Shown here: positions 1 through 64,000 of the stretch, piece after piece
How positions within the stretch are numbered: the first letter of the stretch is position 1
How the letters are laid out: the number at the start of each line of letters is the position of its first letter
From: Spirochaetota bacterium
GTDB taxonomy: Bacteria; Spirochaetota; UBA4802; JAFGDQ01
Length of the DNA: 64,000 nucleotides
Assembly: GCA_016932015.1 (NCBI GenBank)
Contig: JAFGDQ010000114.1
Span: forward strand, 1 to 64,000
Reading direction: 5' to 3'
The notes under the pieces: model-generated
Seen by the model: the letters and a program-made list of their open reading frames with translations, nothing else
Database searches by the model: none
What the model was told of the DNA's origin: nothing
Position numbers and translations under genes: made by a program

Positions 1-24
1 ATATTTTATAAATATATAAAAAAT

Positions 25-54
25 AAAAAGCCCCGATTATTTCAGGGGCTTTTT
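25..54. terminator. Bidirectional intrinsic terminator
   Basis: A 10-bp perfect stem (25-34 with 45-54) has four G-C pairs at its core and A/T runs on both ends, around a 10-nt loop. A U-tract follows in either direction. On the minus strand it lies about 45 nt after the stop of the TPR gene and would end that transcription unit. Confidence 0.85.
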
Positions 55-98
55 ATTAAATATATATAGTAAAACTAAATATAATATTTAGTTGTCAG

Positions 99-1355
99 CT
101 AAAGTTCAGCCACATTCTCAAACTCAATCCTGCGGCCGTTTATTGTATCTTCATAATAATCGCCGGAGATTTCCTCATCCTCTCCGATTATAACTTCCTC
201 AAGCTCTTCATCTTCTTCAGGAAGTTCTTCCTCAATATCCTCTTCTTTAACCACTGGTTTTTCCGCTTTTTTCGCTTCAGGCAGTTTCTTGTTTTCTATG
301 CGGTAAAGAAGTTCCCTGGTGCTCATTTCTTTCCAGTTCTTTGCAATCGGAGCGTATCTTCCCTTAGGATACTGCTGCAAATATACCTGGAACTCTCTTG
401 CTGCAAGGTCAAATCTTTTGCTTGTAAAATAGGAATAACCTTTCTTGATTCTCGCGTCTTCATCTTTATGATAAAAATTGTTTGAAAGAGCCCTGTTAAA
501 ATATGCTATTGCCTTGTCAAATCTGCCAAGCCCGTAATAACACTCACCTGTCCAGTATAAAGCGTTTTCACTGATTCTGTGATACGAAAAGTTAGCCGAA
601 ACTCTTGAAAAACAGGAAATAGCAGGCCAGTAACTTCCTTTCCTGAATGCATTTAAGCCGCTGTTATAAGCCTGATCCCTGTACGCGTTCCTTACATCAT
701 TAGTATACCGGCTTACAGCGCCGTAATATTTCAGAAAATAATCGTACAGATCATAAGCTTCATCATCCTTTCCCATCCATTTAAGAGTTCTGGCTTTACC
801 GAGAATTGCTTCCTCATTGCTTCCGAACTCGGACATGGATATATCAAACATTCTTCTCGCTTTTTCATAATCCTTCAGTTTCAAATATGTATGTCCTAAT
901 TCGGAATACACCCTGCTCCTGAATTCCCTGTTATGATTGCTGGCAAGAAGAGCGTATAACTGGGTAACAGCTTCTTCAGAATATTTCTTAAGCACCTTTA
1001 TATGCGCAAGCCTGATCAGCACTTCCTTTCTCAGGTCCGGACTGACCCCGGTATTATCTTTAATCAGATACATATATTTTAAATAGGCAAGACGATGAAG
1101 ACCGAGATTTTCATAACAGCGTGCGATCCTGAAATAAGCATCAGGAAGATATCTGGATTCAGGATATTTTGCAATTATTTTTGTATAAATATCAATTGCA
1201 TTATTTATCGAGGTTTTGTCCCCTCGTTCATAAATCATCCCGGCTTCTCTCATCAGTTCCTTAACCGAGTTATTAAGGTAGTAATCATAACCGAAATATA
1301 TACCCGCCCCAAGAACGATCAGAATCAAGCCAACAATAACTGTCTTTGTTTTCAT
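99..1355 (-). CDS. Membrane-anchored TPR-repeat protein
   Basis: A 418-aa protein with a single hydrophobic segment near residues 5-27, then tetratricopeptide-type helical repeats over roughly residues 40-345 (recurring patterns such as PDAYFRIARCYENLG, AYFNRALSN). The last 50 residues form a very acidic, Glu-rich tail. Anchored TPR proteins of this design usually act as scaffolds in the periplasm; the partner is not evident. It lies 48 nt downstream of the fibronectin-like gene on the same strand, so the two are probably co-transcribed and end at the terminator at 25-54. No enzymatic domain is visible. The TPR call is firm; the role is unknown. Confidence 0.8.
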   Translation of the reverse strand: MKTKTVIVGLILIVLGAGIYFGYDYYLNNSVKELMREAGMIYERGDKTSINNAIDIYTKIIAKYPESRYLPDAYFRIARCYENLGLHRLAYLKYMYLIKDNTGVSPDLRKEVLIRLAHIKVLKKYSEEAVTQLYALLASNHNREFRSRVYSELGHTYLKLKDYEKARRMFDISMSEFGSNEEAILGKARTLKWMGKDDEAYDLYDYFLKYYGAVSRYTNDVRNAYRDQAYNSGLNAFRKGSYWPAISCFSRVSANFSYHRISENALYWTGECYYGLGRFDKAIAYFNRALSNNFYHKDEDARIKKGYSYFTSKRFDLAAREFQVYLQQYPKGRYAPIAKNWKEMSTRELLYRIENKKLPEAKKAEKPVVKEEDIEEELPEEDEELEEVIIGEDEEISGDYYEDTINGRRIEFENVAEL

Positions 1356-1403
1356 AAAAAATTACTCCTCGTATAACATCTATCGGTAAAAACACCATGT
1401 ATA

Positions 1404-3239
1404 TTAATAATTATTATAATCTTTGATTATTAAATTTTCTTTCTTATCACGTATTTTATCCAGAGAAAATACTTTCCAGAATTCCGCTTCTTCAGGAAAG
1501 TATTTATTAACATCCCTTAAAATAAAATAACGTAGAGCTGATTTGTAGGCTTTCAGTTCAACATAGCAGCGCCCTATATAAAGTTTAGCTTTTGCCTTTT
1601 CATGCTGATTATTCGAACTTTTTAGTATTTTCCTTAACTCTTTTCCTGTGTATTTATACCTGCCTGATATAAAATATTTGCGTATTATAGAATCAACGTT
1701 AGACGGTTTTGCAGTATCATGTATCTTTTTTTCAGGAATAATAGAAGGTATCTTCCCGACTGCGCGCTTCTCAGGAATTTTTTTTCTGCCCGGTTCAATA
1801 ATTACCGCTTCTGCTGTCGCGTTTACACCCGTTTTAATTTCAATCTCTGAATTATTTGCAGAATCCGGAACAACAGCATAATAATAGCTGCCGGCAGAAA
1901 TTTCACCGTCAAAATAATTCAGATCATAAATATCTACTGTAGCAATTCTATCTGAGCTGTTCAGATCATCAGTATTTTTGATACTGCTTTCATTTCTGAA
2001 TACACTATAGGTTCTGTTTCCCGAGCTGCCGGTCATCTGCCATTTAATTTCTATTCCGTTCGCATAAGTTTCCGCGCTGATGGACAGCAGTTCAATTATT
2101 TTCCCGGTATTATACAAAACCGGTTCTGTCGTATAATTATCACCCTTTACAAGATCATTCAAGACCATTCCGTCCAGAAATTTTGTAAGAACAGCATAAT
2201 AATAATTTCCGGATGCGGGATTTTTATCGATAAAATTGTTCGTATTTGCGGGAACGGAGCCGATATATGCCGCCAGGCTTAACCTTTCCGAATCGGAAAT
2301 TGCGCCTGTATATCTGTAAATCAGGTATTCCGAAATATCTGTGCTTGTTTTATTCCACCGCACCTCAATTCCCTGATCAACCGGCCCTGCTGATATACTG
2401 CTGACAGGTTCTGGCTGAGCAAGTGAAATGTAAACACCTGTAGTTGAATAGCTCTGGTCAGGAATCAGATTTAAATCTTCATTGCCGTAAAGGTCTCTCG
2501 TTGTTACTGCGTAATAATAGGTTCCGCTTTCATCAAATCCGGAATCAGTATAACTTTCCCTTCCGTCAACAATAGTCTGGATTTTTTTTGCCCGCCGTAT
2601 CTTGCCAGGAGTATCAAGCGGATTTTTATCTCTGTATATTTCATAGATAGTCCCCTGAGCCTCAACCCCTCTCCATGAAACCCTGACCTGATTCTTATTA
2701 ATTGCCCTCGTATAAATAAGAGACACCTGCTGCGGCAATACATTCTCAGATTTCTGAAAAACGTCCTGTTCAATTACAGCAGGATTTATGGTGTAATTCT
2801 GTCCCGCGTAAAGCTCTATTTCCTTATTCATTATTTTTGATCTTGCGAGAATGCAGTAAAAATAGGCACCCGGTTTAAGATTTGAATCAATGACCTCGGT
2901 TTTCGCTCCGGCAGGTACTACCCTGATTGATAATGACTGCAGAGCCTTATTCGCACTGTCAGTAATTACTGTTGACCTGCCGACAATATAATCATCACCA
3001 GAATCTTTATGAAGATCCCATGTAATTTTAACAGCACCTTTAATTTCCGGCATAACTTCAACCCGGATATTGCGGGCAGTATACCTTGACAGTTTTTCTT
3101 CTTTATAAACTGGCTTTTGTACTTTATCTTCTTTTTCAGCAGCTTCATCATCTAATATAAAATCAGAAAATAACGCATTCTGAATAAAAAAGACTAATGC
3201 CAGTATTAAAATTAAAAATAGTATCCGGATTTTTTTCAT
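1404..3239 (-). CDS. Secreted protein with fibronectin III-like repeats
   Basis: A 611-aa protein starting with a signal-peptide-like segment (residues 1-25). It holds about four beta-sandwich repeats of roughly 95-105 residues. Each ends in an aromatic strand (YFYCIL, YYYAVTT, YYYAVLT, YYYAVV) and carries the VRVSWRG/IEVRWNK-type strand typical of fibronectin type III domains. The C-terminal 80 residues look helical and TPR-like (LYIGRCYVELKAYKSALRYF). Such domains mediate protein or polysaccharide contacts outside the cytoplasm. It is first in a two-gene unit with the TPR protein downstream, which suggests a joint envelope role. The exact function is unknown. Confidence 0.7.
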   Translation of the reverse strand: MKKIRILFLILILALVFFIQNALFSDFILDDEAAEKEDKVQKPVYKEEKLSRYTARNIRVEVMPEIKGAVKITWDLHKDSGDDYIVGRSTVITDSANKALQSLSIRVVPAGAKTEVIDSNLKPGAYFYCILARSKIMNKEIELYAGQNYTINPAVIEQDVFQKSENVLPQQVSLIYTRAINKNQVRVSWRGVEAQGTIYEIYRDKNPLDTPGKIRRAKKIQTIVDGRESYTDSGFDESGTYYYAVTTRDLYGNEDLNLIPDQSYSTTGVYISLAQPEPVSSISAGPVDQGIEVRWNKTSTDISEYLIYRYTGAISDSERLSLAAYIGSVPANTNNFIDKNPASGNYYYAVLTKFLDGMVLNDLVKGDNYTTEPVLYNTGKIIELLSISAETYANGIEIKWQMTGSSGNRTYSVFRNESSIKNTDDLNSSDRIATVDIYDLNYFDGEISAGSYYYAVVPDSANNSEIEIKTGVNATAEAVIIEPGRKKIPEKRAVGKIPSIIPEKKIHDTAKPSNVDSIIRKYFISGRYKYTGKELRKILKSSNNQHEKAKAKLYIGRCYVELKAYKSALRYFILRDVNKYFPEEAEFWKVFSLDKIRDKKENLIIKDYNNY

Positions 3240-3571
3240 TATTATATTTATTATTTTATTTATTATGTGTTATTTCAACATTTAGTATTTTTATATACGT
3301 GATTTCTCAAAATTTCAATAAATTAATGCAAATTACTTAATATTAAACTGACCTTCCAATATGATATGATATTTATCAGTATTATCCAAAAACATGCAAA
3401 TCATTCATTATTGATATATTTCATCATATTATATAATTCGGATTATAAACATAATCACTTAAAATAATATTATACCCTTCAGGCTTCTTAAATCATCAAA
3501 ATACACAGGAACCATAGCTGACAGAAAATTCCTCTCCCATAAGCATTTTTTAATTTCATATAATATATCAA
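3240..3571. other. AT-rich intergenic region between divergent genes
   Basis: About 330 bp of AT-rich DNA separates the divergent fibronectin-like gene and the vWA gene. No open frame with a ribosome site, no strong hairpin and no RNA gene was recognised. The minus-strand gene has only a weak candidate promoter close to its start. Confidence 0.5.
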
Positions 3572-3599
3572 TTGACATATTATATATTTATGCTATTAT
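3572..3599 (+). promoter_or_regulatory. Sigma-70-type promoter with extended -10
   Basis: A perfect -35 box TTGACA lies at 3572-3577. After a 16-nt spacer comes TATTAT at 3594-3599, preceded by TGC, which makes an extended -10. It is 60 nt upstream of the vWA gene on the same strand, with no intervening gene. Confidence 0.7.
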
Positions 3600-3658
3600 T
3601 TGCCGGATAGTTCACCGATAATTTGTTAGTAAAAAACTAATTAATAAGGGGAATTGTT

Positions 3659-4810
3659 TTGAATAAAAAAATCTTTAGCAATACATCAAAACTATTAACT
3701 GTAATCCTTCTCACTGCGGGTTTCCTTTTTTTTAATAGTCAAAACTCCTTTGCGGACAAAGAAAAAGATCTTATTTTAATCCTCGATACATCATTAAGCA
3801 TGGTAGGTTTTGGCGGTGATAATATTCTGCCCCAGGTCAAGAAGAGTCTGCCTGTATATATTGAACAGCTTGAAGAAGATGACAGTATCACGTTTATTAC
3901 TTTCGATACTGAAGTCAAAGTATACCCGACTGTTTATATTGATGATGAAAAAAATAAAGAGAGTTTAATCGGATATATAAAGAATATAGAAGCAACCGGC
4001 AAATGGACATATACGAAGCAAATGATTCAGGTTGCCATGAACAAAGCCCAGGAGCTTGAAGAGAAAGATGATGACCGTCAGCAGGTAATTGTTGTTATGA
4101 CCGATGCTCTTGATGATCCGCCGCCGGACAGTCGCAAAGACAGGCTCAATATAAAAGAAATAGCTGAAAATTATAAAAATAAAGACTGGTTCATATTTTT
4201 CATTAATTTCGGCCAGGCTGAAAAAAATGAAAAGCTCGCTAAAATTCAGGAAGAACTGAAAACCAGTGTTACTGAATATACAGAAGTGATCGAAGCTAAA
4301 GAGACAAAAACTGCCACAATCGAAAAGAATATAGCAAAAACAATAGAACAGGATCTTTCTACTAATATAGAAGAAATGACAACCAAAAAAATTGAAAGAG
4401 AAGGGGCATTTCCTGTCATACCGCTGCTGATGGCAATTTTAATTATTATTGCTCTTCTGCTGATACTGTATTATTTTAAAACATACACAAAAGTAAAAGT
4501 ACACGGACAGCTTGAATACTGGGATCACACGGTTCTTTCTCCATATTTCGAAAAATATAATCTCACAAGACAGGATGTAAAAGAAATATTAGTCGGGAAA
4601 AAAGGTTCATGCAATTTAACCATCCGGGAAATTGAAATTAACGACCCGTTCAGAATAACAGCAACAAGAGTCAATGGTGAAATAAAAAATACTTTACAGC
4701 CCGGAAAAGGCTATCATATTGAATACATTAACAGGGAACCCGGCGGTTATTTAAAAAACGGTGACATGTTTAAAGTCGCTAATTACACTTTTAAATATAC
4801 AAACGCCTGA
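3659..4810 (+). CDS. von Willebrand factor A-domain protein with TM segment and FHA-like C-terminus
   Basis: A 383-aa protein. The start codon is TTG at 3659, supported by an AAGGGGA ribosome site 7 nt upstream. Residues 1-32 are a signal peptide. A vWA domain follows, with the metal-ion (MIDAS) motif DTSLS at 43-47 and a later VVVMTDALDD segment. One transmembrane helix lies near 251-273. The C-terminal 100 residues include LKNGDMFKVANYTF, which resembles the end of an FHA-type beta-sandwich. The predicted topology puts the vWA domain outside the membrane and the FHA-like domain in the cytoplasm. vWA proteins bind protein ligands through a metal; the partner is unknown. Confidence 0.8.
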   Translation: MNKKIFSNTSKLLTVILLTAGFLFFNSQNSFADKEKDLILILDTSLSMVGFGGDNILPQVKKSLPVYIEQLEEDDSITFITFDTEVKVYPTVYIDDEKNKESLIGYIKNIEATGKWTYTKQMIQVAMNKAQELEEKDDDRQQVIVVMTDALDDPPPDSRKDRLNIKEIAENYKNKDWFIFFINFGQAEKNEKLAKIQEELKTSVTEYTEVIEAKETKTATIEKNIAKTIEQDLSTNIEEMTTKKIEREGAFPVIPLLMAILIIIALLLILYYFKTYTKVKVHGQLEYWDHTVLSPYFEKYNLTRQDVKEILVGKKGSCNLTIREIEINDPFRITATRVNGEIKNTLQPGKGYHIEYINREPGGYLKNGDMFKVANYTFKYTNA

Positions 4811-5213
4811 TTTTTTTTAAATATTCAATTATTAGAATAAATTAAGCAAAGTCTTTAAAATTCAATTTTGATCTTAGTTAAATTTTTTTAATAAAATTTG
4901 AAATTGAAACTTGACATCTGAGTAATAATTAATTAGATTATTAAGATTAATTATGAAATGGTTATTATTAACCGTAACTGATTATTTACATTCTTAATAT
5001 CAAATTTTTAAATTAAATATAGATTAACCGTAAAAAAAAGTATATTAAACTGGTTAATCATAAATAAAAAAACAGCCGGGTTTGCGACTTTCTGTTAAAA
5101 ATGTAGAAAAGATGGAATTATGATTAACATTTTTCTTTTTTTCATAATGGTATTAAGCAATGAAATGATTAGATTTAGACAAAAAAATTAAAAATAGATC
5201 GTATAAGTAAAAT
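4811..5213. other. Long AT-rich leader region upstream of cfpA
   Basis: About 400 bp without a gene. A TTGACA box at 4911-4916 has a weak -10 (TAGATT, 17-nt spacing). The motif ATTAACCGTAA occurs twice in direct orientation (4967-4977 and 5024-5034), and an 8-bp inverted repeat GATTAACC/GGTTAATC spans 5023-5060. These may be regulator sites for the downstream gene. No RNA gene was recognised. Confidence 0.35.
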
Positions 5214-7174
5214 AAGGAGGTTTACATATGTCCGTTTTTCAATTTCCCAAAAGTCCGAATAAGGTCCATCCTGAAGTTGCAAGTGCAGTTGGTTCAAGAA
5301 ATTCAATTGTACAGGAAGGGCGTGATAAAGTAGCTGAATCAAAACTTATCTTGGATGAAACAACAGATAAGATATTAAATCATGTTCATAATAAATTACC
5401 CACAGAGGTTCTGGAAAAAATCGATGTAATGGGCGGCCTGAAAGAAAAATTATATGGATATATCAATCAGACCTACGTTAACATGTTCAATAGATACAAT
5501 GTCACAATGGAAGACGAAATAATCAAAAAAGTCCGTGACTTTGTTGACAAAGAGGAATCCAAAGGCCTTGCCAGATACACACCAAGAGAAATCACCGATA
5601 TGCTGGATAAAATAGGCGGAGCTGAAAAATTCAATACAGGTGAAATTGAGAAGTCAATAGTTAATATGTTCGGCCACCTTCAGGGACATATACAGCGGGG
5701 AATAAATGACCTTGAAAACGATACTAACTCTATTCTGCGACAAAAAACAGATGTTGGCGCTTTCGTAAGAGGCCAGAATGCATATGCAATTCTTAAATGT
5801 ATCTTTAAAGATAATGCACTAAAGCCAAAATATGTTTATGACGTTAAATTGTCAATTAACATAGGTGACAGCGAGTTGGTCAGTCCGATTAAACATTATC
5901 AGGTCACACTTGAATCAATGCTTAAAAAATCAATTCAGTCACACATACACAACCTGATTGAAAGACAGATTGAAGAGCTGAAAGAAGAGTTAGTAGACCA
6001 GGGAAAGCAGGAACTTGATGCTTCTGAAGTTATGTTTGAAAAGATTAAAAGAGTCGAAAACTTTACTGATGATAATAAAGAAGAGGAAAAATCAAAAAGA
6101 TATACAATTCTTGCTAAAAAATTCCTTGATAAAATTGAAGGTTTGAGAGCTGAAATTGATGAAGGCGAATACGATCCATTAAATATCAGGGAAAATATTA
6201 AATATGTAATTGATGAAGAAAACATCAGAGGCAGAGGTTACAACACTTGTGTAAACTCTCTTACATCAATACTTGATACAAGCAAAATGGGATATCAGGT
6301 ATGTGATAACCTGAAGAATGCAAGAATTTGCAAGATACGTGAATACGAAGAAATGGATCCTGAAGTTCTTCCTGATGAAAGATATGCTATAAGAATGGCT
6401 TATTACGATCAGGATCAGCTGAGAGAAGAAAAGAAAGAATTTGACAAACAAATGGAAGCTTTCAGCAAAGAAATTGCAAAATTATGGGATGTTATACATG
6501 CTCATTATGAATCAAAGAAAAGATTCAGATCTCTGCAGGATTTTGAAGATTTAACAAAGAGACTCATGAAAAAAGACTGGAGAGTCAGCACAAAAGAAGA
6601 GGATGATGCAAGCGGAATTCTCTGGAACGAAATCGGTGAAATGTATCCTGAAAACACATTTGTCGAAAAGAACAACAGAACATATGAATACAGAATTCTG
6701 CATCTTGTAAAAAAAATGCGTTATCTGAGAGAAATCCTTGTTAAAATGCACGGACATCAGAATCCGATTGAAAGAGTAATTCTTGATGAAAGACTTGATT
6801 TCGTTGAAAAAAGATTCCATGAATTCACATACAAAGTCAATCCGCATCATATTCATCCGGGCCTTGTCCTTGATATTGATTGTACAACTACTAAAAGAAA
6901 ACAGTACATTCTCAAAGGTATGGCAGGTGTATTAAATGAATTCCTGTTTGATATTTCCAAGGGATTTGCAGATGCTGCTTTTGCTTCATTCTCAAGAAGA
7001 AGATCAACAATAAGAGATGATATTGATCAGTCTTTCGGAGAAGAAGAAGTACAGGAAAATATTTTTGAATCAGCTTATAAAGCATCCGCTGCAGAAAATG
7101 AAGTTAAAGGAACAGTTGATCTTACACCTTCCAAAAAAGGCAGAGGTAAAACATCAGGACTTAAAGAGCTTTAG
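5214..7174 (+). CDS. cfpA: Putative cytoplasmic filament protein A
   Basis: A 648-aa protein, mostly charged and helical, with no signal peptide or membrane segment. The ATG at 5228 follows a near-ideal AAGGAGG ribosome site at 5214-5220 (included in this span), consistent with high expression. CfpA is the subunit of the cytoplasmic filament ribbons under the inner membrane of Treponema and is about 680 residues long. The size, cytoplasmic character and position two genes upstream of a PPDK homologue match the T. pallidum order TP0748-TP0746 as I remember it. I recognise it by context and general likeness, not by a diagnostic motif. It is followed by a strong terminator, so it is probably its own transcript. 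Confidence 0.65.
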
Positions 7175-7235
7175 AACAGGAGCCTTTACAGGGAGTCCTA
7201 AAAAATTGACTATTAACAGATAACAGACGATAATC

Positions 7236-7267
7236 AAAGAAGGATGCTAAATATAGCATCCTTCTTT
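7236..7267 (+). terminator. Strong intrinsic terminator after cfpA
   Basis: A perfect 14-bp stem (7236-7249 with 7254-7267) has a 4-nt AATA loop and runs into a U-rich tail. It lies 60 nt after the cfpA stop codon. Confidence 0.9.
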
Positions 7268-7286
7268 TTATTCAGTATAATAATTA

Positions 7287-7315
7287 TTGCAATTAATTTT
7301 ATTATAGGGTATACA
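7287..7315 (+). promoter_or_regulatory. Candidate promoter for the 7491-12619 gene group
   Basis: TTGCAA at 7287-7292 and TATACA at 7310-7315 are separated by 17 nt, downstream of the cfpA terminator and about 175 nt before the next start codon. It is only a moderate match to the sigma-70 consensus. The rest of 7268-7490 shows nothing else recognisable. Confidence 0.35.
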
Positions 7316-7490
7316 GGTATTATTTCATTAAAAAATTGCGATTATTATCGGAATAAATAATCTTCATAATTAAACGGGACTATCCGGAAAGAATAATATT
7401 CATTGAGTAATTATCGGTTGAATTAAACCGCCGGATTCCGCCGCTTCAGCAAAATATGCTGCTTATCATATATCCAAGGAGAAGTAATTC

Positions 7491-8411
7491 ATGGAAACAA
7501 CTTTTTATTCTCTGGCAACAAAAAGTAAATTCAACAAAGGGCTGAACCATTTTTTCGCAGTTAATGACACCGTTGAAGAAGTTCAATCCGGAAAAAACAT
7601 CGCTGACATTATTGTACGCGAACTTGACGAAGGAAATATTTCCTCAGACCAGATTCTGCCAATAGTCGGAGCTGTAATAAAAGACAAGTTTGAATATTCA
7701 TACGATTCATTTAACATTCCAAAGTCTGTAACCGATTTTAATAAGATAACTGATGAGACAACTAAGTGGACAGCAATTGATATCCTGCTGGTCTATTACA
7801 ATCCAAACGGAGATATTATTTTAATAAACCCCAAAAATCCATCTCATTGGGAAAAAGCTTCTGAATTATACAGAGATCAGCTTATGGTCATTTATTCAAA
7901 ATACATAAAAGCTGAGGATAAAGACTCAAAAATTGCCAAAGAAGCTATTAAAGCAATAGAAGAAATGATAGCAGGTAAGGACGTATTTATTAATCAGGAA
8001 TTCATTGATCAGACAGTAACACCTAAAAAAATCGTTAAGCAGGAAAAGCCTTCTTCTCCAGCCTCACCAGGCAGCGGTAAAAAAAGATTTACTCCTAAAT
8101 ACTCGGTTTTAGTTACAAATGAGCTGTTTCATAACGGTAATGTTGAAGCATGGAAAAAAATAATTGAAAGCTATACAACAACATACCCGGATCTTGAAGT
8201 AACAATCTATTACGATAATGAACTTATTAATGATATAAATTCACTTTTCAAATGGGGGAAAGTTAAAAGCCAGTCATTAATTTACTTTCAGGTAAGTGGT
8301 GAAGATATCAAAGGAGTGTCAAAATTACAAAAATATCTGTTTGAAGGAGCCAGTGTCAGATTTGAACAGTTCCTAAAATTAGGCGTTGGAAAAGTATTAA
8401 AACTATTTTAA
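7491..8411 (+). CDS. Conserved hypothetical protein between cfpA and ppdK homologue
   Basis: A 306-aa soluble protein with no signal peptide or TM segment. The ATG at 7491 follows a CCAAGGAGAAG ribosome site. I do not recognise a domain. The N-terminal 190 residues are mixed alpha/beta with acidic patches (VRELDEGNISSDQ). A Lys/Pro/Ser/Gly-rich linker (about 185-205) separates them from a compact C-terminal region of about 100 residues. Its place between the filament gene and the PPDK homologue is shared, as far as I recall, with TP0747 of T. pallidum, which suggests a lineage-specific function linked to one of them. It is 80 nt upstream of the PPDK homologue. Confidence 0.7.
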   Translation: METTFYSLATKSKFNKGLNHFFAVNDTVEEVQSGKNIADIIVRELDEGNISSDQILPIVGAVIKDKFEYSYDSFNIPKSVTDFNKITDETTKWTAIDILLVYYNPNGDIILINPKNPSHWEKASELYRDQLMVIYSKYIKAEDKDSKIAKEAIKAIEEMIAGKDVFINQEFIDQTVTPKKIVKQEKPSSPASPGSGKKRFTPKYSVLVTNELFHNGNVEAWKKIIESYTTTYPDLEVTIYYDNELINDINSLFKWGKVKSQSLIYFQVSGEDIKGVSKLQKYLFEGASVRFEQFLKLGVGKVLKLF

Positions 8412-8491
8412 ATCTTATCAAAGAACGGTACTTCTTCTAAAATATATAATTTTAATAAAAAAGCCAGGCATAACCGGAGGTTAAGAATAAT

Positions 8492-11089
8492 ATGGATAAT
8501 ATAATAAATTTTGATAAAGATCTGAAAAATGTTGATGATAAATTCTATAAAAAAGCTGGGATAAGAGGGAAAAGAGCTCTCGAACTTGCTGCAATGGGAC
8601 TTCCGATCGCACCCGGATTCATTATCGACTCGGAATTAACAAACCAGCTTCCAAGGACTAATGTAAAACAATTAATAAAAACAGCTGTTACGCAAATTGA
8701 GAAAGACATTGACAAAGAATTCGGGAATCCTAAAAAACCTTTGCTTTTAAAAGTTGTTTTAAGTTCGGACTTGAATGTTCCTTTTTTCCCGTCAATTCAC
8801 AATGTCGGATTAAACAGTAAAACAGTAGCCGGTTTCGCCAACTTTACAGGTAAGGAATTCGCATATGGTGAAGAAATTTTTCTTCTTCACAGCATGGCAA
8901 CCAAAATTTATAAATTAAAAGAGGAAGATATTAAAAAAATAGAAGCGGCCAAATCCAGACAGCAAAATCTGGAGTCAATGAGTAAAACTATTGAAAACTA
9001 TAAAAAACTTCTTGGCGATAAATATAGTGAGGATGTATATGATCAGCTCAGCCTGATCCTGAAAGGAGCTGCCGATACATATTGTGATTCCGAACTTGAT
9101 GTTGATAATTCCCTGTCAATAATGGTCCAGGCAATGGTATATGGAAACTTCGGGCAGAATTCATATTCAGGTAATTATTATACCCGGGATATTGTAACCG
9201 GTGCTCCGAAAATATCGGGCAAATATCTGCAAAATGCATTTGATATTGATAAAACCAGGCCGAAAGATATTTCAACAATTAACAAAAAATACTTTGATAA
9301 TTTTTCCGAAATAGGGAAAAAAATTGAAGATCATTACAGGGAAATTCGGGAAATCAAGTTTACAATCGAAGAAGGAAAATTCTGGATTGTTGAACAATTT
9401 GAGGTTGATGAAAAATCAACCCAGTCACACATAAAAACTCTGCTTGACCTTAACATCAGGAAGAAAATACCGGAGAAATACCTCATACAGCATATTGATC
9501 CTAATCAGCTTAATGAATTACTGCATCCGGTTATAGACCCGCGTACAATAAAAAACGTCAAAAAAATACAGGGCGGAATATCAGGGTCAACCGGTGCCGC
9601 AATCGGACGTGTTTATTTTTCAACTCCAAAATTACTGGAAGAGCACAAACGCGCTATAATGAGGGGTGATGACACTAATATGATCCTTGTTATGCCTGCA
9701 ACATATGCCGAAGACGTTAAAGCTATTGAGCTGTCAAAGGGTGTAATATCAACAGAAGGCGGATTCTCTTCACACGCACCTGTTGTAGCAAGAAGCCTTG
9801 GAAAGGTTGCAATGGTTCAGCCGGACATGAAAATTCGCGGCAATTCATTCACATTGAGCGGAAAGACAATAAAAGAAGGCGATTATATTTCAATCAACGT
9901 GCCGTATTACGAAGCTCCTACAATTTATCTTGGACAGGTAGGATTGATTGAGCCGAATTTCAAAGAGAACGGGCTTCTCGATTTCATTGATATAGTTCAT
10001 AAATTTATCGGTGATTTTGATGTCCGGGCAAATGCTGACCAGCCTAGAGACGCCACTGTTGCAAAACAGTTTCATGCCAGAGGTATCGGATTGTGCAGAA
10101 CCGAACATATGTTCTTTAACGAAAAACGAATTATGACTTTCAGACAGATGATACTTGCTGAAGATGAAACGGAAAGGAATAAAGCCCTCAGCGCATTAAA
10201 GCCTATGCAGAGGTCGGACTTTTACGAATTATTTAAAATAATGCAGGGACTTCCTGTTACTATAAGACTGCTCGATGCGCCATTGCATGAATTTCTTCCA
10301 AGAACTCAGCAAAGCATGGACGAACTGATAAAATTCCTGAGAACAAAGAAAAAAAATGTTTCAGCACAGGAAATTAAATCAAGATGTGATGAACTTTCCG
10401 AAATGAACCCGATGCTCGGTCACAGAGGCTGCAGAGTCGCGATTACCCACCCTGAGATTTATGAAATGCAGTGCAGGGCTATCTTTGAAGCTGCCTGTAT
10501 GTTAAAGAAAGAAGGCATTAAAGTGCATCCTGAGATAATGATTCCTATTGTAATGAGCGAGCAGGAACTTAAATTCATTAAAAACGGTAAAAAAATCGAA
10601 GGTAAAACAGTAAAAGGTATTCGGGATATAAAGGATGAAGTAATCAAGGAATACGGGATCAAAGAAATTGACTACAGGATAGGAACAATGATAGAACTGC
10701 CTGCAGCAGCCTTAAGAGCAGGGTCAATCGCACAGTACGCCGAATTTTTCAGCTTTGGTACAAACGACCTGACACAAACATCATACGGGCTTTCACGAGA
10801 TGACAGTAACTCATTTTTCCCGAGCTATTCTCTTTATGACCTGGTAAAAGATAATCCTTTTAAAGTTCTCGGAGATGAAGTTAAAGAACTAATCGAAACC
10901 GCACAGCTGAGAGGGAAACTAACAAGGCCGAACATTAAGACAGGCCTGTGCGGAGAACACGGAGCGGATCCGGAAAATATCGGTTTCTGCATAAATGCAG
11001 GTTTAAATTATGTTTCATGTTCAGCTTATTCAATTCCGCTTGCAAAACTCGCTATTGCCAAACACAATGTAGCTGAAGAAGAGGAATAA
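8492..11089 (+). CDS. ppdK: Pyruvate,phosphate dikinase homologue with degenerate ATP-grasp domain
   Basis: An 865-aa protein, the normal PPDK length, colinear over its whole length with classical PPDK. The central phosphohistidine domain is intact (GGFSSHAPVVAR, catalytic His 428). So is the C-terminal PEP/pyruvate barrel: RLLDAPLHEF, MLGHRGCR, GTMIELP, SFGTNDLTQ and the active-site Cys in GLCGEHGADP. The N-terminal nucleotide domain is colinear but altered. Lys27 is kept, but the SVRSGAR loop is KVVLSS (87-92), the Asp/Glu pair becomes Glu287/Lys289, and the LQTR motif reads VEQF (300-303). Conversion of ATP, Pi and pyruvate to PEP is therefore doubtful. GGAGG lies 11 nt before the ATG. A PAP-like PEP-binding or regulatory role is possible. 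Confidence 0.85.
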   Translation: MDNIINFDKDLKNVDDKFYKKAGIRGKRALELAAMGLPIAPGFIIDSELTNQLPRTNVKQLIKTAVTQIEKDIDKEFGNPKKPLLLKVVLSSDLNVPFFPSIHNVGLNSKTVAGFANFTGKEFAYGEEIFLLHSMATKIYKLKEEDIKKIEAAKSRQQNLESMSKTIENYKKLLGDKYSEDVYDQLSLILKGAADTYCDSELDVDNSLSIMVQAMVYGNFGQNSYSGNYYTRDIVTGAPKISGKYLQNAFDIDKTRPKDISTINKKYFDNFSEIGKKIEDHYREIREIKFTIEEGKFWIVEQFEVDEKSTQSHIKTLLDLNIRKKIPEKYLIQHIDPNQLNELLHPVIDPRTIKNVKKIQGGISGSTGAAIGRVYFSTPKLLEEHKRAIMRGDDTNMILVMPATYAEDVKAIELSKGVISTEGGFSSHAPVVARSLGKVAMVQPDMKIRGNSFTLSGKTIKEGDYISINVPYYEAPTIYLGQVGLIEPNFKENGLLDFIDIVHKFIGDFDVRANADQPRDATVAKQFHARGIGLCRTEHMFFNEKRIMTFRQMILAEDETERNKALSALKPMQRSDFYELFKIMQGLPVTIRLLDAPLHEFLPRTQQSMDELIKFLRTKKKNVSAQEIKSRCDELSEMNPMLGHRGCRVAITHPEIYEMQCRAIFEAACMLKKEGIKVHPEIMIPIVMSEQELKFIKNGKKIEGKTVKGIRDIKDEVIKEYGIKEIDYRIGTMIELPAAALRAGSIAQYAEFFSFGTNDLTQTSYGLSRDDSNSFFPSYSLYDLVKDNPFKVLGDEVKELIETAQLRGKLTRPNIKTGLCGEHGADPENIGFCINAGLNYVSCSAYSIPLAKLAIAKHNVAEEEE

Positions 11090-11103
11090 AACCTGATAAT
11101 AAC

Positions 11104-12390
11104 ATGAATCAATCAACAGAATCTCATACCGGCAGCATTCAGGATAAAAAATCCGGAGACCTGAAAAAACTTCTGGATATCAATAATATCATAATCTCCA
11201 TTCTGGATATAGGTAAACTTCTGAACATTATAATGGAAACCATCAAGGATATTATGAATGCCGAGGCTAGTACACTTTTTCTTTATGAGGAAAAAACCAA
11301 AGACCTTGTATTTAAAGTGGCGCTGGGAGAAGCCGGTAAGGAGCTGACTGAGAAATACAGGGTAAAAGTTGGACAGGGGGTTGCCGGCTGGGTCGCTGAA
11401 AAGAAACAGCCTGTTTATATTAATAACGTCTACAATGATGAAAGATTTGATCCTAATTATGATAAGAAAACCGGTTTTAACTCCAGGGCAATACTTTGTG
11501 TGCCATTACTCTTTAAAGGAAAATTACTCGGAGTAATACAGGCAATAAATCCGATTGGCAGGCCCGGGTTTACTGACGATGATCTTGACCTGTTCTGCTT
11601 ATTTGCCAATCAGGCGGTATTGGCGGTTCAAAATGCCATTTTCTTTCAAAACGCTCTGGAAGAGCAAAGACTGAAAAATGAGATATCTTCGGCAAAAGCT
11701 TTTCAGAAATCTCTGCTTCCTGCAATAAATAATAAAAATGACGGAATTCATATAGCAGCAAGATCATTTTCCGCCAGAGAAGTTGGAGGTGAATTTTACG
11801 ATATTTTTAATTTTCAGGACAATTCAATCGGCATTGTAATCGGCGGAATACATATGAAGGGTATTCCGGGAGCTTTAAATGCCTCAATAGTATCAGGGGC
11901 AATAAAGGGATTAAGCCTTAAACTAAATGGCCATCCTTCCGGAATAATTACAGCTCTTAATAATACCATAACAAAAAGTATTACTACAATTGACAATCTT
12001 TCTCTTTTTTACGGGCTTATTTCTACGGACAAAAAAATACTGCATTTTGTAAACGCCGGTTTTGCCTACCCTATTATAATCAGAAAAAATGTTGCCAGGT
12101 ATTTAAAATTTAAAAGCAATTCACTAGGCAAATTGCAGAATCTCCCGAAAAGAATAAGTGTTAAGTTAGAACCCGAAGACTTTTTTGTAATAATAACAGA
12201 CGGCATTGTCAATATTAAAAACCGCGGTGCACAGAATATGGGATTAAAAAGAATAATGGACCATTTAAGCAACAATTTTGAATCCCCGCAGGATATTGTC
12301 GATTCACTAATTAAACTTACGGATGATTTTCTTGACGGGCTTGAAAAGATGGAAGACATATCCATCCTGGCCCTAAAAATAGAGGATTAA
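11104..12390 (+). CDS. GAF domain-PP2C (SpoIIE/RsbU-like) protein, probably degenerate
   Basis: A 428-aa cytoplasmic protein. A GAF sensor domain covers about residues 25-185 (EASTLFLYEE, GQGVAGWVAEK, LLGVIQAINP). It is followed by a short helical linker and a SpoIIE/RsbU-type phosphatase domain (about 195-425). Such enzymes dephosphorylate STAS anti-anti-sigma proteins, and several STAS genes occur in this window. The first metal motif GGDFYD reads GGEFYD (228-233). The GDVSGKG motif is GGIHMKG (247-253), losing its aspartate; the later ITDG and EDISIL motifs remain. It may be a pseudophosphatase that signals by binding. It starts 14 nt after the ppdK homologue and is probably co-transcribed. 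Confidence 0.8.
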   Translation: MNQSTESHTGSIQDKKSGDLKKLLDINNIIISILDIGKLLNIIMETIKDIMNAEASTLFLYEEKTKDLVFKVALGEAGKELTEKYRVKVGQGVAGWVAEKKQPVYINNVYNDERFDPNYDKKTGFNSRAILCVPLLFKGKLLGVIQAINPIGRPGFTDDDLDLFCLFANQAVLAVQNAIFFQNALEEQRLKNEISSAKAFQKSLLPAINNKNDGIHIAARSFSAREVGGEFYDIFNFQDNSIGIVIGGIHMKGIPGALNASIVSGAIKGLSLKLNGHPSGIITALNNTITKSITTIDNLSLFYGLISTDKKILHFVNAGFAYPIIIRKNVARYLKFKSNSLGKLQNLPKRISVKLEPEDFFVIITDGIVNIKNRGAQNMGLKRIMDHLSNNFESPQDIVDSLIKLTDDFLDGLEKMEDISILALKIED

Positions 12391-12397
12391 TAATACT

Positions 12398-12619
12398 ATG
12401 AGCAATTATGTATCAATAATATTCTGCAAAAACTGTAATTCCAGGTATGTAGAGATTGAGGAATGGGCTGAACCGGAAAAAAAAGTAATAATCCGCTGCC
12501 GAACCTGCGGAGTCAGTGAAATTGTTACAAATTTTACTCTCGGAAGGTGCAAGATTTCCGACAAAGACCTGCAAACCGCAAGAGATACCCGGGCGATTCC
12601 TTTTAAATTTGAAAGATAA
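12398..12619 (+). CDS. Small zinc-ribbon protein
   Basis: A 73-aa protein with two Cys-x2-Cys knuckles (Cys10/13 and Cys34/37), the geometry of a zinc ribbon, and a basic C-terminal tail. It starts 7 nt after the GAF-PP2C stop, so it is very likely co-translated as the last gene of the group. Zinc ribbons of this size bind nucleic acid or a protein partner; nothing further can be assigned. Its 3' end faces the convergent glycosyltransferase gene with a 12-nt gap. Confidence 0.65.
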   Translation: MSNYVSIIFCKNCNSRYVEIEEWAEPEKKVIIRCRTCGVSEIVTNFTLGRCKISDKDLQTARDTRAIPFKFER

Positions 12620-12631
12620 AAAGTTCCAGAA

Positions 12632-13447
12632 TTAATATCGTTTAAAAATTTTCTTAAAAAGAATCCCAATAAAGAAAAACATTACAAGAAACAATCTTCC
12701 CAGTCTCCAGGGTCTTAAAACTATCCTGTAAAACCAGTCAAGGCCGCGTGTCATAAAAAATGCAGGAGCTTTTTTAATTTCACCTGATATAATATCAAGA
12801 CTTCCTCCGACACCGATTATAACACCATGCTTCAGCTCGCTCTTAAGCTTATATATCCAGTGTTCCTCTTTGGGAAAACCCAGTCCAACAAAAATAATAT
12901 CCGGCTCGCTTTTCTGTATAGCTTCTATTATTGCTTCCTCTCTGCTTTTAGTAAAAAAACCGCCGTGCCTTCCTACTATTCTTATCTTTGGAAAGGATTT
13001 TCGGATATTAAAAAAAGCGCGTTCCACGATATCAGGTTTCCCGCCCACGAGGAATATTGTATACTCTTTCATTTCCGCTATGCGAATCAGATCCATCATA
13101 AAACTTAAAATAGGAATTCTTTCCCTGATACCGGAATTAAGCATTCTTGACGCCCACCTGAGACCTGCTCCGCTGGAAAGATACATTGATGCCTTATTAT
13201 AAATCAGCATCAGATCGGAGTTAAATCTTATTTTTATTATTTTATAAGGATTTAAAAAGATAATGTGGTAAAGCCCGCGGCTGTCTATCATGGACATTAC
13301 TTTTACGATTGACTGATCTCTTGTAAGATTATCAACAGCCAGGCCGAGTATGTTTACAATATTAGTATCATCCAGGCTTACCTGATTGTATTCAAGAATA
13401 ATGTCCCTGTTCTCTTTCCAGGAATCATAATATATCTCATCACTCAA
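12632..13447 (-). CDS. WecG/TagA/CpsF family glycosyltransferase
   Basis: A 271-aa protein with the family's recognisable blocks: NILGLAVDNLT at the N-terminus, FLNPYKIIKI, SSGAGLRWASR, the FLVGGKPDIVERA strand-helix, FVGLGFPKEEHWI, and GVGGSLDIISGEIKKAP. These enzymes transfer N-acetylmannosamine or a related UDP-sugar to a lipid-linked acceptor during teichoic acid, enterobacterial common antigen or exopolysaccharide synthesis. The last 25 residues are hydrophobic then basic, consistent with peripheral membrane attachment. The sugar and acceptor cannot be told from sequence. No other polysaccharide gene is adjacent. An AGGAG site lies about 14 nt before the ATG. Confidence 0.85.
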   Translation of the reverse strand: MSDEIYYDSWKENRDIILEYNQVSLDDTNIVNILGLAVDNLTRDQSIVKVMSMIDSRGLYHIIFLNPYKIIKIRFNSDLMLIYNKASMYLSSGAGLRWASRMLNSGIRERIPILSFMMDLIRIAEMKEYTIFLVGGKPDIVERAFFNIRKSFPKIRIVGRHGGFFTKSREEAIIEAIQKSEPDIIFVGLGFPKEEHWIYKLKSELKHGVIIGVGGSLDIISGEIKKAPAFFMTRGLDWFYRIVLRPWRLGRLFLVMFFFIGILFKKIFKRY

Positions 13448-13568
13448 GGCAGATACTCCTTTATTACATTCAGATTTAACGGTACAGATCTTTCAGTAGA
13501 AGACCAGAAAATAATCGAATAAAGTAACTAAAGGTAAGAACTAATATTCCGTCAAATACTGTATATGA

Positions 13569-14021
13569 TTATTTATTGTGAGAATTTTTTAAAACCGCAT
13601 ATTCATAACCGTCAATGAGTACATTGAAAGATGCGGCATTGATGTTCTGTGACAGGTGATATACACGCCAGACATCCTCTCCGTCTGAAAATATAATTGT
13701 TACTTCAACATCAGTGCTGGTGCCGCTTTTCGCATTTAAAATATTTGCGCTGTAATCTATTAGTTCTACTTTTGCAATCTCAGGGAAAAGAGGCGTTAAC
13801 GCCTTCTTTAAAACTCTGGCAAGCGCATCCACAGGTCCGTTTCCTGTTGATGCTTCGTGTATAAAGCGCCCGTTAGCTTCTATCTGTACTGTTGCTTCGG
13901 GTTCTGTTCCATTATCAATAAGAGTATAGGTGCCAATTACCTTAAAAGGCTGTTTATATTTCTTGAGCGAGCGGGCAATTGTCAGCTTATGCGTTGCGTC
14001 TTTAACTTCAAAATTGAGCAT
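13569..14021 (-). CDS. Stand-alone LeuA/CimA allosteric (LeuA-dimer) domain protein
   Basis: A 150-aa protein corresponding only to the C-terminal regulatory domain of 2-isopropylmalate or citramalate synthase. It carries the signature TGNGPVDALARVLKKAL, then a strand-turn-strand with STDVEVTI and a final WRVYHLSQNINAASFNVLIDGYEYAV block, which is closer to the citramalate synthase type. No catalytic TIM barrel is fused or adjacent. The complete leuA at 38840 has its own copy of this domain. In full-length enzymes it binds leucine or isoleucine; here it could be a free amino-acid sensor or a trans-acting regulatory subunit. It follows the small lipoprotein gene by 50 nt on the same strand. 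Confidence 0.75.
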   Translation of the reverse strand: MLNFEVKDATHKLTIARSLKKYKQPFKVIGTYTLIDNGTEPEATVQIEANGRFIHEASTGNGPVDALARVLKKALTPLFPEIAKVELIDYSANILNAKSGTSTDVEVTIIFSDGEDVWRVYHLSQNINAASFNVLIDGYEYAVLKNSHNK

Positions 14022-14071
14022 ATTTTATAATTATTAGGTTAATATTTCACAAACTGATACTTACTGCTAAT

Positions 14072-14485
14072 CTATTCTGTTGAACTCTCGTCGTCTTCTT
14101 CCTCTCCATATTCATAGTCCAGTTCAAGCATAGTAACAAATTCATCATCACTATCCTGATAATTGGAACTAAGTTGAGCACTTTTCACTTTGACATCATC
14201 TTTATAAATTTTAATTTCCAATGTCTGGCTGGGGGTTGACTTTATTGCCGTAACTTCAATATAATCCAGTTCATCAATTTCAACTTCATATTCATACTGA
14301 CTATATCCAATATTTTCCCCGGAAAAAGTTACTGTTCTCCCGCCATCAACTTTGTAATGTCCTTCAAAATTACCACCAGTGCCAATAACTGAAATTTTTA
14401 CAGGTTCCTCTTCTTCAGAGCAGGCAGGGAGAAAAGAAAAAATTAATAAAACTGCAAGACATATTTTATTTATATTATTAACCAT
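14072..14485 (-). CDS. Small acidic lipoprotein
   Basis: A 137-aa protein with a lipoprotein signal: a basic start, a hydrophobic core and the lipobox LPAC (Cys22). The mature part is a small, probably all-beta domain ending in an acidic Glu/Asp tail. No family was recognised. It would be anchored to a membrane on the periplasmic side. It sits upstream of the stand-alone LeuA domain in the same direction, but a functional link between a lipoprotein and a cytoplasmic sensor is not obvious. Confidence 0.65.
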   Translation of the reverse strand: MVNNINKICLAVLLIFSFLPACSEEEEPVKISVIGTGGNFEGHYKVDGGRTVTFSGENIGYSQYEYEVEIDELDYIEVTAIKSTPSQTLEIKIYKDDVKVKSAQLSSNYQDSDDEFVTMLELDYEYGEEEDDESSTE

Positions 14486-14684
14486 TAATCAATATTCCTG
14501 TTATTCTTTTATGTACTTATAATATAACAGCCGGTAACTGATTTCATCAATATTTTTATTATTATTTAAATCATTCCTGTCAAGATAATTATAACTGAAA
14601 CAGAGATTGATTTGAAGTAATTATGCTAATATAAAATACCGATTATAAAATCAAATAATCATTTTATTATAATTATACTAATTT

Positions 14685-15203
14685 CTAATTACAGTCAGCT
14701 TTTTTATCCATGTAATCCTGAAATGAAACCTGCTTTTTATAACATTCTTCATTTACATATCTTAATATAGCTGTAAACATTTCAGGCTTAATAAAACCAG
14801 GTACCAAATCTATCGGTTTACCGTCTTTATCCATAAATAAAACAGTTGGCAAACCTTTAACTCCAACAGCAGAAGCCAATCCGTTTGGAGTTGTTTCCAT
14901 TCCCATGTAATTAATTTTATCGTTTTTCTCGGTATTGAGCCTGATCGCGATGAAATTCTCCGAAAGTATTTTAATAACTTCTTTATTGGAAAATGTTTCT
15001 TTATCCATAACCTTGCACCAGTGGCACCAGTCAGCATAGAAATCAATTACAATTGATTTTTTCTGCTCTTTTGCCTTTATAAGACCTGTATCAAAGGATT
15101 CCCACTTTACACTTTCTACCGAACTTTCTTTAGGTTTGGAGTTTCCGGGGCATGAAACCTGAATAACTGCAATCAATATGATTAATATAATTTTAAACTT
15201 CAT
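14685..15203 (-). CDS. Thioredoxin-fold lipoprotein
   Basis: A 172-aa protein with a lipobox ending at Cys18 (VSC) and a thioredoxin-like domain. The redox motif is CHWC at residues 60-63 (YADWCHWCKVMD), followed by the usual cis-proline strand GLPTVLFMDKDG. This matches the DsbD C-terminal/thioredoxin_7 group, which reduces disulfides of envelope proteins or maintains apocytochromes. Membrane attachment through the N-terminal cysteine places it on the periplasmic face. A GAAGAGGAA ribosome site precedes the ATG. No partner such as DsbD or a cytochrome maturation gene lies nearby. Confidence 0.85.
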   Translation of the reverse strand: MKFKIILIILIAVIQVSCPGNSKPKESSVESVKWESFDTGLIKAKEQKKSIVIDFYADWCHWCKVMDKETFSNKEVIKILSENFIAIRLNTEKNDKINYMGMETTPNGLASAVGVKGLPTVLFMDKDGKPIDLVPGFIKPEMFTAILRYVNEECYKKQVSFQDYMDKKADCN

Positions 15204-15356
15204 TTTTTCCTCTTCAATGTTTAATTCAATATTTAGATTCCCTGATATTTATCTAAATATAACTAATATAACTACTTACAGACAGGCTGTATATTAATTA
15301 TATTAATGTATACATATTTTAACAGGAGAATATAAATATTGTAAGTGCAGGATTCA

Positions 15357-15977
15357 TTAAAATGTTACAGTCTGATCAGGGTCAACAAAAAATTCTGTTT
15401 TACAGTCAGGGCATATATAATTACCGCTTTTTTTAACTCTGATCATGCTTTTGCAGTTGCTGCATTCGAGAATAATCGGATTTTCAAATACTTTTTCAGT
15501 ATTGTCTTTATAAAAATTCATTACTAATGAATTATCTGAATCTGTTTTTATCTCTCCCGAATCAATATTCATTTGACTCTGATTCATGATATCTATCTGT
15601 TCTTTTCTGATTTCTTCCTCAAGTTTAAAATGTTTATCCATAATCTGTATTGCTTCAGCTTTGTCTGCTGCTGTCCGGATAACCTTGTCAAATCCGAGCA
15701 ATTTAAAAAGCGCCTGTATTTCATCAGTAACACTGCAGATAATAAACATTCCTTTCTGTGCGAGTACTTTTTTCTGAATGTATAGAATAACTCCAATACC
15801 TGCAGAACTTATGTATTCAATATTTTCAGCATTTATAACAATATTTGATTTCTTTCTGGATAGCAATTGATTTATGTAATCTTCAAAATCGGCGCTGTTT
15901 TCAGAATTGAGAGCGCCCTTCACATCAACAATTATTGCTTTATCATCAATTACTGCTGAATGACTGATAAAGATCAT
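15357..15977 (-). CDS. STAS domain protein with C-terminal zinc ribbon
   Basis: A 206-aa protein. Residues 1-110 form a STAS (anti-sigma factor antagonist) domain with the switch-serine region YISSAGIGVILYI, in which a serine is the usual phosphorylation site. A linker leads to a C-terminal zinc ribbon with CSNC and CPDC knuckles (about 170-195). STAS proteins act in partner switching with an anti-sigma kinase and a PP2C phosphatase. The ribbon is an unusual addition. The start overlaps the stop of the upstream membrane sensor by 4 nt (ATGA), indicating translational coupling, so it is probably the sensor's output partner. Confidence 0.85.
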   Translation of the reverse strand: MIFISHSAVIDDKAIIVDVKGALNSENSADFEDYINQLLSRKKSNIVINAENIEYISSAGIGVILYIQKKVLAQKGMFIICSVTDEIQALFKLLGFDKVIRTAADKAEAIQIMDKHFKLEEEIRKEQIDIMNQSQMNIDSGEIKTDSDNSLVMNFYKDNTEKVFENPIILECSNCKSMIRVKKSGNYICPDCKTEFFVDPDQTVTF

Positions 15978-16915
15978 ACAATTTTCCTCTTCTTATCGGT
16001 AACTGCTACAGCATCTTTTATAATACTTTTATCAGAATTATTTATTTTACAATTAAAAGTGCTTTTTATTTTTATTGCTTCTTTTAATCTTCCATTCATG
16101 CCGTTTTTACGCATTGAGTAGACCGGAGCAATGATGCTTTCGATTTCATGTTCAACTATTTCTCCGGCCCTTCTTTTACTCAGGCTACTGTATCTGAAAA
16201 AAATAACTACAGAGATAAAAAAAGAAATACCTAACGATATTCCGGCAAATATATAAGATAGATTCAGAATATTATTAAAAAGTTCAAGCAGAAATTTATA
16301 AATCCTGTCCTTGCTAACAAGGAAACTTACACAGCCTATGCCTTGTTCTTTATGAAAAACCGCTCTTGTCACAAGCCACCCGGGCACATCAACTTTGTTG
16401 TAAATATACTGTTTTAACAGTTGTGTAACATCTTTTCTGAAAGGAATTTTCAAATCATTGTCATATATATGATAATCCATAAACTGGACATTGTCAGTTT
16501 TACTCCAGACCGGAAGCATAATGAGATCCACATTATACGCGAATTCATCAGTGGCGATATTTCCTTTAAGGTCTTTTTCAACTTCCCTGTCTGAATGTAT
16601 AATGATTTTACCGTCAGAAAGCACAAAGAATGCTTCATCAATTATTTCTTCTTCAATTTTTTCCCGGAATAATTGTTTCAGCTTAAAATAATTTTTATTT
16701 TTATAGCTTAGTTCCGCGAGATTTGCCGAGGCTTCTGCAAGAGGAATTAAATAATCACGTGCGGCTTTTTCAATATCTGAAATTCTGCTTTTGGCTTCAA
16801 AATAAAAATAACCGGACAGAACAGCCGCAGAAAACAGGCCTAAAATTATCAACAGGATAAAGAATATACCGACTGGAACAACTCTTCTTTTTTTTATCTT
16901 TTTTTTCGTCTTCAT
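15974..16915 (-). CDS. Two-TM membrane sensor with extracytoplasmic domain
   Basis: A 313-aa protein. A basic N-terminus (KTKKKIKKRRVV) precedes TM helix 1 (about 13-36). An extracytoplasmic domain of some 185 residues follows, resembling a Cache/CHASE-like sensor (FFVLSDGKIIIHSDREVEKDL). TM helix 2 lies near 222-248, then comes a short cytoplasmic tail. There is no kinase, methyl-accepting or cyclase domain in the tail, so signalling must go through a partner. The 4-nt overlap with the STAS gene makes that protein the likely candidate. The ligand is unknown. Confidence 0.7.
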   Translation of the reverse strand: MKTKKKIKKRRVVPVGIFFILLIILGLFSAAVLSGYFYFEAKSRISDIEKAARDYLIPLAEASANLAELSYKNKNYFKLKQLFREKIEEEIIDEAFFVLSDGKIIIHSDREVEKDLKGNIATDEFAYNVDLIMLPVWSKTDNVQFMDYHIYDNDLKIPFRKDVTQLLKQYIYNKVDVPGWLVTRAVFHKEQGIGCVSFLVSKDRIYKFLLELFNNILNLSYIFAGISLGISFFISVVIFFRYSSLSKRRAGEIVEHEIESIIAPVYSMRKNGMNGRLKEAIKIKSTFNCKINNSDKSIIKDAVAVTDKKRKIV

Positions 16916-17094
16916 TTATATCCGGGAATATAGTAAATTCATATTTATTGAAATATAAGTATATGCTTTATTTTCGGCACAATTCAAGTGAATAATTAAT
17001 AAAAGCAGCTGATATTGGATGGATTTAAAGCATTAAAAGAATGCTTCATTTTAATATATAGATATTATTGCTGAATGAAAGACTGAAAAATTGT

Positions 17095-19080
17095 TCAATC
17101 GAGATATTTGATTATCTTATTTGCAACATTATCTGCCGTAAAGCCGAACTTTTCTGCAAGTACATTATGCGGTGCAGACATGCCGAAAGAATCAACAGTA
17201 ATATAAAGGCCTTCATCGCCTGCATATTTTTCCCAACCCATTTTTATTCCGAGTTCGACAACAACGCGTTTCCTGATTGAATCCGGGAGAATTTTTTTCC
17301 TGTACTCCTCTGTCTGCTTTTCAAACAGCTCCCATGAAGGAAATGAAACAACTCTGGCATTTATATTCTTTTCTTTTAATTTTTCAGCAGCTTCAATTGA
17401 CAGGCTTACTTCGGATCCGCTTGCAATGATCAGAACATCAGGAGCAAAATCCGATTCATAAATTACATAAGCGCCTTTAATTAGATTTTCAGCTGTGTTT
17501 CCGTTACTCTTTTTGATAACCGGAATATCCTGTCTTGTCAGAATCAGCGCTGTCGGGCCAGTGCTGTTCCCAATCGCGGCAAGCCATGCTTCCGCGGTCT
17601 CTTCAGCATCAGCAGGCCGGATTACAGTCAGATTTGGAATTGCTCTTGCTGCAGCAAGATGCTCAATCGGCTGATGAGTAGGGCCGTCCTCTCCTACGAA
17701 TATTGAATCGTGTGTAAAAATAAATATTGAATTCAGTTTACTTAATGCGGCAAGTCTTACCGGAGGCCTCATGTAATCAAGGAAAACAAAGAATGTAGCA
17801 GAGAAGGATATAAAACCTCCGTAATAGGCTATTCCGTTCTGAATTGAACCCATTGCATGTTCTCTGATACCGAAATGTATATTTCTGCCTGTCGTATTTT
17901 TCCCTGATTCGCTGTATCCTTTTACGAAGGTTTTATTGCTCGGGCCGAGATCCGCTGATCCGCCCGCAAGGTTCGGGAGTTCAGCAAATAAAGCTTCAAG
18001 TATTTTTCCGCTTGCGCTTCTTGTGGCTATCTTCTTTTCAATATCAAAAGCCGGCATTTTCATTCTAAGATTTTCTATATCCGGAGTTTTGAAAAACTTA
18101 TCCCATTTCTTTTTCAGATCTCCGGTTACGGCTTTATTAAATTTATCCTGCCATTCGCCGTATTCTTTCTGAAGTACCTGTACTCTTGATTTTAGCAATT
18201 CATAGCTTTTTGAAGGAATTTCAAACGGCTCAGCAGACTCACAAGCAATATTTTCTTTTGTTTCCTGAATAGCATCCTGCCCCAATGGAGAACCGTGTGT
18301 TGATTCACTGCCCTCTTTTGAAGGGCAGCCTTTTGCGATTGTAGTTCCTGCAATAATAATTGAAGGTTTATCATTCTGCTTTTGAGCTTCTAAAACTGCC
18401 TGCTCAATTTCATCGAAATTATGGCCGTTAATATTCTGCACATGCCATCCATAAGAGCGGAACCTGTCTCCGGTATTTTCGGATATTGCCAGATCTGCTT
18501 TACCTTCAATTGTAATTTTGTTGTCATCATAAATAAAAATTATATTGCCAAGCCCCATATGGCCGGCAAGAGAAGCAGCCTCTGACGTTACTCCTTCCAT
18601 AATATCGCCGTCGCTTACAATAGCATAAATATAATGATCCAGAATTTTTTCATTGCCTGTATTAAATTCTTTTGAAAGAAGATCTGAAGCAATGGACATT
18701 CCTATTGCATTTGCGAAGCCCTGTCCAAGCGGCCCGGTTGTTGTCTCAACACCCGGTGTGCATCTGAATTCCGGGTGGCCGGGTGTAATGCTTCCCATCT
18801 GTCGGAACTGTTTAATATCTTCAATTGAAATATCATATCCGGCAAGATGAAGTATGGAATACAGAAGCATTGAACCATGTCCCGCGGATAAAATAAATCT
18901 GTCCCTGTTTACCCAGGCCGGATCGCCAGGATTATATTTCAAAATTTTTCCCCACAAAACAGCAGCTATTTCCGCGCATCCCAGCGGCATTCCGGGATGC
19001 CCTGAATTTGCTTTCTGAACAGCATCCATTGAAAGGACTCTTATTGAATTAGCGATTAATGTAAGATCTTCTTTTTTCAT
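17095..19080 (-). CDS. tkt: Transketolase
   Basis: A 661-aa, full-length transketolase of the pentose phosphate pathway; it moves two-carbon units between ketoses and aldoses using thiamine diphosphate. The N-terminal part shows the family signature MDAVQKANSGHPGMPLG, the substrate histidine in SAGHGSMLLY, and the thiamine-binding GDGD-type motif (VSDGDIMEGV). The middle domain has RTSA-like and FGIREHAMG blocks and THDSIFVGEDGPTHQP. The C-terminal domain ends in GFTADNV. The ATG at 19080 has no clear ribosome site. It is downstream of the acyl-CoA synthetase subunit but separated from it by a hairpin. Confidence 0.95.
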   Translation of the reverse strand: MKKEDLTLIANSIRVLSMDAVQKANSGHPGMPLGCAEIAAVLWGKILKYNPGDPAWVNRDRFILSAGHGSMLLYSILHLAGYDISIEDIKQFRQMGSITPGHPEFRCTPGVETTTGPLGQGFANAIGMSIASDLLSKEFNTGNEKILDHYIYAIVSDGDIMEGVTSEAASLAGHMGLGNIIFIYDDNKITIEGKADLAISENTGDRFRSYGWHVQNINGHNFDEIEQAVLEAQKQNDKPSIIIAGTTIAKGCPSKEGSESTHGSPLGQDAIQETKENIACESAEPFEIPSKSYELLKSRVQVLQKEYGEWQDKFNKAVTGDLKKKWDKFFKTPDIENLRMKMPAFDIEKKIATRSASGKILEALFAELPNLAGGSADLGPSNKTFVKGYSESGKNTTGRNIHFGIREHAMGSIQNGIAYYGGFISFSATFFVFLDYMRPPVRLAALSKLNSIFIFTHDSIFVGEDGPTHQPIEHLAAARAIPNLTVIRPADAEETAEAWLAAIGNSTGPTALILTRQDIPVIKKSNGNTAENLIKGAYVIYESDFAPDVLIIASGSEVSLSIEAAEKLKEKNINARVVSFPSWELFEKQTEEYRKKILPDSIRKRVVVELGIKMGWEKYAGDEGLYITVDSFGMSAPHNVLAEKFGFTADNVANKIIKYLD

Positions 19081-19108
19081 TTTTGATTATTACCGGAAAA
19101 AAATTATT

Positions 19109-19130
19109 ACCTGTTAAATGCATAACAGGT
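19109..19130. terminator. Intrinsic terminator between acyl-CoA synthetase subunit and tkt
   Basis: An 8-bp stem (19109-19116 with 19123-19130) around a 6-nt loop, with an eight-T run on the plus strand and a T-rich stretch a few bases after the stem on the minus strand. It probably ends minus-strand transcription from 19893, although readthrough into tkt is possible. Confidence 0.6.
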
Positions 19131-19197
19131 TTTTTTTAAAACAAAATCCGCCGGTTATGCTTTATTTCAATCACGATAACCTTCCGGAATCCAGTAT

Positions 19198-19893
19198 TCA
19201 GTTATTTTTGCTATTTGATAATATAATCAGGCTGTCAACCGCGACAGGATTGCTGCCTGTAATAATTACAGGATTAATATCAATTTCCGAAATTTCCTCA
19301 TATTCAAGGCCTATATTTCCTAATTGGATCAAAGATTTGATCAATAAATCCCTGTTAACCGCGGGACTGCCCCTGAACCCAGTAAGTAATTCCTTTGATT
19401 TTATTTCATCAAGCATTTCTTCCGCATCACCTTCTGAAAGCGGCGCTATTCTCATACTGACATCTTTCAATATTTCAGCATAAATACCGCCCAGTCCGAA
19501 AAGAACACAAGGTCCGAACTGACGATCCCTTGTCAGGCCGAGAATAAACTCCCTGTCCCCCGCAAGCATTTCCTGTACGAGCACACCTTCAATGTCATTT
19601 CCGCTTCCTGCGACACTACTTGTAATTTCCCTGTAAGCACTAAGCAGTGTTTCTTCTGATGTAATATTCAGCCTGACAAGACCCATTTCGGTTTTATGGG
19701 TAATTTTATGTCCGCTTCCCTTCAGTACCAGAGGATAACCAATCCCGGAAGCAATGGAAAGCGCTTCCTTTTCGGATTTTGCCAGGCCCTCTCTTGTGAC
19801 AGGAATCCCAAACTGCTTCAGAATAATTTTAGATTCATATTCCGATAAAGAATCCCTGCCGTTTTTTACTGCTTCAGAAATTATATTTTCCAT
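19198..19893 (-). CDS. ATP-grasp subunit of ADP-forming acyl-CoA synthetase family
   Basis: A 231-aa protein matching the beta (ATP-grasp_5) subunit of ADP-forming acetyl-/acyl-CoA synthetases. It shows LSEYESKIILKQFGIPV at the start, KGSGHKITHKTEMG, the VQEMLAGDREFILG strand, CVLFGLGGIYAEILKD, and a final EIDINPVII. The alpha (CoA-binding) subunit is not adjacent, so it may be encoded elsewhere. Such enzymes make ATP from acyl-CoA during fermentation. The length is normal for a split beta subunit. The substrate is not predictable. Confidence 0.85.
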   Translation of the reverse strand: MENIISEAVKNGRDSLSEYESKIILKQFGIPVTREGLAKSEKEALSIASGIGYPLVLKGSGHKITHKTEMGLVRLNITSEETLLSAYREITSSVAGSGNDIEGVLVQEMLAGDREFILGLTRDRQFGPCVLFGLGGIYAEILKDVSMRIAPLSEGDAEEMLDEIKSKELLTGFRGSPAVNRDLLIKSLIQLGNIGLEYEEISEIDINPVIITGSNPVAVDSLIILSNSKNN

Positions 19894-20083
19894 TTTGTAA
19901 TTTTAAAAAAATTCTAACCTGCTAAAAATACTGGAAGGATAGTGCAGTTTTCCTAAAACACTTTCAACAAAATGTATCCGTTTTTAATAAAGACTTGTCC
20001 GATGATGTATTTTCTAATAAATATCAGTCAAGTAATTTATAACTTATTTGACTAAAAATACATATGCATGTTAATCTGAGACT

Positions 20084-23023
20084 ATGAAAAAATTTATACT
20101 CTCAATATTCCTGCTGCTTCCGTTGAATCTTTTCTCTGCCAATATGTTTGATCCAGGGCTTGACTGGAAATCAATAAAAACAGAGCATTTCTGGGTGCAT
20201 TATCATCAGGGCATAGAAGATACGGCCAGAAAGGTATGTTTAATTGCCGAAAAAGTGCATAACCGGATAACTCCGAGAATAGAATGGGACCCTTTTCTGA
20301 GAACAGACATTGTACTAGTAGATAATATGTACACGGCAAACGGATTTGCCACAACTTTTCCTTTTAACAGAATACAGATATATCTGACAAGGCCTGAACT
20401 TGACGGGCAACTCAACAATTTTAACAACTGGCTTGAGGAAATTATAACTCATGAATATACACATATTTTAAATCTGGACACAGCTCACGGTTTGCCCGCT
20501 GTCCTGAGATACGGCATAGGCCGTTTCCCTTTATTTTTCCCGAATATGTTTGTTCCTATATGGATGCTTGAAGGAAATGCAGTCTATTTTGAATCCAATT
20601 ACTCAAGATCCGGCAGAAATAACAGCACATTTACCGATATGATAATCAGAACCGAGGTTCTGAATGATTCATTAAAATCAATCAGTGAAGCATCCGGATA
20701 TCCAAGGGTCTGGCCTGGCGGCAGTATTCCGTATTTATACGGAGGCCTTTTTGTAAATTATCTTGAAAATAAATATGGGCAGGATTCCTTCGCTAAAGTC
20801 TTTATTTATAATTCAAATAAAATAATTCCATACCAGGACCATATTTTCCCATATACTTTTCCTTTTATTAAAAGCATGAGTGAGTGGATATACGAAGAGG
20901 ATTTCCCTGCATTATGGAAAGAATGGCAGAAATATATAAAAATTAAATATAACAGCCAGTTAAATGCTATTAAAGAAGAAAAGCTGACTCCTTTTAAAAT
21001 CATAACAGACAGCGGATGCTATACATCATTACCAAGATTCAGCCGTAACGGACAGGAAGTATACTATGTCAGAAAAACAAATTACAATAAATCCATTCTA
21101 TCTGTTTTTTCAAAACAGAACAATAAGCATAAAACCTTATGCAAAGTAAATGATCCGAACAGCATAAGCACAAACAAAAATGACGTATATGTTTCGGACG
21201 CTGAATTTCATAAAAGCTTCTCAATTTATAATGAGGCTTTTGTTTACAATAACAGATACAGAAAACTCACAAAATCTCTTAAAGGAAGCTATATTGATGT
21301 AAGCCCAGGTGCTGAAAAAGCAGTATTCATAAAACAGCATAACAATAAATTTTCATTATTAATGACTGATCTTAAATTCACCAATTTTGAACCGCTTATT
21401 CAAAATACAGATATTCAGTTAGCATTCACTAAATTATCTCCTGACGGCGGAAAAATTGCTTTCACGATCAAGGACAGTAAAGGAAATGCGGACATTGCAG
21501 TAATGAACACTTCATCCGGCGCAATATCCAGATTAAGTAATGACAAATATAATGATATACATCCCTGCTGGCATCCTGACGGCAATAAAATTATTTTCTC
21601 TTCAGACAGAGACGGGGTTTATAATTTCTACGAATACGATCTCCAAAAAAAAGTATTATCAAGGATTACAAATTTTCTTGGAGGAGGATTATCACCTGAT
21701 ATATCTCCTGACGGGAAACAAATTGCATTTACAAATTACGGGAAAAACGGATTTGACATAGCATTGATGAAATATCCGGAGCCAATTAAAATTGAGGATA
21801 TTGAATCAGAAACAATATCATCACAATTTTTTAATAACACTCCTGTCGATCCTGTAACAGAAAGCAATGATTATGAGACAGATGACTTTACCGTATTCAA
21901 TTCAATAATTCCGCCTTTCTGGCTGCCGCTATTTGGAAACTCTGAAGTTTATGAAGACAAAACACAATTTGTTTTAGGTTTTGCCACTCTAGGCACTGAC
22001 GCTTTATATAAAAATACCTATATAATCAGTGCTCTGGCCTATACTTATGAAAAAAGAGCAGCTGCCGGTATTTTCTATAACTTTTCATATTTTTATCCTG
22101 ATATAGTTATTGGTTATGAAAATGAAGCTCTTTTTTACGGAAACGATAAATTTCCATGGGAAAATAAGAATAAAAATTCATTAAAAAGGGAACTCGAAGA
22201 ATACGGTATATTCGGAATTGCTTTACCGTTTTATTTTTATCAAAGCTATCATGTATTATCCATGTCATACATTTACTCTAAAACCACTACTGATATTTAT
22301 TATCCCGGCCGGTACACTGTCGGCTATGAAGATACAGAGGCCAGTATCAGGCTTAAATACATCTACAGTAATTCGTCTTTATATTCATATTCAGTGTGTA
22401 ATGAAGACGGCAGGGATTTTTATGTTATTGGCGATTTATTCAGGGAGGAACTGGGATCAGACTTTTCATACTCAAAATTCAGAGCGGAATATGCTGAATA
22501 TCTGCCCGGAGTATGGAATAATAATGTATTAATGCTGCGCCTCAGAGGCGGAGCATCATTTTTCAACCCTGATTATAAATCTCCCTATAACCTTGGAAGA
22601 TTTGAAAAAGGAGAGACTGGTGTCCCGGAAACAGACGAAGATGAATTCGGGCTGAGAGGCTATCCGTCAGGGACTATTTACGGCGACCGGATAGCAACAG
22701 GAACTCTGGAATACAGACTGCCTTTATTCCAGACAGATTTCGGACTTGCAACATTTCCCTTATCTTTCAAGGATTTATGGATTACCCCGTTTGCTGAATA
22801 CGGCAATGTCTGGAAAAAAAATACGAATATAAATAAATTCAAGTCCAGTGCCGGAATCGAACTAAATATCAGGATGACAATCGGATACAGAATAGACCTG
22901 CAGGGGTATATCGGATGTGCAAAAGGATTTAATGATAATGGTGAAAGTCAGGTATATTTCGCAATCAGCACTATTTTTGAAGGAGCATTAAAAAATAATT
23001 ATAAATGGCTTGATTATTTCTAA
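20084..23023 (+). CDS. Secreted metallopeptidase-beta propeller-outer membrane barrel fusion
   Basis: A 979-aa protein with a signal peptide (1-19). A peptidase MA-like gluzincin domain follows, with HEYTH at 123-127 and a third ligand Glu163 in WMLEGNAVYF. The centre (about 320-590) is a TolB/WD40-like propeller with repeated SPDGGKIAF, HPDGNKIIFSSDRDG and SPDGKQIAF blades. The last 330 residues form an Omp85-like barrel half (FGLRGYPSG, TLEYRLPLF, FAEYGNVW) and end in an aromatic residue. It would sit in the outer membrane with a zinc protease attached. It is monocistronic, with no strong ribosome site before the ATG. Confidence 0.8.
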   Translation: MKKFILSIFLLLPLNLFSANMFDPGLDWKSIKTEHFWVHYHQGIEDTARKVCLIAEKVHNRITPRIEWDPFLRTDIVLVDNMYTANGFATTFPFNRIQIYLTRPELDGQLNNFNNWLEEIITHEYTHILNLDTAHGLPAVLRYGIGRFPLFFPNMFVPIWMLEGNAVYFESNYSRSGRNNSTFTDMIIRTEVLNDSLKSISEASGYPRVWPGGSIPYLYGGLFVNYLENKYGQDSFAKVFIYNSNKIIPYQDHIFPYTFPFIKSMSEWIYEEDFPALWKEWQKYIKIKYNSQLNAIKEEKLTPFKIITDSGCYTSLPRFSRNGQEVYYVRKTNYNKSILSVFSKQNNKHKTLCKVNDPNSISTNKNDVYVSDAEFHKSFSIYNEAFVYNNRYRKLTKSLKGSYIDVSPGAEKAVFIKQHNNKFSLLMTDLKFTNFEPLIQNTDIQLAFTKLSPDGGKIAFTIKDSKGNADIAVMNTSSGAISRLSNDKYNDIHPCWHPDGNKIIFSSDRDGVYNFYEYDLQKKVLSRITNFLGGGLSPDISPDGKQIAFTNYGKNGFDIALMKYPEPIKIEDIESETISSQFFNNTPVDPVTESNDYETDDFTVFNSIIPPFWLPLFGNSEVYEDKTQFVLGFATLGTDALYKNTYIISALAYTYEKRAAAGIFYNFSYFYPDIVIGYENEALFYGNDKFPWENKNKNSLKRELEEYGIFGIALPFYFYQSYHVLSMSYIYSKTTTDIYYPGRYTVGYEDTEASIRLKYIYSNSSLYSYSVCNEDGRDFYVIGDLFREELGSDFSYSKFRAEYAEYLPGVWNNNVLMLRLRGGASFFNPDYKSPYNLGRFEKGETGVPETDEDEFGLRGYPSGTIYGDRIATGTLEYRLPLFQTDFGLATFPLSFKDLWITPFAEYGNVWKKNTNINKFKSSAGIELNIRMTIGYRIDLQGYIGCAKGFNDNGESQVYFAISTIFEGALKNNYKWLDYF

Positions 23024-23213
23024 TATTATTATATCATACGTAAATTATTCAATTAATGGTAATATGTTGGTTATTTAAGAGCATCTTGTTCTTAACTCGT
23101 GTAATAATTCCAATAATAATTTTTATTATCCGGAAAACAAAATTTTTAACATTAAAAATACAAAATATTTTTCTAAAAATTATAATCTGGCAAGTCAGTC
23201 TGAGGAGAAATAA

Positions 23214-24722
23214 TTGCAAGCTTTACAGGAAGAACAGTATTTACTAAAACCTGCTGATTATAAAAACTCAATAAAAAATAATCAGCGTTTTTATTTACAA
23301 TTCAACTTCTTTTCACCGGAAGTTGAAGCTGTTTTTATGAAAATAATTCACAGATTTCTGGAAAACCATGACATCCTCTATTTAAAAGAAATGCTGCTTA
23401 CTGTAATTCGTGAAATTATAACAAATGCAGTTAAAGCAAATACAAAAAGATTATATTTCAAACTGAAAAAGCTGGATATTTCCAAAAAAGAAGAATACAG
23501 ACAGGGGATGGAATCATTTAAAAATGATGTGTACGGAAGCGATAACACAATTTTTGAAAAACTGAAAGAAGTAAATCTGCTGGTAAGAATCATTTTTGAA
23601 TATATTCATGACAGCATACAGATTACAATAATAAACAATACACCTATTCTTGAAGAAGAACAGAAAAAAATTGAATCACGAATAAATAAAGCATACACCT
23701 ATAATGACATTTCCGAAGCATTTGAAGATGTAATGGATGACTCTGAAGGTGCCGGACTCGGATTGATAATGGCAATCATGCTGATGAAAAACGCAGGATT
23801 TTCAAAGGAAAGTTTTAAGCTCAAATGTGAAAAAGGCCTTACAACCACGACAATTAAAGCTCCTCTCGGAATTGACAGAGAAGAACATAATATCAAAATT
23901 GCTGAAGAACTTACAAAGGAGCTGGAAAAAATACCGTCATTTCCTGAAAATATAATTGAAATACAAAAGCTGTGTTCGGATCCGGAATCAACTGTAAAAC
24001 AAATTTCTGAAAGCATTAAAAGAGATCCGGGATTAACCACATCTTTACTTAAACTTGCAAATTCTGCCGGATATATCACATTAAAGCATACAAAAACAAT
24101 TGAAGATGCTGTTAAACTGATCGGGCTCAAGACCATAAACGCACTTCTTATTGCGACCGGCGTACAGCAAATCATGACCTCAAGATATCAAAAATTTGAA
24201 AACGTCTGGAAAGACTCATACAGAGCAGCACATTATGCAAATAAAATGGCAATACAGATTAAAAAAACAAAACTGAACGAGTTCGCATATCTTGCTGCAC
24301 TGCTTGGCGATATCGGGCAGATTGTTCTTTTATCCATCAAACCCGAATTAACCCAGAAGATTCATGATATCGCAGGTACAAAGATTATTGAAAACGCCAG
24401 TCTGCTTGAAGAAATGAGCCTTGGAGTCAGTCACAGCACTCTTGGCAGTCTTATTTGCGAAAAATGGAAATTCAATGAATCGCTTACTGAAGTAATAAAA
24501 TATCATCACAGACCGCATCTTGCACCCGAAAAATACAAAGATTTAACTTATCTTGTCTATATAGCTTATTCTTTTGTTGATATTGAAAACAGAAGGATGA
24601 GGTTTGAATTACTTGACGAAGATGTACTGAATTATTATAATCTGAACGATAAGGAAAAACTTGAACTTCTTCACCGGGCCCTAAAAGAAACTTACGAAAA
24701 GCAGTATGGGGGAATTATATAA
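23214..24722 (+). CDS. HATPase-like and HDOD domain regulator
   Basis: A 502-aa cytoplasmic protein. The start is TTG at 23214 with an AGGAG site 6 nt upstream. Residues 1-215 resemble a GHKL ATPase: an N-box-like VIREIITNAVKAN (64-76) and a G-box-like DSEGAGLGL (176-184). The DxGxG box is replaced by IINNTP (139-144). Residues 220-470 are an HDOD domain (IPSFPENIIEIQKL, DPGLTTSLLKLANSAGY, AALLGDIGQIVL, YHHRPH). HDOD proteins act in signalling without proven phosphodiesterase activity. A paralogue of the N-terminal half alone lies at 50866-51510. Confidence 0.85.
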   Translation: MQALQEEQYLLKPADYKNSIKNNQRFYLQFNFFSPEVEAVFMKIIHRFLENHDILYLKEMLLTVIREIITNAVKANTKRLYFKLKKLDISKKEEYRQGMESFKNDVYGSDNTIFEKLKEVNLLVRIIFEYIHDSIQITIINNTPILEEEQKKIESRINKAYTYNDISEAFEDVMDDSEGAGLGLIMAIMLMKNAGFSKESFKLKCEKGLTTTTIKAPLGIDREEHNIKIAEELTKELEKIPSFPENIIEIQKLCSDPESTVKQISESIKRDPGLTTSLLKLANSAGYITLKHTKTIEDAVKLIGLKTINALLIATGVQQIMTSRYQKFENVWKDSYRAAHYANKMAIQIKKTKLNEFAYLAALLGDIGQIVLLSIKPELTQKIHDIAGTKIIENASLLEEMSLGVSHSTLGSLICEKWKFNESLTEVIKYHHRPHLAPEKYKDLTYLVYIAYSFVDIENRRMRFELLDEDVLNYYNLNDKEKLELLHRALKETYEKQYGGII

Positions 24723-24917
24723 TTTTTTCAGAGAAACAATTCCAGACCGCTTTTTATTGTTTTAAAACGCCTTATAGATTATTTTTGCCTTATAAGAAAT
24801 ACTCTTTATGCAGCATTACGGGGTAAAAAATTTATCATTTAATATACAATATTGTCATTTTAAAATTTAGAAGTTCTGAAACTTCCACGATTACAATAAA
24901 AACAAAGGCTTCCTGAA

Positions 24918-25904
24918 ATGTTTCCCGGATTTAAAAAATTAGATGCTTTTCTGGACAAATATGACAAATTTATTATTTCGACTCATGAGAGTCCTGACGG
25001 TGACGGGCTTGGTGCGGAAATAGCTTTTAACGAACTTCTTTATTGCTTAAATAAAGAAGCCGTAATATTAAATTCAGATCCGATCCCGGATAAATTTCTT
25101 TTTATAGATATTGATAATGAAATTAATATTTATAATGAAAAAAAAGATTTTCCAAATTTGGAAGAATACGCAGTATTTGTTCTTGATACAAATGATTTTG
25201 ATAATATTGGCACAGCTTACAAGCATATTAAAGACCGTGTTAAAGATGTTTTTATTATTGACCATCATGAAGGCGGCCAGGATAAATTTGAAGATAATTT
25301 TATCAAAGCTGAAGCTTCATCAGCCTCGGAAATTATCTATGATATTATTAAGTACTATAAAAAAAAGCCAAGCTTTAAAGCTGCCCAGGCTTTATATGCC
25401 GGAATTCTATTTGACACAGGTTCATTCAGATACCCCAAGACATCACCTGAAACGTTCAGAATTATTGCACATCTAGTGGAAATAGGCGCTAATCCGTTTA
25501 ATATTTACGAAAAAATTTATGAAAGCAACTCTCTTGACAGCTTCGAACTTCGCGCAAAGATGCTTTCAACTATGGAGATACATTTCAACCGCAAGCTTAT
25601 ATTAATGAAACTTACACCCGAAATGCTAAAAGAGACAGGAGCTCCTTTTACAGAAGGTGAACTCAACATTAATCTTCCTCTTACTCTTGAAGGTGTTGTT
25701 GCCAGTGTTCTTGTTAAACAGAACATCGGCGGAGAGGTGAAGGTAAGCATGAGGACAAAAGGCGATTATGATGTCGCTCAAATAGCTATGGATAAAGGAG
25801 GCGGCGGCCATAAAAATGCAGCCGGGTACAAGTCAAAAAAATCTTTCAATGAAACCTGCGAGGAAGTGATAAAAGAAATGTCAGCTTTTTTTCCTGCAAA
25901 TTGA
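24918..25904 (+). CDS. nrnA: DHH-family bifunctional oligoribonuclease/PAP phosphatase (NrnA-like)
   Basis: A 328-aa protein with DHH phosphoesterase motifs: I (THESPDGDGLGA), II (FVLDTND), III (IIDHHEGG, giving the DHH signature) and IV (GILFDTGSF). The C-terminal DHHA1 domain ends with the substrate-binding GGGGHKNAAG. NrnA degrades 2-5 nt RNAs and linear dinucleotides and can dephosphorylate 3'-phosphoadenosine phosphate in the cytoplasm. The length equals that of B. subtilis NrnA; a c-di-AMP phosphodiesterase role is an alternative within the same family. It faces the ParB-like gene convergently with a 6-nt gap. The ribosome site is weak. Confidence 0.9.
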   Translation: MFPGFKKLDAFLDKYDKFIISTHESPDGDGLGAEIAFNELLYCLNKEAVILNSDPIPDKFLFIDIDNEINIYNEKKDFPNLEEYAVFVLDTNDFDNIGTAYKHIKDRVKDVFIIDHHEGGQDKFEDNFIKAEASSASEIIYDIIKYYKKKPSFKAAQALYAGILFDTGSFRYPKTSPETFRIIAHLVEIGANPFNIYEKIYESNSLDSFELRAKMLSTMEIHFNRKLILMKLTPEMLKETGAPFTEGELNINLPLTLEGVVASVLVKQNIGGEVKVSMRTKGDYDVAQIAMDKGGGGHKNAAGYKSKKSFNETCEEVIKEMSAFFPAN

Positions 25905-25910
25905 TTAAAA

Positions 25911-26855
25911 TTAAAGAAGATCAAAAAGATCTTTTATAAGCTCCATATCTGCTTTTTTAAGTTTTTTTTGGAAAGACTCAACTCCTTCCCTTTTATTTAT
26001 TTTCAAATTTATTCCTATCTCATCACTTTCAAAGTATTCGGGAAAGTGAATATTAAATCCCGGTGCGTTTAACTTCTTTAGTATTGAATCAGCCTTAGCC
26101 TTTATTACCGAATATTCAGGATACCGGATATTGAACACTTCCCTGAAAATCAATTCCTCTTTCTGCCTTCTATCTCTAAAACTTTCCGCATCTATATGAT
26201 TTAGCGCACTTATCTTTTTATCGCGTTTTATTATTTCAAGAATCATATCAACAATACCCCTGAAAATATTAAGCCTCATCCCGTATCCTGCCCAATCGGA
26301 AAGAAGAGAAATTGCCTCTTCAGGCAGCTTTAAAATGTCCTTAATGTTCTTAAAGCTGACATCTTTTGAATCAATATAAATCCGCAAAGATTCTGTCAAT
26401 ATACCTGCTTTATCCCATGGATATTTTTCATAGAAAATATCTGCAGGTATCTGTAATTGTTTCAGTTTGAGAATAATATTCTTCTGATCCACCTGGAAGA
26501 AATCTTTTAATAATCTGACAAACCGCATCTTGCCTACAGGCCCGATTTCTCCTCTGTAATTTTTTAAAACAGCGTACTTAATGTAACTATTATGATCAAT
26601 TTCCCTGATTATATATGCATTTGTGTTCTTTTTGCCTATTTCTTTTAATACGTGGAGCCGGTTATGGCCAGCCGCTATTATGCAGGATTTTTCACTTTCA
26701 AAAAGTACAGGAGGCTCCATGACTCCGTTTTCATTAACTGATTTGACCAGTTTTTCATCTATAAAATCTCTGCTTAATTTATAGTCAACATTACTGAAAT
26801 CAATTCTATCTATTGAAATATTTTTAACTGTCGTATTACCGGTAAAGAAGCACAC
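25911..26855 (-). CDS. ParB-like N-terminal domain protein
   Basis: A 314-aa protein with a GTG start at 26855, one nt after the stop of the upstream TPR-Mrr gene, so the two are translationally coupled. Residues 10-95 form a ParB/sulfiredoxin-like nuclease fold: ISIDRIDFSN, LVKSVNENGVMEPPVL and AAGHNRLHVLKEIG in place of the GERRxxA box. The rest is helical, with repeated ILKL-type segments, and lacks the parS-binding HTH layout that I would expect of a chromosomal ParB. No parA is nearby. It could be a CTPase-switch or DNA-binding adaptor. Confidence 0.7.
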   Translation of the reverse strand: MCFFTGNTTVKNISIDRIDFSNVDYKLSRDFIDEKLVKSVNENGVMEPPVLFESEKSCIIAAGHNRLHVLKEIGKKNTNAYIIREIDHNSYIKYAVLKNYRGEIGPVGKMRFVRLLKDFFQVDQKNIILKLKQLQIPADIFYEKYPWDKAGILTESLRIYIDSKDVSFKNIKDILKLPEEAISLLSDWAGYGMRLNIFRGIVDMILEIIKRDKKISALNHIDAESFRDRRQKEELIFREVFNIRYPEYSVIKAKADSILKKLNAPGFNIHFPEYFESDEIGINLKINKREGVESFQKKLKKADMELIKDLFDLL

Positions 26856-26856
26856 T

Positions 26857-28419
26857 TTATAATAATCCTTTTAATAATTCATTCGTTTCCTGCGGATAAA
26901 AAATCCTGACTTTACTTAGAGTCTTCAGACTGCTCTGAGCTGCCTGTGTCAGTTCCGCAGATGTTATAAACAATCCTTTTTGAGCTTTTATATCATTTAT
27001 AGCCTGAGCAAAATTCCTCAGGGTAATCTCACCTACATTACTCCCCTTCCAGCGTCTGACCCACACTAGAATTTTTTCAGAATTGTCCTGACTGCCGGCA
27101 AGAATATCAACTCCGTCCGCCTCGCGGTATGTATTAAGTATTTCCTTAACTTTATATCCGAGTTTAAATATCAGCCTGTTAGATATCATTCTGAAATTTT
27201 CATTGCTTAAAGCAAGGAATTTATCAAGCCTGTCATCAGATTCAGACTCGTAAGCGGCGGTATCGGTTTTGAAAGATTCCCTGCCTTTAACTTTTGCAGA
27301 CACCATTACGTTTTTGATATCAATCTGCTTTTCACTCCTGAGTCCGCATATCTTCCAGAGAAAATTCTCCGGAAATGATCCGGAAATCCAGTCATCCACA
27401 AAATCAAATATCGAATTTTCAAAGCCGTCTTTATTGCCTGCGTTATCTATTTCTTTTTTTATAACATTCAGCAAATCCTTGATATTTTCATAATTATTAT
27501 CAAGCTGATACAGCTGGTTCCAGTACTTATACGCTTTATCAAGCTGATTATTTTTTACTGAGGCAAACCCCATATCAAACAAAGACAGTTTAATTTCCTC
27601 CTGTAGATTTTTTTCCTGAACAAATTTCAATAACTCATTCATAATCCCGGATCCTTCCTCATTCTTTCCTGCATAAAGATTCAGAAAAGCCAGGAGGCGT
27701 TTGGAAATATAAATTACATTATCATCAGCAACTCTTTCCGTCAGCTTGCCGAGATATGAAATCGCTTCACTGTATTTTTCGATTCTTCCTAAAGCAAAAG
27801 CAATTGCCAGAATAGCAATATCGGAATTCGGTCTGATTGACAGTGCTTCCTTAAAATAGTTTACCGCATCTTCATTCCTGTTATTCTGATAACTGCAAAT
27901 GCCTGCTCCGAAGAAAGATTCAAAATTGTCTTCAAGTTTAACCAGCTTTTCAAAATACCGCTGGGCAATCTCAAATTCCTCCTGCCCCAGAGCAATAAAC
28001 GCAACATGATAATATGCTTCCGCATCTTCAGGATTTTCCCTAATGAGATCAAAATAAGTCTGAAATGCCTTTTCAATATCATCCAGAAAATAGTATGCTT
28101 TTGCCAGATTTTTAATTACAGACTGTTTTTCAACTTCCACACTATATTTATCAATACGTATGATCTCATTCAAATGATACACAGCCTGCTCATAATTTTT
28201 CTGCCTGATATACAACTCCGCGATTTTATAATGCACCCCGGCAGAATCCGGATTTGAATATAGTGTTTTTTTGAATTCCGTAATTGCCTCCTGAAACCTG
28301 TTCTGTTTACTCAGGGAAACAGCCTTCGTATATGGATCCTGCTTCGGTTTGATTATAATTAAATAAAAAGCGAAGACGGCCATAACTAAAATAAATGTTA
28401 TAAAAAAATATATCTGCAT
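26857..28419 (-). CDS. Membrane-anchored TPR protein with Mrr-like C-terminal domain
   Basis: A 520-aa protein. One N-terminal TM helix (about 3-23) is followed by TPR repeats over about 35-330 (AGVHYKIAELYIRQKNYEQA, EAYYHVAFIALGQEEFEIA). The C-terminal 105 residues have the restriction-endonuclease (Mrr) fold: LGYKVKEI, DGVDIL (435-440), then VWVRRWKG where active enzymes have QxK, and GLFITSAELT. The aspartate is kept, but Gln and Lys are replaced by Trp and Arg, so nuclease activity is doubtful. The domain would lie in the cytoplasm or periplasm depending on topology. It forms a two-gene unit with the ParB-like gene. Confidence 0.75.
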   Translation of the reverse strand: MQIYFFITFILVMAVFAFYLIIIKPKQDPYTKAVSLSKQNRFQEAITEFKKTLYSNPDSAGVHYKIAELYIRQKNYEQAVYHLNEIIRIDKYSVEVEKQSVIKNLAKAYYFLDDIEKAFQTYFDLIRENPEDAEAYYHVAFIALGQEEFEIAQRYFEKLVKLEDNFESFFGAGICSYQNNRNEDAVNYFKEALSIRPNSDIAILAIAFALGRIEKYSEAISYLGKLTERVADDNVIYISKRLLAFLNLYAGKNEEGSGIMNELLKFVQEKNLQEEIKLSLFDMGFASVKNNQLDKAYKYWNQLYQLDNNYENIKDLLNVIKKEIDNAGNKDGFENSIFDFVDDWISGSFPENFLWKICGLRSEKQIDIKNVMVSAKVKGRESFKTDTAAYESESDDRLDKFLALSNENFRMISNRLIFKLGYKVKEILNTYREADGVDILAGSQDNSEKILVWVRRWKGSNVGEITLRNFAQAINDIKAQKGLFITSAELTQAAQSSLKTLSKVRIFYPQETNELLKGLL

Positions 28420-28609
28420 GATAATATCTGGATTAAAGCATGATTATATTTAAACAGTTTTAAAAATTTGTTATGCGAAAGGGACTGCTGTATACTGTTC
28501 AGTAAAGATTCCGGATTTCCCCACCTATTATTATATTTCGTCAGGCTGTTTTAGAAATTGTATAACAAAAAATATTATCCCGGATGATATAATGTGGAAA
28601 GAAATATTT

Positions 28610-30883
28610 TTATTTTCTTTTAAACCTTACAAGTACAGGCCATCCGTGAATCAGATAGGAATTTGCGGTTTCTTTTTTAATTATAAAATCATCCTCCTGC
28701 TTAATTCGGATCTGGAAAGGAAAATTGATCATAATTTCAGGAGGAATAAACCTGGGTACATCGTAAAAATGAAGCTGTATTTCATTTCTGGTGGAAACAC
28801 ATTTAAAATTTAAATTTCCGAAAATTGAAGGGGCATTTTGAACTGTAATTTCCGATCCCTCAGAGAACCATTCTTTCTTCGGAAACGGAAAAATTTCAAG
28901 CCTGTCCTGAGAATCCATAAAAACAACAGACCTGAGCAGAATAAAGAATGCGGAAACTGCGGTTCCTGAATCTCCACATCCCATTATTCCGTGACCTGTA
29001 TTCGGGTTGGCATATTCAGGCAGCACGAATCTTTTTTTACCGGATTCAAGCAATTTATCAATGATGATATATGCTCTGCTGTTCTTCAGCTTCAGGCAGT
29101 TGATACCAAAAAGCACTGAGAATAATATATCTGTTGCTCCAATAGTTTTAAAATATAACGGATTATCAGTAAAACAGTGTGAAATCTCATCAGCGATCTC
29201 TTTTAATTTTTCAGGAGCTAAATTGTTCAAGCTGAAAGGGAAACCCGCTAAAATATTATAAGCAAAATGCTCATTCCTCTGAAGAGGTATTTCTATATCA
29301 CCTGCCGCCTCATTCCCTGGATCCCCGATATCATCAGAGTCTTCTTTGACCTGATTATTCAGTGACTGGTTGATTTCATTCAAGAAAATCCTTTCAAGCC
29401 TTTGATACTCTTTACTGTATTTCAATTCTTCGTTAAAAATACCAAGACATCTCGCCATATATGAATATTCAGACAATGCAGACGCAATTATTATCAAATC
29501 AAATAAATGATGTTCTTTAATTAAGTAATAACTTATGGAATTTATTCCCGGCTTTCCTTTATGCTTCTTAATGCCTGAAGAATATTGAAATATTATATTT
29601 GCAGCTTCCCTGATATGCCTGAATTGCCCCTGAAGATAGTCGATATCGCGTGATAATTTAAAATAATCGGAAAAAGTATGAATGTAATAACATATATTTA
29701 TTATATCCGGAAATTCCGGTTTACTTTTCTTGGTAATTGAATCCGCTGAACTTTCAATAATTTTCTTTGATTCCGTAAACAATCCCATCCTGTTATAACC
29801 GGATGAAATAAAAAATGCCGCCTTCAATAATGGTTTGTCTTTTCCGGCAATAGAAGACAATTCCATATCAAGATGATTGAGAGAGGAGATTCTGGAACCA
29901 TTAAACCAGTCCTGAAATCTATTATCAGGAAAAGAGAGATTAATACCTTTCCTGTATTTTAAACGGCAATTCTCAATATATTTACTCTGTTCTTTATGAT
30001 GATCCGTTTTTACCGGTTTATAAGACCCGGCCTTTCCGATATTCAATCTGATTTTAATATCATTGGAGCCTTTTCTGACATCATAGCCGAATGCCATTGC
30101 CGCCATTCCGAATTTACATACAGTGTTATTTATATTTTCACTGTTACCTGTAAAGGTAATATCCCCTATAGAACTGTTTCCTGCATAAAGATGATCCGGT
30201 TTTTTTTCAAGATACATTCTGTCTTTATTATTAATATTAACGATTCCTGATTTTTTATCATACTCAATTGAGTTAACATTTCCTATTGATTCGAGATTAT
30301 ACGGTCTGATGACAACAAAAAGCCTGTGGGGAATATTGTCCTTACGCAGATAAAGACTGAGATTTGCTACTACTTCATGTAAATTATTTTCCGGAGAATC
30401 AAGATTGTAAAAGCTTTCTGAAAATTTAAAATTTTTTTCATCCCATTTTGTTTCAATTAAAAAGGATTCCAGATTCCTTGTCTGAACAACTGATGAATAA
30501 TTTTCCTGAGGCCTGAAGAGCTTATCTTTAGCTAAAATCCAGAATTCGACTGACCAGAAATCGTCAACAGGAGAGATCATACCGGTGAGATCAATGCGGA
30601 TATAATGAGCTGAATTGGGAAATACAATATTGTCTCTGAAATTATTATTTAAAAGTAAATAAGGACTTGTATGATGGAATGAAGGATCTTTTACATTCGA
30701 AATATTATTCAGCCAGGCAGGCCAGTGAAAATTACAGAATTTCTGGAATAAAGTATTATTTCTAATGCCAAGGGGTATTTCTTCAGTATAGCCGGTTAAC
30801 TTTGCTTTATCGCAGTATTTAATGATATCATCATCAAGTTTCAACAACAAAGAATTCAGACTGTTTTTTGATGAATGCTTCAA
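28610..30883 (-). CDS. Six-hairpin glycosidase-like protein of unknown function
   Basis: A 757-aa protein without a signal peptide. The N-terminal 300 residues look like a beta-rich carbohydrate-binding or substrate domain. The remainder is helical. The C-terminal part carries blocks typical of (alpha/alpha)6 glycoside hydrolases: HGIMGCGDSGTAVSAFFILL, then LEIFPFPKKEWFSEGSEITV and a final small beta-sandwich. It may act on, or be derived from enzymes acting on, intracellular oligosaccharides. No catalytic acid can be named with confidence. It starts 19 nt after a STAS gene and is probably co-transcribed with it. Confidence 0.55.
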   Translation of the reverse strand: MKHSSKNSLNSLLLKLDDDIIKYCDKAKLTGYTEEIPLGIRNNTLFQKFCNFHWPAWLNNISNVKDPSFHHTSPYLLLNNNFRDNIVFPNSAHYIRIDLTGMISPVDDFWSVEFWILAKDKLFRPQENYSSVVQTRNLESFLIETKWDEKNFKFSESFYNLDSPENNLHEVVANLSLYLRKDNIPHRLFVVIRPYNLESIGNVNSIEYDKKSGIVNINNKDRMYLEKKPDHLYAGNSSIGDITFTGNSENINNTVCKFGMAAMAFGYDVRKGSNDIKIRLNIGKAGSYKPVKTDHHKEQSKYIENCRLKYRKGINLSFPDNRFQDWFNGSRISSLNHLDMELSSIAGKDKPLLKAAFFISSGYNRMGLFTESKKIIESSADSITKKSKPEFPDIINICYYIHTFSDYFKLSRDIDYLQGQFRHIREAANIIFQYSSGIKKHKGKPGINSISYYLIKEHHLFDLIIIASALSEYSYMARCLGIFNEELKYSKEYQRLERIFLNEINQSLNNQVKEDSDDIGDPGNEAAGDIEIPLQRNEHFAYNILAGFPFSLNNLAPEKLKEIADEISHCFTDNPLYFKTIGATDILFSVLFGINCLKLKNSRAYIIIDKLLESGKKRFVLPEYANPNTGHGIMGCGDSGTAVSAFFILLRSVVFMDSQDRLEIFPFPKKEWFSEGSEITVQNAPSIFGNLNFKCVSTRNEIQLHFYDVPRFIPPEIMINFPFQIRIKQEDDFIIKKETANSYLIHGWPVLVRFKRK

Positions 30884-30902
30884 GATTGACCTTACCGGAG
30901 AT

Positions 30903-31241
30903 TTAACTAAATGATTTTACTGCTTCATCCTCAGTTTTATAAATTTCAAACATATCCATTAATTCGACAACTTCAAAAATCTTTTTTACTGTATCGTGCA
31001 TTTGACATAATTTCAGTTTTCTTCCTGCATCTTTAAGAATACGCATACTGGAAACAAATATTCTTATACCTGAGCTGCTGATATATTTAACATCAAAAAG
31101 ATTTAATAAAAAATGAGACCCGGGTTCAGACTGTATTAATTGATGAATTTCCTTTTCAATCTGCAGCGAATTCTGAACATCCAGTCTGCCTGATAAATAA
31201 ATAACAATAACATTACCTGTCTTTTTAGTATTCAACTCCAT
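30903..31241 (-). CDS. STAS-domain anti-sigma factor antagonist
   Basis: A 112-aa single STAS domain with the expected strands and the switch-serine segment VKYISSSGIRIFVSSM. Proteins of this type bind an anti-sigma factor or other switch kinase when unphosphorylated. No kinase gene is adjacent. The closest phosphatase-like gene in the window is the degenerate GAF-PP2C at 11104. It precedes the six-hairpin glycosidase-like gene by 19 nt. Confidence 0.88.
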   Translation of the reverse strand: MELNTKKTGNVIVIYLSGRLDVQNSLQIEKEIHQLIQSEPGSHFLLNLFDVKYISSSGIRIFVSSMRILKDAGRKLKLCQMHDTVKKIFEVVELMDMFEIYKTEDEAVKSFS

Positions 31242-31394
31242 GCTTTCCCTTCTAAAAAATAAAATCCTGACTTTCTATTTTACAAGAAGCCAGGAACCAA
31301 CAATAATTTATAACAACTCAGCTATTTAGAATTTTTATGTAAAAACCACTTCGCAAAAAGAAATAATTATAATAATTTTCAGAATTATACAGAT

Positions 31395-31841
31395 CTATTC
31401 AATTCCGGATTTTGCCTCTTTATAAGTTAAAATAGCTCCACATATTGTGATTAATAAAACCGTGCTGAAAATTAAACCGAATAAAATAATTATCCAATGA
31501 TCGGTTTTTATTCCATTGTATAATAGAATAAAAGAGGCTAATGCCGGGAAAACAACTCCCAGAAAATAAATCAGACCCCTGTATCGAAGCGGATCAAATA
31601 ACGGCAGGATCATTGCTAATCCTGCTGTTACGATCATTGCCGAAAAACTACGTGCCAGAAAATATACAGGAGCAATAAAAGTATCAAACTGAATTCCTTT
31701 GAACCAGTCTTCATTTACTTCAATTGAAAAAATTTCCATAAATTTTACAGGTGAATAATAAAAAACAGCACCGGTTACAATATATAATAATGCTATTAAT
31801 ATTATTATCACCTGTAATACGTTTGTCCGCTTGCTTCTCAT
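31395..31841 (-). CDS. Small four-helix membrane protein
   Basis: A 148-aa protein with four hydrophobic helices (about 10-30, 55-75, 90-108 and 115-138) joined by short loops. The pattern YSPVKFMEIFSI followed by FLARSFSAMIVTAGLAM resembles DUF4345-type small integral membrane proteins, but this is only a resemblance. It is 33 nt downstream of the LysM lipoprotein, in the same direction, and is probably co-transcribed with it. The function is unknown. Confidence 0.6.
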   Translation of the reverse strand: MRSKRTNVLQVIIILIALLYIVTGAVFYYSPVKFMEIFSIEVNEDWFKGIQFDTFIAPVYFLARSFSAMIVTAGLAMILPLFDPLRYRGLIYFLGVVFPALASFILLYNGIKTDHWIIILFGLIFSTVLLITICGAILTYKEAKSGIE

Positions 31842-31874
31842 ATAAGTATATTCCTGTAAACTCCTGCCTCTGAC

Positions 31875-33386
31875 TTACTCCGGATTTTCTTCCTGTTCCA
31901 CAGGAACAGCTTCCTTTTCAGGTGGAGCTGCATTTGTTTCCTCATCAGATGTTTCTTTTACCGGAGATGTTCTTTTTCTCATCTTTGGAACTTTAATAAG
32001 CATATCAGGCCAGATAAGGTCAGGATTATTGATCTTTTCTGTATTAGCTCTGTATATACGTTTCCACAGAAAGCCGTTTTCATAGTATTTTTCAGCAATT
32101 CTCCACAGGCAGTCTCTTCTCTCCGGAATATATCTTACTTTATATATATAATAATCTCCAAATTCACCCGTCCCGGCATCTGAGCCTGAACCTTTTCCTT
32201 TGCCGGAGACAGCGGCAGTCGATGCGCCGCCGCCTTTCCCTTTGGTATTTATAACAATGTATGATAATCTTTCGGATTCCTCAGCCTGAGAAATAGACTC
32301 ATTTGCTTTTGATTCTTCAAGAAGAGATCTCGAATTATTAAGCGCCTCTTCCGCGCCTTTCAGTTCATCAACAGCAATTGCCGCACCAGGAGAAACTTTA
32401 GCCTGATAATATACCATCTCCGCATTTGCGATCTTCTCCTTCGCCACTTCATTCATAGCGTTCAGAACCACCATAGATAATCTCAGGGACTCATCTGATG
32501 AAAGTATAGATTCTTTATATTTTGAATCATTCAGAAGCTCTTTTGACTGATCAAGCGCCTCCCCGGCACCGTTAAGTTCATCTGTAGCAATTTTGGCACC
32601 ATCTGAATTCCGGGCTTCCTGGTACATCTTATCTGCAGCCTGGGATTTCTCAACAGCGGTTCCCTGCAAAGCTATCAGATACGCTTCATCAGCATTCATT
32701 CCCGCGAGTTCAACAGCTGCGAACCCTTTTTTCAACTGAAGAGACTCAAGAGATTCTTCAGCTATCCTGGTATTATCATTTGCCAGTTCAACTTTTTCAG
32801 GAGCAAAGGTCTCTGCATTGTACTTTACAGCCTCATCAAGTGTAGCTTTAACTTCAGCTATTGAATTGCCAAGTATGTCTTTCTTTCCAATAGCAACATT
32901 CCTTGCCTCTTTAGCCAGTCCGTCTGCTTCAAGAGCTTTTTTATAAGAATCATAATATTTTTTTTGTTCGAATAAGGCGTTTGCCTCATTCAAGGCGTCA
33001 TTAGCCTGATTATACTCGCTTTCCGCCAGAACTTCGGCATATACTTCAACCGCTTTTTCAAGGCTCTCATTTGCTATATCCAGAGTATCCCTGGCAAGCA
33101 ATGGAGCTGACTTGTCATATGCCTCTTTTGCCTTGTCATAAGATTCCACGGCCGCTGTTTTCGCCTTGTCAAATGACTCTTCTTTTACGAAGCCATGGCT
33201 TTCCGTAAGTTTCTTTTTAGCCTCAGCAATTTCTTCAGGAGCATACTTTTCGGCCATAACAGTATTTGCTCTCGAAATCTCCATTTTCGCAAGAGACATT
33301 TCCTTTACAGGGATCTTTTCTCCACAGCCAACCGCAACTATTACAGCAACAAAAATTGAAATGAATTTGCCAAAATTTTTACGCAT
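31875..33386 (-). CDS. Lipoprotein with coiled helical repeats and C-terminal LysM domain
   Basis: The start is placed at 33386, where GGAGG lies 8 nt upstream; this gives 503 aa and a clean lipoprotein signal with lipobox VGC. A longer frame extends to 33434. The mature protein is Ala/Glu/Lys-rich and helical, resembling DUF4398-type repeats. Two tandem units of about 70 residues are evident (TDELNGAGEALDQSKELL and VDELKGAEEALNNSRSLL). A Gly/Ser/Lys linker leads to a LysM domain (DCLWRIAEKYY, WPDMLIKVPKM), which binds peptidoglycan, and an acidic-Pro tail. It probably tethers a membrane to the cell wall. It is downstream of a STAS gene. Confidence 0.8.
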   Translation of the reverse strand: MRKNFGKFISIFVAVIVAVGCGEKIPVKEMSLAKMEISRANTVMAEKYAPEEIAEAKKKLTESHGFVKEESFDKAKTAAVESYDKAKEAYDKSAPLLARDTLDIANESLEKAVEVYAEVLAESEYNQANDALNEANALFEQKKYYDSYKKALEADGLAKEARNVAIGKKDILGNSIAEVKATLDEAVKYNAETFAPEKVELANDNTRIAEESLESLQLKKGFAAVELAGMNADEAYLIALQGTAVEKSQAADKMYQEARNSDGAKIATDELNGAGEALDQSKELLNDSKYKESILSSDESLRLSMVVLNAMNEVAKEKIANAEMVYYQAKVSPGAAIAVDELKGAEEALNNSRSLLEESKANESISQAEESERLSYIVINTKGKGGGASTAAVSGKGKGSGSDAGTGEFGDYYIYKVRYIPERRDCLWRIAEKYYENGFLWKRIYRANTEKINNPDLIWPDMLIKVPKMRKRTSPVKETSDEETNAAPPEKEAVPVEQEENPE

Positions 33387-33440
33387 AAAAATTGCCTCCA
33401 AAAAATTATTTAAGGGGATGAAATCTTTGATCAAAAACCT

Positions 33441-33779
33441 CTATTTACTAAAGGCCGAGACTGCTTCTCCCTCGGAATCATAGATCTCAAAAAATGAAGT
33501 AAGTTTTGTTAACTCGAATACCTTTTTAACCGAAGCATATACATTTATTATTTTAAGCCCGCCCTGGTATTTTTTTAAATTTGACAAACTGGAAATCAAA
33601 GCACCAATACCGGATGAATCTATATACGACACTTTTTCTAAATCAATAATTACATTATAAATTCTTTCTTCTATGAGTTTATTAATAATATCCTTAATTT
33701 CCGGAGCATTATATAAATCTATCTCTCCAATAATTACAAGAATTACAATATCTCCGTTTCTCTTCTGAGTTATATCCAT
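33441..33779 (-). CDS. STAS-domain anti-sigma factor antagonist
   Basis: A 112-aa STAS protein (ILVIIGEIDLYNAPE at the start, switch segment VSYIDSSGIGALISSL). It is close in length and pattern to the STAS protein at 30903, so the two may be paralogues. An AGGAG site precedes the ATG. It is 54 nt upstream of the LysM lipoprotein gene and probably heads that transcription unit. Confidence 0.9.
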   Translation of the reverse strand: MDITQKRNGDIVILVIIGEIDLYNAPEIKDIINKLIEERIYNVIIDLEKVSYIDSSGIGALISSLSNLKKYQGGLKIINVYASVKKVFELTKLTSFFEIYDSEGEAVSAFSK

Positions 33780-34200
33780 CTTATAAAGACTCCTGCAACC
33801 GTTTAGACTTTAAATATTCTTCAAATCAATGTAATTCAGATTAAATATCTTTGTAATAAAAAATGAACGATTTGTCAGAATAATTTTATGTTAAATATTA
33901 TAATGGTAAAATAAACAATATTCTTTGAAGCTGTAACAGGAATAAATATCAATACCGGACATCTTAAAGTCCGGAAAATCCATTAAAATTCCCTGCATTT
34001 CCGGTTTTCTGAATAGAATATTTAAAACTATTTTAATTTAATACGGATGTCAAGATAAATAATATAATTATAAAAAATTAATTACTCAACATAAACAGTT
34101 ATTCATATAAAAAAGGCATGACTTCCAGCACAGACTATACCTTCAATTATTATTAAACAAATTAATTAAACTATGTATTTATCTCTGACTTTTTCAGGAC
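33780..34200. other. Intergenic region without recognised gene
   Basis: About 420 bp of AT-rich DNA. The only structure noted is a 6-bp hairpin CCGGAC/GTCCGG at 33955-33974 with an 8-nt loop and no clear U-tract. No RNA gene or convincing promoter was seen. Confidence 0.4.
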
Positions 34201-35319
34201 TCATTCCCGGGAATAGATATTCTCCCACTTCCGAAAAACCTGCATGAAAGAATCATTCTCAATACCGGCCTGTATTTCATCCAGAAATTTTTTCATAAAA
34301 AAGAGATTGTGGTATGAATTGTATATTAAAGCGGAAATTTCTCCCATGCGGAAAATATGCCTGAGATAAGCCCTGGTGAAATTCCTGCATACATAACAAT
34401 CGCAGTTTTCATCAAGGGGAGAGAAATCTTCCGCATGCTTTGCTGCTTTAATATTGACTCTGCCGTGAGATGTAAACAGGGTTCCGTTTCTCGCTACCCT
34501 TGTGGGCATTACACAGTCAAACATATCTACACCTTTCATAATAGCGAACAATATCTCCATGGGACTGCCTACGCCCATCATATACCTCGGCTTGTCGTAA
34601 GGAAGGGTAGCGGCTGTTATTTCAGTCATTTCCCTGTATAAATCCTTGGGTTCACCGACAGACAACCCCCCGATTGCGAAACCCGGAAAATCAAATTTCA
34701 TCAGCCTCTCAGCGCATCTTACCCGTAAATCCGGAAAAGTGCTGCCCTGAACAATAGCGAATAATGCCTGTTTATCTGTATTAAACTCTCTTTTCCAGTA
34801 ATTGAACGAAGCTTCGGCCCATCTGACTGTACGGCTTACAGCATCTTCCGCTGTGTTCTCGTCAACAGGATAATGAGTACACTGATCAAGCACCATCATT
34901 ATGTCGGAACCGATTACCCTCTGAATATCGAGCACCTTTTCAGGTGTAAAAAAATGTCGTGATCCGTCAAGATGAGATTTAAACTCCACTCCGTTTTCCA
35001 GAACGTCACAGAGGTCCGAAAGAGAAAAGACCTGAAATCCCCCTGAATCTGTCAGCATAGGTTTATGATAATTCATAAAGGAATGAAGCCCGCCCGCTTT
35101 TTCAAGAATACCTGTACCCGGCCTTATATAATTATGATAAGTGTTTGAAAGAATTATCTCGAATCCGATCTCCTCTATATCCCTGAATGTTAGTGCCCTG
35201 ATTGTTCCTCTGGTAGCAACAGGCATAAATACCGGAGTATTTATTGTTCCGCGGGAAGTATTGATTATTCCCCTTCTTGCACTGCATGAAATATCCTGTT
35301 TTAATATTTTAAATTTCAT
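34201..35319 (-). CDS. tgt: Queuine/preQ1 tRNA-ribosyltransferase
   Basis: A 372-aa enzyme that exchanges guanine-34 of Asp, Asn, His and Tyr tRNAs for preQ1. Family blocks: TPVFMPVATRGTIRALT, the catalytic LTDSGGFQVFSL, FAIVQGSTFPDLR, FAIGGLSVGEP, the nucleophile loop DMFDCVMPTRVARNGT, and the zinc site CDCYVC with a later His. The length is standard. No queC/D/E/F or queA gene is in the window, so the preQ1 source cannot be judged. The gene is monocistronic on the minus strand. Confidence 0.96.
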   Translation of the reverse strand: MKFKILKQDISCSARRGIINTSRGTINTPVFMPVATRGTIRALTFRDIEEIGFEIILSNTYHNYIRPGTGILEKAGGLHSFMNYHKPMLTDSGGFQVFSLSDLCDVLENGVEFKSHLDGSRHFFTPEKVLDIQRVIGSDIMMVLDQCTHYPVDENTAEDAVSRTVRWAEASFNYWKREFNTDKQALFAIVQGSTFPDLRVRCAERLMKFDFPGFAIGGLSVGEPKDLYREMTEITAATLPYDKPRYMMGVGSPMEILFAIMKGVDMFDCVMPTRVARNGTLFTSHGRVNIKAAKHAEDFSPLDENCDCYVCRNFTRAYLRHIFRMGEISALIYNSYHNLFFMKKFLDEIQAGIENDSFMQVFRKWENIYSRE

Positions 35320-35465
35320 AATAATACTGTATTAATTCCTGTTTTATATTACCAAAATTTTTATTTTATTATTTTTAACCGGCGGGAATGCGGCATCAGA
35401 TATAATCATTAAATAAAGAATACAAGTTATAATATCAACATTACAATTCAACTGTTATTAAAATA

Positions 35466-36569
35466 TTATATCTGAATTCTTGTGCCTGCCTGAATGTTTA
35501 CATCACTTCTATTCAAAAGATTAACCATAGTCTCAACATTTAGTTTTAAAACAATAATATTTATTTCAAGGCCGAGTACATAGGTCGGAAGGACAGGAGC
35601 CGGCCTGTATTTGTTTTCAGAAAGAAAAATAAGAGACCCTATCTGATCAGTCCCTGCTGCAAGCTGATAAGCCGAATTTGATGTTGCCAATTGCCCGGTC
35701 CCGCTGAATTCCACGTCGAATGAACCTATATTTCCTGCAACTCCAAAACCTGTATATATACTGAACAGATAAAATATATCAAAATAGGCAATTGCCTGCG
35801 CATCAATGGTAAAAATCGACCAGTCAATCTGAGCGCCGAACTGTCCGTCAAACTCCATATCAACAGGAGTCGGAGCTCCCAGATTAACCTCAATTTCGTC
35901 AAAACTGTATTCATAGTCTCCAAGAAAGCTTATCTTCCCGTACATAAAATTTCCGCCCAAACTTAAGGTTATCCCTCCGAACGCGAGATAAAAAGGAAGA
36001 AAGCGTTTTTTCTTTATAACATTATATCTTAATTTGCCTCCCATTGAATAAATCAGAAAATCATTCAATGTGGCAACATCTGTCTCATAATCAACATCTT
36101 TTTTATATTTATTTATCATGGATTTGCTTACATAAAATACTTTACCCAGAACGTCGAAACCTCCGAAGAGGCCAAGCCCGAAATGAGCAGAAAGGGCGGG
36201 CATAATTCCGGGAAGAGACCCGTTATCGCTTGCCGGTTCATTCTCATCATAGTATTCCATATTAGTACATCCGGCTCCTGCGGAAATACCTAACTCAAAA
36301 TGAGGGAAGCTGCCGATATAAGCCTTACCGACCGGGTACCCGAGCAGATTTGCAAGCGCAAAAGCGTTAGCTACAAAAGGCCCGTTCAGATCGCTCGTGT
36401 CCTGAATCTGAACTTCCATATCGTCCAGGCCGAAGTCAGCCAGAGTAAGAGGGACAGCAGGGTCAATATTCAGAATTATTTCAGTAGCTGAATATGATGA
36501 CTCAATGAAAACAAAATTGATAAAAAAACAAAGAAAAATAATTAGCAGAATTTTTGCTGAATTTATCAT
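35466..36569 (-). CDS. Secreted outer-membrane beta-barrel-like protein
   Basis: A 367-aa protein with a signal peptide (about 1-28, ending SSYSA). The mature part consists of alternating hydrophobic/polar strands rich in Gly and aromatic residues (FELGISAGAGCTNMEYY, FGLGLFGGFDVLGKVFYV) and ends in RIQI. This is typical of an outer-membrane beta-barrel. No named family was recognised. It may be a porin-like or structural membrane protein. It lies between map and tgt with no evident operon partner. Confidence 0.65.
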   Translation of the reverse strand: MINSAKILLIIFLCFFINFVFIESSYSATEIILNIDPAVPLTLADFGLDDMEVQIQDTSDLNGPFVANAFALANLLGYPVGKAYIGSFPHFELGISAGAGCTNMEYYDENEPASDNGSLPGIMPALSAHFGLGLFGGFDVLGKVFYVSKSMINKYKKDVDYETDVATLNDFLIYSMGGKLRYNVIKKKRFLPFYLAFGGITLSLGGNFMYGKISFLGDYEYSFDEIEVNLGAPTPVDMEFDGQFGAQIDWSIFTIDAQAIAYFDIFYLFSIYTGFGVAGNIGSFDVEFSGTGQLATSNSAYQLAAGTDQIGSLIFLSENKYRPAPVLPTYVLGLEINIIVLKLNVETMVNLLNRSDVNIQAGTRIQI

Positions 36570-36724
36570 CTTCCCGTATTAATAAAAAAGTCAAATTTAA
36601 ACATCAAATAAAATAGTTATAATACAAAAAACAACAGAAGTATGTGTCCTGGTGTAACTGCTGATCTGTCTTTTATTATCATATAACCAGTTATCATAAC
36701 TGTCAATGCAATAAAAAAGTACTG

Positions 36725-37486
36725 TTATACCAATTCCGTCAAAACAACCGGCCCGTGCTTTGTCACTGCTACTGTATGCTCAAACTGTGCGGACAGTTTC
36801 CCGTCTTCAGTAACAGCAGTCCATCCATTGTCAAGATACCTGACATCAGGGCTGTTCTCATTAAGGATAGGTTCAATAGCGAGCACCATTCCTTCAACAA
36901 GTCGGGTATTTATTTTTTTAACTGAATAATGCGGAACCGGCGGAGGTTCATGTACAGCGAATCCGACACCATGTCCCGCAAAATCACGGACTATGCTGTA
37001 CCCCCTTGACTCGACAAAAGGCTCAATAGAGAAGCCTATATCCTGAAGCTTTCCTCCCGGGCAGGCTGCTTCGATTCCAAGTTCAAGCGCCTCATGCGCA
37101 GTATTAATTAGATTTTCCGCTTCACCTGAGATATATTCTGCTGCGAAAGTCCAGCATCCGTCTGAAAAATAACCGGACTTTACCACTCCAATATCAATCT
37201 TTACAATATCGCCTTTTTTTATTATTTTATCTTTTGAAGGAATACCGTGGACTACTTCATTGTTTACGGAAATACATGTTGCGTGACTATAATCAGGGAC
37301 AGTTTTAAAGGAAGGTCTTGCTTTTGACTTGTGAATTATATTTTCAATAAAATCATTGAGCTCAAGAGTGGAGATATCCGGTAAGGAAATTTTATTTATT
37401 GCCTTAAAAATTTCAGCAATTATCCTGCCGGATTCACCTATCCTTTTTATGTCATCAGATGTCTTTAACCTTAATTCTTTCTTCAT
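36725..37486 (-). CDS. map: Methionine aminopeptidase, type I
   Basis: A 253-aa type I enzyme that removes N-terminal Met from new proteins. The metal ligands appear in order: NNEVVHGIPS (substrate His), DIGVVKSGYFSDGCW (two Asp), GHGVGFAVHEPP (His), EPIL (Glu) and FEHTVAVT (Glu). The usual position beside secY/infA in ribosomal clusters is not kept. Here it begins 5 nt after recA and is probably co-transcribed with it. Confidence 0.95.
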   Translation of the reverse strand: MKKELRLKTSDDIKRIGESGRIIAEIFKAINKISLPDISTLELNDFIENIIHKSKARPSFKTVPDYSHATCISVNNEVVHGIPSKDKIIKKGDIVKIDIGVVKSGYFSDGCWTFAAEYISGEAENLINTAHEALELGIEAACPGGKLQDIGFSIEPFVESRGYSIVRDFAGHGVGFAVHEPPPVPHYSVKKINTRLVEGMVLAIEPILNENSPDVRYLDNGWTAVTEDGKLSAQFEHTVAVTKHGPVVLTELV

Positions 37487-37491
37487 CCGGC

Positions 37492-38574
37492 TCAGGAGCC
37501 TGTAGCCTCTGCTTCATCCGGCTTTTTATCCTGTTTTTTCTCTTTTGGTTTTTCTTCGGCTTTTTCTTCTATCAAACCGGCTGCCACTTTAACCTTATTT
37601 TCAATTTCAGCAGCAATCGCGGGATTATTGCTTAAAAATGTCTTTGCGTTCTCCCGTCCCTGGCCTATTCTTTCTTCACCGTAAGAAAACCATGTTCCGG
37701 CTTTCTTGATTATTTCGAACTTGACACCAAGATCAAGGATTCCTCCTTCGACTGATATTCCCGAATTAAACATAATATCAAACTCAGCCTGCCTGAACGG
37801 CGGAGCAACTTTATTTTTGACCACTTTAACACGAACCCTGTTTCCGATCGGGTCATCACTTGATTTAAGTATTTCAATTTTTCTTATATCAAGACGGACT
37901 GAAGAATAAAATTTAAGAGCATTCCCGCCCGTGGTCGTTTCAGGTGAACCGAACATAACTCCGATTTTATGTCGTATCTGGTTAATAAACACAACGCTTG
38001 TTCTGGACTTGGAAATAACGCCTGTAAGCTTTCTTAGAGCCTGGCTCATAAGTCTTGCCTGAAGTCCCATATGTGAATCGCCCATATCCCCGTCAATCTC
38101 AGCTTTAGGAACCAGCGCGGCTACAGAGTCTATAATAATTATATCAACCGCTCCCGAACGTACAAGAGCTTCAGTAATTTCAAGCGCTTCTTCTCCTGTA
38201 TCAGGCTGAGACACAAGCAGCTGATCTGTATTTACTCCCAGTTTGGCAGCGTATGAAGGATCAAGGGCATGTTCCGCGTCTACAAACGCGGCAACTCCTC
38301 CTGTTTTTTGAGCCTGTGCCACAACATGAAGCATAAGAGTTGTTTTGCCTGAGGATTCAGGACCGAATATTTCTGTGATTCTTCCTCTGGGAATTCCGCC
38401 AATCCCAAGAGCTATATCAAGTTCAAGCGATCCTGTAGAAATTGCAGGGATCCTGACCTTTGCAGAATCATCTCCAAGACGCATTATAGAACCTTTGCCG
38501 AATTGCTTCTCTATTTGACTAATGGCCTGATCCAGAGCCATTGCTTTCTGGTCGAATTCCTTCTGTTCTGCCAT
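37492..38574 (-). CDS. recA: Recombinase RecA
   Basis: The strand-exchange and SOS-coprotease protein. Blocks: [12 protein letters not shown], Walker [19 protein letters not shown], Walker [17 protein letters not shown]-binding loop [20 protein letters not shown], and [13 protein letters not shown] with [13 protein letters not shown]. The tail is Lys/Glu-rich. The start is taken at 38574 (360 aa) because AGGAGA lies 7 nt upstream of this ATG; a longer frame begins at 38589 but overlaps that ribosome site. No recX follows; map does, 5 nt downstream. No LexA box was recognised. Confidence 0.97.
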
Positions 38575-38740
38575 ATTATGTCTCCTCATGAAAAATATTT
38601 TTCCGTTTGAAATGCATTAATTCAGACAAGATTTTTTTTATCAACTATTTTTATATTTTCAGAGAATAAAGCTGCCTGAATAATTTTTACTGTTATAAAA
38701 CATAATATTGAAGTTAAAACAGGTTAATTTTAATAAAAAA

Positions 38741-38775
38741 GCAGGCATTTGCCTTTTACAAAGGCGCCGGCCTGC
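38741..38775 (-). terminator. Intrinsic terminator of leuA
   Basis: A two-tier hairpin: an outer stem GCAGGC/GCCTGC (38741-38746 with 38770-38775) and an inner stem GCCTTT/AAAGGC (38751-38756 with 38760-38765). Read on the minus strand it is followed by TTTTTTATT. It lies 65 nt after the leuA stop. Confidence 0.85.
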
Positions 38776-38839
38776 CCTGTGACGGATAATCATCCCGTTT
38801 GTAAATAAAACAATAATCGGTTCAATATTATCACTTATA

Positions 38840-40423
38840 TCAAACTGCGCTTCTCTCAGCTCCGTTTTTTTTCTTTAAATATTCCAGTCTGTTAAGAGCG
38901 TCAACAAATGACAGAATGCCGGCTACTGAGATATCAATATTCACACCGTTGCCGAATACTGTCAGCTGTTTTCCGTCAACTTTCTCAACAACAGATACAG
39001 TTACTTCACAAAGCGCATCCGATCCGCCTGTTATTGCTACAAGTTTGAACGACTCAATTTCCGCACTTGTTCCTGTTATTTTTTTAACTGCCTTAACACC
39101 TGCGTCAACCCCTCCGTTTCCGTTTGCTACATCGAATGTTTCCTCACTTTCGCTTAATCTGTCCCTGAGTGTAACCATAGTCATTGGAGGCGAATGCATT
39201 CCTGTGGATATCTGTATATTATTAACTGTAAACCTGCCTTCCTCTTTATAAACCGATCCCCAGACAAGAGTTTCAAGGTCGTCATCAAAAACCTCTTTCT
39301 TTTTGTCTGCAAGATCCTTAAACTTTACAAAAAACTTATCAAGCTCTTCCTTGCTCATTTCGTATCCCAGGTTTTTCATCCTGTCTGAAACAGCATGCCT
39401 CCCGGAATGCTTCCCAAGCACCAGAGTTGATTTCGCAATTCCGATATCTTCAGGCTTCATAATTTCGTATGTGCATGCATCCTTTAATACACCGTCCTGA
39501 TGTATTCCGGACTCATGAGCAAAAGCGTTTGCCCCTACAATCGCTTTATTCGGCTGAACTGCCACTCCTGTTATATGGGTCAGCAGCTTGCTTGTTGCCA
39601 TGATTTGTTTTGTATTTACATCAGTATAAACATTTAAAATATCGCTTCTTGTGCGGATAGCCATGACTACTTCTTCAAGTGAAGTGTTGCCTGCTCTTTC
39701 GCCTATGCCGTTTATAGTACATTCAACCTGCCTTGCACCTGCTTCAATTGCTGCAATTGCGTTTGCGGTTGCAAATCCAAGATCATTATGGCAATGCACT
39801 GAAATTACTGTTTTATTAATATTTTTAACATTATCAAAAAGATACTTAATCAGATCACCGAATTCAGAAGGAATTGCATAACCGACTGTATCAGGAATAT
39901 TTACTGTCATTGCTCCGGCATCAATTACCGCTTCAACCATTTCAGCAAGATACTTCCTGTCGCTTCTCGACGCGTCCATTGGTGAGAACTCAACATCCCA
40001 AGTATAGGATTTTGATCTTTGTACTGCAGCGATTGCTTCTTCAAGTACCTGCGTTCTGTTCTTTTTTAACTGATAGTCTATATGAATATCAGAACTTGAA
40101 ATAAATGTATGAATTCTCGGTTTTTCCGCGTTCTTAATAGCATCCCATGCTACATCAATATCCTGACTATCCGCTCTGGCAAGTCCTGCAACAGTTACAC
40201 CTTTGGATGCCTCCGCTATTTTCTGCACAGCTTCAAAATCCCCCGGAGAAGCAATCGGAAAACCTGCTTCAATTACATCAACACCAAGTTTAACAAGCTG
40301 ATTTGTAAAATGCAGCTTTTCTTCCATGTTCATACTGAATCCGGGAGACTGCTCTCCGTCTCTTAATGTTGTATCAAATATCGTTACTTTATTGTTTTTA
40401 TCTTTCTTTATATCTTCCTGCAT
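38840..40423 (-). CDS. leuA: 2-isopropylmalate synthase
   Basis: The first committed step of leucine synthesis: acetyl-CoA plus 2-oxoisovalerate to 2-isopropylmalate. The TIM barrel starts with IFDTTLRDGEQSPG and contains the metal-binding HCHNDLG and the GIGERAGN block. The C-terminal allosteric (LeuA-dimer) domain includes GNGGVDAGVKAVKKI. The start is placed at 40423 (527 aa), with GGAG 7 nt upstream; a longer frame from 40465 has no ribosome site. leuBCD do not follow; a terminator does. Expression is controlled by the leucine attenuator upstream. Confidence 0.95.
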   Translation of the reverse strand: MQEDIKKDKNNKVTIFDTTLRDGEQSPGFSMNMEEKLHFTNQLVKLGVDVIEAGFPIASPGDFEAVQKIAEASKGVTVAGLARADSQDIDVAWDAIKNAEKPRIHTFISSSDIHIDYQLKKNRTQVLEEAIAAVQRSKSYTWDVEFSPMDASRSDRKYLAEMVEAVIDAGAMTVNIPDTVGYAIPSEFGDLIKYLFDNVKNINKTVISVHCHNDLGFATANAIAAIEAGARQVECTINGIGERAGNTSLEEVVMAIRTRSDILNVYTDVNTKQIMATSKLLTHITGVAVQPNKAIVGANAFAHESGIHQDGVLKDACTYEIMKPEDIGIAKSTLVLGKHSGRHAVSDRMKNLGYEMSKEELDKFFVKFKDLADKKKEVFDDDLETLVWGSVYKEEGRFTVNNIQISTGMHSPPMTMVTLRDRLSESEETFDVANGNGGVDAGVKAVKKITGTSAEIESFKLVAITGGSDALCEVTVSVVEKVDGKQLTVFGNGVNIDISVAGILSFVDALNRLEYLKKKNGAERSAV

Positions 40424-40561
40424 TATATTTCTCCGTTTGTTAATTGCCTGTTCATTTTTTACCATTTATATAATCGGCTTGTAATTATCAAGAATAATCG
40501 GAATTACAGATAATTCAGAAATACAAGCTGACAGCCATATTTTATAATAGAATATCAGAAA

Positions 40562-40603
40562 TTAATATTTAATAAAACCTTTAAGTATAAACGGGAAAGC
40601 CAT
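40562..40603 (-). CDS. Possible 13-residue ORF in the leuA leader
   Basis: Between the attenuator and leuA, an ATG at 40603 is preceded by GGAGG about 9 nt upstream and opens a 13-codon frame ending in TAA. The start codon lies inside a 6-bp hairpin (GGGAAA/TTTCCC, 40593-40608) that could hide it. The composition (two Lys, three Phe, no Leu run) gives no regulatory clue. It may be fortuitous. Confidence 0.25.
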   Translation of the reverse strand: MAFPFILKGFIKY

Positions 40604-40649
40604 TTCCCTTTACCTCCGAGAACATAAAAGATTAATTATACCTGTAAAT

Positions 40650-40683
40650 AAAAAAAGCCGCCACGGTTTTCCGTGACGGCTTT
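40650..40683 (-). terminator. Attenuator terminator upstream of leuA
   Basis: On the minus strand, a 13-position stem with one mismatch (40683-40671 with 40666-40654) and an AAAA loop is followed directly by seven U residues (40656-40650). Its 5' arm contains GTCACG, which can pair instead with CGTGAC just upstream (40710-40705). This gives the antiterminator alternative expected of a translational attenuator. It lies about 230 nt before the leuA start. Confidence 0.85.
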
Positions 40684-40705
40684 AAAAATACCGGTTTTTA
40701 TAAGG

Positions 40706-40792
40706 TCACGAAATTATCCGCATGGATATACCAGTGCCGGATAGAAGATTCAATAGCAGTGATAATAATAAAACACTGAAAATTCGTGACAT
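40706..40792 (-). CDS. leuL: Leucine-rich leader peptide of leuA
   Basis: A 28-codon frame on the minus strand with ATG at 40792 and TGA ending at 40706. Eight of the ten residues 8-17 are leucine (LLLSLLLNLL), encoded by TTA, CTG, CTA, TTG and CTT. The 5' end of the frame (GTCACGAA, 40790-40783) is complementary to its 3' end (TTCGTGAC, 40712-40705), forming the 1:2 stem, while the latter can also pair with the terminator arm (2:3). Ribosome stalling at Leu codons would free segment 2 and prevent termination. A weak AAGGA site lies about 13 nt upstream. Confidence 0.85.
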   Translation of the reverse strand: MSRIFSVLLLSLLLNLLSGTGISMRIIS

Positions 40793-40838
40793 GATTTAAT
40801 TATTTTCCTTGTAATAATAATTTTTACTTAATATAAAT

Positions 40839-40865
40839 AAGATAATATTCCCTGTTATATGTCAA
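40839..40865 (-). promoter_or_regulatory. Candidate promoter of the leuL-leuA transcript
   Basis: A perfect TTGACA lies on the minus strand at 40865-40860, about 70 nt before the leader peptide start. The best -10 is TATCTT with a short 15-nt spacer, so the -10 assignment is uncertain. The remaining DNA up to 41119 shows only AT-rich sequence. Confidence 0.45.
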
Positions 40866-41119
40866 TATAATTTACGGCATTTTTCAAAAAAATAATGATT
40901 ACAACTTTAATATATATAAACAATAAAAATGAAACCACAGCCGGGATACAGAGGTATTATACTGTAAATAAAAAAATACTCTCGCGAAAATGTTTATTTT
41001 ATTTTTCCGGCTAAAATCAGAAAATATTATACAAAAAGCCGGTCACGATGAGTATATTAATTATCAAAATAGTTAATTAACTTTTATCAATATGTTTTTT
41101 AATTTTCCCGGAGGAAAAA

Positions 41120-41707
41120 ATGAAAAAAATCAATTCTGCGATTATTGTTACAGGCTTGATCTTATTGGCTTTCAGCGGATGCGGTTATAACACATTGCAG
41201 CAGCAGGAGGAGGAGGTTTTCAATGCGTGGGGAGACCTCGAATCAAACCTGCAGCGGAGAGCTGATCTCATTCCCAACCTGGTAAATACTGTTAAAGGAT
41301 TCGCGAGACACGAAAAAGAAACTTTAACCGGCGTAATACAGGCAAGATCAGAAGCTACAAAGGTAAATATTACAGCCAGGGATCTGAGTAATCCGGAAGC
41401 CATTGCCCGGTTTCAGAAAGCCCAGTCAGGAATCAGCTCCGCCCTGTCAAGATTAATGGTCGTTGTTGAAAGATACCCTGACCTGAAATCGGACAGGCAT
41501 TTTTCCGATTTAATGCATCAGCTTGAAGGCACAGAGAATAGAATAAACGTTGCAAGAGTGCGCTATAATAATGCTGTTAAGAACTTCAACTATTCCATTA
41601 GAAAATTTCCATATAATTTAACAAATAACTTTATGCTTAATCTTGAGAGAAAGGAATATTTCCAGGCCTCGGAAGCTGCAAAGGAAGCTCCGAAGGTAGA
41701 GTTTTAA
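41120..41707 (+). CDS. lemA: LemA family lipoprotein
   Basis: A 195-aa protein with a lipobox ending in SGCG at the N-terminus, then the LemA four-helix bundle ([30 protein letters not shown], shown in part by [16 protein letters not shown]). LemA proteins are membrane-anchored with the bundle outside; their biochemical role is not settled. The C-terminal motif RKEYFQA matches the family. A GGAGG ribosome site precedes the ATG. It heads a lemA-TPM-TPM operon, an arrangement common in bacteria. Confidence 0.92.
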
Positions 41708-41719
41708 CAGGAATTCCTT

Positions 41720-42580
41720 ATGATAAAAAAAACAATACTCAAGCTGGCTTCACTTGCCATTATTGCACTCAGCATTAGTACCTCACTCTTTGCACTTGAA
41801 GTTCCCTCATTACAAGGCAGAGTAAATGATTATGCGGGCATGCTCTCCGCGCATACAGCCCGGAATCTTGAGGGCAAACTTGCCCGGCTTGAGGAGACCG
41901 ACTCAACCCAGATTGTCATACTTACAGTTCCTTCTCTTGAAGGCGATGCTCTTGAGGATTTCTCAATCCGGGTAGCTGAAAAGTGGAAGATCGGGCATGA
42001 AAAAGCTGACAATGGAGCTATACTTCTCATATCAAGAGACGACCGCAAGGTCAGAATTGAAGTGGGATACGGACTTGAAGGGAAACTTACCGATCTTATG
42101 GCAGGCAGAATCATCGATGATATTATAGTTCCCGGATTCAGGCAGGGGGACTTCGACGGCGGAGTAGCAAAGGCTGTAGATGCGATCAGCGCTATTGTCA
42201 GGGGCGAATTCAGCGCAAAAGATTTTCCTGTTGTAAACACTAAAGATAAAAAAATTTTCTCCGGAAAATATATCTTCTTCGCCTTCTTCCTTTTCCTGAT
42301 AATAAGTTCACTGGGCAGAATCAGTAAAGTCTTTGGCGGAGTTATCGGAGCAATTGCATTCCCGGTTATCGGCCTTTTAATCTTTCCCATCGGGCTATGG
42401 CTGCTGCTCTTAATCCCTGCTGGTTTCCTTGCCGGTCTTGTCCTTCCTCTTCTTATGATTGGTTCAGGACGCGGGCACGGCGGCGGATTTTTCGGCGGAA
42501 CCGGCGGAGGTTTTGGCGGAGGTGGATTCAGCGGCGGAGGCGGAGGCTTTGGCGGCGGTGGAGCTTCCGGAAGCTGGTAA
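41720..42580 (+). CDS. TPM-domain protein with Gly-rich tail
   Basis: A 286-aa protein with a signal peptide (about 1-25), a TPM domain (about 30-165; VNDYAGMLSAHTARNLEGKL, DNGAILLISRDDRKVRIEVGYGLEG), two close hydrophobic helices (about 190-260) and a Gly/Ser/Phe-rich tail ending GASGSW. This is the YgcG layout found with LemA. TPM domains have been linked to photosystem repair and phosphatase activity elsewhere; the bacterial role is unclear. It lies 12 nt downstream of lemA. Confidence 0.88.
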   Translation: MIKKTILKLASLAIIALSISTSLFALEVPSLQGRVNDYAGMLSAHTARNLEGKLARLEETDSTQIVILTVPSLEGDALEDFSIRVAEKWKIGHEKADNGAILLISRDDRKVRIEVGYGLEGKLTDLMAGRIIDDIIVPGFRQGDFDGGVAKAVDAISAIVRGEFSAKDFPVVNTKDKKIFSGKYIFFAFFLFLIISSLGRISKVFGGVIGAIAFPVIGLLIFPIGLWLLLLIPAGFLAGLVLPLLMIGSGRGHGGGFFGGTGGGFGGGGFSGGGGGFGGGGASGSW

Positions 42581-42607
42581 CTTAAAAATTATAAAGGAGT
42601 GATTGTT

Positions 42608-43243
42608 ATGAAAAATTCAGCTGCCGGATTTCTGACCGAAACCGATAAAGACAGAATTAAAGAAGCAGTTAAAAACGCAGAAAAAACAACTTCCGGAGAG
42701 ATCGTCCCGATGATCGTTTCCCACAGCTATTCCTATCCGCTGGCAAACATGCGCGCAGGATTGATATTCGGCCTGATCTCCGGAATTGCTTATACTCTCA
42801 TTTTCAAAGATGAAAACATTTGGCTGTTTCTTGCAGTATTTATAATTACATTAATTGTAATTCACAAAATCGCAGATTTCATTCCTCTGTTAAAACGGCT
42901 GTTTATTACCCCTAAAGAAATCGAAGAGGAAGTACAGGAAGCCGCACTTATATCTTTTTATGAAAGCGAGCTTTACAGGACAAGAGATGAAACAGGCGTT
43001 CTTATTTTCATTTCTGTATTCGAAAAAAAAGTATGGCTTCTGGCTGACAAGGGCATTAATTCAAGGATTAAAACAGACGAATGGCAAAATATTGTAGATG
43101 ATATAATCAAGGGTATTAAGTCCGGAAAACAGGCGGAAGCAATTGTTAAAGCAGTTGAAAGAGTCGGTAATAAACTCAGTAAGCACTTTCCGGTAAAAAA
43201 AGACGATACCAACGAACTTAAAAATCTGATTATTAAAAACTGA
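42608..43243 (+). CDS. Second TPM-domain membrane protein
   Basis: The start is taken at ATG 42608, since AGGAG lies 8 nt upstream; a GTG at 42599 overlaps that site. The protein has 211 aa. It carries a TPM-like fold interrupted by two TM helices (about 50-90): TTSGEIVPMIVSHS before and GVLIFISVFEKKVWLLADKGI after. It lacks a signal peptide and the Gly-rich tail of the preceding gene. Together with lemA and the first TPM gene it forms a three-gene operon, probably continued by the sirtuin gene 15 nt downstream. Confidence 0.82.
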   Translation: MKNSAAGFLTETDKDRIKEAVKNAEKTTSGEIVPMIVSHSYSYPLANMRAGLIFGLISGIAYTLIFKDENIWLFLAVFIITLIVIHKIADFIPLLKRLFITPKEIEEEVQEAALISFYESELYRTRDETGVLIFISVFEKKVWLLADKGINSRIKTDEWQNIVDDIIKGIKSGKQAEAIVKAVERVGNKLSKHFPVKKDDTNELKNLIIKN

Positions 43244-43258
43244 ATCATCTCCCTTATT

Positions 43259-44002
43259 ATGGAAACTGATAAAATAAAAAATATTATAGAAAAATCCAAA
43301 AAAATTACAATTCTGACCGGCGCTGGAATGTCCACAGAATCAGGAATTGCTGATTACAGAAGCCCGGCAGGAATATGGGAACAGTACAAGGCTGTGACAA
43401 TACAGGAACTTGGCAGCGATATTCAGAAACGCAAATACTACTGGCGCTATAAAGCTGAAACTATTCCGGGCATGATAAAAGCAGAGCCGAATGCCGGGCA
43501 TAAAGCAATTGGAGAACTCGATAAACAGGGAAAGCTTCATTATCTGCTCACACAGAACATTGACGGCCTGCATGAAAAAGGCGGAGTTTCAAAGGAACGC
43601 ATTGTTAATCTGCACGGAACGAACCTGGAAGCAATATGCTGGTCATGCAAAAAAGTATACGATATTGAAAAGACGCTGGCAAAGCTTGAAGAATGTGATT
43701 ATGACCCGCGATGCGAAGTTGAAGGCTGTGACGGTTTTTTAAAGCCGAATACTGTATCATTCGGCCAGAATCTCAATCCGGATCATCTTGGAATTGCGGG
43801 AAAAGCTGTTGCTGAATGCGATCTTTTCCTGGCTCTCGGCAGTTCCCTTGCAGTGCACCCGGCAGCTTCTTTTGTTGAGACGGCATACAGCAGTCAGAAG
43901 CCGGTAATAATAATAAACAGGGACCCGACCCCGTACGACGGCCTTGCGCTTTACAAACTTACAAATTCTCTTGCAGAAATTCTGCCTGAAATAATGGCTT
44001 AA
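43259..44002 (+). CDS. cobB: Sir2-family NAD-dependent protein deacylase
   Basis: A 247-aa sirtuin. The NAD site reads TGAGMSTESGIADYRS (the common form is GIPDFRS), followed by TQNIDGLH, the catalytic His in NLHGT, and a zinc module with CWSC and CEVEGC knuckles. FGQNL, LGSSLAVHPA and IINRDPTP follow. It removes acetyl or related acyl groups from lysines using NAD+. It lies 15 nt after the second TPM gene. Acyl-group specificity cannot be read with certainty from the sequence. Confidence 0.93.
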   Translation: METDKIKNIIEKSKKITILTGAGMSTESGIADYRSPAGIWEQYKAVTIQELGSDIQKRKYYWRYKAETIPGMIKAEPNAGHKAIGELDKQGKLHYLLTQNIDGLHEKGGVSKERIVNLHGTNLEAICWSCKKVYDIEKTLAKLEECDYDPRCEVEGCDGFLKPNTVSFGQNLNPDHLGIAGKAVAECDLFLALGSSLAVHPAASFVETAYSSQKPVIIINRDPTPYDGLALYKLTNSLAEILPEIMA

Positions 44003-44005
44003 GCT

Positions 44006-45811
44006 TCAGGATAATACTGCCTTTTTAAAACCCGCGATTGAATTGGAAATATATATCTCTTCAGCATTTTTAATATCATCAGGACCGATCTTCTTTTCCC
44101 GCACTTTCCCTTCAGCTATCAGATTCTGACGGATTATTCCGTTCAGCAGTCCGCATTCCAGCGGCGGAGTGTATATTCTGCCGTCCTGTTTAACATAAAC
44201 GTTTGTAATACATCCTTCCGTAAGCTCATTCTTCTCATTTAAAAAAACAGCATCAAAAAATCCAAGCTCCCTTGCCTTTGCAAATTCAGTATTGTAAAAT
44301 TCACGATTAGTCGTTTTGTGAAACAGGAATACATCACTGCTGTCTGTTCTTTTTTCATGAAGCATTATCTTATTATTGTCCAGAAATTCAGTTTTTGAAT
44401 GTGTAATTTCCAGACCGCCAAAACGGTTAAGAAGTATCCTGATCTTATATATATCATCAGACAACTCTTTTTTCAGTTTATCTAATTCGCTTTCAAGCAA
44501 ATCCCTGTTAAAAGCATAATCAAAATACTCCGCTGATTCCTGCATTCTGTTTAAATGCAGATCAGAAAATTCATAGTCCTTATCATAGAGTATTGTTTCA
44601 ATTATTGAAAATGCCGGCTTTGCTTTCAGTGCAAGAAAATTGGCCTTCAGTTTGCATTCATCAAATTCGCCGTCAGGTGTTGAGTCGTAAACAATCCCGC
44701 CGCCGACTCCCATCTCTCCTTCATTATTTTGCAGAATGATAGTCCTGATTGCAACATTGAAAACGGAATTGCCGTTTGGCTCAAAAAATCCCAGAGAGCC
44801 TGTATACAGCCTTCTTTCGTTTTTCTCTAATTCTTTGATGATCTCCATGCATCTGATCTTTGGTGCGCCCGTAATTGAACCTGACGGGAATATGCTCCTG
44901 ATAAGGTCATTCAACGGTAAATTCTCTTCAAGAACGCTTTCAACAGTTGATGTCATCTGAAACAGAGTGTTGTATTTCTCTATTTCATATAACCTGGTAA
45001 CATGAACGGAACCTCCTACGGATACCTTGCCTATATCATTTCTCAGGAGGTCCACGATCATTACGTTTTCGCTCTGATTTTTTATATCATTGGAAAATAT
45101 TTCAAAATTATAGCGGTCCTCGGAGTTGTTTCTTCCGCGGCCCCATGTTCCTTTCATGGGCTTTACTGCAATTTTATCACCGGTTTTTCTGTAAAACAGC
45201 TCAGGTGTAAGCGAAATTATATGATAATCATCAAATGCGCCATAAACATTATATGCAGTATACTGTTTTTCCTTAAGGTCGCAGTACAGTTTATAAGGGG
45301 AACCTGAAAAACCGAATTTATACCTTATTGTATAATTCGCCTGGTAAATATCGCCCTTCCGAATATAAGCCCTGATAGTTTCAATATCTTTTTTATAGTC
45401 GTCCTCACTTACGTTAAGCCTGAGGTCGCTTATATTATATTCTCCGTCTTCGCGCGGCAGTTCAAAATTTCCGGAAATAAACTTCTGTTTTTTATGGTCG
45501 TATATTGCGGGATTCTCATAAGCGCAGAAATATGCGAAAGGAAAGGATCCGGATGTTTTATAAGCAAGAGCAGGCTCCAGCAGATACCCAAGCTCATAAC
45601 TGAAGAATCCGGCCAGATAATATTTCTTGGCGGATTCGGACAATTCATTAAAAAAATCCGGAAGACATTCAGGCCTGTCCAGCCTAATAATTTTTATCGG
45701 GTCAGCAAAATAATAGGATCGGTAATTATCTTTATCGAATTTATTCGTTTCGAAAAAGAAAAAACTTTTATTACCGGATTGAAGATTCTTACTGTCTTCG
45801 TTTGAAATCAT
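44006..45811 (-). CDS. pabB: Fused aminodeoxychorismate synthase I / aminodeoxychorismate lyase
   Basis: A 601-aa PabB-PabC fusion for p-aminobenzoate in folate synthesis. Residues 1-385 form the chorismate-binding domain (VKPMKGTWGRG, MIVDLLRNDIGKVS, FPSGSITGAPKIRCMEII, VGGGIVYDSTP). Residues 390-601 are a class IV PLP-fold lyase (FSIIETILYD, FLNEKNELTEGCITNV, PPLECGLLNGIIRQ). The glutamine amidotransferase PabA is not fused and not in the window. The fusion places two consecutive pathway steps in one chain. The gene is convergent with the sirtuin gene, 3 nt apart. Confidence 0.92.
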   Translation of the reverse strand: MISNEDSKNLQSGNKSFFFFETNKFDKDNYRSYYFADPIKIIRLDRPECLPDFFNELSESAKKYYLAGFFSYELGYLLEPALAYKTSGSFPFAYFCAYENPAIYDHKKQKFISGNFELPREDGEYNISDLRLNVSEDDYKKDIETIRAYIRKGDIYQANYTIRYKFGFSGSPYKLYCDLKEKQYTAYNVYGAFDDYHIISLTPELFYRKTGDKIAVKPMKGTWGRGRNNSEDRYNFEIFSNDIKNQSENVMIVDLLRNDIGKVSVGGSVHVTRLYEIEKYNTLFQMTSTVESVLEENLPLNDLIRSIFPSGSITGAPKIRCMEIIKELEKNERRLYTGSLGFFEPNGNSVFNVAIRTIILQNNEGEMGVGGGIVYDSTPDGEFDECKLKANFLALKAKPAFSIIETILYDKDYEFSDLHLNRMQESAEYFDYAFNRDLLESELDKLKKELSDDIYKIRILLNRFGGLEITHSKTEFLDNNKIMLHEKRTDSSDVFLFHKTTNREFYNTEFAKARELGFFDAVFLNEKNELTEGCITNVYVKQDGRIYTPPLECGLLNGIIRQNLIAEGKVREKKIGPDDIKNAEEIYISNSIAGFKKAVLS

Positions 45812-45864
45812 TATAATTATTTATCTATAGCATTTTACGGAATAATTAAAACATATTCATTTTA

Positions 45865-45952
45865 AGATTTATCGAAATTAGAAAAAATTCCAGCGGAACT
45901 CGGGCTGCGCCCTCGGGCAGTCCTCGGAATTTTTTCTAATTTCGATAAATCT
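45865..45952. repeat. Long perfect inverted repeat (27-bp arms)
   Basis: Two arms of 27 nt (45865-45891 and 45926-45952) are perfectly complementary around a 34-nt G+C-rich loop. The loop contains CTCGGGC twice and can fold further (GGGC/GCCC). The element sits alone in a 370-bp intergenic region. It lacks the compact shape of a terminator and looks like a small non-autonomous mobile element or dispersed repeat. No flanking duplication was established. Confidence 0.7.
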
Positions 45953-46095
45953 CAGCGCAACGACTTTTTTATTAAAAACATTTAATACACTATTTTAATC
46001 ACAAAACGCTATAATTTCTGGATTGCTAATACTCGATAAAAACTTACTGCGGCAGTGTCAAGTTATTAATAAACAACCGAGGTTACAGTAATAAA

Positions 46096-46136
46096 AAAGG
46101 CAGGGATTCCGTTTAACCGGAATTGCCCTGCCCTTT
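46096..46136 (-). terminator. Intrinsic terminator of the hsp20 operon
   Basis: The stem AAAGGCAGGG with CCCTGCCCTTT is extended by an inner ATTCCG/CGGAAT (46106-46111 with 46118-46123). On the minus strand it is followed by TTTTTTATT. It lies about 45 nt after the stop of the last hsp20 gene. The rest of 45953-46095 shows nothing recognisable. Confidence 0.85.
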
Positions 46137-46180
46137 GTTTAAAATTCAATGCTGTTTATGAGGTCTGTTTTCAGTCGAGA

Positions 46181-46564
46181 TTAGTGTTCTACTTTAACTT
46201 CAATTTTTCTAGGTTTTACTTCCTCTTTCTTGGGCAAAGTAACAGTCAGTATTCCGTTATCAAGACCGGCCTTAAGAGCTGTACTATCAATGCTGTCGCC
46301 GACATTGAATTTCCTGTAATAATTGTACAGTCTGAATTCCTCATATTTGATATTTTCCGCTGCCGGCAAATTTCCATTAATTTTACCGTTTATTTCAAGT
46401 TCTTCATTATTCAAAGTCAGATCAATACCGTCTTTGTCAACTCCGGGCATTTCAGCTGTAATTACGAATTCATTCTCATTCTCATAAATATCAACACTTG
46501 GAACAATTATATATTCATCTGATTTATAAGCATCATTTTTGATTTTGGTTAATTCTGCTGTCAT
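46181..46564 (-). CDS. Small heat-shock protein Hsp20 (third of three)
   Basis: A 127-aa alpha-crystallin-domain chaperone, holding unfolding proteins in the cytoplasm. Visible motifs: the PSVDIYENENEFVITAEMPGVDKDGIDLTL strand set (shown by VITAEMPGVD) and the final GLDNGILTVTLPKKEE, the conserved G-I-L signature. The N-terminal arm is short and it ends in a KIEV-type tail. AGGAGG precedes the ATG. It is last in a three-gene operon behind a CIRCE element. Confidence 0.93.
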   Translation of the reverse strand: MTAELTKIKNDAYKSDEYIIVPSVDIYENENEFVITAEMPGVDKDGIDLTLNNEELEINGKINGNLPAAENIKYEEFRLYNYYRKFNVGDSIDSTALKAGLDNGILTVTLPKKEEVKPRKIEVKVEH

Positions 46565-46578
46565 TTTAGTGCCTCCTT

Positions 46579-46986
46579 TTAGTGAATTTCAATTTTCTTT
46601 GGTTTTGCGTCTTCAGCTTTTACAAGTTTTATCTTCAGTATTCCGTTTTTCATTGTTGCTTCAATTTTATCCGGATCCACTCTGTAAGGCAGCATTACCG
46701 ATTTTCTGAACTTTCCAAACGCCCTTTCTTTTCTGATATACGGACTGTCCTTGTAATCTGCTTTTTTATCGATTTCAATCCGAAGGCTGTTGTCAATCAG
46801 CTGCAAATCGATATTTTCTACTTTTTCACCCGGAGCAAGTACCGCAATTTCAATATTGTCATCTTTCTCGTAAAGATTTACGTACGGATAATCTGCTGTT
46901 CTCCTGGTATAGTTTTCGTTAAAAAAATTATTCAGTACATGCCTCATATTATTTACATTATTAAAAAGATCATATGTTGTGAACAT
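46579..46986 (-). CDS. Small heat-shock protein Hsp20 (second of three)
   Basis: A 135-aa Hsp20 with an alpha-crystallin domain: YPYVNLYEKDDNIEIAVLAPG, RKSVMLPYRVDPDKIEA and MKNGILKIKLVKAE. The N-terminal arm contains NNMRHVLNNFF. The sequence differs clearly from its neighbours, so the three genes are old duplicates or separately acquired copies that may form mixed oligomers. GAGGAGG precedes the ATG. It lies 14 nt upstream of the third copy. Confidence 0.93.
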   Translation of the reverse strand: MFTTYDLFNNVNNMRHVLNNFFNENYTRRTADYPYVNLYEKDDNIEIAVLAPGEKVENIDLQLIDNSLRIEIDKKADYKDSPYIRKERAFGKFRKSVMLPYRVDPDKIEATMKNGILKIKLVKAEDAKPKKIEIH

Positions 46987-47009
46987 ATTAAACCTCCTCT
47001 AAAATTTAA

Positions 47010-47453
47010 TTAATGTGATATTGTTATTTTCTTCGGCTCTTCTGCGCCTTCTTTTGGAATATCTATCTTTAATACTCCTTTTTTATAACTGGCTTTAATC
47101 TTTTCAGTATTTATTCCTTTCGGAAGAGCAATACTTCTATGAAAAGAACCGTATGTTCTTTCAGAATACAGGCTATTTTCAGTTTTTTCTTCTTTTTCTT
47201 CCTTCTTTTCGCCGCTTAAAACTAAATGGTCTTTTTCAATCGTTACATCCAGATCCTTTTCATCAATGCCGGGTAATTCAGCAGTTACATGAATTGCTTT
47301 TTTATCCTCTTCCACATCAATTACAGGATTCCACTTATTTTCAAAAAGAGAAGTCGGCTTAAAAAGGAAAAAATCGTCGAACAATCTGTCAAAATCTTTT
47401 ATAAACCTGCTTGCCAGAGCCTTTTCATCATTGTTTCTTTTAATTAGGTTCAT
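47010..47453 (-). CDS. Small heat-shock protein Hsp20 (first of three)
   Basis: The start is taken at 47453 (147 aa), with AAGGAGG 7-8 nt upstream; a longer frame from 47492 would run through the CIRCE operator and is rejected. Alpha-crystallin motifs: NPVIDVEEDKKAIHVTAELPG, GSFHRSIALPKGIN and YKKGVLKIDIPKEG. It is the most canonical class A-like copy of the three. It is first in the operon, directly downstream of the HrcA-type operator, so heat induction by HrcA release is expected. Confidence 0.94.
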   Translation of the reverse strand: MNLIKRNNDEKALASRFIKDFDRLFDDFFLFKPTSLFENKWNPVIDVEEDKKAIHVTAELPGIDEKDLDVTIEKDHLVLSGEKKEEKEEKTENSLYSERTYGSFHRSIALPKGINTEKIKASYKKGVLKIDIPKEGAEEPKKITISH

Positions 47454-47475
47454 AATATTAACCTCCTTTTTATTT

Positions 47476-47502
47476 TTAGCACTCACTTTCATAGAGTGCT
47501 AA
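47476..47502 (-). promoter_or_regulatory. CIRCE operator (HrcA site)
   Basis: A perfect match to the CIRCE consensus: TTAGCACTC, nine spacer bases, GAGTGCTAA. It lies between the promoter and the first hsp20 gene, near the expected transcription start, where HrcA represses groE and dnaK operons. HrcA itself is not encoded in this window. Confidence 0.95.
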
Positions 47503-47516
47503 CAACTTCTAATAAA

Positions 47517-47545
47517 TTAATACAAAATTTCATTCTGTTCGTCAA
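47517..47545 (-). promoter_or_regulatory. Sigma-70 promoter of the hsp20 operon
   Basis: On the minus strand, TTGACG (47545-47540), a 17-nt spacer and TATTAA (47522-47517). The expected start near 47510 puts CIRCE immediately downstream, the classical arrangement for HrcA control. The DNA from 47546 to 47700 shows nothing else. Confidence 0.75.
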
Positions 47546-47700
47546 TACCCTGGTATTATTTTTTTCGAAAAATTTAAAATTTTTTACTATTTTAGAGATT
47601 TTAACAGAAATAATAATTACTTGCGCCTTTTTATCCAATAATTTAGCTTGTAATTGTACCAATTTAACCCGAAAATCTATTCAACTGCATATGGAGAGAT

Positions 47701-49398
47701 ATGAAAAACGAAATTATTAAAAAATTCACCTGTATTTTACTTCTAACAATAATAATTTTCTCTCAGGCACTCGCGGAAGATCAGGACGGGAAAACAACCA
47801 TATTCAGCACGGCTGAAAAACATTCTCTTTCATCAAATCTGATTTTCATGGAGCTGACGAATATTCCCAAAACTATTGAACTTCTGAATAAAGACAGCCA
47901 TTTCAGCAGTATTGCAGATTCTCTTTTTGCCTATAAGAAAAAAACACTTGAATTCAAAAATTCAACAGGCATTGACCTGTTAAATAACGAATCATTGAAA
48001 AAGGCCGGTTTTGATATCAACAGAGCTGCTTACATGTCGGTTTATTACAAACACAACAGAAAATCGGAAAATACTTTTTATCTTCCTGTTTTAAGCCCAA
48101 AAATTGCTGCTCTCAATTTTGTAAAATTAATTAAAAGACTTAATAAAGATAATCCGGAAGCAGATCTGAATCCCGCGGTAAATACATATAAAAATTTCAA
48201 GGTTTACCAGATTCAGCCGGATATATTTTACACTTTTATAGACGGATATTTTATTTTAACCGCATCCGGAGACAGTATAAAAGCAGTAATAGATTTGCAT
48301 TCAGAAGATAGCAAACTGTCTTTATCGGAAGACCCATACTATATAGACTTCAAAAATAAAAAGGAAACTGATAACAGCGAAATACTAACTATTTTTTTAA
48401 AGCCCGGCTCGTCCGGCCCTGAAAATCAGGCAAATATCACGAAAAAAGATCAACCTGAAAATATACAGAAAAATTCAGACGGCAAATCAGGGGATATTAC
48501 AGACTATCCTGAAAACCCGGGGAAAAAAGAAAACTCTCTGCCTGTAAATTATATAACAGTCTGTTTGAAAGGAACTACAGATAATATTACAGTTTTAATC
48601 ACAACTTCCACAAATAAAGAAAATGAGGACGCAAAGCAATTTGCGGATATGATTATAACCGGCCTTGCAGGCAAACATATTAAAGATGAACAAATAACGG
48701 GTTATCATTTCCTTTCTTTTGACTTTTTTAAGCTCAATAATTACTGCAAAGACCATCATCAGAACACCGGCATATGCAGATTATACAATGCCATTCTAAA
48801 ATCAATAAATTTGGATAATTTCCTGCGTGAGAAAGATACTATGCCCTGTCCGCAAAGCTTTGTGAATATCATTCTCAGGAAATCCGACACACCGGGAGAA
48901 ATGGACCATTTTTTAGTATTCATTCCGATGAATGAGTGTGAAATTTTTGATGATTTACTTGAAAATATTACAGACAATCTGGAAATAAAATATCCCGGGG
49001 ATCTGTCAGGAAAAGAAAGAATTGATGATGTCAATTCTTTCTGGTTCATTACCGATGATAATAATAAAATCAATATTCTTGAATACAATAAAGACCTCTA
49101 CATAGGAAATAACATTGATTTTATAAAAAAATCCCTTAAATCAGACAACTTTGATCTTTCAGGAACTAAAGACAGCTTTTATAAAGAAATGGATGAGAAA
49201 ACCTTTCTTTTTTCAAACAGCAAATTTGATGAAGAAAGTTTCCTGAAAGCTTTACTGATAATGATGGCTTTCAAGGAGAATCCGGAATTATCACCAATAA
49301 TCAGCAGAATATACAACATCAGTTTAACCGGTAAAAAGAACGATTTTGATTATAATCTCATATTGCAGCTTAACTTTATTGATGACAAAAAGAAATAA
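47701..49398 (+). CDS. Secreted protein of unknown function
   Basis: A 565-aa protein with a signal peptide (1-25, ending QALA). The rest is mixed alpha/beta with a low-complexity, Asn/Lys/Glu/Pro-rich insert (about 240-275). The general pattern (FMELTNIPKTIELL at the start, later YFILTASGDSIKAVID and LYIGNNIDFIKKSL) recalls DUF3352-type proteins, in which a similar module occurs twice, but I cannot confirm this. It would be periplasmic or outer-membrane associated. It is divergent from the hsp20 operon. There is no strong ribosome site; GGAGAG precedes the ATG closely. Confidence 0.6.
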   Translation: MKNEIIKKFTCILLLTIIIFSQALAEDQDGKTTIFSTAEKHSLSSNLIFMELTNIPKTIELLNKDSHFSSIADSLFAYKKKTLEFKNSTGIDLLNNESLKKAGFDINRAAYMSVYYKHNRKSENTFYLPVLSPKIAALNFVKLIKRLNKDNPEADLNPAVNTYKNFKVYQIQPDIFYTFIDGYFILTASGDSIKAVIDLHSEDSKLSLSEDPYYIDFKNKKETDNSEILTIFLKPGSSGPENQANITKKDQPENIQKNSDGKSGDITDYPENPGKKENSLPVNYITVCLKGTTDNITVLITTSTNKENEDAKQFADMIITGLAGKHIKDEQITGYHFLSFDFFKLNNYCKDHHQNTGICRLYNAILKSINLDNFLREKDTMPCPQSFVNIILRKSDTPGEMDHFLVFIPMNECEIFDDLLENITDNLEIKYPGDLSGKERIDDVNSFWFITDDNNKINILEYNKDLYIGNNIDFIKKSLKSDNFDLSGTKDSFYKEMDEKTFLFSNSKFDEESFLKALLIMMAFKENPELSPIISRIYNISLTGKKNDFDYNLILQLNFIDDKKK

Positions 49399-49426
49399 AG
49401 TATAAATTGAATAGGAGGCTTGCTCT

Positions 49427-49822
49427 ATGGCAAGGAGAGTTTTATATTACAAACATAATGAAAGAATAATTTCCGCAGGCGAATCCGAAAAGCGGATGTA
49501 TATAATACTTGAAGGCAAAGTTGAAATCACTCTTACAAACGGATCTCAGAAACTTAATGTGGCAGTACTTGGCAAAGGGGATTTTTTCGGAGAAATATCC
49601 ATCTTCAGCAACAGGCCGAGAAGTGCGAATGTTTCCGCAATTGGCGATGTAAAGCTTGCTTTTATTGATGATTTTCAGCAGCTTAAATCATTTCTGATCA
49701 GAAACCCTAATTTCGCGGCCAAGATGGTGCATGTTCTTGCAGAAAGGCTTGCCGAAACTGACGAAATACTCCTCGGGAAAATAAATGAATTGCACAGAAT
49801 AAAGCTTATCAGAGATATATAG
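49427..49822 (+). CDS. Cyclic nucleotide-binding domain protein
   Basis: A 131-aa single cNMP-binding domain (cupin roll). The phosphate-binding cassette is KGDFFGEISIFSNRPRSANVSA, close to the CRP/PKA consensus with Gly-Glu and Arg kept. The N-terminus ERIISAGESEKRMYIILEGKVEI matches the family. There is no DNA-binding helix-turn-helix, so it acts through a partner protein. AGGAGG lies before the ATG. It is 28 nt after the secreted protein gene and is followed by a strong terminator. Confidence 0.88.
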   Translation: MARRVLYYKHNERIISAGESEKRMYIILEGKVEITLTNGSQKLNVAVLGKGDFFGEISIFSNRPRSANVSAIGDVKLAFIDDFQQLKSFLIRNPNFAAKMVHVLAERLAETDEILLGKINELHRIKLIRDI

Positions 49823-49830
49823 TAATCACC

Positions 49831-49861
49831 TGAAAGTATGCCGTCAGCCGGCATACTTTCA
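49831..49861 (+). terminator. Intrinsic terminator
   Basis: A 13-bp perfect stem (49831-49843 with 49849-49861) has a 5-nt loop and a following TCTTTT tail, immediately after the cNMP-binding gene. Confidence 0.85.
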
Positions 49862-49892
49862 TCTTTTAAATTTTTTATACCGGAAAACTACA

Positions 49893-50828
49893 ATGAAATA
49901 TCTTTTTGGTCCCGTCAATTCCAGAAGACTGGGGATATCTCTCGGAATTGACCTGATTCCCTACAAAACCTGTTCCCTGGACTGCGCTTATTGTGAATGC
50001 GGAGTTACCACAGACAAGACCGTTGAAATTAAGGAATATGTCCCTGCTTCAGTCATTATTAATGAACTGAATGATTATTTAAGCAGCAAACCTGAGCTTG
50101 ATATTATTACTTTCGCCGGTTCAGGGGAACCTACTCTTCATAGCGGCATTGGTGAAATTATAAATTTTTTAAAATCAAACTATCCCGAATATAAAATATC
50201 AGTATTAACCAACTCAACCTTACTTTACAGAAAAGAAGTCAGAAAAGCAATTATTAATGCTGATATTATTATGCCGTCACTTGACGCTGTCTCATACGAA
50301 GTATTTAAAAAAATAAACAGGCCTCATAAAGATATCACTATCGAAAATATCATTAAGGGCCTGATTGAACTGAGGAAGGAATTTAAAAATACAATTATAC
50401 TGGAAATATTCATTGCTCCCGGAATTAATGACAGCAATGAAGAGCTCAGTCTTATTAAAAAGGTCTGTGAGGATATTGCTCCTGACATGATACAGCTGAA
50501 TACCCTTGACAGACCGGGCACTGAAGACTGGATAACCCCTTCAACAGAGAACAGCCTGATTGAAATCAGACAGTTTCTCAGTCCACTTAAAGTCGATATA
50601 ATAAAAAAACCGATGAACCGGGAAAAAACCCGGACTATTGACAATATTGATATTACGAATCAGATCATCGCCACAGTATCCAGAAGGCCGTCTACTCTTG
50701 AGGATTTAAGTAATTCTTTAAATATTAACCGGAAAGATGCTCTGAAAACGCTGAGAATACTGGTGAACAAGGGAATAATTGAGAAAGAAGATGTTTCAAG
50801 GGGAACATTCTACAAAATAAAAAAATAG
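49893..50828 (+). CDS. Radical SAM protein with C-terminal winged helix
   Basis: A 311-aa protein. The radical SAM motif CSLDCAYC (CxxxCxxC) lies near residues 28-35, with the SAM-binding FAGSGEPTLH and TNSTLLY following. Residues about 245-311 look like a winged helix (STLEDLSNSLNINRKDALKTLRILVNKGII). This matches a widespread uncharacterised family (COG0731-like in its N-terminal part, KYLFGPVNSRRLGISLGIDL). The substrate is unknown; the winged helix suggests nucleic acid or regulatory involvement. It is alone, after a terminator. Confidence 0.85.
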   Translation: MKYLFGPVNSRRLGISLGIDLIPYKTCSLDCAYCECGVTTDKTVEIKEYVPASVIINELNDYLSSKPELDIITFAGSGEPTLHSGIGEIINFLKSNYPEYKISVLTNSTLLYRKEVRKAIINADIIMPSLDAVSYEVFKKINRPHKDITIENIIKGLIELRKEFKNTIILEIFIAPGINDSNEELSLIKKVCEDIAPDMIQLNTLDRPGTEDWITPSTENSLIEIRQFLSPLKVDIIKKPMNREKTRTIDNIDITNQIIATVSRRPSTLEDLSNSLNINRKDALKTLRILVNKGIIEKEDVSRGTFYKIKK

Positions 50829-50865
50829 TGCTCTAAAAAATGCGACTTTATGTCAGCAATAATTT

Positions 50866-51510
50866 TCAGTTTAATGAAATTCTCATTTCAGCGCATGTTT
50901 TTTCAACACCGTCTGTTGTAAAAGTAAAATTGTTATGATCTATATCAATGCTTTTCAGAAGAGTCAAAACCATGCACAGGCCGAGCCCCATTCCTTCTGC
51001 TGCGGGATCCGGATAATCCATAAAAAATTCCGCAATATTATCGTATTTTGAAGAAATTTTAATCCTGTCATGTATCTTTTTTAACTCGTTTTCAGAAAGA
51101 GGCAGATTATTTATAACTTTAATTATCAATCCTTCAGGGGAAAACAGAAAATAAACTCTGGTAGAAAGAGACTTTTTCTTTTTCTTTATTCCATACTCGA
51201 GAACAGCCCTCTCATTTAATACTGTTCTTAATTTTCTTACAATTTCATGGACCGGATCAGTATCCTTTATAACACCTTCATCGATCAGAATTCTTTTAGC
51301 ATTTGCCTTCAATCCGTTTGAAATAAGCTCCCTGACCGCTGAATATACAGGAGTTATCCAGTCCTCCCTGTTGTACTCTTCCATAATTTTCTGAAGCGTG
51401 TATCGGATTTTTTCATCCGTTTCGTCCAGAATTGAATATGAAACAAATACAATATCGCTTTTATTGCCTATTGCTGTGTCAATAGCATTATAAATATCAC
51501 TGTCATACAT
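50866..51510 (-). CDS. Stand-alone HATPase-like regulator
   Basis: A 214-aa protein similar to the N-terminal half of the HATPase-HDOD protein at 23214: AVRELISNGLKAN (58-70) corresponds to the N-box there, VINNLPL to its IINNTPI, and AEGMGLGLCMV to the G-box. As in that protein, the ordinary DxGxG box is missing. It has no fused output domain. It may be an anti-sigma-type kinase that could pair with the STAS proteins, or a non-catalytic relative. It is divergent from rnfB. Confidence 0.7.
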   Translation of the reverse strand: MYDSDIYNAIDTAIGNKSDIVFVSYSILDETDEKIRYTLQKIMEEYNREDWITPVYSAVRELISNGLKANAKRILIDEGVIKDTDPVHEIVRKLRTVLNERAVLEYGIKKKKKSLSTRVYFLFSPEGLIIKVINNLPLSENELKKIHDRIKISSKYDNIAEFFMDYPDPAAEGMGLGLCMVLTLLKSIDIDHNNFTFTTDGVEKTCAEMRISLN

Positions 51511-51697
51511 TATAGTATCCCCGCCCGTCTCTTAATGTATATATTCCCTAAAAATTTATAATACGCTAAAATATTTATTGCTTTATTTTATATTATTATT
51601 ATTACTATAGCTGAGTTCATAAAAAAACGTATCTGCGTTACAAAATACTTAACTATCGTAGCCATCGGAGTAATAATATACAATATTTACATTTTTT

Positions 51698-51746
51698 TTG
51701 GATTTAGCCCCCAGTTAATAATATAATTTATTCTGTTACCGGTAAC
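51698..51746 (+). promoter_or_regulatory. Candidate promoter with operator-like palindrome upstream of rnfB
   Basis: TTGGAT (51698-51703), an 18-nt spacer and a perfect TATAAT (51722-51727). A perfect 12-bp palindrome GTTACCGGTAAC follows at 51735-51746, about where transcription would begin. This is a common place for a repressor site. The remainder of the 328-bp divergent region (51511-51838) shows nothing else recognisable. Confidence 0.45.
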
Positions 51747-51838
51747 GGGCAAGTTTTTTTCCTGATTAAATAAAAAATTTCACGTGCATAATTCCCGAAA
51801 AATCCGGTAAAACCGATAGTAATAAAGGAATTCAAACA

Positions 51839-52690
51839 ATGTTAGACATACTTTTTCCATCATTCTGGTCAATCCTCGCAATTTCGTCAATTGGTATATT
51901 TTTCGGACTTGTGCTCTCCTATGCGAAACTCAAGCTCAATGTCGAAAAAGACCCCAGAATTGAAGCTGTTCTTGATGCTTTGCCCGGAGCAAACTGCGGC
52001 GCATGCGGCATGCCCGGATGTTCCGCGTATGCTTCAAAAATTGTTGAGGGACAGAAGCCTATCAATCTCTGCCCTGTAGGAGGCGAAGATTCCGTAAAAA
52101 AAATAAGCGCTGTTATGGGCATGGAAGCTGAAGTCAAGGAAAAACAGAAAGCAAGAATACACTGCAAGGGCGGCCTTAAAGAAGCTAAAAATCTGTTTAT
52201 ATATGACGGTCCGAAAAACTGTCTTTCCGCAAACCAGATTATGGCTGGATATAAAGCATGTTCATACGGATGTCTCGGATTTGGAGACTGCATGCGCGCG
52301 TGCCCCTTTGATGCTATTACCATAAATGATAACAGGCTTCCTGTTGTTGACTGGGACAAATGCACAGGCTGCGGCAACTGCGTAAGCGAATGCCCACGCG
52401 GCATCATAAGTCTGGTGAATGAAAACCTGTATATACATGTTGTTTGCAGAAACAGAGAAAAAGGCGGCGTAATGAAAAAATCCTGCTCAGCAGGATGCAT
52501 AGCATGCAAAAAATGCGAAAAAGTCTGCAGAGAAGAAGTGTTCGCGGATAATCCGGATATTGATACCGCTATAAGTGTTATTGATTTTCTGGCTGTTATT
52601 GATTATGAAAAATGCATTAACTGCGGGAAATGCGCAGAAGTCTGCCCCCAGAATGTCATCAGCTTTCACGGCCGGACAGAGATTCAGTGA
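51839..52690 (+). CDS. rnfB: RnfB-type multi-cluster ferredoxin
   Basis: A 283-aa subunit of the Rnf ferredoxin:NAD+ oxidoreductase or a stand-alone relative. An N-terminal TM helix (about 8-27) is followed by the RnfB Fe-S motif (CGACGMPGC plus a later CP). Further cysteine motifs are CLGFGDCMRACPF, CTGCGNCVSECP, CIACKKCEKVC and CINCGKCAEVCP, each suited to a 4Fe-4S cluster. It would pass electrons from ferredoxin at the inner membrane. No other rnf gene is in the window. Its stop overlaps the start of fliG by 4 nt. Confidence 0.93.
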   Translation: MLDILFPSFWSILAISSIGIFFGLVLSYAKLKLNVEKDPRIEAVLDALPGANCGACGMPGCSAYASKIVEGQKPINLCPVGGEDSVKKISAVMGMEAEVKEKQKARIHCKGGLKEAKNLFIYDGPKNCLSANQIMAGYKACSYGCLGFGDCMRACPFDAITINDNRLPVVDWDKCTGCGNCVSECPRGIISLVNENLYIHVVCRNREKGGVMKKSCSAGCIACKKCEKVCREEVFADNPDIDTAISVIDFLAVIDYEKCINCGKCAEVCPQNVISFHGRTEIQ

Positions 52691-53703
52691 AACCGGAAGA
52701 TGAAATAACAGGCATTAAAAAATCCGCCATGCTGCTTATCGCGCTTGGGCCGGATGCTGCCTCTAAAATTCTCTCACATCTTGATGAAGCCACCGTGTTC
52801 AAACTGGTACAGGAAATATCCAAAGTGCCTGACCTGACAATTGAGGACAAAGAAGAGATAATAGGGGAATTCATTCTTGAAATTAAGAAAAATAAAAACT
52901 CGGTATTCGGCGGGGAAAATGTAGCAAAAAATATCCTGAAAGTTGCTTTCGGCGAAGATAAAGCTGATGAAATTTTAAGCAACCTGGCGCATATGGATAT
53001 TGAGAAGGAATTTACTTTCCTTCAGACTATAGATCCTGAAACCCTTGCTTCATTACTTGAAAATGAGCATCCCCAGACCATTACTGCGACCCTTTTTTAT
53101 CTTACTCCTGCACAGACTGCAAATATTTTAAAAATCCTTCCGACATATCTCAGCAAGGAAATAATAAAAAGAATGGCAAAGCTTGATAAACCTTCCCCGA
53201 AAGCGCTTGCGGAGACAGTAAGGGTTCTGAAAATCAAATATGAAAAACTGAAACAATCAGGGAACAAGGCTGAAAAAACCGACGGGATCAATACTTTAAT
53301 AGATATAATGAACCAGATGAATCCCTCTCAGGAAAAAAAGCTGATGGATTATTTTGAAATAAAAGTTCCCGAAATATCCGAAAGAATAAGCGAACGATTA
53401 TTTAATTTTGAAAACATACTATACCTTACAAATAAAGAAATTCAGGTTCTGATTGACGAAGTAAATGATGATTACCTTTTCGCGCAGGCTCTAAAGGGAG
53501 CAGGCGATGACCTCAGATTCAAGCTTTTCAGGAACATGAGCCAGAACAGAGCAACAGACATTCTTAATGAAATGGATGAGATGGGAGCAGTCAGGCTTAC
53601 AAAAATTGAAGAAGCGAGAGACACAATCGTCAGAACAATGAGAATGCTTAATGACAACGGATATTTGACTATCAGAAAAGAAAATGAAAAATATGTAGAA
53701 TAA
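52687..53703 (+). CDS. fliG: Flagellar motor switch protein FliG
   Basis: The torque-generating rotor component. The start is taken at GTG 52687 (338 aa, the normal length), overlapping the rnfB stop as GTGA; a longer frame to 52630 would overlap rnfB extensively. Domains: N-terminal (KKSAMLLIALGPDAASKIL), middle EHPQTITATLFYLTP (the conserved EHPQ motif), and C-terminal with the charged torque helix (KGAGDDLRFKLFRNMSQNRA, EMDEMGAVRLTKIEEA). Spirochaetes commonly have two fliG genes. No other flagellar gene is adjacent, so this may be the orphan copy. Confidence 0.93.
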   Translation: MKPEDEITGIKKSAMLLIALGPDAASKILSHLDEATVFKLVQEISKVPDLTIEDKEEIIGEFILEIKKNKNSVFGGENVAKNILKVAFGEDKADEILSNLAHMDIEKEFTFLQTIDPETLASLLENEHPQTITATLFYLTPAQTANILKILPTYLSKEIIKRMAKLDKPSPKALAETVRVLKIKYEKLKQSGNKAEKTDGINTLIDIMNQMNPSQEKKLMDYFEIKVPEISERISERLFNFENILYLTNKEIQVLIDEVNDDYLFAQALKGAGDDLRFKLFRNMSQNRATDILNEMDEMGAVRLTKIEEARDTIVRTMRMLNDNGYLTIRKENEKYVE

Positions 53704-53707
53704 TAAA

Positions 53708-54334
53708 TTACTTATTATATATTTCCAGAGTCCCCTCGCTGTTTATCCTCTGATACAATGCCGATATTTTTTCATCATTACGTACTTTCTTTCCGCTGTA
53801 TAAATACATTACATCATTCACATAATCCATTGTTGACTGTATGGAGGGTACATTCATTTTTTTACTGACTCTTCCCAGCCCTGCATGATACGCAGCGACA
53901 GCTAATACTTTGTCATTCTTAAAATAATCCAGAAGAAATTTCAGATGCCTGATTCCTGCAGACAGATTTTCCTCAGGATCCAGAGGATTCTTTACTTCAT
54001 ATGCCCGCGCAATATGCTGCATAATCTGCATAAGCCCCATCGCTCCTGCAACAGAAACAGCATCTGCTTTAAAATCCGATTCCACTTTTATAATGCATTT
54101 TACCAGATACGGATCAAGTCCGTATTTCCCTGAAATACTTTCAATCAATTCATTATACGGGCTTTCAAATTTTATTTTTTCAGGGGATGCTGTTATTTCT
54201 TCTGAATTGTAATATTCTATGGTACCGTCTTTTAATATCCTTTTTTCAATTTCAGAATACAGATTGTCAACAAAAGGAAATAAAAAGATGGAATAAAACA
54301 ATACGAATTTTAACAGCAACATTTTTTTAGACAT
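53708..54334 (-). CDS. Lytic transglycosylase (SLT domain)
   Basis: A 208-aa protein with an N-terminal signal or membrane anchor (about 5-28). The SLT domain covers about 70-185: YGLDPYLVKCIIKVESDF with the catalytic Glu, SVAGAMGLMQIM, and AVAAYHAGLGRVS. It cleaves peptidoglycan between MurNAc and GlcNAc in the periplasm. It may help insert envelope structures such as flagella, as the convergent fliG suggests, but this is not specific. The gap to fliG is 4 nt. Confidence 0.9.
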   Translation of the reverse strand: MSKKMLLLKFVLFYSIFLFPFVDNLYSEIEKRILKDGTIEYYNSEEITASPEKIKFESPYNELIESISGKYGLDPYLVKCIIKVESDFKADAVSVAGAMGLMQIMQHIARAYEVKNPLDPEENLSAGIRHLKFLLDYFKNDKVLAVAAYHAGLGRVSKKMNVPSIQSTMDYVNDVMYLYSGKKVRNDEKISALYQRINSEGTLEIYNK

Positions 54335-54469
54335 AGTTATAGATCCTGTACAGCCATTTCGGGATCATTATAATCAGGCATATACCGGATATTACAAACC
54401 TGTTACAGGTTTACAGAAGTAATTCGCAGGTGTTAAGGATAAAGAAGTAAATAAAAAATACAGTATCCT

Positions 54470-55288
54470 TTATACAAGAATCAAAAATCTGCCGCAGTAA
54501 TTACATACCGAGATTCCCTTTCCTTCCCTGATTTCCTTTAAATGTACTGAAGGAATTTCCATATGGCATCCCGAGCAGCTGCATTTTTCCAGGATGGAAA
54601 AAGGGCTCTGGCATTTCTTTCTCATTCTTTCATAATAGGTTAAAGACCTGTTGTCAATAAGAGTCTTCAGCCTTTCTATCTTCCTGACTATTGAGTCCGT
54701 TGTGTCGCCTTCATCAAAAAGCTGATAAAGTCTGTCCAGCTGTATCAGCAGATCCAGGTCAGATGAGGGGACTCCGGAAAGATTTTCACTGCTTATGTCA
54801 GCTTTCTCGCTAATGTTGCTTATATTATCAAAATAATTTTTAAATTCAGACTTTAGAATAGAGTATATCTCAGAAGTTTTTCCCGCGGCATTCAGCTCTT
54901 TTACTCTTGCCTTATCCGTAAAAATCCTGGAAATCATACCTATAAGATAAAGATACTGTGTGCTCAGTTTTGTGGGAAAGATATTGAGTAAAACATAGTT
55001 AACCGGCACTCCGTCAAAAGACTGATAATCAATTCCCCCCCTCGAAATGCCTAGGATTGATACAAATTCAGGGACGGTCTCTGTTCTTGTGTGTGGGATG
55101 GCAACGCCTTTGCCTATGCCGGTATTTTCGAGTGATTCTCTGTGAATGATTTGAGTGTAGTATCTGCTGCTGTTGTCTATTTCTCCGAATTCTTCCAGTT
55201 TATTAAGCAATTCACGTAAAACAAGCGGCTTCTCGGTATTTTCCAGAAATATAATGTGTTTTTTGTCAAAAAAAGATTCTAGCTCCAT
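54470..55288 (-). CDS. PTS EIIA (PtsN-like) domain fused to C-terminal zinc ribbon
   Basis: A 272-aa protein. Residues 1-150 are a fructose/nitrogen-type EIIA domain with the phospho-acceptor His66 in KGVAIPHTRTE. A helical linker (about 175-235) leads to a zinc ribbon with CSGC and CNYC pairs, resembling the CdsZ/zf-RING_7 C4 type. A ribbon and coiled linker on an EIIA is not a standard PtsN layout. It is more likely regulatory than a sugar-transport subunit, since no EIIB/EIIC gene is adjacent. It lies between the transglycosylase and tRNA-Pro. Confidence 0.82.
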   Translation of the reverse strand: MELESFFDKKHIIFLENTEKPLVLRELLNKLEEFGEIDNSSRYYTQIIHRESLENTGIGKGVAIPHTRTETVPEFVSILGISRGGIDYQSFDGVPVNYVLLNIFPTKLSTQYLYLIGMISRIFTDKARVKELNAAGKTSEIYSILKSEFKNYFDNISNISEKADISSENLSGVPSSDLDLLIQLDRLYQLFDEGDTTDSIVRKIERLKTLIDNRSLTYYERMRKKCQSPFSILEKCSCSGCHMEIPSVHLKEIREGKGISVCNYCGRFLILV

Positions 55289-55366
55289 TGCGTTTTTCTT
55301 TTATTTTTAAATTTAAATTTACAATAATTATATAAATTAAAAGGCTTATATATATTCAATTTAATT

Positions 55367-55440
55367 CGGGGCGAGAGGATTTGAACCTCCGACCCCATGA
55401 CCCCCAGTCATGTGCGCTAACCGGACTGCGCTACGCCCCG
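55367..55440 (-). tRNA. tRNA-Pro(GGG)
   Basis: A 74-nt cloverleaf on the minus strand. The acceptor stem CGGGGCG pairs with CGCCCCG, the D-arm is GCGC...GCGC, the anticodon stem is CATGA/TCATG with loop CTGGGGG (anticodon GGG), and the T-arm has a TTCAAAT loop. CCA is not encoded. The first base C is typical of tRNA-Pro. Confidence 0.95.
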
Positions 55441-55659
55441 ATATATTTCAATACAAATTTAATAAAGGCCATATTCCGTGTAAAGCAGATTATTTTTGCA
55501 TTTTATAAAATATATAATACGAATTTTGCTGATGAATTTAAGACCTTACGTTATACGATTCTTATTGACAAGTGATTATTTTCAGTTCAAATTATATGTG
55601 CTGGTGTTCTTTAATTTTCGAATAGCCGGATCATTAATCTATCCTTTACAGAAGTGATT

Positions 55660-56493
55660 ATGGAATCTGCTGAATGTAATATCATAATCAGATTTTATGA
55701 AGAGTTAAACGACTTTCTCCCGGAATATCTGCGTAAAAAAGATTTCAATTATTCGTTCAATTCCGGAAGATCAGTCAAAGATTTAATTAAAGCAATCGGG
55801 GTACCGCATGTGGAAGTGGACCTGATTCTTGCGAACAGGGCTCCTGTTGACTTTTCATATATTGTACAGGACATGGACAGAATCAGTGTATACCCGGTAT
55901 TCGAATCTTTATCAATAAGAGGAATCTCACCTCTCAGAGAAAGACCTTTAAGGAATCTGAATTTTGTTCTCGATGTCCATCTTACAAAACTCGCAAAACG
56001 TATGAGACTGCTCGGTTTTGATGTTGATTACAAAAAAGAAAAAGATGACGCTGAACTTGCTTATATTTCCGAAACTGAAGGCAGAATTCTGTTAACAAGA
56101 GATGTCCAGTTGCTGAAAAGAAAAAATATCAGCAGAGGTTTATTCATCAGAAACACAAATCCGGAAAAACAGATTACTGAAGTAATGGAAAAGCTCGATC
56201 TGTGGAAGGAATGCAGGCCGTTTCACAGATGCATAAACTGCAACGGAACGGTAAATAAGTTATCTTATGAAGATAAAAAACAATTTATCTGCAGCAGGGT
56301 GCCGGAAGGCGTACTCGAATGGTGCAGAGAATATTTTATTTGCGGATCGTGCGGCAGAATATACTGGAAAGGAAGCCATTATGAAAAACTCCAAAAAATA
56401 ATCAGCAGAATACCTGACTATTCAGAAAAAACAACTGATTCTACACTACAAGACACCATGCATCCTGCAGAACGTTTTTTCCTTTTGAATTAA
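55660..56493 (+). CDS. Mut7-C RNase domain protein with ubiquitin-like N-terminus
   Basis: A protein of about 277 aa (ATG at 55660; a GTG at 55654 is possible). The N-terminal 80 residues resemble the ThiS/MoaD-like Ub-Mut7C domain (IIRFYEELNDFLP, VDLILANRAPVDFSYIVQDMDRISVYPVFE). A Mut7-C RNase (PIN-like) domain follows: FVLDVHLTKLAKRMRLLGFD, DDAELA, LLTRDVQLL, then a zinc module with CINC and CGSC. The family is predicted to cleave RNA; a substrate is not established. Its 3' end overlaps the convergent MaoC-type gene by 53 nt. Confidence 0.88.
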   Translation: MESAECNIIIRFYEELNDFLPEYLRKKDFNYSFNSGRSVKDLIKAIGVPHVEVDLILANRAPVDFSYIVQDMDRISVYPVFESLSIRGISPLRERPLRNLNFVLDVHLTKLAKRMRLLGFDVDYKKEKDDAELAYISETEGRILLTRDVQLLKRKNISRGLFIRNTNPEKQITEVMEKLDLWKECRPFHRCINCNGTVNKLSYEDKKQFICSRVPEGVLEWCREYFICGSCGRIYWKGSHYEKLQKIISRIPDYSEKTTDSTLQDTMHPAERFFLLN

Positions 56494-57295
56494 GCGCCGC
56501 AATATCAAAACGCAGGCCGTTATCCTCCCTGCCGGATTCATGAAGTCTGAATATAATTGTTTCCCCGGGTTCAACAGGCCGGGCGAATTTAACTGCAAGT
56601 TTTCTGACTCTCCCGGGATCACGTTCCTGCCCCGCTAGATTATCAACACAAACTTTGTGTGCAAATGCCATTGTACATAATCCCTGAAGTATGATGCCGT
56701 CCAGGCCTGCTTCCTGTGCAGCCTGATCACTCAGATGAATCGGATTGGTGTCGCCTGAAGCTTCAGCGTAAATCCAGGTCTGGCCTTTCTTCACTTTCAT
56801 TTCCTGCGTATAAAGCGGCTCTCCGGTTATCCTTTTAGGCCGGTCCGGATTCTGTCCATCCGGTGACGCTGCGCTTCTGTCAAGGAATGACCACACAGCT
56901 TTTGCAACTGCTTCATCATCCTGATTTCTTGATTCGACCTCGCATCTGAGTATTCCGCCCGACTTCCCCGGCTCAATAGATCCGATTTTTGCCCGGCTAA
57001 CTATTCTGTCTCCCGCTTTTACAGGATTCAGCCATTCAAACTCCTGCGCATAATGAAGCATTGCGCCGAAGTTCAATCCCACTTCTAAATCATTTAAAAC
57101 ATCAACAACACTTTCACCCATATAACGCACAGCAAACATTGGCGGAGACACAGCAAATTCGTTCTTTCTTTTATCAAAATAAAAATCATTATCCTCATTG
57201 TATGCAAGGGCATAATACATGCTGTCATGGTCTGTGATTTCAAATGGAGCACATGGAGAATATGTTTTACCTGCAGCTTTGACGTTTAAAGACAT
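56441..57295 (-). CDS. MaoC-type double hot-dog hydratase/dehydratase
   Basis: A 284-aa protein made of two hot-dog folds: an N-terminal FAS1-dehydratase-like half (FAVRYMGESVV, PVKAGDRIVSRAKIGSIEP) and a C-terminal MaoC half with the hydratase motif ASGDTNPIHLSDQAA (Asp and His catalytic), then GIILQGLCTMAFAHK. Such proteins hydrate enoyl-CoA or dehydrate 3-hydroxyacyl thioesters. The substrate is unknown. By eye the gene is richer in G+C than its neighbours. It starts 13 nt after the CsgG-like/barrel gene. Confidence 0.88.
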   Translation of the reverse strand: MSLNVKAAGKTYSPCAPFEITDHDSMYYALAYNEDNDFYFDKRKNEFAVSPPMFAVRYMGESVVDVLNDLEVGLNFGAMLHYAQEFEWLNPVKAGDRIVSRAKIGSIEPGKSGGILRCEVESRNQDDEAVAKAVWSFLDRSAASPDGQNPDRPKRITGEPLYTQEMKVKKGQTWIYAEASGDTNPIHLSDQAAQEAGLDGIILQGLCTMAFAHKVCVDNLAGQERDPGRVRKLAVKFARPVEPGETIIFRLHESGREDNGLRFDIAALNSKGKNVLQDAWCLVV

Positions 57296-57308
57296 AAGCC
57301 CTCAAAGA

Positions 57309-58466
57309 TTATATTCTATAACCTAATCCGAAATAAACTGAAAAAAAGCTGATACTGTCTGAAGGATACTGTATGTAATAATACGAAACACCTGATTCTA
57401 CTTTTAAATTACTGAAGATAAAATTGACTGAAAATGCAGCATTATAATAAAAGTCATTGTCTGTCTTTGAATATCCCGGGATTATCTCGGTTCCTGTTTC
57501 ATAATCATATTCACCCTCATAGAGATATTCAATTTCAGAAAAACCTCCGCCTCCTGAAACAATAAGATTAAACATATCATTTATCCTGAACAGGTAGAAA
57601 ATATTTAGTCCATAACCTGTAAAATCCAGATACTCAGAGCTGTGATAAAAATAATCCTCATTTCTTGTTGAAAAATAGTCATACTTGGCAGTAAATCCGA
57701 GATTCCTGATAAAGGAAGTATCCTTCAGAAAACTTGCATCACCGAGGCAATATGAAAGATAAAATGTCAGAATCTCGGTGTCAGTAAAATCCTCAGTCCA
57801 GCTGTCCATGAAATGCATTTTCCCGTAATTAACACCGAATGTCATACCGTTAAAAAAATCATACAATCCCAGAAACGGAGAGGTATTAGCCCGCTTTTCC
57901 GCTTCTTTTCTTTTTCTTTCCTCTTCTCTGAGCTCTTCCCTTATCTCTCTGGCTTTAAGCAGTTCTTCTTTGATGTCATCAGTAACTTCTTCAACCATTT
58001 CAAGTATAATAGCGCTGATTTTATTTTCAGTCTCATCTACATAAATAATTTCCTGCCTTTCAATATCAAGTATCTGGCTGTAAACTATGAGATTGTTTTC
58101 CTCAATATTATAATAACCTGCTATTACATAATCAGCTTTGTACTCTCTTCCCCTGCGGCTTACTCCATTAATAAATTTAGCGCGTTCTTCTGCTGAAGAA
58201 TTTTTATCAAGATAATCGATCTTATCAGGAATATTTATGATTTCATAATTCCCGATATTTTTCAGATCAGCACCTACAGACTTGGGTATTATATAAGATA
58301 AATACCTGTATTTATCGTTCGTGCTTTTATCCTGATAATTAAAAAAGCAGACTTTTTCCTTTTGAGGAATGCCGGCTTTTTCTGCAGCATCCGCATTTTT
58401 GTCCTGTGCGTAAACTGTATTTAAACACAAAATAATTATGATTATAAGAAAGATTTTATTTTTCAT
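57309..58466 (-). CDS. Outer-membrane protein with CsgG/TolB-N-like periplasmic domain
   Basis: A 385-aa protein with a signal peptide (1-20). The first domain (about 30-155) resembles the CsgG/TolB N-terminal fold (KVCFFNYQDKS, LSYIIPKSVGADL, ADYVIAGYYNIEENNLIVYSQILD). A charged coiled coil (about 165-195) is followed by a membrane barrel of about 185 residues in which aromatic strands alternate, ending SVYFGLGYRI. It would be an outer-membrane protein with a periplasmic sensing or assembly domain. No named family was found. It is upstream of the MaoC-type gene. Confidence 0.65.
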   Translation of the reverse strand: MKNKIFLIIIIILCLNTVYAQDKNADAAEKAGIPQKEKVCFFNYQDKSTNDKYRYLSYIIPKSVGADLKNIGNYEIINIPDKIDYLDKNSSAEERAKFINGVSRRGREYKADYVIAGYYNIEENNLIVYSQILDIERQEIIYVDETENKISAIILEMVEEVTDDIKEELLKAREIREELREEERKRKEAEKRANTSPFLGLYDFFNGMTFGVNYGKMHFMDSWTEDFTDTEILTFYLSYCLGDASFLKDTSFIRNLGFTAKYDYFSTRNEDYFYHSSEYLDFTGYGLNIFYLFRINDMFNLIVSGGGGFSEIEYLYEGEYDYETGTEIIPGYSKTDNDFYYNAAFSVNFIFSNLKVESGVSYYYIQYPSDSISFFSVYFGLGYRI

Positions 58467-58507
58467 TATGATTATTTTAAATAAGCATATCTGTGATAAT
58501 CAGGTTT

Positions 58508-59704
58508 TCAGGTAGTGTACTCAGCATTTATTTTAACATAGTCATACGAAATATCGCATGTATAAAACTTTGCTTTCCCGTTACCAATTCCTATATCTAT
58601 AAGAACACTAAACTCTCTTTCCGACATAGCCTGCTTTAGTTTCTTAGCGTCGGACGCGACCGGGACTCCTTTCTCAAGCAATGGAATATTCTCAATATAT
58701 ATCGACAAGTTCTCTTCATTTACTGATGCTCCTGAATATCCTGCTGCGCAGGCGATTCTTCCCCAGTTGGGGTCTGTGCCGAAAAAAGCTGTCTTCACAA
58801 GCAGCGATTCAGACACTGATCTTGCAATCATTACAGCTTCGATATCGTCTTTAGCACCTGTAACATTAATTATTACAAATTTTGTTGCACCTTCGCCGTC
58901 CATTACAAGCATGCGTGCAAGCTCCGTTAAAATATATTCGAGAGCGTTCTCAAACTCTTTAATATCATCTTCCTTCTGTATATAACGTTCAGAGACCGGA
59001 GAAAAAAGCAGTACCGTATCATTTGTCGACATGTCTCCGTCTATTGTTATGGCATTATAAGTTATATTTATACATTTCTTAAGCAGAAGATCAAGGGTTT
59101 TCTTATCAACAGGGCAGTCTGTGATTAAAAAAGACAGGAGAGTTGCCATATTCGGAGCAATCATCCCGGATCCTTTGGCAGTGCCGGCAAGTCTGAATTT
59201 TCCAAGTGATGTGGAAAATTCGCACGCAATACTTTTTGGATAAGTATCAGTCGTCATAATAGCCTTTGGAATAACAGAGCCGTTCTCCCTGGAAAGCGAA
59301 CCTGTTAAATCCGGCACAGCTTTAAGCATTTTATCCACAGGCAGCTGATGACCGATTACTCCAGTTGATGCCATGAGGACAGAATCCTTCTCAGACTTTA
59401 ATTCTTTTGCGACTGCTTCTGTAAGGAGCAATGTATTATTATATCCCTGTTCTCCTGTGCTGGCATTTGCGTTTGTAGCGTTTATAAGGATTGCGCGAAT
59501 CGAGTTTCCGATTCTTTCCCTGCATAGGCGGACTGGGGCTGCAAATATTTTATTTGTTGTAAATAAACCTGCGGCATTGCAGGGAACATCGGTAACTATT
59601 ATGCAAAAGTCAAGCCGGTCTTTGTACCGGATGCCGCATTCCATAGCTGAAAATCTGTAACCCGGTACCTGATCAAGTCCACCATCGATTTTGTTCAAAT
59701 TCAT
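58508..59704 (-). CDS. argJ: Bifunctional ornithine acetyltransferase/N-acetylglutamate synthase
   Basis: A 398-aa ArgJ of the arginine pathway; it transfers acetyl from N-acetylornithine to glutamate. Signature pieces: TNKIFAAPV, INATNANASTG, ASTGVIGHQLP, the self-cleavage site GMIAPNMATLL with nucleophile Thr188, TIDGDMSTND, and DPNWGRIACAAGYSG. Self-processing would give alpha (1-187) and beta chains. Its presence implies arginine prototrophy by the linear-cyclic route. No other arg gene is adjacent; it is 42 nt upstream of the CsgG-like/barrel gene. Confidence 0.96.
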   Translation of the reverse strand: MNLNKIDGGLDQVPGYRFSAMECGIRYKDRLDFCIIVTDVPCNAAGLFTTNKIFAAPVRLCRERIGNSIRAILINATNANASTGEQGYNNTLLLTEAVAKELKSEKDSVLMASTGVIGHQLPVDKMLKAVPDLTGSLSRENGSVIPKAIMTTDTYPKSIACEFSTSLGKFRLAGTAKGSGMIAPNMATLLSFLITDCPVDKKTLDLLLKKCINITYNAITIDGDMSTNDTVLLFSPVSERYIQKEDDIKEFENALEYILTELARMLVMDGEGATKFVIINVTGAKDDIEAVMIARSVSESLLVKTAFFGTDPNWGRIACAAGYSGASVNEENLSIYIENIPLLEKGVPVASDAKKLKQAMSEREFSVLIDIGIGNGKAKFYTCDISYDYVKINAEYTT

Positions 59705-59753
59705 TCTCCGAAAAAATAATATAGAAAAAATTAATGATTTTCTCGCTCTTTAA

Positions 59754-59862
59754 CCTCACCCCCCGGCCCCCTCTCCTACAAGGAGAGGGGGAGAGCGCGC
59801 CATATATAACGTATGGCGATTCCCCCTTCTCCCTATGGGAGAAGGGGGTCAGGGGGATGAGG
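59754..59862. repeat. BIME/MITE-like pair of inverted G+C-rich hairpins
   Basis: Three nested or adjacent hairpins: an 11-bp stem CCCCCTCTCCT (59767-59777 with 59781-59791), a central 7-bp CGCCATA/TATGGCG (59798-59804 with 59812-59818), and a 12-bp stem CCCCCTTCTCCC (59822-59833 with 59837-59848). The outer flanks CCTCACCC and GGGATGAGG are also related in inverted order. So two diverged copies of one element face each other. It is much richer in G+C than the surroundings. Resemblance to REP/BIME repeats is by structure only. It may also act as a terminator for the GMC gene. Confidence 0.7.
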
Positions 59863-59923
59863 GCATAAAATGCATAATAACGGTTAGCAATTTTCCAAAT
59901 TAAAATTTATGAAATAAAAATAT

Positions 59924-61477
59924 TCACACTAACTGAGCGGATGCTTTAAGAGATAGAGCTGCTATTGTAAGGCTTGGATTAACAGATCCGCCGCTTGGCA
60001 TTACACTGGCATCCATGACATAAAGATTATCCATTCCCCATACCTTGCATTCAGGATCTACTACGGAATTATTTTTGTCAACGCCCATTTTACAGGTTCC
60101 CATTGCGTGAGAGTATGTATTGAATGCCATTGAAAATACAGGCAAACCGCCTGCTTTAAGTATAATCCTGCGCGCTTTTTTATACAAGGCTTTTCTTGCT
60201 TTAAGATCACGGTCAAGGTAGCGATGATACACCATAAGGCCAGGCATACCGAATTTGTCTCTCTTCGCATTATTTATAAAGACCCTGTTATTATACTGCG
60301 GAATATCCTCTGCCATACATTGAAGATTGATAAAATAATCCGTAAGGAATCCTGCAATTGACTTTAAACCCGCAGGAGTATTCTGCTTAACAACTTCTTT
60401 TCCTATACTGGATACATCCTGTATCATTCCCCAGACGCCTATAGGCTGTTCTTTTGAGGGAAAGACTGCACCGTAATAGTAATCCGCAATACCGGCCTGT
60501 TTCTGAAGCTTCTTCTCAGGATTTGTTTTATAAGGGAAAAGGCCTATAACTGATCCGTTCGCATGACGGTACAAATATCTGCCGATAAGCGAATCATCTC
60601 CGCCTAATCCTGAACATAATAAAAGATAAGGACTATGAAGGGCTCCTCCTGCTACAATTATTTTCTTTCCTTTAACAGTAACAGACTGGCAGGAATCCTG
60701 ATCAATAATATCAACCGATTCCGCTTTACTGCCGTTCACATTTATTCTTAATGCCCTTGTATTATCAATAACAGTAGCGCCTTTCTTTTTCAGCTCAGAT
60801 AGAATCATTACAGAAAGATCGTTTTTTGCTTCAATCTTGCAAAGATAATGATCGCAGGTGCTGCAGGAAATGCACTTTTCCTTGCCGTACTTTCCGCTGA
60901 AATTAATGGCCATTGGCAGATAAAAAGGATGAAGCCCTAGTTTTTCCGAAGCCTGCCATATCTTTGCTGAAGGAGTTGAAAGCTTTTTCTCAGGAGCATG
61001 AAGATAATCTGTCTTGCGTGGCGGTTCGGTTATATCAGCGCCTGCTATGCCGGCTATTCCGAGCAGTTTTTCAGCTTTATCATAATACGGAGCAAGTTCC
61101 TCATATTTGTAAGGCCAGGCACTATGCTCATCGCGTACGGCAGCACCGGGAACCGGTGCCCCCAAAAAGTCCTGTTCCCGCAGCCTGAATGACACTGCCC
61201 CGTACAAAGTCGACATTCCGCCGACTGTATCGTCAGTCCACATCTCCTCTATTTGGCCGCGTTTCTGATCCACATAGAGCGGAGTTTCCCCCCTGTACAT
61301 CGGATTCTTGACGTGAAGCCGGACTTCGTCCCAGCATGAATCATCGCGGACAACCCATTTCCCGCGGTCAATAATCAGGACTTCCTTACCTGCCTGCGCA
61401 AGCGTATAAGCTGCCATAGCTCCGCCAAAGCCGCTGCCGATAATTATATACTCGTAGTTTTTCTTCTTCAGTTCCAT
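59924..61477 (-). CDS. GMC-family FAD oxidoreductase with cysteine cluster
   Basis: A 517-aa flavoprotein. The dinucleotide motif GSGFGGAMAAYTLAQAG is near the N-terminus, TVGGMSTLYGAVSFR follows, and the C-terminal HAMGTCKMG (catalytic His) and NPSLTIAALSL blocks match the GMC/choline dehydrogenase family. Between them is CISCSTCDHYLC, a cysteine group seen in some GMC relatives that could bind metal. It oxidises an alcohol; the substrate is unknown. The ATG directly abuts the stop of the YdjM-like gene, suggesting coupled translation. Confidence 0.88.
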   Translation of the reverse strand: MELKKKNYEYIIIGSGFGGAMAAYTLAQAGKEVLIIDRGKWVVRDDSCWDEVRLHVKNPMYRGETPLYVDQKRGQIEEMWTDDTVGGMSTLYGAVSFRLREQDFLGAPVPGAAVRDEHSAWPYKYEELAPYYDKAEKLLGIAGIAGADITEPPRKTDYLHAPEKKLSTPSAKIWQASEKLGLHPFYLPMAINFSGKYGKEKCISCSTCDHYLCKIEAKNDLSVMILSELKKKGATVIDNTRALRINVNGSKAESVDIIDQDSCQSVTVKGKKIIVAGGALHSPYLLLCSGLGGDDSLIGRYLYRHANGSVIGLFPYKTNPEKKLQKQAGIADYYYGAVFPSKEQPIGVWGMIQDVSSIGKEVVKQNTPAGLKSIAGFLTDYFINLQCMAEDIPQYNNRVFINNAKRDKFGMPGLMVYHRYLDRDLKARKALYKKARRIILKAGGLPVFSMAFNTYSHAMGTCKMGVDKNNSVVDPECKVWGMDNLYVMDASVMPSGGSVNPSLTIAALSLKASAQLV

Positions 61478-61975
61478 TTAAATAAAAGGCCACACAGCTT
61501 CCTGATAAGCTCTGATAAAAAGAAGCAGAAAAGCGCCTCCTTCAAGTATCCATGTCCATGCCTGAAGATAAGTACCTTTTGTACTTTCCCAGCCGAAATA
61601 TCCTGTATCTGCCCAAAGATTGAGAGTAATTCTTTTCTTTGTAAGCGGCATAAGCAAAGGCAGCCCCACACTGCTCGGCATATCCGCAAGATAATGAAGC
61701 AGTATGGCGACAAAAGCAATCCCCGCCCACGCCGGTTTCAGCAGCAGTAAAAGCAGGCCAATAACAACGGCAAACAGCAGTGAGTGCGTCCATGTACAGT
61801 GAAATGCTTTGCGCACCAGACCCATCATAATCGGAATCCCGTCAAGATTCGGCAGCCAGTGCGCGGCAAAAGCAACTGCAATGCTTTCACCTGAAAAGGC
61901 TGTCACTTCCCCTCCGCTTAACTCGGGAGCAAAGGAAGCAATTGAAAGAGCAACAGCAACATGTCCTAATTGCAT
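61478..61975 (-). CDS. YdjM/DUF457-like membrane-bound metal-dependent hydrolase
   Basis: A 165-aa membrane protein with about four hydrophobic helices. Conserved His/Asp motifs are HWLPNLDGIP, HCTWTHSLLFA and HYLADMPSSVGLPLLMPLTKK, typical of the DUF457 (YdjM) family of predicted membrane-bound hydrolases. The catalytic activity is not established for the family. It lies between a small two-helix membrane protein and the GMC oxidoreductase in what appears to be one operon. Confidence 0.82.
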   Translation of the reverse strand: MQLGHVAVALSIASFAPELSGGEVTAFSGESIAVAFAAHWLPNLDGIPIMMGLVRKAFHCTWTHSLLFAVVIGLLLLLLKPAWAGIAFVAILLHYLADMPSSVGLPLLMPLTKKRITLNLWADTGYFGWESTKGTYLQAWTWILEGGAFLLLFIRAYQEAVWPFI

Positions 61976-61978
61976 ATA

Positions 61979-62200
61979 TCAGTCCTCGTAAAAATTTATT
62001 TTCAAATATTTATTTTTTGTCTCTTTTGCTTTCGGATCAAATAAAAGAGATATTCCCAGACCCACACAATATGAAATAATATAAAGCAGAACCTTTTGTC
62101 CGGCGGAAAAAGGCCTTTCCGGAAGTTCCAGAAAATATACTACCACAATTGCAATCAGGGCCGCTATGAATACAGCTATAACTGGTGTTCTTTTCAGCAT
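61979..62200 (-). CDS. Small two-helix membrane protein
   Basis: A 73-aa protein with TM helices at about 6-25 and 37-55, a basic N-terminus and a charged C-terminal tail. It belongs to no family I recognise. It is 3 nt upstream of the YdjM-like gene in the same direction, which supports it being real. It is the first gene of the unit. Confidence 0.55.
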   Translation of the reverse strand: MLKRTPVIAVFIAALIAIVVVYFLELPERPFSAGQKVLLYIISYCVGLGISLLFDPKAKETKNKYLKINFYED

Positions 62201-62522
62201 ATAATTTTACCTGAAATTATTATAATGTCAAAAAAATCGAAAATTCAGATTGCTGAGAATCCTGTAAAACTACGAATAATACAGTTATCTGAATCTCCTG
62301 ATCTATTTTTTTGTTTCAAAACTGCAAGTCAATAAATAAATATCAGAATATTTTTCCTATTCTTTAAACCATTTCGTAAAATAATCCGAAAATAATAAGT
62401 AGTTGAACAGGAAACTTAATACCTAAGTAATCAGATTAAAAAAATCAGATTCCTGAATCAATAACACCGGCCTCCAGGGAATATTCTTTTATATAAAAGG
62501 CCGTTTAAATTGCCGGCATATC
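62201..62522. other. Divergent intergenic region
   Basis: About 320 bp between the minus-strand membrane-protein unit and the CheX-like gene. It holds a 6-bp inverted repeat CGGCCT/AGGCCG (62468-62503) close to the CheX-like gene, but no convincing promoter, RNA gene or open frame was seen. Confidence 0.35.
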
Positions 62523-62533
62523 AGGAGAAAAAA

Positions 62534-62944
62534 ATGCAGATTGTAATGAAGGATTTTGAAAAATCAGCGAAAAGAATTTTTAAACTGTTCTTTAACAGCA
62601 ATATTGAAATACAGAACAAATCTTTTGAGAACACATCACAATGGGGAGTGGACCTTCCTATTGAATTCAACGGGAAAAAGAAATTTACCCTTTATCTTGA
62701 GGAAAATACACTTAAAGGAGTAATCAAGCATCTTACCGGAAATGAAAATCTAAACAATAATCCTGCTATTTACGATATAATCGGTGAAATTGCAAAAATG
62801 ATAGCAGGAAATACTATCGGAGACATCAGCGACAGCTACACAATGCATCATCCGGTCCCTGTTACAAATATAAAAAATGCGGCAAAATCTGCGGGTTTTG
62901 ATTCCGATTTTCAGGAATTTTCCCTTTCAATTCAAAAATTATAA
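62534..62944 (+). CDS. CheX/CheC-like protein
   Basis: The start is taken at ATG 62534 (136 aa), with AGGAG 6 nt upstream; a TTG at 62510 is in frame but lacks a ribosome site. The segment YDIIGEIAKMIAGNTIGDI matches the E-x2-(N/K)M-I-x-G-N motif of the CheC/CheX/FliY phosphatase family, which removes phosphate from CheY. The second half of the duplicated motif found in CheC is absent, as in CheX. The Asn of the usual motif reads Lys here, so activity is uncertain. No chemotaxis gene is adjacent. Confidence 0.7.
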   Translation: MQIVMKDFEKSAKRIFKLFFNSNIEIQNKSFENTSQWGVDLPIEFNGKKKFTLYLEENTLKGVIKHLTGNENLNNNPAIYDIIGEIAKMIAGNTIGDISDSYTMHHPVPVTNIKNAAKSAGFDSDFQEFSLSIQKL

Positions 62945-63008
62945 AACTATACCGGATATTTCCGGATATATTCTATTAATTCATTTATAATTATCCCGGA
63001 TAAAACAT

Positions 63009-63045
63009 TTGACATTATAATATGGATATTATAATAATATCCATA
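63009..63045 (+). promoter_or_regulatory. Promoter overlapped by a 25-bp palindrome
   Basis: TTGACA lies at 63009-63014. A perfect TATAAT follows at 63030-63035 (15-nt spacing), with AATAAT at 63033 as an alternative (18-nt). A perfect 12+1+12 palindrome (63021-63045) spans the -10, a position suited to a repressor. It is about 110 nt upstream of the HEAT-repeat gene. Confidence 0.5.
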
Positions 63046-63156
63046 ATTGTATACAAATCATTGTAACATGCTTTAAATCGATTTGTATTAATACCCGCAT
63101 AGGGATTGTTACAGATTATATTCTCCTGTATTTATCATTTAATAAAGAGGTGCAAG

Positions 63157-63747
63157 ATGAAAAAATTCCTTATCGTTGTTACCGTACTTCTGTTTACCTG
63201 TTCTTTAATCAATGCGCAGGAAATGGAAAGCGAAGAAACTTCAGCAGATGAGAGTGCCATTGAAGAAAATATAGAGACGCAGGTTGAAGAAGAAGCTGTT
63301 GAAACTGTAAAAGAAGTGGTAGAAAATGAAGCAGAAGCAAAAAAAGAGGAAAAAGTTCAGCCAAAGTCGGCACAGGAGTATATTGCAGACCTTTCAAGCG
63401 ATGACGAAGAAAAAATTGTAGCAGCCGCGGACTGGGCAGCTACAGAAAAAGAAAAAACAGCAGTTCCCCAGCTGATTAAACTGCTTAAAGAGGATGAACG
63501 TCCAAAAGTAAGAGTATACGCAACAATTGCTCTCGGATTGATAGCAGATGAAAGCTGTATTCCCGCATTAAACGAAGCCCTTACAGGAGACAGCAATGCT
63601 GATGTACGCTATTCCGTATTACTCGCAATTCACAGAATTGATCCGAGCAAATCAATTGATGCTTTAAAGAAAGCAAAAGAGTCGGAAACCGACCCTTTCA
63701 TGAAAGATTATATGGAAAAAATGGAAAAGAAAATTAAAGAGGAGTAA
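63157..63747 (+). CDS. Secreted HEAT-repeat protein
   Basis: The start is taken at ATG 63157 (196 aa), preceded by AAAGAGGTG and giving a clean signal peptide (ending INAQ); an upstream in-frame start at 63106 would bury it. An acidic Glu/Val-rich region (about 22-70) is followed by three HEAT-like repeats (AVPQLIKLLKEDERPKVRVYATIALGLI, shown by VPQLIKLLKEDERPKVR, and CIPALNEALTGDSNADVRYSVLLAI). HEAT repeats bind proteins; a periplasmic scaffold is likely. The partner is unknown. It has its own promoter and terminator. Confidence 0.8.
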   Translation: MKKFLIVVTVLLFTCSLINAQEMESEETSADESAIEENIETQVEEEAVETVKEVVENEAEAKKEEKVQPKSAQEYIADLSSDDEEKIVAAADWAATEKEKTAVPQLIKLLKEDERPKVRVYATIALGLIADESCIPALNEALTGDSNADVRYSVLLAIHRIDPSKSIDALKKAKESETDPFMKDYMEKMEKKIKEE

Positions 63748-63781
63748 TTTTACTTTTCCTGTAACTGATTTAATTATAAAT

Positions 63782-63813
63782 AAAAGCATGCAGCTTAGAA
63801 GCGGCATGCTTTT
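63782..63813 (+). terminator. Intrinsic terminator of the HEAT-repeat gene
   Basis: A 10-bp stem AAAAGCATGC/GCATGCTTTT (63782-63791 with 63804-63813) with a short inner GCTT/AAGC pairing and a following T-rich tail. It lies 35 nt after the stop codon. Confidence 0.88.
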
Positions 63814-63971
63814 TTATTTTCCTGTTTTACTAAAATTCCTTGATTAAGAAGTTATAAAATATTTAATTGTATGCATTAACAGATTTTTATGAATAAGGCA
63901 TCTTATTTATACAGTATAAAAATGGAAATATTGCCATTTCCAGAAACATTTTATTTTAAAGGACTTTTATT

Positions 63972-64000
63972 TTGATTAAAGAAGAAATTAAATATCTGGT
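63972..64000 (+). CDS. Possible start of a gene cut by the window edge
   Basis: A TTG codon at 63972 is preceded by AAAGGA about 9 nt upstream and opens a frame that stays open to the end (MIKEEIKYLV). Only nine complete codons are visible, so the gene cannot be identified. Confidence 0.3.

What the first reader, a model, noticed from the sequence alone, without database searches (positions are those of the whole stretch)
5214..12619. Filament-pseudoenzyme locus: cfpA, unknown, PPDK homologue, GAF-PP2C homologue, zinc ribbon
Five same-strand genes follow one another. The two recognisable enzymes have each lost catalytic residues while keeping the fold. The order cfpA-unknown-ppdK recalls Treponema TP0748-TP0746, so the linkage may be ancient. 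Inference: the set may be a regulatory or structural system tied to the cytoplasmic filament, using a PEP/His-phosphotransfer module and a GAF sensor. This is the best candidate here for an undescribed system.
Basis: partly seen in the sequence, partly recalled or inferred. Interest (0 to 1): 0.62.

Follow-up and report, generated by a model that had tools for sequence, protein, structure and literature searches.

The report
PEP-driven relay beside spirochaete cytoplasmic filament
Next to the gene for the spirochaetes' internal cytoplasmic filament sits an ancient, conserved gene pair that looks like a PEP-powered phosphate relay (a PPDK-like protein that has lost its ATP site plus an HPr-fold protein), and the protein now called the glycolytic enzyme PPDK in the syphilis bacterium appears to belong to this pair.

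Summary
The five genes are real, and the core order cfpA-unknown-PPDK-like is ancient: 46 of 60 cfpA loci fetched across Spirochaetota have the strict triplet, and the exceptions mostly keep the pair together. CfpA is confirmed. The PPDK-like protein is not simply a pseudoenzyme. It is one clade (SH-aLRT 100), separate from the true PPDK that this genome also has. In 53 of 53 cfpA-linked copies Lys22, Arg92 and Glu323 of the ATP-grasp site are replaced, while His455, Arg561, Arg617, Glu745, Asn768, Asp769 and Cys831 are invariant: the ATP half-reaction looks lost, the PEP half kept. The 306-aa unknown ends in a domain predicted with high confidence to have the HPr fold (first 33 PDB structure hits all HPr, NPr or Crh). 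Its histidine, at the HPr His15 position, is invariant in all aligned copies. Best reading: an EI/HPr-like PEP phosphorelay tied to the filament; phosphotransfer and target are inferred, not shown. Published T. denticola data show co-expression of the three genes and co-fractionation of the PPDK-like protein with CfpA. TP0746, T. pallidum's only annotated PPDK, is of this type, and T. pallidum has no pyruvate kinase. The GAF-PP2C and zinc-ribbon genes are lineage-specific accessories.

The parts
3659..4810 (+). VWA-domain protein upstream of cfpA (PF00092); recurrent neighbour across the order and, rearranged, in a distant family and Treponema
5228..7174 (+). cfpA, cytoplasmic filament protein A
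   Evidence: NF040882 884 bits, E 5e-266
7236..7267 (+). Terminator-like hairpin followed by T-run between cfpA and the 306-aa gene
   Evidence: 51-nt fold -20.6 kcal/mol, z -6.8; position
7491..8411 (+). 306-aa protein of a conserved, previously unassigned family; N-terminal alpha/beta domain, linker, C-terminal HPr-fold domain
   Evidence: alignments A1, A2; AlphaFold2 pLDDT 86.8
8085..8408 (+). HPr-fold domain, residues 199-306 of the 306-aa protein
   Evidence: AlphaFold2 pLDDT 91.4, pTM 0.86; first 33 Foldseek PDB hits HPr/NPr/Crh
8130..8132 (+). Codon of His214, at the HPr His15 position; invariant
   Evidence: 54/54 and 66/66 rows, plus four dispersed copies
8492..11089 (+). PPDK-like protein: degenerate ATP-grasp domain, intact phosphohistidine swivel domain, intact PEP-binding domain
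9773..9775 (+). Codon of His428, equivalent to PPDK His455 (phosphohistidine)
   Evidence: alignment; invariant
11104..12390 (+). GAF-SpoIIE/PP2C-like protein, metal-site residues changed; accessory, shared with one sister genus
12398..12619 (+). 73-aa zinc-ribbon protein; accessory, shared with one sister genus

Best explanation
The core is a two-protein PEP phosphorelay dedicated to the CfpA cytoplasmic filament. The PPDK-like protein binds PEP and phosphorylates its own swivel-domain histidine (His428), releasing pyruvate, as PPDK and PTS Enzyme I do. Its ATP-grasp domain can no longer handle ATP/Pi and probably serves as a docking or scaffold domain. The phosphoryl group is then passed to the invariant His214 of the HPr-fold domain of the 306-aa partner, whose N-terminal domain would connect the relay to CfpA filaments or regulate their assembly or anchoring according to PEP/pyruvate status. 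Shown by computation: gene linkage, co-occurrence, residue loss and retention, predicted HPr fold and His placement. Inferred: PEP autophosphorylation, the transfer step, physical binding to CfpA, and the output.
For: Linkage: strict cfpA-306aa-PPDKL triplet in 46 of 60 fetched cfpA loci, 7 more with PPDKL a few genes on; in three genomes where cfpA has moved, the 306-aa/PPDKL pair stays adjacent. Co-occurrence: CfpA in 109/296 and the 306-aa protein in 106/296 phylum genomes, 104 shared. Residues: 53/53 linked copies have Lys22->Arg, Arg92->Val/Ile and Glu323 replaced, and 53/53 keep His455, Arg561, Arg617, Glu745, Asn768, Asp769, Cys831; true spirochaete PPDKs keep all. Constraint: ATP-grasp domain mean identity 0.42 in the linked clade against 0.63 in true PPDK, while His (0.59/0.57) and PEP (0.65/0.61) domains are equally constrained. 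One genome has lost the whole ATP-grasp domain but keeps the His and PEP residues, right after its 306-aa gene. Single clade, SH-aLRT 100. HPr fold; His invariant. Published: TDE0842-44 co-repressed (PMC3914990); TDE0844 and CfpA both major bands of the T. denticola envelope fraction (PMC3931704).
Against: No sequence-profile method sees HPr in the 306-aa protein: hhalign probability 0.2%, no PF00381 among the Pfam hits listed, no PDB profile hit; Foldseek E-values are 0.004 at best. HPr Arg17 and Pro18 are not kept (FHNGN against LHTRP; sequence). No HPr-binding domain of Enzyme I was matched in the PPDK-like protein. cfpA and the pair are separated by a terminator-like hairpin here. One reduced family (f32) has all three genes dispersed, one 93%-complete genome (G117) has CfpA with neither partner detected, and no interaction with CfpA has been measured.
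Confidence: 0.58

Rival explanations
1. The PPDK-like protein is still a working PPDK with a rewired nucleotide site, serving glycolysis near the filament; the 306-aa protein is an unrelated chaperone or anchor.
For: Literature treats TP0746 as glycolytic PPDK (PMC10013896); T. pallidum has no pyruvate kinase and no other PPDK, so it seems to need one.
Against: Lys22, Arg92 and Glu323 are all replaced in every linked copy, Glu323 mostly by Lys/Arg; most genomes also carry a true PPDK; one copy lacks the whole ATP domain.
Confidence: 0.15
2. Purely structural: PPDK-like and 306-aa proteins are filament-associated scaffolds, the PEP site being a ligand sensor without phosphotransfer.
For: Major-band abundance of TDE0844 in the envelope fraction along with CfpA; HPr Arg17 missing from the partner.
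Against: Full retention of the phosphohistidine, of Cys831 and of the PEP residues in the linked copies, and invariance of His214, argue for chemistry rather than binding alone.
Confidence: 0.17
3. The relay is real but its target is not the filament (for example it controls a metabolic enzyme or the VWA/DUF6602 neighbours); the cfpA linkage reflects a shared regulon.
For: The 306-aa/PPDKL pair can leave cfpA (L231-L234); VWA and DUF6602 genes are also frequent neighbours.
Against: Near-perfect co-occurrence with CfpA and co-fractionation with CfpA.
Confidence: 0.1

Closest known systems
Pyruvate, phosphate dikinase (TIGR01828; PDB 1DIK, 1KBL)
   Same: Domain order ATP-grasp / His swivel / PEP domain; all PEP and phosphohistidine residues checked
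   Different: ATP-grasp residues Lys22, Arg92, Glu323 replaced; below family cut-off; separate clade; genes linked to cfpA
PTS Enzyme I and HPr (TIGR01417, PF00381), including nitrogen-PTS EINtr/NPr
   Same: PEP-to-His swivel domain plus an HPr-fold partner with a histidine at the N-cap of helix 1
   Different: Kinase derives from PPDK, not EI; EI HPr-binding domain not matched; HPr-like domain lacks Arg17-Pro18, is fused to another domain and is not found by HPr profiles; no EII components at the locus
CfpA cytoplasmic filament of Treponema (NF040882)
   Same: CfpA itself; same order TP0748-0747-0746 and TDE0842-0843-0844
   Different: The flanking pair has been annotated as hypothetical protein plus PPDK, not as a filament-linked relay
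Rifampin phosphotransferase (PMC4844700)
   Same: A related three-domain architecture with a His swivel domain and one substrate half changed (abstract)
   Different: There the ATP-grasp side is kept and the other substrate domain binds rifampin; here the ATP side is lost and the PEP side kept

Membership tests
CfpA (NF040882) | Score above curated cut-off (500 bits) | tested here: met
   884 bits
CfpA (NF040882) | Forms cytoplasmic filaments | not testable with these tools
   needs microscopy
Pyruvate, phosphate dikinase | TIGR01828 score above cut-off (843 bits) | tested here: not met
   696 bits; true PPDK of the same genome 1409
Pyruvate, phosphate dikinase | ATP-grasp residues Lys22, Arg92, Asp321, Glu323 | tested here: not met
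   R, V, E, K in the window; Lys22, Arg92 and Glu323 replaced in 53/53 linked copies, Asp321 in 52/53; Gln335 alignment-dependent and not claimed
Pyruvate, phosphate dikinase | His455 and PEP-site residues | tested here: met
   53/53
PTS Enzyme I | TIGR01417 score above cut-off; EI HPr-binding domain | tested here: not met
   116 bits against 342; no EI N-terminal domain matched in Pfam
HPr (PF00381) | Profile match | tested here: not met
HPr (PF00381) | Fold beta-alpha-beta-beta-alpha-beta-alpha | tested here: met
   predicted structure
HPr (PF00381) | Phosphorylatable His at N-cap of helix 1 | tested here: met
   His214 directly before helix 1, invariant; phosphorylation itself not tested
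HPr (PF00381) | Arg17-Pro18 after His15 | tested here: not met
   Gly216-Asn217 at these places (sequence)
SpoIIE/PP2C phosphatase | Metal-binding aspartates | tested here: not met
   VGGE and GIHMKG in the window; sister genus keeps Asp in LGDCHIKG

The most novel reading that the evidence does not exclude
A dedicated PEP-to-histidine phosphorelay, made from a PPDK paralogue that lost its ATP half and an HPr-fold protein, reports energy state to (or drives remodelling of) a bacterial cytoskeletal filament; it is as old as the CfpA filament in Spirochaetota, and T. pallidum's 'PPDK' is this relay kinase, leaving its PEP-to-pyruvate step unassigned.
Probability: 0.4. Interest if true: 0.88.

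Novelty: new variant of a known kind. Interest (0 to 1): 0.73.

Why it matters
It would give the spirochaete cytoplasmic filament, whose regulation is unknown as far as I could find, two named partners and a testable chemistry. It would also be the first case I know of in which a PEP phosphorelay is tied to a cytoskeletal element. It bears on syphilis metabolism: TP0746 is described as the glycolytic PPDK in the literature (PMC10013896), yet it lacks the ATP-site residues, and no pyruvate kinase or other PPDK was found in that genome.

Tried and rejected
HPr homology by sequence: hhalign of the C-terminal domain against 29 HPr proteins of relatives, Pfam at E up to 10 and a PDB profile search were all negative; only structure prediction showed it. 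'Plain pseudoenzyme': rejected, because the PEP/His half is as conserved as in true PPDK. 'Gln335 lost': dropped, because it depends on a one-residue gap. 'PPDK-like proteins in CfpA-less genomes': ten genomes with two PPDK matches were checked; seven have one true PPDK reported in two pieces, two have two true PPDKs, and one has a true PPDK plus an unrelated 793-aa protein. GAF-PP2C and zinc ribbon as core: rejected. One apparent true-PPDK outlier (L103) was a wrong-strand ORF and was left out. Fold of the 306-aa protein's N-terminal domain: no credible PDB match. A structure of CfpA was not run; the second job went to the HPr-like domain.

Full report
Observation. The five ORFs lie where stated, all on +. 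The window is contig C32 of a 4.42-Mb draft genome of Spirochaetota. The first protein is CfpA (NF040882, 884 bits, cut-off 500). The second has no Pfam or NCBIfam match. The third matches PPDK over its whole length but scores below the family cut-off (696 against 843 bits), and the same genome carries a separate, full-scoring PPDK (1409 bits). The fourth is GAF plus SpoIIE/PP2C. The fifth is a 73-aa zinc ribbon.

Conservation of the locus. I fetched 60 cfpA loci from across the phylum. The strict order cfpA - 306-aa - PPDK-like occurs in 46; in 7 loci of one family VWA, DUF6602 and other genes lie between the 306-aa gene and the PPDK-like gene; one locus ends without a detected PPDK-like gene; 6 have cfpA alone (gene clusters). 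In three of those six genomes (G007, G087, G212) the 306-aa/PPDK-like pair is adjacent elsewhere; only the small-genome family f32 has all parts dispersed. A scan of 84,980 species genomes for the 306-aa protein found 344 relatives; the 80 best are all in the same setting wherever the contig allows, apart from a few with the pair but no cfpA. Nearly all are labelled spirochaetes; two MAGs are labelled Deltaproteobacteria and SAR324. CfpA occurs in 109 and the 306-aa protein in 106 of 296 phylum genomes, 104 shared; most mismatches are incomplete genomes or contig ends. A VWA gene is the next most regular neighbour. The GAF-PP2C and zinc-ribbon genes recur downstream only in one sister genus; a distant family has a GAF-GGDEF gene just before its PPDK-like gene.

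The PPDK-like protein. Against C. symbiosum PPDK numbering, 53 of 53 linked copies have Arg for Lys22, Val or Ile for Arg92, and a replaced Glu323 (Lys or Arg in 52), while 53 of 53 keep His455, Arg561, Arg617, Glu745, Asn768, Asp769 and Cys831. A second set of about 79 sequences, mostly from named loci, gives nearly the same picture, with a few single exceptions in truncated or split copies. True spirochaete PPDKs keep every residue. That these ATP-grasp residues matter for the ATP/Pi half-reaction rests on published C. symbiosum mutagenesis as I recall it. Mean pairwise identity shows relaxation of the ATP-grasp domain only: 0.42 against 0.63 in true PPDK, with the His and PEP domains equal. 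One closed genome lost the whole ATP-grasp domain and keeps a 587-residue frame (His and PEP domains) right after the 306-aa gene; that lineage evolves fast, so the case is supportive rather than decisive. The linked proteins form one clade (58 rows, SH-aLRT 100). Ten CfpA-less genomes with two PPDK matches contain no such protein.

The 306-aa protein. AlphaFold2 (66 natural rows) gives pLDDT 86.8. The C-terminal ~100 residues show strand-helix-strand-strand-helix-strand-helix, the HPr order, with invariant His214 just before helix 1, where HPr has His15. Modelled alone (pLDDT 91.4, pTM 0.86), its first 33 Foldseek matches among 350,542 PDB chains are all HPr, NPr or Crh (probability up to 1.00, best E 0.004, target TM up to 0.68). 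Sequence methods do not see this, and Arg17-Pro18 of HPr are absent, so I do not file it under PF00381; it has an HPr fold and a histidine in the right place. His214 is invariant in 54/54 and 66/66 rows and in the dispersed f32 copies. The Ser46 equivalent is Ser, Thr or Ala, so HprK control is unlikely.

Mechanism. Kept PEP/His chemistry next to an HPr-fold partner is the arrangement of Enzyme I and HPr, so I infer PEP -> PPDKL-His428~P -> His214~P on the 306-aa protein -> a filament-related target. Steps shown by computation: predicted fold, residues, linkage. Not shown: any phosphorylation, any binding to CfpA, the final output.

Published support found. In T. denticola TDE0842-44 (cfpA, hypothetical, 'pyruvate phosphate dikinase') are repressed together in co-culture (PMC3914990), and TDE0844 and CfpA are both among the 16 major bands of the envelope fraction (PMC3931704), although both are expected in the cytoplasm. 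In the passages I read the papers draw no link between the two.

T. pallidum. Papers call TP0746 the glycolytic PPDK (PMC10013896). If it has no ATP half-reaction, the PEP-to-pyruvate step of T. pallidum is unassigned, unless TP0746 works in an unexpected way; this is the strongest argument for the rival reading.

Verdict. It is a new variant of a known kind (a PTS-like phosphorelay built from a PPDK paralogue), conserved with the filament across Spirochaetota.

Noticed in passing
L061 (T. pallidum-size genome G056), 15181-15849: The small VWA-domain protein divergent from cfpA in treponemes (223 aa here, next to a 237-aa gene) clusters with the VWA gene upstream of cfpA in the window's order, so the VWA protein may be another old filament-locus member.
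   Followed up: partly
L073 (G203), 6983-7908: 306-aa family gene split into two frames in a closed genome while the neighbours are intact: frameshift or sequencing error.
   Followed up: no
L237 (G287), 9394-12077: PPDK-like gene split into two overlapping frames in a closed treponeme genome.
   Followed up: no
L267 (G224): 793-aa protein with PPDK His and PEP domains but no ATP-grasp domain and an unknown C-terminal extension, in a genome without CfpA; it falls outside the linked clade.
   Followed up: partly
L202: MAG labelled SAR324 with two cfpA copies flanking the 306-aa/PPDK-like pair.
   Followed up: no
window 15357-15977: STAS-domain protein with a C-terminal zinc-ribbon-like tail (CSNCK...CPDCK).
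   Followed up: no
L085-L092, cluster 7 (650-900 aa): Large protein without Pfam match, between VWA and GAF-GGDEF genes in one family and directly upstream of cfpA in others; a possible further filament-locus component.
   Followed up: partly
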